From a virus, in IMG/VR virus record IMGVR_UViG_3300027969_000311, positions 1-30,192 of that record: a DNA stretch of 30,192 nucleotides; one strand, 5' to 3'. The notes beneath the pieces were generated by a model. The model ran no database searches. It was not told where the DNA came from and worked only from the letters and a program-made list of their open reading frames with translations. The translations under genes were made by a program, and so were the position numbers. Of this stretch, positions 1 to 30,192 are shown piece after piece. The number at the start of each line of letters is the position of its first letter. The stretch's first letter is position 1.

Positions 1-315
1 AGACCTGATAAGAAACCAATCTTATCTGACTTAAGAGAGTCGGGGTCATTAGAGCAAGATGCTGATAGTGTAGCATTCGTCTGGAGACCATCATATTATG
101 GATTGAATGATGAAGATGGTAATGCATACACTAACCACATCTTCTATCTATTTGAGAAACATAGGCAAGGTGCAACTGGTATAGTTGAGTTTAGGCATTC
201 ACCAAATATGACCAACTTTACTGATGTTGTTACTCACGATGTAGGTAGTAGTTATTTGCCCAAACCAAAAGATTTAAGACACTATGCAGACCCTGACTAT
301 GATATACCATTCTGA
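1..315 (+). CDS. Replicative DNA helicase, DnaB-type, C-terminal end (5' partial)
   Basis: The reading frame is open from base 1, so only the last 104 residues are present. The segment D-L-R-E-S-G-S-L-E-Q-D-A-D (about residues 10-22 of the fragment) is the conserved RecA-core motif of DnaB helicases, normally followed, as here, by a hydrophobic strand (SVAFVWRP). Downstream, EKHRQGATGIVEFRH corresponds to the conserved C-terminal strand where DnaB proteins have K-x-R-x-G-P-x-G. The protein would unwind DNA ahead of the phage replication fork as a hexamer, using ATP; the Walker A part lies outside the window. Its 3' end overlaps the next small gene. Being next to small genes and then terminase suggests that the replication module ends here. 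Identity is confident from the motif; whether a DnaB N-terminal domain or a primase domain is attached cannot be seen. Confidence 0.9.
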   Translation, partial: RPDKKPILSDLRESGSLEQDADSVAFVWRPSYYGLNDEDGNAYTNHIFYLFEKHRQGATGIVEFRHSPNMTNFTDVVTHDVGSSYLPKPKDLRHYADPDYDIPF

Positions 316-544
316 GTATAACAATTACCTTAACAAGCATCTTACTGAGCCGTTTGTGATGTTAGATGAAATGAATCTAAGTTATGAAGACTTTGAGGTG
401 TTATTCAATAACTCTTACCCATTTCGCCAAATGTGGTCTATTGAATGTGATTTGACATACTATGAGATAAGAAGTGGTAAATGTGAATTTGCAAAGGTAT
501 ATCATGGAAAAATACATTGTAGCAATAAACAATGTAAAACGTAA
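299..544 (+). CDS. Hypothetical small protein, 81 residues
   Basis: I do not recognise this protein. The frame is open with ATG codons at 284 and 299. I prefer 299 because it gives the shorter overlap (17 bases) with the helicase, but 284 is possible and adds five residues. The product is mildly acidic in its middle (DEMNLSYEDFEVL) and ends with a short Cys-containing tail (CSNKQCK), too little for a metal site by itself. It is predicted to be soluble, with no membrane segment. It lies in a run of small genes between helicase and terminase, a zone that in phages often holds accessory or host-takeover proteins; that is context only. Confidence 0.6.
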   Translation: MIYHSEYNNYLNKHLTEPFVMLDEMNLSYEDFEVLFNNSYPFRQMWSIECDLTYYEIRSGKCEFAKVYHGKIHCSNKQCKT

Positions 545-569
545 TCATATAAACACTATATTTGTTGAC

Positions 570-779
570 ATGGAAATAAAAAAGAAAGATAACAGAGGTG
601 GTAAGAGGGTAGGTGCTGGTCACCCATTCAAGTATGGTGAACGAACAATTAACATCACATTTCGCATACCAACATCACACAAAGAACTAATCAAGGTAAT
701 GGTCAAGCAGTATCTTGATAAGGTTAGTGCTAACTACAAAGAATCTAAACCAACTAAATCTGAACACTATGGCTGCTGA
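570..779 (+). CDS. Small basic protein with GGKRVGAG-type N-terminus
   Basis: The product from ATG 570 is 69 residues. Its N-terminus (MEIKKKDNRGGKRVGAGHP) matches a widespread style of small phage and plasmid proteins that start with a basic RGG-x-R-x-GAGRP stretch followed by a beta strand and a helix. Here the second part reads INITFRIPTSHKELIKVMVKQYL, like the ribbon-helix-helix layout of small DNA-binding proteins (strand TINITFRIP, then a helix). An in-frame ATG at 504 and a GTG at 474 would overlap the preceding gene; 570 is chosen because the recognisable basic start begins there. A DNA-binding role is an inference from the layout and charge, not shown. Confidence 0.6.
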   Translation: MEIKKKDNRGGKRVGAGHPFKYGERTINITFRIPTSHKELIKVMVKQYLDKVSANYKESKPTKSEHYGC

Positions 780-987
780 ACAAACATCAATTGAACTAAT
801 CTTCGAGAAACAAAACGAACTTAACATAGATGACTTTAATCTATGGCTTATATCTAACTACGATGAACTCAAAGCACAACATAAGGTTGAAGTAATGGGT
901 GCTTATGAATGTGGTTTAGAAGATAGCGAAACAGAAAGGTATGCACCTAAAGCATCATTAAACTTTTATAATGAGTTTTATGGATAG
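769..987 (+). CDS. Hypothetical small acidic protein, 72 residues
   Basis: Starts at ATG 769, overlapping the end of the basic gene by 11 bases; an upstream TTG at 715 in the same frame is less likely because it would lie deep in that gene. The product is acidic and probably all helical (SIELIFEKQNELNIDDFNLWLIS, then DELKAQHKVEVMGAYECGLED). It has no membrane segment and no recognisable motif. Tight overlaps on both sides indicate translational coupling in one transcript. Function unknown. Confidence 0.6.
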   Translation: MAAEQTSIELIFEKQNELNIDDFNLWLISNYDELKAQHKVEVMGAYECGLEDSETERYAPKASLNFYNEFYG

Positions 988-1363
988 TAACCTACTACTT
1001 ATACCTTGTGCAATTGAATCAGTAGCTACAAGAAGAGATAAGACATTAAAGGTAGTGATAGGTACTCAAGAACTTTCTCCAGCAAAGGCTGCTGAACTAT
1101 TCAACCAATGGACATCAGGTGTAGGTGTGATGGCATTCAAGGGTGAATCATTCAATTACAATGATGAAGAGTTACTCAAGTCAATCAAGATAGATGCTGA
1201 AGAAATGGGTAGTAAGACACCAAGTCAAAGGTTGAGGTCTTGCCTATATGTATTGTTTGAACGCAATCCAGAAGGCTACCAAGACTTTAATAGTTACTAT
1301 GCCTCAATGATGGATAAGTTTATCGACATGGTTAAGAAACGAATTGATACATACCAACTATGA
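971..1363 (+). CDS. Conserved-looking phage protein of unknown function, 130 residues
   Basis: Starts at ATG 971 (a second in-frame ATG is three codons later at 980). The first half (DKTLKVVIGTQELSPAKAAELF) reads as a beta strand followed by a helix, and the second half (KTPSQRLRSCLYVLFER, then a helix ending MDKFIDMVKKRIDTY) as an all-helical segment. Proteins with this two-part pattern, T-P-S-Q-R-L-R-x-x-L-Y followed by a C-terminal amphipathic helix, are familiar from phage genomes without an assigned function. It overlaps both neighbours, by 17 bases upstream and by the ATGA quartet downstream, so it is co-translated with them. No catalytic motif is visible. Confidence 0.7.
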   Translation: MSFMDSNLLLIPCAIESVATRRDKTLKVVIGTQELSPAKAAELFNQWTSGVGVMAFKGESFNYNDEELLKSIKIDAEEMGSKTPSQRLRSCLYVLFERNPEGYQDFNSYYASMMDKFIDMVKKRIDTYQL

Positions 1364-1746
1364 ACAAGACCCATACAATAGAAGATTCAAGTGGTAATAA
1401 GTTAATTGCCTCACACAAAGATTCAATCATTAACTTATCATTGCTACTTGCTGATGGTAAGAAAAGAGCCATAGGTCAGATAGACAAAGCAACAAGGACA
1501 TTAAGACTAATAAGGTCAAGGTCTAAGCATCTTATGAGAGTCAATAACTCTTATGGCATCAACTACTACCTGATTGAGAATGGTGTGACATTTGACAAAG
1601 TTGAGATAGTAGACGAACAAAGTAGGTGGTTAATACCTAAAGACTATCTTATTGAACATTGCACAACAATGAACTTTAAGGCTCAAGGTTTTGAACTACA
1701 GAAATTCATATCACTTGACAAACTAAATTCTTTTATAACTTTGTAA
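1360..1746 (+). CDS. Hypothetical protein, 128 residues
   Basis: Starts at ATG 1360 in an ATGA overlap with the preceding stop. The first third is strand-rich (SGNKLIASHKDSIINLSLL, then KKRAIGQIDKATRTLRLIRSR). The pattern of alternating basic and hydrophobic residues around 35-60 gives it a net positive charge. The rest is mixed. There is no signal peptide, membrane segment or known motif. The gene ends just inside a good match to a Bacteroidetes-type promoter at 1715-1743, so the transcription unit containing the terminase genes may begin at its 3' end. Function unknown. Confidence 0.65.
   Translation: MNKTHTIEDSSGNKLIASHKDSIINLSLLLADGKKRAIGQIDKATRTLRLIRSRSKHLMRVNNSYGINYYLIENGVTFDKVEIVDEQSRWLIPKDYLIEHCTTMNFKAQGFELQKFISLDKLNSFITL
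1715..1743 (+). promoter_or_regulatory. Putative Bacteroidetes-type promoter before terminase operon
   Basis: TTG at 1715-1717, 18 bases, then TAACTTTG at 1736-1743, matching the -33/-7 pattern (TTG ... TAnnTTTG) used by the primary sigma factor of Bacteroidetes. Predicted transcripts would start near 1748, about 15 bases upstream of the 47-residue gene at 1763. It sits on the 3' end of the preceding gene. Confidence 0.5.
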
Positions 1747-1762
1747 ATTCAAATAGATACCT

Positions 1763-1906
1763 ATGCCACTTATTCAAGGTGATACCTACGAGGTAATCAA
1801 TAAGAACATTGCTAAGTTAATCAAAGAAGGGTACGAGCCAAAACAAGCAGTAGCTATAGCTTATGCAGAAGCAGAAAAATCTAAATCAAAACGAACTAAA
1901 AAATGA
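1763..1906 (+). CDS. Small helical protein, 47 residues, phage 'KQAVAIA' type
   Basis: ATG 1763 to TGA 1904-1906, overlapping the HAD gene start by four bases. The product contains NKNIAKLIKEGYEPKQAVAIA followed by a Lys-rich tail (EKSKSKRTKK). Short proteins with this layout (N-terminal S/N-K-N-I, then a G-K/Y-x-P-K-Q-A-V-A-I-A helix, then a poly-Lys tail) are commonly found beside head and packaging genes in phages, with no proven role. The frame is intact, the spacing to the promoter is sensible, and the coupling with the next gene supports it as real. Nucleic-acid binding through the basic tail is possible but unproven. Confidence 0.75.
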   Translation: MPLIQGDTYEVINKNIAKLIKEGYEPKQAVAIAYAEAEKSKSKRTKK

Positions 1907-2217
1907 AAGTATCATTTGATTTTGATGGGGTACTGGAGACACCACAAGGCAAAGCACTTGCTCGTAGGAAGATTAACGAAGGAGACCAAGTATATATCAT
2001 TACTGCAAGACAAGAATCAACAATGTCTAAAAGTGTTTATGATGTAGCAAAAGAGTTAGGTATACCGAGACTTCATGTATATTTTACCAATGGTAAGGAT
2101 AAATGGAATACCATTAAAAGACTAGGTATAGATGTTCATTACGATAATAACCAAGAACAGATAACCAAGATTAAAGAGAATACAGATACACGAGCTGAAA
2201 AAGTAAGTTATGAATAG
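1903..2217 (+). CDS. HAD-superfamily phosphatase-like protein
   Basis: The 104-residue product opens with SFDFDGVL, HAD motif I, with the nucleophile D6 and acid/base D8. Motif II is the Thr of ITAR (about residue 34), motif III a Lys in NGKDKW (65 or 67), and motif IV a weak acidic site in HYDNN (D81). All the core pieces are thus present in a minimal protein without a large cap domain. The family hydrolyses phosphate monoesters through an aspartyl-phosphate; the substrate cannot be told. Phage relatives include nucleotide phosphatases and polynucleotide 3'-phosphatases. It is coupled to genes on both sides (4- and 8-base overlaps) directly ahead of the terminase pair, suggesting a role in nucleotide or DNA-end metabolism around packaging; that last step is inference. 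Confidence 0.8.
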   Translation: MKVSFDFDGVLETPQGKALARRKINEGDQVYIITARQESTMSKSVYDVAKELGIPRLHVYFTNGKDKWNTIKRLGIDVHYDNNQEQITKIKENTDTRAEKVSYE

Positions 2218-2656
2218 TCAAGAAGAACCTAATAGTGTAGGTAGACCTACTGAGTATAAAGAAATATTCAATGACCAAGTCTTTGAGATGGCTTTACTAG
2301 GTCTATCTGATGTTCAGATGTCTAATATATTTGGAGTTTCTGAGGTAACATTCAATGCATGGAAACATAAACACCCTGAATTTCTTAAGTCATTAACGCA
2401 AGGGAAAGAGAATGCTGACGGCAAAGTAGCTAAGGCAATGTATAAACGTGCATTAGGATTAACCATCATTGAAGAGGCATTGACTAAGGATGGTCAGATA
2501 GTACAACTAAGAAAAGAGTTACCACCTGATACACCAGCTGCTAAACATTGGTTAGCTAATAGACAGAGAAAGCTATGGGCAAACAATGGTGAAAGCACAA
2601 TGTATACTACTGAGCCATTGATTATTATTCGAACTGAGGGAGACAAAGATGAATGA
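2210..2656 (+). CDS. terS: Terminase small subunit
   Basis: The 148-residue protein has GRPTEYKEIF at 11-20, a helix-turn-helix at about 31-52 (GLSDVQMSNIFGVSEVTFNAW), and the downstream helices KVAKAMYKRALG and PPDTPAAKHWLANRQRKLW. The closing P-D-x-x-A-x-x-x-W-L-x-N-R pattern is typical of phage terminase small subunits. It recognises phage DNA and loads the large subunit for packaging. Starting at ATG 2210, it overlaps the HAD gene by 8 bases and the large subunit by the ATGA quartet, so the two subunits are translationally coupled. Confidence 0.9.
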   Translation: MNSQEEPNSVGRPTEYKEIFNDQVFEMALLGLSDVQMSNIFGVSEVTFNAWKHKHPEFLKSLTQGKENADGKVAKAMYKRALGLTIIEEALTKDGQIVQLRKELPPDTPAAKHWLANRQRKLWANNGESTMYTTEPLIIIRTEGDKDE

Positions 2657-3933
2657 GTTTCAAACTAACCAAACGTCAAACAACTGCATACGACTTAGCA
2701 GTTAATGGTGTTAAGAAGGTAATAGTATTTGGAGGCGCAATTCGTGGTGGTAAGACGTATTGGTTACTATTAACACTATCTTCACTATGTTTACTATATC
2801 CACGTTCAAGATGGGTAATCATTCGTAAGACATTACCTGATTTAAAACGTACAACCTTTCCATCATTTAGTTCAATACTTAACGATGGGTTAAATCAATA
2901 CATTAGTTCATGGAATCGTGAAACCAATGTAGTTACATTTACCAATGGTTCAGAGTTAATATTTATGGCTGAATCTTATGATGACGATAAAGAGTTAAAT
3001 AGGTTCAGAGGGTTAGAGATTAATGGTGCTGGACTTGATGAGGTAAACGAACTACAAGAAGTAACATTCTATAAGGTTCAAGAACGTATTGGTAGTTGGA
3101 ATAAAGCACATGGTCAACCACCCATTGTATGTTTGGCTACTTGTAACCCTGCTAACAACTGGGTTAAGTCAGTAATCTATGAAAGGTGGCGAAACAATAC
3201 ACTACCTGATAAGTGGTCTTACATCAACTCACGTATAACAGATAATCCATACATCAGTCAAGATTACTTAGAGTCATTGAAAGAGTTACCACCAATTCAG
3301 TATGCACGATTTGTTGAAGGTGACTGGGACGTAATGGATGAGGTAAACAATCCATTCTTATATGCTTGGGATGACGATAGACACATAGACGATTCATTAA
3401 GTATCAATCCTAACTTACCAGTATTCATATCAGTCGATTTTAATATCAACCCACTATCAGCATTAATCATCCAGCAGCACACAACTAAAGGTTGTTCAGT
3501 AGTTGGTGAGATAAACATTGACAAAGGTAGCATTGATGCATTCTGTGATTACGTTGAGAGTCTTAATGTGCCAAGAGGACTACTCAGGATAACTGGTGAT
3601 GCAATGGGTAATGGTAGAAGTATCCAACAACGTGATAACTCAAGTGCTTATACCCAAATCAAAAGAAGGTTACACCTTGCAGATAGTCAGATAATCATAC
3701 CAGCTAACCCTACCCACTACAATAGTCGAATAGACTGCAACAATGCACTAACAAGACTTGATGTAAAGGTTAACTCAGTTAGGTGCAAAGGATTTGTATA
3801 CGATGCTAAACAAGTACAATGTAATGCAGATGGTGGTATCATAAAATCAAACAGAAAAAACCTATCTGAACGTGCAGATTTTTTAGATTGTTTTCGTTAC
3901 TTTGTAAATTCAATATTAAAAAGATACCTATGA
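2653..3933 (+). CDS. terL: Terminase large subunit (packaging ATPase/nuclease)
   Basis: 426 residues, full length for the family. The ATPase half has Walker A GGAIRGGKT (27-35), Walker B GAGLDE (acidic pair about D129/E130) and the coupling motif ATCNP (162-166). RFVEGDWD (about 219-226) marks the linker to the nuclease half. The RNase-H-like nuclease has acidic residues in SVDFN (D262), TGDAMGN (D316) and ADFLDCFRY (D409/D412). It pumps DNA into the prohead and cuts concatemers. It starts at ATG 2653 in an ATGA overlap with the small subunit, and its own stop overlaps the next ATG the same way. Confidence 0.96.
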   Translation: MSFKLTKRQTTAYDLAVNGVKKVIVFGGAIRGGKTYWLLLTLSSLCLLYPRSRWVIIRKTLPDLKRTTFPSFSSILNDGLNQYISSWNRETNVVTFTNGSELIFMAESYDDDKELNRFRGLEINGAGLDEVNELQEVTFYKVQERIGSWNKAHGQPPIVCLATCNPANNWVKSVIYERWRNNTLPDKWSYINSRITDNPYISQDYLESLKELPPIQYARFVEGDWDVMDEVNNPFLYAWDDDRHIDDSLSINPNLPVFISVDFNINPLSALIIQQHTTKGCSVVGEINIDKGSIDAFCDYVESLNVPRGLLRITGDAMGNGRSIQQRDNSSAYTQIKRRLHLADSQIIIPANPTHYNSRIDCNNALTRLDVKVNSVRCKGFVYDAKQVQCNADGGIIKSNRKNLSERADFLDCFRYFVNSILKRYL

Positions 3934-4277
3934 GCATTTGTTCACCTTGTTACGATTCAGGTAGTTATGTAGATGTATGTGCTACTGGTCTTACATTCGG
4001 GGTTGCTGAACCTGATACATCTTATCTTGTTTGCATTCAATATAAGGCTACTGGTCGAATTCAAACCTTTGTAGCCATTAGTGATGAAGTTGGTAACATT
4101 ACTATTGAAGGAGTATTGATTGACCCATTACAAGGTTATACCTTGTGGATAACAAACGATACACCAAATGGTACAAGGCAAGACCTGACCATAGGTGCTG
4201 ACACCTATACTTGCATAGACTTTAGTATTGCAGTAAGTGATGCTGAACCATCAATAGTTAACTTGACCAATGAGTAA
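3930..4277 (+). CDS. Hypothetical beta-rich protein, 115 residues
   Basis: Starts at ATG 3930, in an ATGA overlap with the terminase stop. The sequence is beta-rich and acidic, with cysteines near the start (MSICSPCYDSGSYVDVC). The middle reads like an immunoglobulin-like or jelly-roll fold (VCIQYKATGRIQTFVAISDEVGNITIEG). Acidic Cys-containing openings of similar style occur in other virion proteins of this window, e.g. the protein at 21369, so a virion role is plausible. No motif proves it. A weak -7-like sequence (TTACTTTG, 3897-3904) lies just upstream within the terminase gene. Confidence 0.65.
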   Translation: MSICSPCYDSGSYVDVCATGLTFGVAEPDTSYLVCIQYKATGRIQTFVAISDEVGNITIEGVLIDPLQGYTLWITNDTPNGTRQDLTIGADTYTCIDFSIAVSDAEPSIVNLTNE

Positions 4278-4476
4278 GCTATCTGCAATCATCAGAGGTT
4301 GGTACTACTACCTTACTGCAAGTTCTAAGAATAAGAAGTTGAGTAGTGAACGAACTGCAATATGTAACAACTGCCAACATAGGTATAAGAGATTGAATCT
4401 ATGTAATGCTTGTGGTTGTTTCCTACCAGCAAAGACACGAGTAGAAGATGCACAATGCCCACATGAATACTGGTGA
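4270..4476 (+). CDS. Small zinc-ribbon-like protein, 68 residues
   Basis: Starts at ATG 4270, overlapping the preceding gene by 8 bases. Residues 32-50 hold CNNC, a spacer, then CNACGC, followed by a further Cys at 63. The two CxxC pairs (C32/C35 and C45/C48) are a classic zinc-knuckle or zinc-ribbon layout. The ending AKTRVEDAQCPHEYW is like a family of short Bacteroidetes phage proteins with G-C-x-L-x-x-K-T-R and a final C-P-x-x-x-W. The N-terminal 20 residues (IIRGWYYYLTASSKNKKL) are basic and aromatic. The role is unknown; binding to nucleic acid or assembly of neighbouring tail proteins are both possible. Confidence 0.75.
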   Translation: MSKLSAIIRGWYYYLTASSKNKKLSSERTAICNNCQHRYKRLNLCNACGCFLPAKTRVEDAQCPHEYW

Positions 4477-4479
4477 CCT

Positions 4480-4740
4480 ATGGCTAACTTTATCATCTTA
4501 CAATCGACCCTAATAGAATATAACAAGAGTATAGAAGATGAAGAGTTACAAGAACTATCTGCAATTGATTTAGGAGACTGCAAGGTGCTGGTCAATGTCA
4601 ATGCTATAATGATGGTCATAGAGAATCAAGGTACTACAATATTAACTTTAACCAACTTAGATAGATTGGTTAGCAACAACACAATAGATGAAGTTATTCA
4701 GAAAATTAATGCCTCGCAAGTTGTGGCATCGATACAATAG
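4480..4740 (+). CDS. Hypothetical small protein, 86 residues
   Basis: Starts at ATG 4480, four bases after the previous stop, and overlaps the chaperone gene by 53 bases. The product is acidic in its first half (SIEDEELQELSAIDLGD), then has a hydrophobic strand (KVLVNVNAIMMVIE) and a short beta segment (TILTLTNL). The pattern resembles small all-beta proteins but matches no family I know. The 53-base overlap shrinks to 32 if the chaperone starts at ATG 4709. Unknown function; by position, possibly a minor tail component. Confidence 0.55.
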   Translation: MANFIILQSTLIEYNKSIEDEELQELSAIDLGDCKVLVNVNAIMMVIENQGTTILTLTNLDRLVSNNTIDEVIQKINASQVVASIQ

Positions 4741-5338
4741 GTGGTCAAATAAGCAGACCAGTTATAACTTAGTTAAGGTCTTTACTCAGGATGGGTACAA
4801 TTACCTTAGATTCCCTAAGGAGACCAATATGCCACTTGAAAGATTCTCAATGTCTATGGCACTACTAGAACGATTGAGTTCAGGTATTAGTGGTTCTGAA
4901 ATGGAATTGATACTGGAAGCAATGGAGAAAGCATTAAGTGCTGGTCTATCAAATCCTAAGAATGCAGCATTGGTTGCTACCTATATCCATATCATTCGTG
5001 AAAGACAAGATACCATCATTCATCGTGACCTACTTCTTAACATTGCTGCTACTTGGATAATCAGAGACGATGAAGACCCTACCATTATCAATAATGATAT
5101 ACACAAGGAAAAGTTAGAAGTGTTTGAAAAGATGTGCAATGGAGGGGCGCACCATTTTTTTACGAGTTTGGGTATAGAGCCGCTAATACCCTTAATGTCT
5201 ATGTCAGCAGAAGATATGCAGAAATTATGGGTATACAATCAAGAAGTACAACGCAACCTAATCAAAGCATTGACCCACTTAGATTCAGTCCAAGAACCAG
5301 AGCGAGTGAAACGACCACGAGAATTAAAACTCAAGTAA
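4688..5338 (+). CDS. Tail assembly chaperone, zero-frame product (G-like), 216 residues
   Basis: Lies directly before the tape measure gene, the usual place of tail assembly chaperones. The protein is helical with a conserved-looking core (YNYLRFPKETNMPLERF, GISGSEMELILEAMEKAL, ATWIIRDDEDPTII), a pattern I associate with Bacteroidetes phage proteins in this position. Such chaperones bind the tape measure and recruit tube subunits. The zero frame reads through CAT TTT TTT ACG at 5153-5164 and continues 59 codons to TAA 5336-5338. That continuation (AEDMQKLWVYNQEVQRNLI) also looks like genuine protein. A -1 shift at the T run would give a longer fusion product of about 253 residues. ATG 4709 is an alternative start. 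Chaperone assignment rests on position and the frameshift signal. Confidence 0.75.
   Translation: MKLFRKLMPRKLWHRYNRWSNKQTSYNLVKVFTQDGYNYLRFPKETNMPLERFSMSMALLERLSSGISGSEMELILEAMEKALSAGLSNPKNAALVATYIHIIRERQDTIIHRDLLLNIAATWIIRDDEDPTIINNDIHKEKLEVFEKMCNGGAHHFFTSLGIEPLIPLMSMSAEDMQKLWVYNQEVQRNLIKALTHLDSVQEPERVKRPRELKLK
5141..5191 (+). promoter_or_regulatory. Programmed -1 ribosomal frameshift signal
   Basis: Four elements line up. (1) A T7 run at 5155-5161, read in the zero frame as T TTT TTT, which allows both tRNAs to re-pair after a -1 slip. (2) An 8-base spacer, 5162-5169. (3) A hairpin with stem GGGTAT (5170-5175) and ATACCC (5186-5191), extendable inward by AG/CT. (4) An SD-like GGAGGGG at 5141-5147, seven bases upstream of the run, the kind of sequence known to stimulate -1 shifting in bacteria. 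The -1 frame opens only after TGA 5125-5127, just ahead of the site. Confidence 0.8.
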
Positions 5339-5448
5339 TGACAATAGTTGAGGGTGATGTGGTTGCATATAATCAACTCATGAATAGTGATGTTGATTTA
5401 TTTTTAACTAAATTTGAATCGTTCATAAAATCTCAGAATCGTGGCTAA
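5161..5448 (+). CDS. -1 frame extension of tail chaperone (GT-like fusion C-terminus)
   Basis: This frame has no stop from 5128 to TAA 5446-5448. After a -1 slip at the T7 run, translation would continue from TAC 5161, adding 95 residues (starting YEFGYRAANTLNVYVSRRYAE) to the first 158 residues of the chaperone. The last 36 residues could also be made alone from ATG 5338, which overlaps the zero-frame stop as TAATG. The extension has a basic, Ser/Thr-rich middle and a helical end (DVDLFLTKFESFIKSQ), and its stop overlaps the GTG start of the tape measure gene by 8 bases. In lambda the equivalent GT product binds the tape measure through its T domain. For 5161-5338 the DNA would code in two frames at once. 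Confidence covers the frame being used by one of the two routes. Confidence 0.7.
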   Translation, partial: YEFGYRAANTLNVYVSRRYAEIMGIQSRSTTQPNQSIDPLRFSPRTRASETTTRIKTQVMTIVEGDVVAYNQLMNSDVDLFLTKFESFIKSQNRG

Positions 5449-8400
5449 AGTTATTATTGAGTATGAAGCACAAGCAGCATCATTAAAGGCGGTAACAGAT
5501 ACTATTATCAATGCTAACAAAGCAATTGGAGATAGTGCTGAGGCTGCTGCTAAAGAAGGTGCTGATGCATATAAGTCAATGGGTAAGTCAATGGCTGCTG
5601 CATTTAGTTCACAAGAAGTATCTAAGGCTCTTAATAGCAATATTGCTAACATCAATAAGAATCGTGATGCATTAACTAAGCTAACTGGTGAATCAATAAA
5701 GTTTGGTAAGGCTGCTGCAACATTAGGTGGTCAAATCAAACAGAATGCAGCCCAAACATTACAAGCAAAGGAGGCATTAGATAGGTATCAAAAGACATTA
5801 ACAGATACGGGTAAGGGTACTGATACAACCGAAAAGAAAACACAATCACTCAAAGGTAGACTAAGAGAATTAAAAGAGGAACTATCAGCACTTGAGTCTG
5901 CTGGTCAAGAAGGTACACAAGCATTTGAAAAGTTATCAATTGAGGCTGGTAAGCTACAAGACCAAATAGGTGACACACAAGAAAGGGTTAAGGTCTTATC
6001 ATCGGACACTTTCAAGTTCGATGCAGCATTAGGTGCGGTTAAAGGTTTGGCTGCTGGATTCGCAATTGCACAAGGTGCTGCTGCGTTATTTGGAACTGAA
6101 TCTGAAGAACTTAATAAGACCATTGCAAAAACTCAGGGAGCATTAGCACTACTTACTGGTCTGCAAGAAATAGCAACATTAGTAACTGGTCAAGGTGCAA
6201 CTAAGATAAGTCTGCAGTCTATCTTTATGAAAGAAAAGATAGTAGTGACAAATGCTGCTGCTGGTTCAGTTGGTACATTAGCAGCAGCAGAAGAGGGTGC
6301 AGCGGTGGCTACATTAGCAACTAAGAAGAGCCTTGACTTGTTAAAGGTAGCAATAGCTGGTACTGGTATAGGTTTACTCGTTATTGGTTTAGCTGCTTTA
6401 TATTCTATATATCAAAAAAATTCAGAAGCATCTAAGAAGTTCAATGACTTAATGAAAGAATCTGAAACGGCTAATAAGAATGCTGCTGCTGCTATTAAAG
6501 AACAAAGAGCAGCACAACAAGATTTAAATGACCAACTATTAGTAGCATCAGGTGAATTAAAACAAGCAGAGGCTGATAAGAATAAAATTAGAAGGGATGC
6601 TGCAAAAGAATTAGAAGCACAACAGAAGCCACTATTTTTATTAAATGCTAAACAAATTATTCAAGAAAAGAATTTGACTAAAGAATTGAAAGATAGGGCA
6701 AGTGATTTTGAAACTGGAACACAAGCAATGAAGCAAAAAGAAATTGACATTGAATTGTTACAAACTCAAATTTCGGAAGTACAAAGATTAGGAAAAGAGA
6801 CTACCAAACAAATTAAAGATGCAAGAACAGAATCAAATAAAACAACTGGTATTAAAGTTGGTATTATTGATGCAGCAGAAACACAAAGATTGAATGATGA
6901 AGCAAAAGCAGCAAATGAAAAGGCAATAGAATTATCTAAAAAATCAATACAAGATAGAATTAATGCTGAACTCAATGGTCTTAAAGTCATTGGTATTGTT
7001 AATGGTGAATCGTTTAAAAATAAAGAAGATATCTTGAAGAAAGAGGCTGAACTTGAAAGAGCATCAGCAAAAGCCAGTATAACTAATAAAGCATTAAGAG
7101 CATCAACATTACTACTGATTGATGCTAAGTTAGCACAAGATACAGAGCAACTAAAACTGGATGAACAAAACAAACTTATTGCTAATGAGGTAAAGTTGAT
7201 TGAGGCTAAGAAGATATCAGGCAAGGCAACATTAGAAGATGAAATTAAACAAGCAGAATTATCTTTTAAAGCAGAAAAAAATAGTCTTGAAGCTAAGATT
7301 AAATTAAATCAGGCATCTGCTGCTGACCTTGAAGTATTGACTGCTAATAGCACTAAAAAGATTCAGGACATTAAGAACAAAGGTATTTTAGAAGAGTACA
7401 ACTTAAGAGTTCAGGCATTTGAACTACAGAAGATATTAGGTGTTACAACTCTAGAAGAGGAACTATCATTAATACGTGCAAGGGGTGAAGCAGAACTAAA
7501 AGCTAATGAACAATCAGGTGCTACCGATGCAGTAAAAGAGGCTAACAGATTAAGTATTATAGCTAAAACTGACAAGCAGATAACAGATGCTAAGGTTGTT
7601 GAGGCTAACAAACGTATTGACATTGACAATGCAGAAGCACAAGCAGCGGTAACATTAGGTAGGTCAACATACGACCAACGGGTTAAGTTGATTGAAGATG
7701 AAGGTCAAAAACAAATTAACTCACTTGATAAGAAGTTGATGGGTGAGGAAGAGTACAATGCAGCAATCTTAAAAATAAATGCAGACACAACTGCTAAGTT
7801 AAATGCTGAACAAGATGCACGTATTGCTAAGGCATTTGAATATATTGATGCAGTATCTAATATATTCTCAGGTATCAATGACTTAAGTAAACAAGCAACA
7901 GAGACTAGGGTAGCAGATATAACTGCATCAAGTGAAGCAGAATTAAATGCAATCAATGATTCAGATGCATTAGAACGTGATAAGGTTAAACAACGTGCAG
8001 CACTTGAAAAAAGAACCCAAGCAGCCATAGCAGCAGAGAAAAATAAACAAGCAAGTAGAGATAAGGCATTAGCAATCTTTCAGGCTACTATATCAACAGC
8101 TCGTGCAATAACTGAGGCATTACCAAACATACCACTATCAATCTTGATTGGTGCTGCTGGTGCAATACAGATAGCAGCCATTGCCAGTCAACCATTACCT
8201 AAGTTTGAAAAGGGTGGTGAGATTGGTGGTAAGAGACATTCACAAGGTGGTACAATTGTAGAAGCAGAGCAAGGTGAGTATATTGTAAACAGAAAGCAAA
8301 CAAGTACTCATAGAAGAGAATTGAATGCGTTAAATCAATCCTCTGATGCCTTTAAGAAGCTAATACATGATAGGTATGTTAGACCAGCATTAATGAACTA

Positions 8401-8557
8401 TATGCTAGGTTCAAGGTCTAAAGAGATGGGTGTTAATGTTAATGCTACCTTGAACTCTAAAAGTATGGAGGCTGAACTTAAAGGTCTAAGAAAGGATTTA
8501 AGAAACGATAAGAGGCAATACAACAACTCAATTGATTCTAGATACACATGGCAGTAG
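5441..8557 (+). CDS. Tail tape measure protein
   Basis: 1038 residues, starting at GTG 5441 (GTG GCT AAA), overlapping the chaperone extension by 8 bases. It is rich in Ala, Lys and Glu and is largely helical and coiled. Hydrophobic stretches lie at about 190-220, 301-325 (VAIAGTGIGLLVIGLAALY) and 873-920, with the Gly-rich FEKGGEIGG and EAEQGEYIVNRKQ block at 922-950 that is typical near the C-terminus of such proteins. Residues 594-812 are three gap-free 73-residue repeats. The protein sets tail length and passes through the membrane during DNA injection. At roughly 0.15 nm per residue this length would give a tail near 150 nm, an estimate from the general rule. The coiled middle is more AT-rich than its flanks. 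Confidence 0.93.
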   Translation: MAKVIIEYEAQAASLKAVTDTIINANKAIGDSAEAAAKEGADAYKSMGKSMAAAFSSQEVSKALNSNIANINKNRDALTKLTGESIKFGKAAATLGGQIKQNAAQTLQAKEALDRYQKTLTDTGKGTDTTEKKTQSLKGRLRELKEELSALESAGQEGTQAFEKLSIEAGKLQDQIGDTQERVKVLSSDTFKFDAALGAVKGLAAGFAIAQGAAALFGTESEELNKTIAKTQGALALLTGLQEIATLVTGQGATKISLQSIFMKEKIVVTNAAAGSVGTLAAAEEGAAVATLATKKSLDLLKVAIAGTGIGLLVIGLAALYSIYQKNSEASKKFNDLMKESETANKNAAAAIKEQRAAQQDLNDQLLVASGELKQAEADKNKIRRDAAKELEAQQKPLFLLNAKQIIQEKNLTKELKDRASDFETGTQAMKQKEIDIELLQTQISEVQRLGKETTKQIKDARTESNKTTGIKVGIIDAAETQRLNDEAKAANEKAIELSKKSIQDRINAELNGLKVIGIVNGESFKNKEDILKKEAELERASAKASITNKALRASTLLLIDAKLAQDTEQLKLDEQNKLIANEVKLIEAKKISGKATLEDEIKQAELSFKAEKNSLEAKIKLNQASAADLEVLTANSTKKIQDIKNKGILEEYNLRVQAFELQKILGVTTLEEELSLIRARGEAELKANEQSGATDAVKEANRLSIIAKTDKQITDAKVVEANKRIDIDNAEAQAAVTLGRSTYDQRVKLIEDEGQKQINSLDKKLMGEEEYNAAILKINADTTAKLNAEQDARIAKAFEYIDAVSNIFSGINDLSKQATETRVADITASSEAELNAINDSDALERDKVKQRAALEKRTQAAIAAEKNKQASRDKALAIFQATISTARAITEALPNIPLSILIGAAGAIQIAAIASQPLPKFEKGGEIGGKRHSQGGTIVEAEQGEYIVNRKQTSTHRRELNALNQSSDAFKKLIHDRYVRPALMNYMLGSRSKEMGVNVNATLNSKSMEAELKGLRKDLRNDKRQYNNSIDSRYTWQ
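7220..7876 (+). repeat. Three tandem 219-bp (73-residue) repeats in the tape measure gene
   Basis: Units begin at Gly codons at 7220, 7439 and 7658, exactly 219 bases apart (residues 594, 667, 740). The unit openings GKATLEDEIKQAE, GVTTLEEELSLIR and GRSTYDQRVKLIE align without gaps, and each is followed by an acidic/basic helix and a second helix ending before the next Gly. A looser copy precedes (NGESFKNKEDILKKEAE, near residue 521) and another may follow (GINDLSKQATE, near 811). The DNA has diverged, so the repeat shows mainly in the protein. Confidence 0.65.
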
Positions 8558-10560
8558 ATATAAGATTCTTGATTGATGGTGCTGATTATGGTCAACCAAC
8601 TAATGCTGATGACTTTGGTTTCACAATAGCAGAAGAGCCTACTATCAATGCACGTATTGTATCTTTTAACAATGACCTTAACTTTACTGGTGGCTCATTT
8701 GAATACATCTACAATAACTTAATTGATACTGGTGGTTGCTCACTAATTAATGTTGAAGTTCAGTATCTATGTGCTGGTGTATGGAAGAGATTGACTAATG
8801 GTTATATCGTAGTAAGTGAATGTGTATTTGATTTAGATAGATGTAGTGTAACAACTAAGCTATATGATGATTCATTCTCAACTAAGATTAATAATAATAA
8901 GTCAATACCATTCTTTTCAGATTCAAACATTACTAAGAATCTACAACCAATAGAACCACCTACAGTTTACTTTGTTAATCTATTTAACCCAGCTAACAAT
9001 CAATATCAAACAAGTTCTAATACTGGATTCATAACTATCTACGATGCCTTTAAACATCTTGTAGGGTGCATGAGTGATAACCTTGTAGATTTTGAATCTG
9101 ATTATTTCGGTAATCAAATTAATCAATATGGTTATGGTACTACATTGATGGTAAGTAATGGTCAAGCAATAAGGTCAGATAGTGCAGTTCATACTAACCT
9201 AGTTTTTGAAAAGCTATACAATGCACTCAATAGAAGATTAAGACTAGGAATGGTTATTCAGAGACAAGCAAACGGAAAGCCATTACTTAGAATTGAAGAC
9301 TATGCATACTTTCAACAACTTAACCCATCAGTTAATTTATACAATCAACCTGAGATAAAATTTAACTACGATACAACACAACTCTATGCATCAATTGACT
9401 TTGGTTCAGACCCTTTCTTAAATGATTTTGAATGTGGTAATGATAGTCAAAGGTGTTCATTCCCTCAAACAACATTTAGAGGATTCAGAGATGAAACATT
9501 TGGTATACTAGGAGAATGTAATACAACCAACAAATTAGACCTTAGTTCAAGTGATATAGTATTTGATTCAAATGTGATTGAGAATATATACAGATTTGAT
9601 GCAGAGGATTATGATACAGATGTTGTGTTGGTTGATAGTAACTGGTATGGGTTTAGTAATCCAATTTATGCTAATCAAGGAGACCCATTAGGTGTAGGTG
9701 GTCATGTTTACAATGCAGACTATATCAATGAGCAAGTTGCTGAAAACTGGTTAGGTGGTTATCCTAACTCACTCTATCAATATCTTCAAGGGTTTGACCC
9801 TAATAGTACAATATTTAGAGCCGAGATATTAGATACTTACGACCCTGACCAAATATTTACAATAGGTAATCCAAGTACTGGTATTAGATGTTTTTCTGCT
9901 ATGGTAGGTAACCATATTAATTTTACTGATGAAGTAACTGATAATGGTAATAACTTCTTTGTAGATAGGTATGTTGTTCCTTATGATGGTGTTTATTCAT
10001 TTAATGCGCAATGTGTTAAAGACTATTCATCATATTCTCCTGATGTATTATCTACGTTTAAATCAAAAATACAAAGGTATGCAAGTGATGACACTACATT
10101 AATACAAGAGTTTACTGGTGCTACAAATACTATGACTATCAATAGTGGTAATAATACATCAGTCAGTGTTAGTGGTTTAGTATGTATTGCTGGAGACATT
10201 ATAAAGGTTGATTGGTGTGGCATTACCCTTGACGAATCAATTAATTACAATGCAAGGATAGCAAGGGAAAACTTATTAGAAAAGAAAACATTCTTTGAGG
10301 GTTCAGGTAGACCATTTGGTAGAAGTGAACTTGTACCAGTTGACCCTAATACAATTAGAAGATTAGTGTATAAGTTTGAAAGACCATTGACAATGACTGA
10401 GATTGAGCAGATACTTGATAATAGTTCAAGACCTATAGCATTTGGTAGATGGGATGACCCATTAAGAACTATTGAAGGTTACATAAGAAAGGTTGATGTT
10501 AAGTCAATAATTGAACAAGAAGCATCATTTGAATTAAAGTCTAATAGAATTTTAAGATGA
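8548..10560 (+). CDS. Large tail-tip (Dit/Tal-like) structural protein, 670 residues
   Basis: Starts at ATG 8548, overlapping the tape measure stop by 10 bases, the standard place for distal tail and tail-associated proteins. It opens with a compact beta domain (MAVDIRFLIDGADYGQP, DFGFTIAEEP), has a region like baseplate hub subunits (LNRRLRLGMVIQRQANGKPLLRIEDYAYF, about residues 227-255), and paired cysteines at CGNDSQRC. The last 60 residues (VYKFERPLTMTEIEQIL, WDDPLRTIEGYIRKVDVKSI) look like a conserved closing domain. Probable job: forming the tail tip that the tape measure ends at and the next protein binds. No protease or lysozyme motif is visible, so I call it structural. Confidence 0.75.
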   Translation: MAVDIRFLIDGADYGQPTNADDFGFTIAEEPTINARIVSFNNDLNFTGGSFEYIYNNLIDTGGCSLINVEVQYLCAGVWKRLTNGYIVVSECVFDLDRCSVTTKLYDDSFSTKINNNKSIPFFSDSNITKNLQPIEPPTVYFVNLFNPANNQYQTSSNTGFITIYDAFKHLVGCMSDNLVDFESDYFGNQINQYGYGTTLMVSNGQAIRSDSAVHTNLVFEKLYNALNRRLRLGMVIQRQANGKPLLRIEDYAYFQQLNPSVNLYNQPEIKFNYDTTQLYASIDFGSDPFLNDFECGNDSQRCSFPQTTFRGFRDETFGILGECNTTNKLDLSSSDIVFDSNVIENIYRFDAEDYDTDVVLVDSNWYGFSNPIYANQGDPLGVGGHVYNADYINEQVAENWLGGYPNSLYQYLQGFDPNSTIFRAEILDTYDPDQIFTIGNPSTGIRCFSAMVGNHINFTDEVTDNGNNFFVDRYVVPYDGVYSFNAQCVKDYSSYSPDVLSTFKSKIQRYASDDTTLIQEFTGATNTMTINSGNNTSVSVSGLVCIAGDIIKVDWCGITLDESINYNARIARENLLEKKTFFEGSGRPFGRSELVPVDPNTIRRLVYKFERPLTMTEIEQILDNSSRPIAFGRWDDPLRTIEGYIRKVDVKSIIEQEASFELKSNRILR

Positions 10561-12218
10561 GTTACATATCAATACCAAACCAGCCTATTATCTTTCATAC
10601 AGAAGAGGAAATACAAACACCTTGTATTGAATGTGGGGATGGCAGTTATAAGCAACTGGTAGACCTTAATGACCAGTTATTCTTTCAAGTTGATGCACCT
10701 GATTGTACTGATAAGCTACCAGTTAGTGGACTTGGTGCTATAGGTTGGACTTTAGAAGGTACTAATGTATGCTCAACTGAAGCAGTTATAGGTACTGCAT
10801 CTGTTACGTTTACTACACCTTATCCATATCAAGTATATAGGTTAGTGATACTTATAACTGAATTGACTGAGGGTGACTTAGTGGTAACTTTACAAGGCGG
10901 TGAATCATTCACATTCTATACTGCTGGTACTTATACCATCTACCTATCTACTCAAGCTGCTATCAATGGTGACCTATCACTACAAGTTAGCTTTTCATCA
11001 TCTACGTTTGTAGGTTGTTTCAATCTTAGAATAGGTGTATATGGTGTAGGTACTGATATGCAGTTAGGGTGGGTTGACCCATCAACATTAGAGTATGTTG
11101 CACCAGTTAGTGGTTACTTAACAACTATTAAAGACAATAAGGTTACTGCTGCTATTCCAATGGTTGACCAAGAAATAGGTATTGGATGCCATAGGTTAGC
11201 AATAACTGACCCTTGTGATAATGGATGCTCAACCTATGGTATTAAGAATCCTAACTTTGATGGTTCAATACCAGTAGGTGGTACTGGTTCTGGCTGGGAC
11301 TTAACAGATGGGTTTTGGCATATAAGCGGTGGTCTTGCAAGATTTGACGATGTTATTGAAGATGATGTAGCATTAATGGTTAGTGATTCTTATCTATGTG
11401 CAGCAGAAGGTTCAGTATATGATGTGACTATTAAGATAACTGAACATTATCGGACAAGGGTATTTATTGTACCACCATCAGGTGGTTCAGTTACACCTAA
11501 TTATGTTGCTGGTGTTGGTACATTTACCTTTCAAGTAACTACGGGTGCATTCGCTGAACCATTAACTATTAAAGCAGTAGCAATGATAGATAATGCGTAT
11601 GCTTTCATTGATAGTTGTGTTGTTAGTCTTTCTGCTCAATCTTCTACATTCGTTCAATACTCAGACATCTTTGATTTAGGAGACTATAACGATGACTGCA
11701 AGTATTTTAAGATAGAAGGTTGTAATGCTCAAGACCAGTTTAATCTTGCATTCGGTGGTAGTAGTTTCCTACCAATGATTAGACTTGAAGGTAAGAGGTC
11801 TAAGGCTCAATACGTGACCAATGCTAATACATTTCGTTATGCATCTGGTAAGTGGTCTGCTAACTATGTCAATCGTCTTAAACAATGGACTTATCATTTT
11901 GGTAGATTACCTGAGTATGTACTTGACTTTCTTTCTACCATCTTCTACTATGACAATTGCTATGTGAATGGTGTATTGATGTTTCCTCAAGATAATGCAT
12001 TTCCTACTATTGACTGGTCTGATGCTGATACCTACTTAGGTTCGTTTAACATTGACTTACTTGAGAAAGAAAATAAGGTTCTTAAGGTACAATGTGGTGA
12101 CTCAGATGCTGACTGCTTACCATCAATATTAGATAACAATGATGAACCTTTCTTATTGACTCAAGATGAAAATAGAATCACTACTCAAGATTCTATTAAT
12201 TTGTATTATGAGAATTAA
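10557..12218 (+). CDS. Tail-tip structural protein with carbohydrate-binding-like insert, 553 residues
   Basis: Starts at ATG 10557 in an ATGA overlap. The first 220 residues are beta-rich, with many Cys and acidic residues (TPCIECGDG, VDAPDCTDKLP). Residues about 230-355 begin NPNFDGSIPVGG, then GWDLTDGFWHISGGLARFDD, and run as a jelly-roll. That is the layout of family 4/9-type carbohydrate-binding modules and related virion domains (N-x-x-F, G-W, aromatic-rich face). The C-terminal part (KAQYVTNANTFRYASGKW, LKQWTYHFGRLPEYVLDF) appears to be a tail-tip domain. The placement after the Dit/Tal-like gene and the glycan-binding-like module suggest contact with the cell surface. The module assignment is from pattern only. 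Confidence 0.7.
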   Translation: MSYISIPNQPIIFHTEEEIQTPCIECGDGSYKQLVDLNDQLFFQVDAPDCTDKLPVSGLGAIGWTLEGTNVCSTEAVIGTASVTFTTPYPYQVYRLVILITELTEGDLVVTLQGGESFTFYTAGTYTIYLSTQAAINGDLSLQVSFSSSTFVGCFNLRIGVYGVGTDMQLGWVDPSTLEYVAPVSGYLTTIKDNKVTAAIPMVDQEIGIGCHRLAITDPCDNGCSTYGIKNPNFDGSIPVGGTGSGWDLTDGFWHISGGLARFDDVIEDDVALMVSDSYLCAAEGSVYDVTIKITEHYRTRVFIVPPSGGSVTPNYVAGVGTFTFQVTTGAFAEPLTIKAVAMIDNAYAFIDSCVVSLSAQSSTFVQYSDIFDLGDYNDDCKYFKIEGCNAQDQFNLAFGGSSFLPMIRLEGKRSKAQYVTNANTFRYASGKWSANYVNRLKQWTYHFGRLPEYVLDFLSTIFYYDNCYVNGVLMFPQDNAFPTIDWSDADTYLGSFNIDLLEKENKVLKVQCGDSDADCLPSILDNNDEPFLLTQDENRITTQDSINLYYEN

Positions 12219-12230
12219 TAACTAACTTTG
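12200..12230 (+). promoter_or_regulatory. Strong Bacteroidetes-type promoter for tail tube gene
   Basis: TTTG at 12200-12203, exactly 19 bases, then TAACTTTG at 12223-12230: a full match to TTTG-N19-TAnnTTTG. The -33 part lies in the last codons of the preceding gene. Transcription would begin near 12236, giving a leader of about 70 bases (containing GCGCCCCG) before ATG 12307. A private promoter suits a highly expressed virion protein. Confidence 0.7.
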
Positions 12231-12306
12231 TTTATCTTTTTGCGCCCCGTAGGTTTAAATGTTACAACCTTAAATAGTAACATCAATAACTTTAAATCTA
12301 TACACA

Positions 12307-12843
12307 ATGGGCTGTGCCTCATATTGCGAATCAGGTCTTGAGATACATGATTTAGTATCTTGTGGAGACTATAAACTTGGCGGTGTTTCCGCTATTATAA
12401 TTGGTTCTTGTGCATCTGTATTAGCAGACCCTACTGACCCAGCAGAAATTACTTCTGCATTAGAGGCTGGTACTGCAGTTATGGTTGAAGATATTCGTTT
12501 TGCCTTACCAGCTGGTTCACCTATTCAGGTAGATTCTCCAGTAGGTTGTGGTACACAAATACGTATCAATGAAGACCGAACTGCTACTCTTTACGATGCT
12601 AACGTAACTGACCAAAACAACACATTTTATAATGCTTTAAACCAACAGAAAGTAGGTTGGATTATGGCTTACTTGTGTGATTCAGGTAAGGTTATTTACA
12701 TTGACCCACCAGTAGGTATTACTACATCTGCTAACTTTATCATCCCTGAGCAAAACAATGAACTTCAACGTTATGAAGTTACATTCTCTTGGAGACAAAA
12801 GTCTATCCCTACTCAATTTGCAGCACCAGCTGGAATATTTTAA
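12307..12843 (+). CDS. Probable major tail (tube) protein, 178 residues
   Basis: The gene stands alone between an 88-base gap with its own promoter and a TAATG overlap downstream. Its size (178 residues), beta-rich composition and strong promoter suit a major tail tube protein. The product starts MGCASYCESGLEIHDLVSC and has an acidic, Ala-rich middle (DPTDPAEITSALEAG). It ends with two strong strands, ELQRYEVTFSWRQKSIPTQF, like the terminal strands of tube subunits. No recognisable family motif confirms it. It might instead be a second abundant virion protein, such as a head decoration protein. The DNA is smoother and slightly more GC-rich than its neighbours, in line with high expression. 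Confidence 0.55.
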   Translation: MGCASYCESGLEIHDLVSCGDYKLGGVSAIIIGSCASVLADPTDPAEITSALEAGTAVMVEDIRFALPAGSPIQVDSPVGCGTQIRINEDRTATLYDANVTDQNNTFYNALNQQKVGWIMAYLCDSGKVIYIDPPVGITTSANFIIPEQNNELQRYEVTFSWRQKSIPTQFAAPAGIF

Positions 12844-13802
12844 TGAGTACTGAACTAACAACTAACGATATTACCACATCTTCTAATGATTTAGAGGGTG
12901 TGGTACTATTTGCATTTGGTAAACAAGGCTATTACCAAGCAGCATATAACTTAGCCTATTCAATCAAGTACCATTCACCTAATGTAAAGATTGCACTCTT
13001 TGTAGATGATATTAAGAAGTGCGAAAATGCAACTGGTGATATTAACAAGTATGTTGATTCATTAAATCAAATCGAACATTCCGACCTTTACGTAGATGGC
13101 AAATTTGACCCAGCTATGTTAAAGGTGTCTTTATATAAGTATTTGCCTTTTAAAAATAATCTATATCTTGATGTTGATGCTATATGTTTGAAAGACATAC
13201 AACCATTAATAGATGATTTAGTAAGTACCAAAAGGCATTACATTAGTCATTGTGTGGGGTATCATACTATTGGGTTAGGTCGTGATATCCCCTCAATGCA
13301 ATGGGCATGGGCAGATGACATTTGGTCTCACTTTAAATTAGAAAGTGATTCAATCCTACCAGCTATCAATAGCAGCCTCCAATTCATTAAGAAGTGTAAA
13401 GAGTCCAAAGATTTATTTGGAGTGCTTAGAATCCTTTATACAACTAACCAACTACCTACCAATAGACTTAGAATGAAATGGGGTAATGGTCAACCTGATG
13501 AACTATATATGAATGTTGCATTAGCTATGACTGCTTACGACCCATCATATAAAAATGATGGTATAGTAGGTAAGGGTACTTCTGAGACTGGGTTTATTCA
13601 CTTTGCATCTGTAAGAGGATTAACATTCCAAGAGGTAACTCAAAACTATTATTTTCAATCTTACTATGGAGGTCGTAACTTTACATCAAGATTCTATACT
13701 GAATGGTTAGATAGGTTGCTAAAGGTTATGATGTCTAAAGAAAAGAAGATACATGAGTTTTATATTGATAATATCATTTCTCAAAAATACGTGAACAAAT
13801 GA
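12843..13802 (+). CDS. Glycosyltransferase, GT-A fold, DxD-containing (GT8-like)
   Basis: 319 residues from ATG 12843, which overlaps the previous stop as TAATG. An N-terminal Rossmann-like strand (GVVLFAFGKQGYYQAA) is followed by NVKIALFVDD and then the metal- and sugar-nucleotide-binding motif YLDVDA (D110-x-D112). A downstream WGNGQPDELYMNVAL (near 212-226) has the Q-P-D-E pattern of GT8-like enzymes, and HFASVRG supplies a His typical of the second metal site. The enzyme would move a sugar from a nucleotide-sugar to an acceptor that cannot be told from sequence. It is co-translated with a methyltransferase and sits inside the structural genes, which hints at modifying a virion protein or the host surface. 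No membrane segment, so cytoplasmic. Confidence 0.85.
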   Translation: MSTELTTNDITTSSNDLEGVVLFAFGKQGYYQAAYNLAYSIKYHSPNVKIALFVDDIKKCENATGDINKYVDSLNQIEHSDLYVDGKFDPAMLKVSLYKYLPFKNNLYLDVDAICLKDIQPLIDDLVSTKRHYISHCVGYHTIGLGRDIPSMQWAWADDIWSHFKLESDSILPAINSSLQFIKKCKESKDLFGVLRILYTTNQLPTNRLRMKWGNGQPDELYMNVALAMTAYDPSYKNDGIVGKGTSETGFIHFASVRGLTFQEVTQNYYFQSYYGGRNFTSRFYTEWLDRLLKVMMSKEKKIHEFYIDNIISQKYVNK

Positions 13803-14395
13803 AAGACTTATCTACCAAAAAACCAAAAGGCAGACCTAAGAAGGTCGTGACAGAATCAACAGAAATTGTAACTACTGAAACATTTACTGAGGTTGCAAGG
13901 CATGACTGGAACTCAGAAGATGAAGTAGGTGCTTTCTTAGCATCACTTGTTAAAATGTCAAAGTACAAGACAATACTTGAAGTAGGTGTATTTGAGGGTG
14001 AAACAACACAACACCTTATCAAAGCACTACCTAAAGGCGGTCAATATATTGGTATTGATATTAACGATTATCGTACACCAGCTACCAAGTTATACATGGA
14101 AGAGGGCGGTAAGTCAATTGACTTTATCTTAGGTAACTCACATAATGAGTTAAAGAAACTACCTACTAATCACTTTGATTTAATCTTTGTAGATGGTGAC
14201 CATTCTTGGGAATCAATCCTACCTGAGTTCAAGTTAGTTGAAAAGTTGGTTAGTCGTGGTGGTGTAATTGTTTACCATGATACAATCCATTTAGAAGACC
14301 CTAAGAAACTTGTTGAGTATGCTGCATACTATAAGTACAAGACTACTACATTGAATACACCTGAGGGTCGTGGCTTATCAATCCTACATAAATAA
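13799..14395 (+). CDS. Class I SAM-dependent methyltransferase with basic N-terminal tail
   Basis: 198 residues from ATG 13799 (ATGA overlap with the glycosyltransferase). Motif I is LEVGVFEGET (60-69), the acidic end of strand 2 is GIDIND (D87), strand 4 is FDLIFVDGDHSWE (about 126-138), and strand 5 is GGVIVYHDT (154-162). The VDGDH and YHDT pairing is the pattern of the Methyltransf_24 type, which often modify sugars or small molecules. The first 30 residues are extra: a Lys-rich segment with an AT-hook-like K-G-R-P-K-K core, then a Thr-rich stretch. Coupling to the glycosyltransferase suggests the two act on the same glycan or on one virion protein; the substrate is unknown. Confidence 0.87.
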   Translation: MKDLSTKKPKGRPKKVVTESTEIVTTETFTEVARHDWNSEDEVGAFLASLVKMSKYKTILEVGVFEGETTQHLIKALPKGGQYIGIDINDYRTPATKLYMEEGGKSIDFILGNSHNELKKLPTNHFDLIFVDGDHSWESILPEFKLVEKLVSRGGVIVYHDTIHLEDPKKLVEYAAYYKYKTTTLNTPEGRGLSILHK

Positions 14396-14402
14396 CTACT
14401 AT

Positions 14403-14483
14403 ATGAAACCTACATTTTGCCGTTCAAAATCTTGTGGCTCACACATTATCAATTCTACAACATCTACTAAAATCGTAGCATAA
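14403..14483 (+). CDS. Possible 26-residue peptide upstream of portal gene
   Basis: ATG 14403 to TAA 14481-14483, starting 7 bases after the methyltransferase stop and overlapping the portal ATG as TAATG. The product has two Cys (TFCRSKSCGSH) and a Thr/Ser-rich end. The exact fit into the gap, with the start and stop spacing seen elsewhere in this operon, suggests it is translated and couples portal synthesis to upstream translation. It is too short to assign. A chance frame is possible. Confidence 0.45.
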   Translation: MKPTFCRSKSCGSHIINSTTSTKIVA

Positions 14484-16396
14484 TGGCACTCTCTATTGAA
14501 GAGGTTAATAAGATAGTCAGTAAGTTTGCCTATAAACATAAGGCATTCGATAATGATAAGTCGAGGTCTGCAATCAATCCTATATCAAAACGTAGGGTAG
14601 GAATGTATCAATATCCTGAATACTGGGATGGTTACAATTTCTCTGCTATGATGTATGATTCTATCTTACCTCATGCTCGTGCTGATGTATACCCTGAGCA
14701 TCTTCTATCTGTTAGAAGTCCTAACCAAACAGAAGCACAATATGAGTATATCAAAGCTAATTATAAGGCTACTACTCTTAATGTCTTTGAGGACTTTAAA
14801 GCAACTATATCACGTGCATTTGCAGACCAAAACTGGTCTATCAATGTAAGACCTGAAACAGATGAACGATTTGGTGAGGACACATTTAGTAAGTTCATTA
14901 ATGAAGAGATTGATAAATTTGGTAGTGTAGAGACATTTGTCAAGTCAATGCTACCAACATTAAAGTTAATTGACCCTAACGGAATCATAGCTATTGAACC
15001 TGAGGACTTCGATATAGAAGAACCAATGGTAGAAGGTGAGCAAGTATTAATGAGTAACAACCTTATTAAGCCTATGCCATCATACTATAACTGCAAACGT
15101 ATCGTAGGTCAAGAATATGGTAGATGGTATTTAGTGATTGATGAAGATAAGAGTTATGTAAAGGTAGGTAGCAAGGTTGAAGAAAGCGGTATCATACTTG
15201 AGTTGTTTGATGATATGTACATCTATCGTATAGAACAAGTAGGTAAAAAATCTGACTTAACATTTGGTGAGCCAGTTATATATTTTCAACATGACTTAGG
15301 TTATGTTCCTTGCAGAAAGTTGATGGGTACACCTTTGTTAGTCAATAATGAGTTAGTGTTTCAATCTCCATTCATTACTGCAGTTCCACTACTTGACCAA
15401 GTAGTATTAGATGAGTCATATCTTCAAATGTCTAAGGCTACTTCTGCATTTCCTTTCATGGTGGCATTAGGTGAAATTTGTGAGTTTGTAGATAGAGAGG
15501 GTAACCGATGTGATAATGGTCAAATCTTTGACCCAATAGGCGGTGGCTATCGTACTTGTGGAAGTTGTAGTGGTGCTGGTGTTAAGAGTCGTTTTTCACC
15601 TACTGGTATGTTGTTAGTAAAACCTAAAACATCAATGAGTGAAGGTGACTCAGGATTAAGTGGTGACTACATGAAGTTTGTTTCTCCACCAATGGACACA
15701 TTGACATTTCTAAGAAATGAGATTAATACTCAAATGGATAAGTCAAGGAGTGTACTTCATTTACCATCTTCTGATGCATCAGGTACAATAGGTGAGGCAT
15801 CAACTGCTACTGGTTCACTAAATAAAATGAGAGCCTTATATGCATTCGTTAAACCTATCTCTGACCAACTATTCGGTATGTATGAGTTCATTCTTAACAC
15901 TATTGGTTCAATGCGTTACGGGGAATACTTTGGGGGTGTTACTCTGGTATATCCTACTTCGTTTGATATCTCTACTCCAAGTGATTACCTTGCAGTTATA
16001 TCAGAGGGTATTGCGGCTGGTGTACCTCCAGCGGTGACTTATGCAAACGTATACAATTACATTAAAGCCATCAACTATACAGATGATGAAAGTGCTGCAA
16101 TGTATGAATTGATTATGTCAGCAGATGAACTTCTATTAATGGGTCAAGCAGACATTGTAGCAAGACTTGGATTAGGTACTATTGAGAAATGGCAAGATGT
16201 ACTACATCAATCTGCACCTCAACTAGTCATGGAGTTAATACGTAACTTTGTACCTAATGCTGACTATGAGAACTTCTTAGAGCAACCTATGCAAGAGCAG
16301 ATAATTCAACTAAGAGAAGCAGCGGTAAGTAAAGTTCGTGAGGTATTAGACCCTATCCAATTAGCACAACAAAATCTATTGAGTGGCATCGCTTAG
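14483..16396 (+). CDS. Portal protein (putative), with Cys4 insertion
   Basis: 637 residues from ATG 14483. It is directly followed by the minor head protein, scaffold and capsid genes, the classic portal place, and has the expected size. The N-terminal half is acidic, with a clip/wing-like pattern (LRSV-type repeats, EDFKATISRAFADQNWSI). The long central helix region is DTLTFLRNEINTQMDKS, followed by TATGSLNKMRALYAFVKPIS. This stem helix, which lines the DNA channel, is a portal trait. An unusual insertion at about 333-362 has C333, C343, C359 and C362 (EICEFVDREG, then GYRTCGSCSGAG), a rubredoxin- or zinc-ribbon-like site. The C-terminus is helical (VREVLDPIQLAQQN). Portal is inferred from order and layout; no diagnostic motif was checked by search. 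Confidence 0.75.
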   Translation: MALSIEEVNKIVSKFAYKHKAFDNDKSRSAINPISKRRVGMYQYPEYWDGYNFSAMMYDSILPHARADVYPEHLLSVRSPNQTEAQYEYIKANYKATTLNVFEDFKATISRAFADQNWSINVRPETDERFGEDTFSKFINEEIDKFGSVETFVKSMLPTLKLIDPNGIIAIEPEDFDIEEPMVEGEQVLMSNNLIKPMPSYYNCKRIVGQEYGRWYLVIDEDKSYVKVGSKVEESGIILELFDDMYIYRIEQVGKKSDLTFGEPVIYFQHDLGYVPCRKLMGTPLLVNNELVFQSPFITAVPLLDQVVLDESYLQMSKATSAFPFMVALGEICEFVDREGNRCDNGQIFDPIGGGYRTCGSCSGAGVKSRFSPTGMLLVKPKTSMSEGDSGLSGDYMKFVSPPMDTLTFLRNEINTQMDKSRSVLHLPSSDASGTIGEASTATGSLNKMRALYAFVKPISDQLFGMYEFILNTIGSMRYGEYFGGVTLVYPTSFDISTPSDYLAVISEGIAAGVPPAVTYANVYNYIKAINYTDDESAAMYELIMSADELLLMGQADIVARLGLGTIEKWQDVLHQSAPQLVMELIRNFVPNADYENFLEQPMQEQIIQLREAAVSKVREVLDPIQLAQQNLLSGIA

Positions 16397-17297
16397 AGAT
16401 ATAGTTAAGGAGAAAATAAAACTCTTTGATAGCACACCTGATAAGATGGCTACTGCTACCGATAAGGTGCAGTTAAAGATATGGAAAGAACTACTACCAA
16501 TTATCAATGACTTAGAGGTAAGTTCAACTGGTAATATAATACAGAGTGATAACAATGTTGCACGTATTGGAATCATAGCAGATAAGTTAAATGAGGTCTT
16601 AGCTGGTAAAGAATACCAAGCAGTTATTAAGACGTTTCTTAACTCAATTGATGAAGGTGTAGTATTGTCTAATGAGGTAGCTAAGAAGTTCGACCCAGCA
16701 TTTGAGCCTACTGCTGCACAAACTAAGCTACTTCAAATATCTAAGACCAATGCCATAGATACATTCATTGGAAGTGGATTGAAAAACAATGTAACACAAC
16801 CATTCTTAGAACAATTGGTAGTTAATATTTCTGCTCGTGCGCCATTAAGAGATACTATCAAAGCATTAGAAGGTACATTACTTGGAACTGATAAGGTAGA
16901 AGGTGTGCTATTAAGACATATAAAGACTAATGCTTTAACGGCTCAGGCGGTTGCAGATAGGTCTTATTCAGCAGCAGTTAATGAAACCATTGGAGCGGTA
17001 TACTTTGAATACTTAGGTGGTGAGATACCTACAACAAGACCATTTTGCCAACATCGTGAAGGTGAGGTATTCCATAAAGGTGAGATAGAACAATGGGGTA
17101 GAGGTATTAATTCAGGTGGCATTGATGACATTGAAGATGGTACATGGGCTGGTCGTATTGATGGAACAGATGCTAAGTCAATATTCACCTTTGTTGGTGG
17201 GTGGAATTGTAGGCATTACCTTGTGCCTATTGAATCTGATTTAGTAGACCCTACAGTAAAAGCAAGGGCAAAAGCAGAAGGTTTCAAACCAATATAA
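16383..17297 (+). CDS. Minor head / head-morphogenesis protein (Mu F-like)
   Basis: 304 residues from GTG 16383, overlapping the portal stop by 14 bases; the first ATG in frame is at 16446, but the helix from GTG (MASLRDIVKEKIKLF) looks real. The N-terminal 200 residues are helical. The C-terminal domain carries RPFCQHREGEVFHKGEIEQW (about 219-239) and a closing GGWNCRHYLVPI (about 271-283), the Cys/His-containing signature shared by phage minor head proteins of the SPP1 gp7 / Mu gpF type. Those proteins sit at the portal, guide head assembly and sometimes enter the cell with DNA. Gene order portal - minor head - scaffold - capsid agrees. Confidence 0.8.
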   Translation: MASLRDIVKEKIKLFDSTPDKMATATDKVQLKIWKELLPIINDLEVSSTGNIIQSDNNVARIGIIADKLNEVLAGKEYQAVIKTFLNSIDEGVVLSNEVAKKFDPAFEPTAAQTKLLQISKTNAIDTFIGSGLKNNVTQPFLEQLVVNISARAPLRDTIKALEGTLLGTDKVEGVLLRHIKTNALTAQAVADRSYSAAVNETIGAVYFEYLGGEIPTTRPFCQHREGEVFHKGEIEQWGRGINSGGIDDIEDGTWAGRIDGTDAKSIFTFVGGWNCRHYLVPIESDLVDPTVKARAKAEGFKPI

Positions 17298-17326
17298 CGT
17301 ATTCAAAAAATTATTATCTTTACCAA

Positions 17327-17557
17327 ATGAACGTAATAGTAACACCTGAAGGAGAAATTAAGAAAGTCTCTAATATGGTTGCTGAACTGCTAATACTTAA
17401 TGGTGGTCGCAAAATAGAATTAAAACCAATTGAACTAAATATAAACAACAATGAAGGAAGCAGAAGCATTGGAACTGGTGAAGTTCCTAAACCTAGAAAG
17501 CGCAGAATCAGTAGACGAAGCGAAGGAAAAATTTTCAGCACAATGGATAAAAAGTGA
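17327..17557 (+). CDS. Small protein overlapping scaffold start, 76 residues
   Basis: ATG 17327, product 76 residues. The first 40 residues (NVIVTPEGEIKKVSNMVAELLI, then NGGRKIE) look like a normal small phage protein of the 'G-E-x-x-x-V-S-x-x-x-A-x-x-L-I' type seen in head operons. From 17451 to 17557 the DNA also encodes the start of the scaffold-like protein in another frame. The tail of this product over that overlap is very basic (PKPRKRRISRRSEGK). A -7-like TATCTTTA at 17315-17322 lies only four bases before the ATG and has no -33 partner. The gene could end functionally in the overlap or be a dual-coded stretch. Moderate support for the N-terminal part. Confidence 0.5.
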   Translation: MNVIVTPEGEIKKVSNMVAELLILNGGRKIELKPIELNINNNEGSRSIGTGEVPKPRKRRISRRSEGKIFSTMDKK

Positions 17558-18266
17558 GGAACTATCTAGCAAGATAGGTCGTGTTACTGGTAGCATTACT
17601 AATGTTGCACGTAAAGCATTTGAGCCTTTTGGCATTGTACTAACAGAAGATGACTTTAAAGATAAGAAAGTAGAAGAGGTACTTAGAAGTGCATCAGAAC
17701 GTGCAAAAGAATCATTTGAGGCACAACGTGAAGAGTGGGAGAAAAGAGCATCAGGTAACGGCTCAGAGACCTTAATTAAGGAATGGGAATCTAAGTATAA
17801 GTCACTTGAGAAAAAACATAATGAAGTTGACTCTGCACGTCAAGATGTGATGAATCAATTTGAATCTTATAAGACTAAGGTCAAAGAAGATACTAAGGTT
17901 AGTTCAATCAATTCAATCTTTGAGAAAGAACTTACTGCTATCAAGATTGACCCATCTGTATCTGACATTACTCTACGTGGTTTCAAATCTGTTATAGCTG
18001 AGAAGTATGTCATAGACCTTGAAGATGATGGTAACGCAATTGTAAAAGATAAGAAGAGTGGTGAAAGGTTAAAGTCAACTGCTAAGGCTGGTTCATTCTT
18101 GGGTATCTCAGATGTGTTATTGAAAGAAGCAACTGATGCTGGTATAATTCAAAAGAATGTACATCAAGGTAAACCAATCAATCAAAAAGGAGCATACATA
18201 CCAGCACTTGAAACAACACAAAATAATAAAACAAAAAGTGTTAATCCACGTTTCTTAGGTATGTAA
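17451..18266 (+). CDS. Scaffold-like coiled-coil protein
   Basis: 271 residues from ATG 17451. Residues about 80-150 are a highly charged helix (SERAKESFEAQREEWEKRA, then WESKYKSLEKKHNEV and VMNQFESYKTKVKED), i.e. a coiled coil. A small mixed domain (residues about 150-215) is followed by a flexible, positively charged end (NKTKSVNPRFLGM). Gene order (after portal and minor head, before the capsid gene) and the coiled-coil/flexible design match phage head scaffolding proteins, which fill the prohead and leave or are cut before packaging. No protease gene is seen beside it. It overlaps the small gene at 17327 by 107 bases. The intergenic region following it holds a terminator. Confidence 0.7.
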   Translation: MKEAEALELVKFLNLESAESVDEAKEKFSAQWIKSEELSSKIGRVTGSITNVARKAFEPFGIVLTEDDFKDKKVEEVLRSASERAKESFEAQREEWEKRASGNGSETLIKEWESKYKSLEKKHNEVDSARQDVMNQFESYKTKVKEDTKVSSINSIFEKELTAIKIDPSVSDITLRGFKSVIAEKYVIDLEDDGNAIVKDKKSGERLKSTAKAGSFLGISDVLLKEATDAGIIQKNVHQGKPINQKGAYIPALETTQNNKTKSVNPRFLGM

Positions 18267-18272
18267 TTTTAT

Positions 18273-18280
18273 TATCTTTG
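18273..18280 (+). promoter_or_regulatory. Possible -7 element TATCTTTG
   Basis: Perfect TAnnTTTG match seven bases after the scaffold stop. There is no clear TTG 17-20 bases upstream, so promoter status is weak. Transcripts from here would run only about 70 bases into the terminator at 18331-18357. Confidence 0.35.
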
Positions 18281-18330
18281 AGTGTTCATAGTGGTTTACT
18301 TTTTATGCGAAGATTAGGTAAATTGGGGAA

Positions 18331-18357
18331 GGGTAGCAGAAATGTTACCCTTTTTTT
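18331..18357 (+). terminator. Intrinsic terminator after scaffold gene
   Basis: Stem GGGTAGCA (18331-18338) and TGTTACCC (18343-18350), 8 pairs with one G-T, closed by a GAAA loop and followed by seven Ts (18351-18357). It should stop transcripts of the portal-minor head-scaffold unit before the capsid gene, leaving capsid synthesis to its own promoter. Confidence 0.88.
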
Positions 18358-18469
18358 ATGTTTGTAACTTATTGATTATCAATCGAAAGTATTATCTTTT
18401 TAAAAAGGTATTGCAGTATCAAAAATAGATTGAGTTCGTTAAATGGCTTATTTGAGGCTTTAAAAACGA

Positions 18470-18504
18470 TTTGAGAAAAACAAATAATATTTAAAATATT
18501 TTTG
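18470..18504 (+). promoter_or_regulatory. Capsid gene promoter, AT-rich
   Basis: TATTTTTG at 18497-18504 fits TAnnTTTG. TTTG at 18470-18473 is 23 bases upstream, at the long end of the known spacing. The sequence TTTGTAAATT from the -7 onward is repeated at 1740 and 3901. Transcription would begin near 18510, giving a leader of about 110 bases. A weaker TAACTTTA (18600-18607) lies near the start codon. Confidence 0.55.
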
Positions 18505-18524
18505 TAAATTTACCACGCAAAAAG

Positions 18525-18592
18525 ACAAAGTAGTCAGTCGTGACTTTAACACGATACCAAAAAGTAGGTAAACATCTCAACCTTTAATGAGA
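18525..18592 (+). promoter_or_regulatory. Structured 5' leader of capsid gene
   Basis: Two small hairpins lie between the promoter and the start codon. The first has AAAGT near 18526-18530 pairing with ACTTT near 18542-18546 (or GTCA with TGAC, inner loop GTCG). The second is TCTCA (18575-18579) with TGAGA (18588-18592). They may stabilise the mRNA or help initiation in the absence of an SD. Short stems, so low confidence. Confidence 0.35.
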
Positions 18593-18621
18593 CAAAAACT
18601 AACTTTATAAATCGACTAACA

Positions 18622-19665
18622 ATGTCAATTTCTCGTATACTTTCCGAATGTCCAAACATTCAAGCACCACTTGGTCAACTCTTCATTGAAGTAGGTCAAC
18701 GTGAATCATTACCTTTTCTTGAGTATCTTAACTCACCTGAGAATGTAAAATTAATCCGTCAACAAGTTTCTGCTGGTGGTGGTAAATTAAGAACAGTTGA
18801 AGCACGATGGATTCAGCGTTTACCTGAAACAGAAGTTGTTGAAGGTGCTGACATCTCTAATTGTACTGCTACTAACATCTATGGTGACACTACAACAACT
18901 TACACCCTTGAGACTACAGATACTTACCAAGCATCTCAGTTAATCTCAGGAGCAGACATTGCTCGTCATTGCCAAGAAAATAGTGTGTACTTCTTAGAAT
19001 CAGTTATGCGCCTTATGGACGTGATTGATAGAAAAGTTGCTACTGCTGCTGCAAGTCAAACATTATCTGCTATTGGTTCTTGGGGTACTGATGCTACATC
19101 ATTCTTTCCAACAGATGGTGACTGCATCGAAGTATCTACCATTGCATCTACTGGTATCATCAATGAGTTTGCACTTGCTGACATTACACAAGCTACGCAA
19201 ATGGCTAACTACCCAGCAGCTCCAATTGCTTTCGGTGGTGCTGCAATGCAGCGTTACGCAAATGCAGTTAAGGCTGGTTGTTGCTCACAGAATGGTATTG
19301 ATTTACTTGCTATTTCTCAACAGAATGGTTTTGGATTTGCTTATGATGCTCGTATTGCATCTGCATTTGGTGACCAAACTCACGCATTAGTTACTACTGC
19401 TGGTGCTGTTCAATGGTTATCTTATAACCTTGCTGAATGGAATAGTGGATTAGTTCCAAGTCCTGGAATGGGTTACAATCGTACAATTGCTTTCACTCCA
19501 GCTGGTGTACCAGTTGACTTGACATTGAAAGATGATTGTGGTAACTTATCTGTTATCGTAACTGCTACTGGTAAGATTGTTACTTTACCAACTAACATCT
19601 ATGAGGCTGGAGATAAATTTGCTGGTGTGAACTATGTGAATTGTGTTTCTATCGTGAATGCTTAA
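18622..19665 (+). CDS. Probable major capsid protein
   Basis: 347 residues from ATG 18622. The gene stands alone between an upstream terminator plus private promoter and a strong downstream terminator, as expected for the most abundant virion protein. The sequence opens with a helix (SISRILSECPNIQAPLGQLFIEVGQ), then an E-loop-like acidic beta segment (TVEARWIQRLPETEVVEGADI). It continues with an Ala-rich central domain (RKVATAAASQTLSAIG, AAPIAFGGAAMQRYANAV) like HK97-fold shells, and ends with strands (NLSVIVTATGKIVTLP). Position after the scaffold supports capsid. Its codon use is smoother and more GC-rich than the genome average. No N-terminal pro-domain is obvious, so the scaffold probably acts separately. 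Confidence 0.85.
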   Translation: MSISRILSECPNIQAPLGQLFIEVGQRESLPFLEYLNSPENVKLIRQQVSAGGGKLRTVEARWIQRLPETEVVEGADISNCTATNIYGDTTTTYTLETTDTYQASQLISGADIARHCQENSVYFLESVMRLMDVIDRKVATAAASQTLSAIGSWGTDATSFFPTDGDCIEVSTIASTGIINEFALADITQATQMANYPAAPIAFGGAAMQRYANAVKAGCCSQNGIDLLAISQQNGFGFAYDARIASAFGDQTHALVTTAGAVQWLSYNLAEWNSGLVPSPGMGYNRTIAFTPAGVPVDLTLKDDCGNLSVIVTATGKIVTLPTNIYEAGDKFAGVNYVNCVSIVNA

Positions 19666-19690
19666 TCTTTATTGATTAACAATTTATTGA

Positions 19691-19722
19691 GGGGTGGGTA
19701 GTCAATTGCCCACCCTTTTTTT
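19691..19722 (+). terminator. Intrinsic terminator after capsid gene
   Basis: GGGTGGG (19692-19698) pairs with CCCACCC (19709-19715) around a ten-base loop, followed by seven Ts (19716-19722). It begins 26 bases after the capsid stop. The next promoter's -7 (TAACTTTG, 19724-19731) starts two bases after the T run, so termination and restart are adjacent. Confidence 0.92.
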
Positions 19723-19723
19723 A

Positions 19724-19731
19724 TAACTTTG
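19724..19731 (+). promoter_or_regulatory. -7 element TAACTTTG directly after terminator
   Basis: Perfect TAnnTTTG. A TTG at 19706-19708 lies 15 bases upstream, inside the terminator loop, slightly short of the usual spacing. Transcripts would begin near 19736, leaving a leader of under ten bases before ATG 19745. It would restart transcription of the connector-fibre-lysis genes. Confidence 0.45.
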
Positions 19732-19744
19732 AAAAAACTAAAAT

Positions 19745-20791
19745 ATGTGCTTTGAAAAACTACTAGGTTTGAAAGGCTGCTCAATGTCAGAACCTACTAC
19801 GGGTTTATATATAGATGACTTGGGCATTAACACTACTTTACTTGGTCAATTAATAACTGACCAATACAATACTGGTGTAGAATTGTTTGAAGGTAAAAGA
19901 GCCTTTGCTTGGAGAAAGTTAAGTAGTGATATTCTCACTCGTCTACAAGCTACAATGAAAGCAGATACTATCATTGAGAATAAAAGAATAGGTCAAGTAT
20001 TAACTAATGCATCTAACATAGACCTTGCATTAGGTGCTGGTAGATATGCTGGTATCAGAGTTAAGGTTGACCCTAACAATACATCATTCTTAAACTTCTA
20101 CCTAAGTCAATTGCAAATAGACATTTATACGATGGCTACACCAGTAGAAATATTGGTGTTCGATATGTCAACACTAAAGTTAGTTGATACGTTCAATTAT
20201 CAGAGTGAAGCAGTAGAAGAGTTTATTGGTAGAACATTCAAGGCAAAGAGACGTAAGTTAGATTTAGCATTTGTGTATGAATCATTGTGGGATACTACCA
20301 AAATGATTACTAAGAAAGGTGCTTGTACTGATTGTGGTGGTCGATTGAAAGAGGCTCATATATGCCCATTCGTAGATGCTATAGGTATTGAATTAACAAC
20401 TGATGGATTCAATGTGTTATCTTCTTTAAATAAGAAGTATACTCAAGGTATGTCATTTGTATATAATGTTAATTGTGATAGAGAAAGTTGGTTGTGTTCA
20501 ATTGGTGGGTTGATGGCAATGCCTTTAGCTTATGCAACGGCTGTAGAAATATTTAATTATGCTTTGACTATTTCACCAAATCAAAGAGTCAATACAGCGG
20601 TATCAATTAACAAGGGTAATAAGGTCTTTGCAACTTCGGATGCAACAGAGGGTATTGTAGCAGCACGTGATATAGCAGCAACAAGATACAATGAAGAGTT
20701 AGGTGCTATGTTGCAGAACATGAGATTACCTGATGATAGGCATTGTTTCGACTGCAATAAGAATTACAAATACGTAACTGCACTACCCTGA
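19745..20791 (+). CDS. Head-associated structural protein (connector/adaptor candidate), 348 residues
   Basis: ATG 19745, directly after the capsid terminator. The first 50 residues include a Cys-containing opening (MCFEKLLGLKGCSM). The middle is mixed, with LDLALGAGRYAGIRVKVDP and a CTDCGG pair, probably not a metal site. The late section MPLAYATAVEIFNYALTISPNQRVNTAVSINKG reads like an exposed helix and loop, followed by an Ala-rich helix (EGIVAARDIAATRYNEELGAML) and a Cys pair near the end (CFDCNKNY). Position between capsid and neck genes suggests a head completion or connector role; the family is not recognised. The next gene starts one base into its TGA (TGATG). Confidence 0.65.
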   Translation: MCFEKLLGLKGCSMSEPTTGLYIDDLGINTTLLGQLITDQYNTGVELFEGKRAFAWRKLSSDILTRLQATMKADTIIENKRIGQVLTNASNIDLALGAGRYAGIRVKVDPNNTSFLNFYLSQLQIDIYTMATPVEILVFDMSTLKLVDTFNYQSEAVEEFIGRTFKAKRRKLDLAFVYESLWDTTKMITKKGACTDCGGRLKEAHICPFVDAIGIELTTDGFNVLSSLNKKYTQGMSFVYNVNCDRESWLCSIGGLMAMPLAYATAVEIFNYALTISPNQRVNTAVSINKGNKVFATSDATEGIVAARDIAATRYNEELGAMLQNMRLPDDRHCFDCNKNYKYVTALP

Positions 20792-21372
20792 TGCCTACCA
20801 TTAAGGAAATGAACGCTAGGATGGATGCACTCAATAAAGAATGGGTGGTCAATTTTAAACCTTTATATCGTGCTGGTAACAATCTAAAGAGGGTTATGTT
20901 CAAACGTATATTTGGTAAAGGTAATAGCGGTGGATATAATACTGCAATGCAAGAACTACCAACTAAAGGTTATTCAACTAATCCAATATATGTTGACCCT
21001 AAGTCATTAAGGAATGCACCAGCATCATTCAAGTTTGGTAAACCTACAATTGATTCTAAGGGTAAAAAGAAAAAAGGCAAACCTATCAAATCGTTATATT
21101 TTCCTGAAGGTTATGCTCAACTAAAAACTAAGACATCAGCTACATTACCACTTCAATTAACTGGTAAGTTAGCTGGTTCATTCTTTGAATCAGAAGTAGT
21201 AAAGGATGGGTTAGTAGTTGAATTAACACTACCTGAATCTCAGTTAGGTAAATCAAAAGGACTTGAAAAAAAGTATGGTATTATCTTTCAACCTACTGAT
21301 ATGGAGCAAGAAGAGTTCTTATTACTACATGGTCAATATGTTGTTGATGCAATAAACGAAATGTTAAAATGA
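20791..21372 (+). CDS. Neck / virion morphogenesis protein (HK97 gp10-like)
   Basis: 193 residues from ATG 20791 (TGATG overlap). Two features point to the gp10-like family of head-tail joining proteins. One is the block LYFPEGYAQLKTKTSATLPLQLTGKLAGSF in the middle (about residues 106-135), with a Gly-rich, charged loop. The other is the closing KYGIIFQPTDMEQEEFLLLHGQYVVDAINEML, with the common H-G-Q-x-V-V-D segment. The basic N-terminal half (FKRIFGKGNSGG) may bind DNA or the portal. It would join or complete the head-tail interface, fitting its place between the connector and the neck-fibre protein. It overlaps the next ATG by four bases. Confidence 0.75.
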   Translation: MPTIKEMNARMDALNKEWVVNFKPLYRAGNNLKRVMFKRIFGKGNSGGYNTAMQELPTKGYSTNPIYVDPKSLRNAPASFKFGKPTIDSKGKKKKGKPIKSLYFPEGYAQLKTKTSATLPLQLTGKLAGSFFESEVVKDGLVVELTLPESQLGKSKGLEKKYGIIFQPTDMEQEEFLLLHGQYVVDAINEMLK

Positions 21373-24296
21373 ATCTACTTAAGACAATCATAGAGAGATT
21401 AAACCAACGGGTTGAGGTTGCTAATATCTTTGACCAAATCTACCCACTATGTGAACTCAATGCAAATGGAAACGATAAGGCATGGGTACACTATATTGGC
21501 AATGGTCAAGCAGAAGTAGTTACTAATTTCGATGCTAAACAAGGAACTCTATTTTGGGCAAAACGTGGTAAGGTATCTGTTACAAAAACTGAATCATTAA
21601 AAGTTAGTGGATGCAAAACATTATACTTAACTAGTTTTCCATTGACTGCTTATGCAGTTGTAAGAAAGTCACACCTACCATGTGATAGTGAGGATAGTCA
21701 AGATTGGATAGCATCACGAATATACAGATTGATAAGTGGTACAGACCCTGACTTTAAAGTAGCAATAGGTGTTATTCAATACGAGGTAATACCTAATGGT
21801 TATGTCAATGAGATTAAGTCTTTACCATCTAACTATGAGTGGGCTTGTGTTGCGGTTGATGTTGATATAAATATAGTTAGTTCATCTGAAGATGGGTGTT
21901 ATGATGTTTGTGCTACGGGTGATATTCCATTACCTGACTTTCAACCTTGCACACCTTGTCTGACTGAGGTAGCAGTAGATGGTGTAACAATCATTGGTAA
22001 TGGTACAACTGCTGACCCATTAATAGCAATTGGTGGCGGAGGTTCATCAATACTACTTCAAACAGATGATATAAATAACGGCTCTCAGACAATCTTAAAT
22101 CTTAAAGAGGGTACTAATATTACCTTGACTGACGATGGTGTAGGAGGTGTCACTATTGATGCCTCAGGTAGTGGATTGCCACAATCATTGCAAGAGGTAA
22201 CTGATGTAGGTAATACAACTGACAATGATATATTATTTGGTTCAGGTGTTGGTGCTATATTTAATAATGGTGCAAAGGTAAAAGAAGGTACTACAGATGC
22301 TGGTTTAGGTGGTGCTAAAGGTGTAGCCATGATTTGCTCCAATGCCTATGAATTAAAATGGGAGGCTGGACGATTATACTATATGGAGCAAAACGGCTTT
22401 ACTATTCGTGAGGTCACCCATAATTTTACTATAACACCATCAATTAATGACGATTCAACTAAAGGTTTTGTTGTTGGTTCAAGATGGTCATTAGACAATG
22501 GTGACTTGTATGTTTTATCTGATGATACAATAGGTGCTGCAGTTTGGAATCTTCAATCAGTTGGAGGTGTAACAGATGTTACTGCTACAAGTCCATTAGC
22601 ATCAAGCGGTGGCAATACACCTGATATTACAATCACTCAAGCAGATAGTACAACTGATGGCTATTTAAGTTCTACTGATTGGAATACATTTGATGGAAAA
22701 TTTGATGTACCAACGGGTACTATAACTGACTATTTAGATGGGTTAGGTTCACCTCAACCATTTCCAACTATACCAAATGCTCAAGTCAATAGTGACTGGA
22801 ATGCTACAAGTGGATTTGCTGAGATATTAAATAAACCATCAATACCAGCGGCTCAGATTCAATCAGATTGGAATCAATCTAATAATGTTGCACTTGACTT
22901 TATAAAGAACAAACCTACTATACCAAATGGTAGTGTTACATCAGTTGGTCTTACAATGCCATCTGCATTCTCAGTAACTAATAGTCCAATAACAACAAGT
23001 GGTACATTAGGAGTAAGTGCAAATGGTTTATCAAGTCAATACATTCGTGGCGATGGTCAACTTGCAAACTTTCCGACATCAAGCGGTGGTGGTTCAAGTG
23101 TTAGCTACTACTTAAATGGTTCAGTTGCTCAAGGTACTTTGGGTGGTGTGGCATTTAAACAAATTAGTGGCACACCAGTAATTGGTGGAGGAACAGATTT
23201 CACTATCAATGCAAATGGATACATTCAATCTTTTATAACTGATGCGAGTGTTCCAAATCTATTAGCAATACCAGCTGGAAATTGGAATTTTGAGATGTAC
23301 TTTTCTGCATCAAGTGGCGGTGGTAGTCCATCATTCTATGTAGAATTATATAAGTTAAGTGGTGGCACATTGACATTGCTTGCTTCAAACTCAGCAACAC
23401 CTGAAGGCATAACCAATGGCACAACGATTGACCTTTATACTACTGCGGTAGCAGTTCCAAGTACAATATTACTTGCTGCTGATAGACTTGCTATTAGAGT
23501 CTATGTATTACATAGTAGCAAAACAATTACACTACATACTGAAGATAATCACCTTTGCCAAGTAATCACAACATTCTCAACTGGCATCAATGCACTTAAT
23601 GGTTTAACTGCACAAGTGCAAAATTTGGCAGTAGGTACAAGTGGAACTGACTTCGCAATAAGTTCGTCAACAGATACGCACACCTTCAATCTACCAACTG
23701 CAAGTGCATCAAATAGAGGTGCATTAAGTAGTGCAGATTGGTCAACATTTAATGGTAAACAGAATGCTATTACAACTGGAACGACAGCGCAATATTTCAG
23801 AGGTGATTTATCACTTGCAACATTCCCAACGATTCCAGTTATTTATAAATCAACTGCTGATGCTGGTGCATTTTTAAGCATTGTCAATACTGCTGTTTAT
23901 ACTCAGTTAATTGCTGCCAATACATACACTATTGGTGACATCATAAGAGTGATATACAGAGCAAGAAAGACTGGTACAAATGGTATTCAGATTTTAAGAA
24001 TCTATGTAAATACTACTGCTGATTTATTGGGTACTCCTTTACTTGTTGGTCAATATAGAGGACTTGCGGCAAATACTATTTTTCAAATGCAAAGGCATTT
24101 AGCAATTAAATCTTCAACTGCTAACACAGAAGTATTTTCAACTGCTACTACTGCAGCACTAACTGACTTTGCTCAAGATGTACCAAGCACTATTGTTATT
24201 GATTGGACATCAACAAAATACTTTGTATTTGCGCTACAAAATGCAAGTGCTTTAGATACTAATTATGGCTCAATGTACTTAATCGAAAAATTATGA
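21369..24296 (+). CDS. Neck domain fused to a long fibre protein, 975 residues
   Basis: ATG 21369 in an ATGA overlap. Residues 1-185 form a compact domain (TIIERLNQRVEVANIFDQIYP, then KRGKVSVTKTESLKVSGCKTLYLTSF and GTDPDFKVAIGVIQYEVIP) that sits where a tail-terminator/neck protein is expected after a gp10-like protein. A Cys-rich hinge (CYDVCATGD, CTPCLTEV) follows. From residue 200 it becomes a fibre: low-complexity Thr/Gly/Ser repeats with phage-fibre signatures LSSTDWNTFDGKF and LSSADWSTFNGKQ, the paired SQYIRGDGQLANFPT and AQYFRGDLSLATFPT, and a jelly-roll-like end. One gene thus links the neck to a receptor-type or collar fibre. The neck assignment is inferred from order and predicted fold, not a search. 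Confidence 0.7.
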   Translation: MNLLKTIIERLNQRVEVANIFDQIYPLCELNANGNDKAWVHYIGNGQAEVVTNFDAKQGTLFWAKRGKVSVTKTESLKVSGCKTLYLTSFPLTAYAVVRKSHLPCDSEDSQDWIASRIYRLISGTDPDFKVAIGVIQYEVIPNGYVNEIKSLPSNYEWACVAVDVDINIVSSSEDGCYDVCATGDIPLPDFQPCTPCLTEVAVDGVTIIGNGTTADPLIAIGGGGSSILLQTDDINNGSQTILNLKEGTNITLTDDGVGGVTIDASGSGLPQSLQEVTDVGNTTDNDILFGSGVGAIFNNGAKVKEGTTDAGLGGAKGVAMICSNAYELKWEAGRLYYMEQNGFTIREVTHNFTITPSINDDSTKGFVVGSRWSLDNGDLYVLSDDTIGAAVWNLQSVGGVTDVTATSPLASSGGNTPDITITQADSTTDGYLSSTDWNTFDGKFDVPTGTITDYLDGLGSPQPFPTIPNAQVNSDWNATSGFAEILNKPSIPAAQIQSDWNQSNNVALDFIKNKPTIPNGSVTSVGLTMPSAFSVTNSPITTSGTLGVSANGLSSQYIRGDGQLANFPTSSGGGSSVSYYLNGSVAQGTLGGVAFKQISGTPVIGGGTDFTINANGYIQSFITDASVPNLLAIPAGNWNFEMYFSASSGGGSPSFYVELYKLSGGTLTLLASNSATPEGITNGTTIDLYTTAVAVPSTILLAADRLAIRVYVLHSSKTITLHTEDNHLCQVITTFSTGINALNGLTAQVQNLAVGTSGTDFAISSSTDTHTFNLPTASASNRGALSSADWSTFNGKQNAITTGTTAQYFRGDLSLATFPTIPVIYKSTADAGAFLSIVNTAVYTQLIAANTYTIGDIIRVIYRARKTGTNGIQILRIYVNTTADLLGTPLLVGQYRGLAANTIFQMQRHLAIKSSTANTEVFSTATTAALTDFAQDVPSTIVIDWTSTKYFVFALQNASALDTNYGSMYLIEKL

Positions 24297-24511
24297 TAGA
24301 TATAACTCTTGAAGGTGGCTACGTTACTTTTTACACATCGGTAATTGGTGCGATTGCATCTAATGTTGAACTATGCGAGGTAGTGGATGAAAACACCTTG
24401 CATTTAGGAACTAACGTGGGTACATTCTTAATCAATGTGAATCAGTTTTCATTCAATGGTATTAAATTTACCAACTCAACAAAAGCAGTTAACTACATTT
24501 TAAACAACTAA
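24293..24511 (+). CDS. Hypothetical small protein next to fibre, 72 residues
   Basis: ATG 24293 in an ATGA overlap with the fibre stop. The product is beta-rich (ITLEGGYVTFYTSVIGAIASNV, then LHLGTNVGTFLINVNQFSFNG). It ends with a short amphipathic helix (TKAVNYILNN). It has no signal or membrane segment. Being coupled to the fibre gene and followed by a second fibre-like gene, it may be a small fibre cap or chaperone. That is inference from location alone. Confidence 0.6.
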   Translation: MIDITLEGGYVTFYTSVIGAIASNVELCEVVDENTLHLGTNVGTFLINVNQFSFNGIKFTNSTKAVNYILNN

Positions 24512-24515
24512 CATC

Positions 24516-24995
24516 ATGGCTGGAATAAAAATTACCGACTTAGAAACATTGACTGCACCAGTTGCAGCAGATTTATTATATATCGTCGATATCAGCGATA
24601 CTACGCAATCTCCTCAAGGAACATCAAAGCAGATTGAGGTGGGGAACTTAGTACCAATTGAAAGTGGAACATGGACACCAAGTATTAGTGGAATTAGTGG
24701 TGCTATTACTAATGCATCAATTGATATTGCAACTTATTCAAAAGTTGGAAGCATAGTAACTTGTGCAATATATGGAAGTGTTAATGTAAATTTCTCAAGT
24801 TTTACAACTGGAGAATTTACTATTACATTGCCAGTTGCTGGTACTGATACATACGGAATTGCTAGTATAAGCAATCCAAAACATTCGACTGGTGCTTGTA
24901 TTTCAAATGGAACAATTTCATTATCTTCAAGTGACACCTCATTTATAACAACTGGTACTGCATTTTCTGCGGTCTTTCAATACACTGCATCATAA
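24516..24995 (+). CDS. Short fibre / tail appendage protein, 159 residues
   Basis: ATG 24516, four bases after the preceding stop. The first 45 residues (GIKITDLETLTAPVAADLLYIV, then DTTQSPQGTSKQIEVGNL) are a common attachment segment of Bacteroidetes phage fibres, where I-T-D-L-x-x-L-x-x-P-x-x-x-D-x-L-x-I-V-D anchors the chain. The remainder (GTWTPSISGISGAITN to the end) is a single jelly-roll-like domain. It contains SKVGSIVTCAIYGSVNVNF and GTAFSAVFQYTAS, the pattern of C-terminal fibre tips. Its role is surface recognition. It may trimerise with or decorate the larger fibre upstream. Confidence 0.75.
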   Translation: MAGIKITDLETLTAPVAADLLYIVDISDTTQSPQGTSKQIEVGNLVPIESGTWTPSISGISGAITNASIDIATYSKVGSIVTCAIYGSVNVNFSSFTTGEFTITLPVAGTDTYGIASISNPKHSTGACISNGTISLSSSDTSFITTGTAFSAVFQYTAS

Positions 24996-25454
24996 ATGAA
25001 CATATCTAAGACTGGAATACAATTAGTCAAAGACTTTGAGGGTCTTAGATTGAATGCATACAAATGTAGTGCTGGTGTTGCTACTATTGGTTATGGCTCA
25101 ACATACTATCCTGATAAATCCAACGTAAAGATGGGTGATGTGTTACGTGATAAAGAAGAAGCAGAAGTATTATTGATTCATACCCTTGAAGATTATGATA
25201 TTTATGTAAGTAAATACACAAGGTCAGTCAAGTTAACTCAATATCAATTTGATGCACTTGTATCATTTGCCTTTAATTGTGGCTTAGGTAATCTCAGTAA
25301 GTCTACACTACTAAAAAAGGTACTTAGCAACCCAAATGATAAAGATATTGCCTTAGAGTTCGCTAAATGGAATAAGGCTGCTGGTAAAGTTGTGCAAGGT
25401 TTAACAAAAAGAAGAGCAAAAGAAGCAGAACTATATTTTAAGGTGGTCGTATAG
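24996..25454 (+). CDS. Endolysin, GH24 (T4-type lysozyme family)
   Basis: 152 residues from ATG 24996, directly abutting the previous stop. The catalytic block is FEGLRLNAYKCSAGVATIGYGST. E15 is the proton donor, and C24 and T30 stand at the exact spacing of T4 lysozyme E11, D20, T26. The Asp is replaced by Cys, as in many active phage members. The second half has TQYQFDALVSFAFNCGLGNL and GLTKRRAKEAELY, conserved in the family. It cuts the bond between N-acetylmuramic acid and N-acetylglucosamine in peptidoglycan at the end of infection. There is no signal peptide, so release probably depends on a holin, consistent with the small membrane protein gene after it. Confidence 0.93.
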   Translation: MNISKTGIQLVKDFEGLRLNAYKCSAGVATIGYGSTYYPDKSNVKMGDVLRDKEEAEVLLIHTLEDYDIYVSKYTRSVKLTQYQFDALVSFAFNCGLGNLSKSTLLKKVLSNPNDKDIALEFAKWNKAAGKVVQGLTKRRAKEAELYFKVVV

Positions 25455-25460
25455 ATAGTC

Positions 25461-25670
25461 ATGGCTATCGACCCTAAGAAATTCAAACAAATAGCCGACT
25501 TACTTATGGTATATTGGCACTTGACTATAGGCTCATTGGTATCTGTGATTGGTTTTTGGCTATTCTTTACTAAAAAGATAGATAAAGAGTCATTTGCTTA
25601 TATCATTGGTGCAGTTGTTACCTTGAAATGGGTGTGGAAACCATCAGATAAAGGAGGTAACAATGGTTGA
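25461..25670 (+). CDS. Small two-helix membrane protein (holin candidate)
   Basis: 69 residues from ATG 25461, seven bases after the endolysin stop. Two hydrophobic helices lie at about 19-36 (WHLTIGSLVSVIGFWLFF) and 44-59 (SFAYIIGAVVTLKWVW), joined by a short charged turn (TKKIDKE). The end is charged (KPSDKGGNNG). Two membrane helices with a tight turn and a polar tail match class II holins. The place right after the endolysin supports it. An alternative is a small membrane accessory of the same module. Its last codons contain a strong SD for the next gene, with which it overlaps by 8 bases. Confidence 0.7.
   Translation: MAIDPKKFKQIADLLMVYWHLTIGSLVSVIGFWLFFTKKIDKESFAYIIGAVVTLKWVWKPSDKGGNNG
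25651..25658 (+). promoter_or_regulatory. Canonical Shine-Dalgarno AAGGAGGT
   Basis: AAGGAGGT matches the anti-SD completely and ends four bases before ATG 25663. Such a site is unusual in this window, where starts otherwise show no SD. It is also coding (KGGN) in the holin candidate, so partly constrained by that protein. Confidence 0.6.
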
Positions 25671-26172
25671 TGGGGTAAGAGATACAATTATCATACATAC
25701 TTTTGATAGTATATGTGTAATAGGTGCATCATGTAAATTGCACAACCATACAACTAGGCATATATTCTATAAAAATGAAGGTTTGACCTTAGTCAATAGC
25801 CTTAATGAAGATTCAAGTGTATTTATTTATCAAAATCAATGGGGTGAATTGCTATATCTTGACGAACAAATTACTAAATTTGAGCCGAAAGAAGAGGTAA
25901 ATGTTCAAAGTCTACCAGTAATACCATTTAGAGCATCAGATACAATACAACCATGTGATGCTAAGTGGTTAATTAAGGGTGAAAAATTGGATTTAAAACC
26001 TTATTCTATACAAAAATGTAATAATAAGATGGTTCAAAACTACTTATATAGTGATTTATCTAACTCAATTGTAATGATGTTGATGTTATTAGCTACTTCA
26101 ATATGGTTATATCGTAGTACATTTTACTGGTTAGACATGATTCGTAAGATTAACAAGATTGTTAAGAGTTAG
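25663..26172 (+). CDS. Membrane-anchored protein of the lysis region, 169 residues
   Basis: ATG 25663, preceded by a strong SD. It has a mixed beta/helical domain with four spaced cysteines (C18, C24, C98, C119) in residues 1-130, then one hydrophobic helix at about 134-150 (NSIVMMLMLLATSIWLY), an aromatic turn and a basic tail (RKINKIVKS). There is no N-terminal signal peptide. The tail's positive charge predicts the C-terminus is cytoplasmic, unless the helix works as a tail anchor. The order between holin and PAS-HisKA genes makes it either a lysis accessory (antiholin or a regulator) or a membrane partner for the PAS-HisKA protein. No family recognised. Confidence 0.6.
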   Translation: MVDGVRDTIIIHTFDSICVIGASCKLHNHTTRHIFYKNEGLTLVNSLNEDSSVFIYQNQWGELLYLDEQITKFEPKEEVNVQSLPVIPFRASDTIQPCDAKWLIKGEKLDLKPYSIQKCNNKMVQNYLYSDLSNSIVMMLMLLATSIWLYRSTFYWLDMIRKINKIVKS

Positions 26173-26174
26173 AT

Positions 26175-26744
26175 ATGTCTACTCAATACATCTTAGCTAA
26201 TTCAATTGATTTGCTATATGTAGTTTCTGACTATGAAGGTAACATAGTGAGGTCTAATGACCTATTCAAAGAATATTCTAGCCACATCAAACCTAAAAAA
26301 GTTAGTGACATTATCTCAGATGATACTGAACTTGACGATTATGTACTATCAGTTAAGAAAGCAATTGAATTAACACCTAATCCAGTTCGTATCTATGCTA
26401 GGACTAAGCAGAAAAATAGTGGTTTAAGGTGGAACTTATGGAACTGCTATGCCATTCTTGGCTCACTTCATTTTATAGGTTTTCAAATTACTGATGTGAC
26501 TAGCATAACAAGTCACGAACATGAGAAACAAAAGCAATTACTAGAAGAGTTCAGGTTTATGTTAAGCCATGAATTACGTCAACCATTGACATCTGTAGCT
26601 GGTGTTGTTAAGTTGTTACTTGATAAGGGTAGTAATATAGGTGAAGAAGAACAGACTGAACTATTAAAGATGGTTGACGATTCAATGAAACGATTAGATG
26701 AATCAATACATTTGTTAGTTAAGAAAGCAACAAGGCAGCTATGA
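26175..26744 (+). CDS. PAS-HisKA protein: histidine-kinase phosphoacceptor part without ATPase domain
   Basis: 189 residues from ATG 26175. Residues about 8-110 look like a PAS domain (IDLLYVVSDYEGNIVRSN, then GSLHFIGFQITDVT as the last strands). A linker helix leads to the H-box EFRFMLSHELRQPLTSVAGV with phosphoacceptor H132 in the full S-H-E-L-R-x-P-L-T-S pattern, and then the second HisKA helix (TELLKMVDDSMKRLDESIHLL). The gene ends at once after that helix. No N, G1, F or G2 boxes of a HATPase domain follow in any frame of the next gene, so it cannot phosphorylate itself. It could dimerise with host sensor kinases, be trans-phosphorylated and act as a phosphate sink, or be a scaffold. Neighbours are lysis genes, and the next gene overlaps by four bases. 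Confidence 0.82.
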   Translation: MSTQYILANSIDLLYVVSDYEGNIVRSNDLFKEYSSHIKPKKVSDIISDDTELDDYVLSVKKAIELTPNPVRIYARTKQKNSGLRWNLWNCYAILGSLHFIGFQITDVTSITSHEHEKQKQLLEEFRFMLSHELRQPLTSVAGVVKLLLDKGSNIGEEEQTELLKMVDDSMKRLDESIHLLVKKATRQL

Positions 26745-26941
26745 AAGAATGCACCTTACCAATGGACGAACAAGAAGCAGATGAAAGACTTCTTATTGTG
26801 GTGAAGCATTATGTTACTGAACGTGAAATGCCTATCTATGTGGCAAAGAATGTACTTAGAAGCAACCTAAGAGATAAGTCTTGTTTTGAATTGCAATGGG
26901 AAAAATTCATTAAGTTAATTGGTGGTTATGGCACAAAGTAA
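26741..26941 (+). CDS. Hypothetical small protein, 66 residues
   Basis: ATG 26741 in an ATGA overlap with the PAS-HisKA stop. The product is charged and helical: an acidic opening (MDEQEADERLLIVVKHYVTE), then a basic segment (YVAKNVLRSNLRDKSCFELQWEKFIKLIGG). There is no membrane segment, response-regulator motif or ATPase box. Coupling to the PAS-HisKA gene means it is made with it in equal supply, so a partner role is thinkable but unsupported by sequence. Confidence 0.6.
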   Translation: MKECTLPMDEQEADERLLIVVKHYVTEREMPIYVAKNVLRSNLRDKSCFELQWEKFIKLIGGYGTK

Positions 26942-27605
26942 ATTTGATGCAACTGATAAGGTTTTTATGTTAGTTGGTGCTATTGTTATGCTGCTAATCT
27001 TCATTCATACTTGTGGTACTAATGGTCAACTTACCATTGACTATCGTAAGATGAAAGAAGAGGTACAATCTTATAAGGTGCAGCACTTAGCAGATTCAAG
27101 TCAATTGATAAGTCAAGCAGTCAATTATAAAACTGAGATTGATTCAAGGGACTTGGCAATTAAACTACTTGCTATTCGTAAACCTAAAGAACTGGTCAAG
27201 ATTCAATACAAGACTAAAGTAGAAACTAAGATTCAACTTGCTGAACCTATTATATTTGATTCAACCAGTTACATTAAGTTACCAGTTGAGTTCTCAGACT
27301 ATAGTGAGTGGTATTCTATTGATGGTAAGATTGACACTTTAGGAACGCTTGTAATTGACTCAATTGTATCAAGTGGTACTTTGACCTATTCGGTAGGAGA
27401 TACGTTAAGAGATGGTCTATTTAATAGGTTACTGAGAAAAACAGATAGTGTAGTTAGGTTGCACATTGACAATCCAACTATGTCAATCAGTAACCTATCT
27501 AATATCTATGTCAAAAGAGAAGTAAAATGGTATCAATCTACTGCATTTAAAATAGGAATTGGTGCATTATTAGGTATTGGTATCAGTAGCCAAGTAATAA
27601 AATAG
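26928..27605 (+). CDS. Envelope-spanning protein with hydrophobic segments at both ends (spanin candidate)
   Basis: 225 residues from ATG 26928, 14 bases inside the previous gene. The N-terminal hydrophobic helix (VFMLVGAIVMLLIFIHTC, about 12-29) is followed by a coiled-coil-like section (DYRKMKEEVQSYKVQHL) and then YKTKVETKIQLAEPI and a beta-rich middle. A second hydrophobic segment closes the protein (AFKIGIGALLGIGISSQVI, about 206-224). C29 sits where a lipobox Cys could be, but the preceding I-H-T is not a good lipobox. The topology (inner and outer membrane ends, coiled coil between) resembles spanins, which join the two membranes during lysis of Gram-negative hosts. Similar Bacteroidetes phage proteins are annotated only as hypothetical. 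Confidence 0.55.
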   Translation: MAQSKFDATDKVFMLVGAIVMLLIFIHTCGTNGQLTIDYRKMKEEVQSYKVQHLADSSQLISQAVNYKTEIDSRDLAIKLLAIRKPKELVKIQYKTKVETKIQLAEPIIFDSTSYIKLPVEFSDYSEWYSIDGKIDTLGTLVIDSIVSSGTLTYSVGDTLRDGLFNRLLRKTDSVVRLHIDNPTMSISNLSNIYVKREVKWYQSTAFKIGIGALLGIGISSQVIK

Positions 27606-27757
27606 TAAAGTTTTCTATCTATAAATCAATCAGTTACGTAATGTGAATAAAAATAATTACGTTTATTTTAGATAAAGTATTGCGTAATCAAATAATAGTT
27701 TTACATTTGCCTATCAATAAGTCACAAACATTTTACTCACTCACTAAATCAAACACT
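27606..27757. promoter_or_regulatory. Promoter-leader region A for second gene programme
   Basis: The promoter is TTG 27680-27682, 19 bases, then TACATTTG 27702-27709: a full match to the Bacteroidetes pattern. Upstream is an inverted repeat ACGTAAT (27636-27642) / ATTACGT (27656-27662), possibly an operator. The segment from about 27644 to the ATG closely repeats 28529-28645, including the leader (CACAAACATTT, then CACTAAATCAAACAC before ATG). Transcription should start near 27715. Confidence 0.75.
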
Positions 27758-28153
27758 ATGAAATCTTTATTTTCAAAGTACACTAAGCACAACCTTAAAA
27801 AAGGGGATAAAATATTTATCATTAATTCTTGCAATGGTTTATCAAAATCAACTATTCAAATTGGTGTTCAAGAATACAAAGTTCATTCAATTGGTAAAAC
27901 AAGAATGTATTTAACTATCGGTGATGATATTATGTCTAAGGAATCATATTTATCTTACTATTATTGTGCATATACTAAAACACAAGAAGAAGCAATTGAA
28001 TTATGTAGTGCATATATGATTGATTGTATTGGAAATATAGCAGATACTATGTTAAATACAAAATATATTAATGAAGAGAAAGCATGTGCAGAAGTATTAG
28101 AAAATTGCAAGACTGCCAAACTTGAAATAGTCATTAATCCAAAAAACAAGTAA
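27758..28153 (+). CDS. Hypothetical protein, 131 residues
   Basis: The start at ATG 27758 is chosen because it follows the promoter and repeated leader; frames starting earlier (27680) would begin within the -33 element. The product opens with a basic segment (MKSLFSKYTKHNLKKGDKIF), then alternates strands and turns (SCNGLSKSTIQIGVQEYKV). It has a Tyr-rich patch (SYLSYYYCAYTK) and four cysteines in the second half. There is no signal or membrane segment. It is the first gene after a strong promoter and just before an intrinsic terminator, so it is made at high level and alone. Function unknown. Confidence 0.7.
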   Translation: MKSLFSKYTKHNLKKGDKIFIINSCNGLSKSTIQIGVQEYKVHSIGKTRMYLTIGDDIMSKESYLSYYYCAYTKTQEEAIELCSAYMIDCIGNIADTMLNTKYINEEKACAEVLENCKTAKLEIVINPKNK

Positions 28154-28164
28154 TAAATCAATCA

Positions 28165-28195
28165 AGGGAGGCTAAGGTCTCCCTATACTTTTTTT
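28165..28195 (+). terminator. Intrinsic terminator
   Basis: AGGGAG (28165-28170) pairs with CTCCCT (28179-28184) around an eight-base loop, then ATAC and seven Ts (28189-28195). The short gap before the T run may let some transcripts through to the gene at 28211, which has no promoter of its own in this gap. Confidence 0.75.
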
Positions 28196-28210
28196 AATCA
28201 ATAAAAATAT

Positions 28211-28492
28211 ATGAAGGCAGCAATAACAATTTCAGGTCAATTAGCTGGAAACTGCACACTTCTTTGTGCCATTACATCAGGTAGAATTTACTGCACTATA
28301 GAACATTCATTCCAGAGTCCAATTATGGTATTTTTTTATTCAAAAGAAGATGCAAAGAAAGCACTAAGCAATGCAAGAAAGTATTTGATAGGTGAAGGTC
28401 AATCACAAGCAACCAAGAAATATGCTGGTGACTTTAAATATAATGCTGGTAAATCAATATTATATGATTCATCCTTTGCAGAAATTATTTAA
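28211..28492 (+). CDS. Hypothetical protein, 93 residues
   Basis: ATG 28211, 15 bases after the T run of the terminator. The product is strand-rich at first (KAAITISGQLAGNCTLLCAI, GRIYCTIEHSFQSPIMVFFYS), with three cysteines, then helical (KEDAKKALSNARKYLIGEG). The start KAAITISGQL is similar in feel to K-A-E-I-T-L-K-V of the partial gene at 29961. It should be expressed only by readthrough of the terminator or from a weak site. No motif recognised. Confidence 0.6.
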   Translation: MKAAITISGQLAGNCTLLCAITSGRIYCTIEHSFQSPIMVFFYSKEDAKKALSNARKYLIGEGQSQATKKYAGDFKYNAGKSILYDSSFAEII

Positions 28493-28645
28493 TGTAAATT
28501 AGATAATCACATTATCAAGCATTTATAAAAATAATAAAAAATAATTGTGTTTATTTTGATAGAGGTATTGCAGATTCAAAATATAGATATACATTTGCCC
28601 TACCAATCAATCACAAACATTTACTAACTCACTAAATCAAACACA
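28493..28645. promoter_or_regulatory. Promoter-leader region B, near-copy of region A
   Basis: The promoter is TTG 28568-28570, 19 bases, then TACATTTG 28590-28597. A perfect inverted repeat GATAAT-CAC-ATTATC lies at 28502-28516. From about 28529 to the ATG it repeats region A: an AT-rich stretch with AATAATT and GTTTATTTT, the -33/-7 pair, and the leader (ATCACAAACATTTACT, then CTCACTAAATCAAACACA). It drives the run of genes at 28646 onward, including the ssDNA-binding-like gene. Confidence 0.78.
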
Positions 28646-28843
28646 ATGAAAAATCAATTTCAAATTACAATCGAGACTAACACAACATCAAAATTACTTG
28701 CATCACATCAACTTTTAAAAGATGCTATAATGTCTGCTGATGTCTACCTAATACTAAAGAAGTCACAATACATTGAGTCTGAAAATCCAGCCATTGTAAT
28801 TTGGGAAAATGACTTTATGGTTCAACATATCCCATTTTTTTAA
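28646..28843 (+). CDS. Hypothetical small protein, 65 residues
   Basis: ATG 28646 at the end of repeated leader B. The product has a strand (QFQITIETNTTS), a helix (KLLASHQLLKDAIMSADVYLIL), and a closing beta hairpin (PAIVIWENDFMVQHIPFF). The leader repeated before the gene at 27758 shows both are under the same control. Possibly a small inhibitor or accessory protein made early; function not evident. Confidence 0.65.
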   Translation: MKNQFQITIETNTTSKLLASHQLLKDAIMSADVYLILKKSQYIESENPAIVIWENDFMVQHIPFF

Positions 28844-28884
28844 TCAACTAATTTTCTAATCAATCAATCCTAAATTCGTGTACT

Positions 28885-29178
28885 ATGAACACATCAACTA
28901 TTTTCAAACTTCAAGAAGGTAACACCTACTTTCACTATGACCATCTGAACGGCTCAATGGTCTCAATTGTAACTGATGGATGCTATAGCGGTATCTTTAC
29001 AAGATGCGATTCTAATTGTGCGGTAATGGCTCGTCAATTTCACAAAGAAGAGTATCACAATGTACCTATTATGTATCGTGACTATATACCAGTTACATCA
29101 GAAGAGTATGTAGATGCATTCGATAAGGCAATGGCTAAGTTAGAAGATGCTGCACACATCATGTTTAAATCACTTTAA
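28885..29178 (+). CDS. Hypothetical protein, 97 residues
   Basis: ATG 28885 after a 41-base gap with TAATCAAT-type sequences. The product is compact: beta strands with a Cys/Gly-rich centre (TDGCYSGIFTRCDSNCAVMA) and a C-terminal acidic helix (SEEYVDAFDKAMAKLEDAAHIM). The three close cysteines are not arranged as a standard metal site. No signal or membrane segment. Probably early-expressed from the promoter at 28568. Confidence 0.65.
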   Translation: MNTSTIFKLQEGNTYFHYDHLNGSMVSIVTDGCYSGIFTRCDSNCAVMARQFHKEEYHNVPIMYRDYIPVTSEEYVDAFDKAMAKLEDAAHIMFKSL

Positions 29179-29205
29179 TTTTTAATCAATAAATCCAAAT
29201 CAATT

Positions 29206-29919
29206 ATGTTACCAACACTAAATGCTCCAGTAGGAGGCGAATCAAATTACACGAACAAGATAGCACCAGTAGGTATGCACTTGGCTCGTATCTATCAAAT
29301 CATTGACTTAGGAACTACAGAGCAGACTGGTCAATTTGGTGGTAAGAAAAGAAAGGTTCAGATATTATTTGAACTACCATTAGAAACTGCAGTCTTTGAC
29401 CCTGAAAAGGGTGAGCAACCATTCTATGCACGTAATATGTATACCTTATCAATGCACGAAAAGTCTACACTAAGAAAAGATGTTCACTCAATTGAGGGTA
29501 AGACATTGACTGAAGATGAGGCTAAGAAGTACAATGTATTTAGTTTAATTGGTCGTGAGTGCATGGTCAATATCATTCACAAACAAAGCGGTGAAAAGAC
29601 ATTTGCAAATATTCAGACCATCACACCACTACCTAAAGGTATGGTATGCCCACCAGCAGTTAACCCACCATTGGTATTCTCAACTCAACAACCTGATATG
29701 GAAATATTCAGAAAGCTACCTGAGTTCGTACAAGATAAGATTAAGTTGAGTGATGAATTTATAGCTTATATGAATGCAGAAATGACTGCTAACTACCCAG
29801 CTAATAAACCAGCACCAACACCACTACCTACATTTATTCTTGATAATTCACCAATAAGTAAAAGTGACTTTGACTGGATGCAAGGTGACCAAGAAGACCC
29901 AAGTAAATTACCATTTTAA
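29206..29919 (+). CDS. Single-stranded-DNA-binding-like protein, 237 residues
   Basis: ATG 29206. The N-terminal 140 residues have the strand order of an OB-like phage ssDNA-binding fold (GMHLARIYQIIDLGTTEQTG, then KRKVQILFELPLE, and FSLIGRECMVNIIHKQSGEKTFANIQTI). The C-terminal 90 are proline-rich and flexible and end with an acidic tip D-P-S-K-L-P-F, comparable to the acidic P-F tip through which bacterial SSBs bind partner enzymes. It is followed by what looks like a recombination-associated gene. It would coat and protect ssDNA during replication or recombination. It could alternatively be a DUF669-type phage replication protein. Confidence 0.7.
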   Translation: MLPTLNAPVGGESNYTNKIAPVGMHLARIYQIIDLGTTEQTGQFGGKKRKVQILFELPLETAVFDPEKGEQPFYARNMYTLSMHEKSTLRKDVHSIEGKTLTEDEAKKYNVFSLIGRECMVNIIHKQSGEKTFANIQTITPLPKGMVCPPAVNPPLVFSTQQPDMEIFRKLPEFVQDKIKLSDEFIAYMNAEMTANYPANKPAPTPLPTFILDNSPISKSDFDWMQGDQEDPSKLPF

Positions 29920-29928
29920 TTAATCAAT

Positions 29929-29946
29929 GGGGGTGAAATATCCCCC
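29929..29946 (+). other. GC hairpin just upstream of next gene
   Basis: GGGGG (29929-29933) pairs with CCCCC (29942-29946) with an eight-base loop, and only TT follows. The lack of a T run argues against a terminator; it may protect the 3' end of the SSB-like message or hold back the next gene's start at 29961. Confidence 0.5.
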
Positions 29947-29960
29947 TTAATAAATCCACT

Positions 29961-30192
29961 ATGAAAGCAGAAATAACACTCAAGGTTGATTCACTCTATG
30001 AAGTGATTAACCATTCAAATACTCTCAAGACTCAACAACTAATTAAAGATGCACCATCTAAGGTTGAAGATAAACTATCTTATGACATTACTGAGCATAC
30101 TATCAAATTAGTAAATGAAGTCCTTAAAACGATTGAAACGAGGCGCAAAGCAATTACTTCACCACTTGATGCATATAAGAAGCAAATAATGG
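29961..30192 (+). CDS. Probable recombination-associated protein, N-terminal part (3' partial)
   Basis: ATG 29961; open to the end of the window, 77 residues seen. The opening is a strand (KAEITLKVDSLYEVIN), then a long charged helix, with VNEVLKTIETRRKAITSPLDAYKKQIM near the visible end. This helix pattern (R-K-x-I-T-x-P-L-x-x-x-K-K) is common to phage proteins coded beside ssDNA-binding and recombination genes, often of DUF1351-like or coiled-coil type. It follows the SSB-like gene with a hairpin between. The missing C-terminus prevents a family call. Confidence 0.55.
   Translation, partial: MKAEITLKVDSLYEVINHSNTLKTQQLIKDAPSKVEDKLSYDITEHTIKLVNEVLKTIETRRKAITSPLDAYKKQIM

Follow-up and report, generated by a model that had tools for sequence, protein, structure and literature searches.

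Phage proteins with a known action on two-component systems are few. According to the 2023 paper on PIT4, a protein of the lytic Pseudomonas phage LSL4 with host histidine kinases as proposed targets, there was no earlier report of a phage protein directly interacting with such a system, and PIT4 sets a precedent for phage action on host kinase domains (PMC10714779). Among bacterial proteins, the pseudokinases DivL and truncated ChrS act without their histidine (PMC9491836). The residues of the H-box were assigned by mutagenesis of HisKA kinases, in which phosphorylation requires E/D(+1) and phosphatase activity requires T/N(+4); a hydrophobic residue at +2, a basic residue at +3 and proline at +5 are likewise important for phosphorylation (PMC3510030). 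The exchange N375Q in the kinase CrdS abolished measurable phosphatase activity, with about 60% of phosphorylation retained (PMC3510030). No published report of the present phage PAS-HisKA protein, or of the cellular class without ATPase, was found in the open-access papers searched. Here, the phage gene is described, and with a probability of roughly 45% we interpret its product as a DHp adaptor gated by PAS, which would pair with host signalling proteins or be phosphorylated by them and would have no phosphatase function.

The PAS-HisKA gene and its domains

The window, the whole analysed stretch of 30,192 nucleotides of IMG/VR record IMGVR_UViG_3300027969_000311, encodes a PAS-HisKA protein without ATPase domain on the plus strand at positions 26175-26744. 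The ATG start at 26175 and the TGA stop at 26742-26744 give a protein of 189 aa. Pfam matched HisKA (PF00512) at residues 129-178 with an E-value of 3.9e-10 and 40.1 bits against a cut-off of 26.9. Beyond HisKA, no domain of this protein scored above the Pfam cut-off, PAS and HATPase being undetected. HPt (PF01627) was unmatched as well, and a scan at E up to 1 returned HisKA and, below the cut-off, YtxC.

The PAS domain (residues about 12-106, positions 26208-26492) was assigned from predicted structure only. The AF2 model, calculated from 20 aligned family sequences (mean pLDDT 77, PAS part mostly 82-92), arranged the strands and helices of this region in the order of a PAS fold, and the best structural matches in the PDB by Foldseek were PAS/LOV proteins and LOV-histidine kinases. 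A PDB sequence search with the family profile matched sensor kinases across the linker and HisKA. The predicted PAS fold was joined to the HisKA helix via a DVT linker. Linker and helix 1 (residues 113-154, positions 26511-26636) include the H-box SHELRQPLTS with the putative phosphoacceptor histidine H132 (codon CAT, positions 26568-26570), next to which is E133. Helix 2 (residues 157-186, positions 26643-26732) lies immediately 5' of the stop, leaving a tail of 3 residues. No ATPase boxes were present 3' of the stop in the three same-strand frames, which held just ORFs of 66 and 228 aa. The protein contained no DNA-binding HTH domain, and HisKA alone comes after PAS. A sensor histidine kinase has HATPase_c after HisKA, and the PAS-HisKA protein does not. 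The first-pass annotation had described a phage gene with a PAS-like N-terminal part and HisKA that lacks the kinase ATPase. Its anatomy was correct, with HisKA confirmed by Pfam, a stop after helix 2 and no HATPase, and the PAS-like part was supported by AF2 and Foldseek, though missed by Pfam.

Homologues and conservation of the H-box

Related loci were frequent in IMG/VR viral contigs, with at least 402 detected. The proteins read from fetched contigs comprised 131 unique full-length homologues of 183-190 aa, and all had the same end point just past HisKA helix 2. The most distant homologue, L272, showed about 42% identity to the nearest query. A dN/dS of 0.074 was calculated across 30 close homologues and of 0.041 for the H-box alone. 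Isolate phages (INPHARED) held no full-length relative and gave weak generic HisKA matches only. Two checks had been proposed, namely whether H132 is kept in related phage proteins and whether an ATPase follows in the same gene of relatives. The histidine was present in 131/131 unique homologues, and none of these had an ATPase domain after HisKA. The distant members L104 and L272 retained the histidine with HisKA scores under the Pfam cut-off.

A chance ORF was ruled out by the at least 402 related loci and the low dN/dS. A truncated or decaying kinase gene had a single point in its favour, that a canonical kinase would go on into the ATPase. It was left with next to no probability by the end point shared by all complete homologues, the dN/dS of 0.07 and the lack of an ATPase-bearing relative.

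The invariant signature of the family was H-E-(L/I)-x-x-P-L. H, E(+1), P(+5), L(+6) and G(+11) were each found in 131/131 homologues and R(+3) in 128/131. At +4, Q was present in 127, S in 3 and H in 1 of the 131, and T or N never occurred; the HisKA phosphatase motif H-E/D-x-x-T/N is not found in the phage protein. Based on the mutagenesis of HisKA kinases and CrdS (PMC3510030), H-E-L-R-Q-P-L reads as a phosphorylation-competent, phosphatase-dead acceptor. This split of the H-box, with acceptor residues fixed and the phosphatase residue replaced, is the most informative single fact about the gene. Judged by these residues, a receiver phosphatase role of PAS-HisKA is unlikely. In favour of a PAS-gated phosphatase that drains phosphate from a host response regulator, HisKA domains of bifunctional kinases do dephosphorylate receivers, and E(+1) is present. 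However, the distribution of residues at +4 and the missing phosphatase activity of CrdS N375Q (PMC3510030) make such a drain very improbable. The phosphate sink suggested in the first-pass annotation is disfavoured in the form of a drain through phosphatase action, T/N(+4) being Q. Its mixed dimers with host kinases, or phosphorylation in trans, are plausible.

The main rival to the adaptor is a non-phosphorylated decoy. It would tie up a host kinase in inactive mixed dimers, comparable to RetS on GacS or to a dominant-negative fragment, or occupy the ATPase domain or receiver of the kinase, and phosphorylation of H132 would be irrelevant. HisKA is a dimerisation and docking domain, and PAS-HisKA carries it without an ATPase. 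That lytic phages target kinase domains was shown by PIT4 (PMC10714779). The phosphate step may be dispensable because DivL and truncated ChrS function without their histidine (PMC9491836), and the H-box may be conserved as a docking surface instead of for chemistry. However, a pure decoy need not keep E(+1), which is needed for phosphorylation and not for phosphatase activity (PMC3510030), and its conservation in 131/131 homologues renders the decoy somewhat unlikely. The absence of R(+3) from L104, L105 and L082 was counted against the adaptor. These three form a divergent 183-aa subgroup with the H-box SHELLSPLSS, in which R(+3) and Q(+4) were lost and H and E kept, and their sequence indicates a possibly altered chemistry.

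The lysis cassette and the phage group

The placement of the gene within the lysis genes, already recognised in the first reading, was conserved in 14/14 divergent phages. All of them had an endolysin, a holin-like protein, PAS-HisKA and a small protein of 52-69 aa, and PAS-HisKA was usually preceded by a TM protein. In the window, these genes are on the plus strand. The endolysin is the conserved upstream neighbour at positions 24996-25454 (phrog_7, E 2.6e-51). It is followed by a small hydrophobic protein without family match, putatively holin-like, at 25461-25670 and, directly upstream of PAS-HisKA, by a protein with a C-terminal hydrophobic segment at 25663-26172, which is divergent in sequence and conserved in position. 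Downstream, a 66-aa protein at 26741-26941, with three helices in the AF2 model, is a candidate partner of PAS-HisKA. The ATG of its ORF overlaps the PAS-HisKA stop (ATGA), and the overlap was present at most loci. The consensus of the small ORF in divergent phages was DERLxKVxxxYxxERxMP, and its predicted fold had no significant match in the PDB.

In 13/14 divergent phages, the small ORF was followed by a protein that has a hydrophobic segment at either terminus. In the window, it is located at 26919-27605, with 26928 as the likelier ATG start, and its position would fit a spanin-like protein. It had no match in INPHARED phages and PHROGs. With a conserved extracytoplasmic-looking middle and adjoining lysis genes, it is perhaps an unannotated spanin-like protein.

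This two-TM gene was used to fetch 77 further loci, of which 73 contained PAS-HisKA and the remaining 4 end too close to tell; the test covered relatives of the two-TM gene at the best 80 loci, and more distant phages without PAS-HisKA may exist. Mean column identity, calculated from slightly different locus sets, was highest for PAS-HisKA (74%), followed by the endolysin (67%), the two-TM protein (50%) and the small ORF (46%). The fixed place of the gene in 14/14 phages, between the holin-like gene and the coupled small ORF, and its presence at 73/73 testable syntenic loci would suit a regulator or chaperone of the lysis module. As a PAS-coupled helical dimer, it would bind the holin-like, single-TM or 66-aa protein and directly gate lysis, taking no part in host two-component signalling. 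We consider this unlikely, since it does not account for the constraint being strongest in the phosphoacceptor motif and since conservation of the neighbours is far lower than that of PAS-HisKA. It is only the gene position that would suggest a lysis-timing or lysis-switch role. A fixed lysis-cassette module might comprise a PAS-gated, phosphatase-dead phosphoacceptor and a translationally coupled small helical partner, drawing phosphate from host kinases as a reading of the host state to set lysis time. This extension is doubtful. If true, the host phosphorelay would have a phage-specific branch in this lysis-cassette module.

Two findings link the phage group to Bacteroidota. Its portal resembles those of Polaribacter, Croceibacter and Bacteroides phages, and a Bacteroidota MAG includes a related short contig, which is probably a binned virus. 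HATPase_c and receiver domains were not found in 26 related phage records (30-62 kb, many of them fragments), with positive controls, and an ATPase encoded elsewhere in these phages may have been missed. With no ATPase of the HATPase class found in the protein or the phage records, the phosphate would therefore come from the host. No integrase was found in 27 related phage records (30-62 kb, most not proven complete), again with positive controls, so a lysogeny decision is unlikely. The group is widespread and probably lytic. Between the tail and portal genes at 12789-14395, glycosyltransferase-like and methyltransferase-fold proteins are encoded in tandem among structural genes. The former is of the nucleotide-sugar type by reading, without a Pfam hit, and the latter matched Methyltransf_24 with an E-value of 5.6e-18.

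Bacteroidota counterparts, proposed role and known systems

The plasmid search yielded one informative match, the multi-PAS protein WP_015031188.1 of Emticicia oligotrophica (445 aa). Like the phage protein, it has sensor domain(s) followed by HisKA and ends a few residues past helix 2, with 37% identity over the last 97 residues. A search of 247 Bacteroidota genomes with the Emticicia HisKA gave 29 readable loci, 26 of which stop at most 23 residues past the domain, and together with a search by the phage HisKA the set came to 31 ATPase-less and 21 longer proteins; these cellular loci were picked by similarity and the proportions are not a census. Due to these genome and plasmid proteins, the ATPase-less sensor-HisKA architecture is seen to recur in the host phylum, and it is not phage-only. 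Other domain arrangements were also present. In the 211-aa protein L178 (genome G124), a receiver-like domain leads directly into an ATPase-less HisKA, a REC-to-DHp output. The 270-aa protein L305 (genome G143) comprises repeated coiled-coil segments (NKELAFQNQEKEKRAAELI) and then an ATPase-less HisKA with the H-box SHKLRQPVTN.

The phage protein ends within the approximately 25 residues past helix 2 that delimit the Bacteroidota class, and its SHELRQPLTS differs from the common cellular H-box QSHxVRAPL, which has a non-acidic residue after the histidine. The cellular PAS(n)-HisKA proteins are also larger, whereas the phage protein combines a single PAS with an invariably acidic residue after the histidine, as in most full kinases, and is encoded in a lysis cassette. 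No phage copies of the QSHxVRAPL form were confirmed. HMM scores of the phage HisKA for an origin from full or from ATPase-less kinases were close. A function of the cellular ATPase-less PAS(n)-HisKA proteins was not found in the open-access papers searched.

The adaptor reading starts from the domain content, the signature H-E-(L/I)-x-x-P-L, the lack of an ATPase or receiver in the phage records examined, the strong constraint and the fixed place beside endolysin and holin-like genes. That such modules are used without an ATPase of their own is shown by the cellular HisKA proteins of Bacteroidota. A soluble PAS-gated DHp (HisKA) module would be made from among the lysis genes and, dimerised with itself or with a host kinase, would present a phosphorylation-competent histidine. 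PAS-HisKA would be unable to phosphorylate its own H132. A host histidine kinase would phosphorylate it in trans, or a host receiver would hand phosphate back, and PAS-HisKA would reroute or hold host two-component signalling according to the state of its PAS domain. We infer dimerisation, phosphorylation, a host partner, a PAS signal, late expression and an effect on lysis time or host state.

Altogether, a gene in the core of an abundant phage group linked to Bacteroidota encodes a perfect phosphoacceptor box with no engine, and PAS-HisKA probably plugs into host signalling proteins during infection. Whether phages tap host phosphosignalling becomes directly testable through two residues, H132 and E133. 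The finding also draws attention to the apparently little-studied ATPase-less PAS-HisKA and REC-HisKA proteins in Bacteroidota.

Canonical PAS-HisKA-HATPase kinases have the HisKA with full H-box, the PAS and a DxT-type linker in common with the phage protein, which differs in the absence of HATPase, the absence of a receiver from the phage records and Q as the phosphatase residue. In Spo0B/ChpT-type phosphotransferases, a DHp serves as phosphate carrier without kinase activity of its own, as proposed for the phage protein. These phosphotransferases retain a degenerate ATPase-like domain, whereas no such domain follows the DHp of the phage protein and a PAS is added. RetS, DivL and truncated ChrS are HisKA-type, kinase-inactive proteins that act on other kinases, as is proposed here. 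They are large bacterial proteins that have or have had an ATPase domain, and the phage gene has none. PIT4, which resembles PAS-HisKA in its proposed action on host histidine kinases, is an early gene (PMC10714779). PAS-HisKA has a HisKA and no DNA-binding domain and belongs to a group in which no integrase was found, whereas VqmA of the temperate vibriophage VP882 is a DNA-binding transcription factor; VqmA represents a phage-borne PAS sensor tied to lysis control (PMC8284805).
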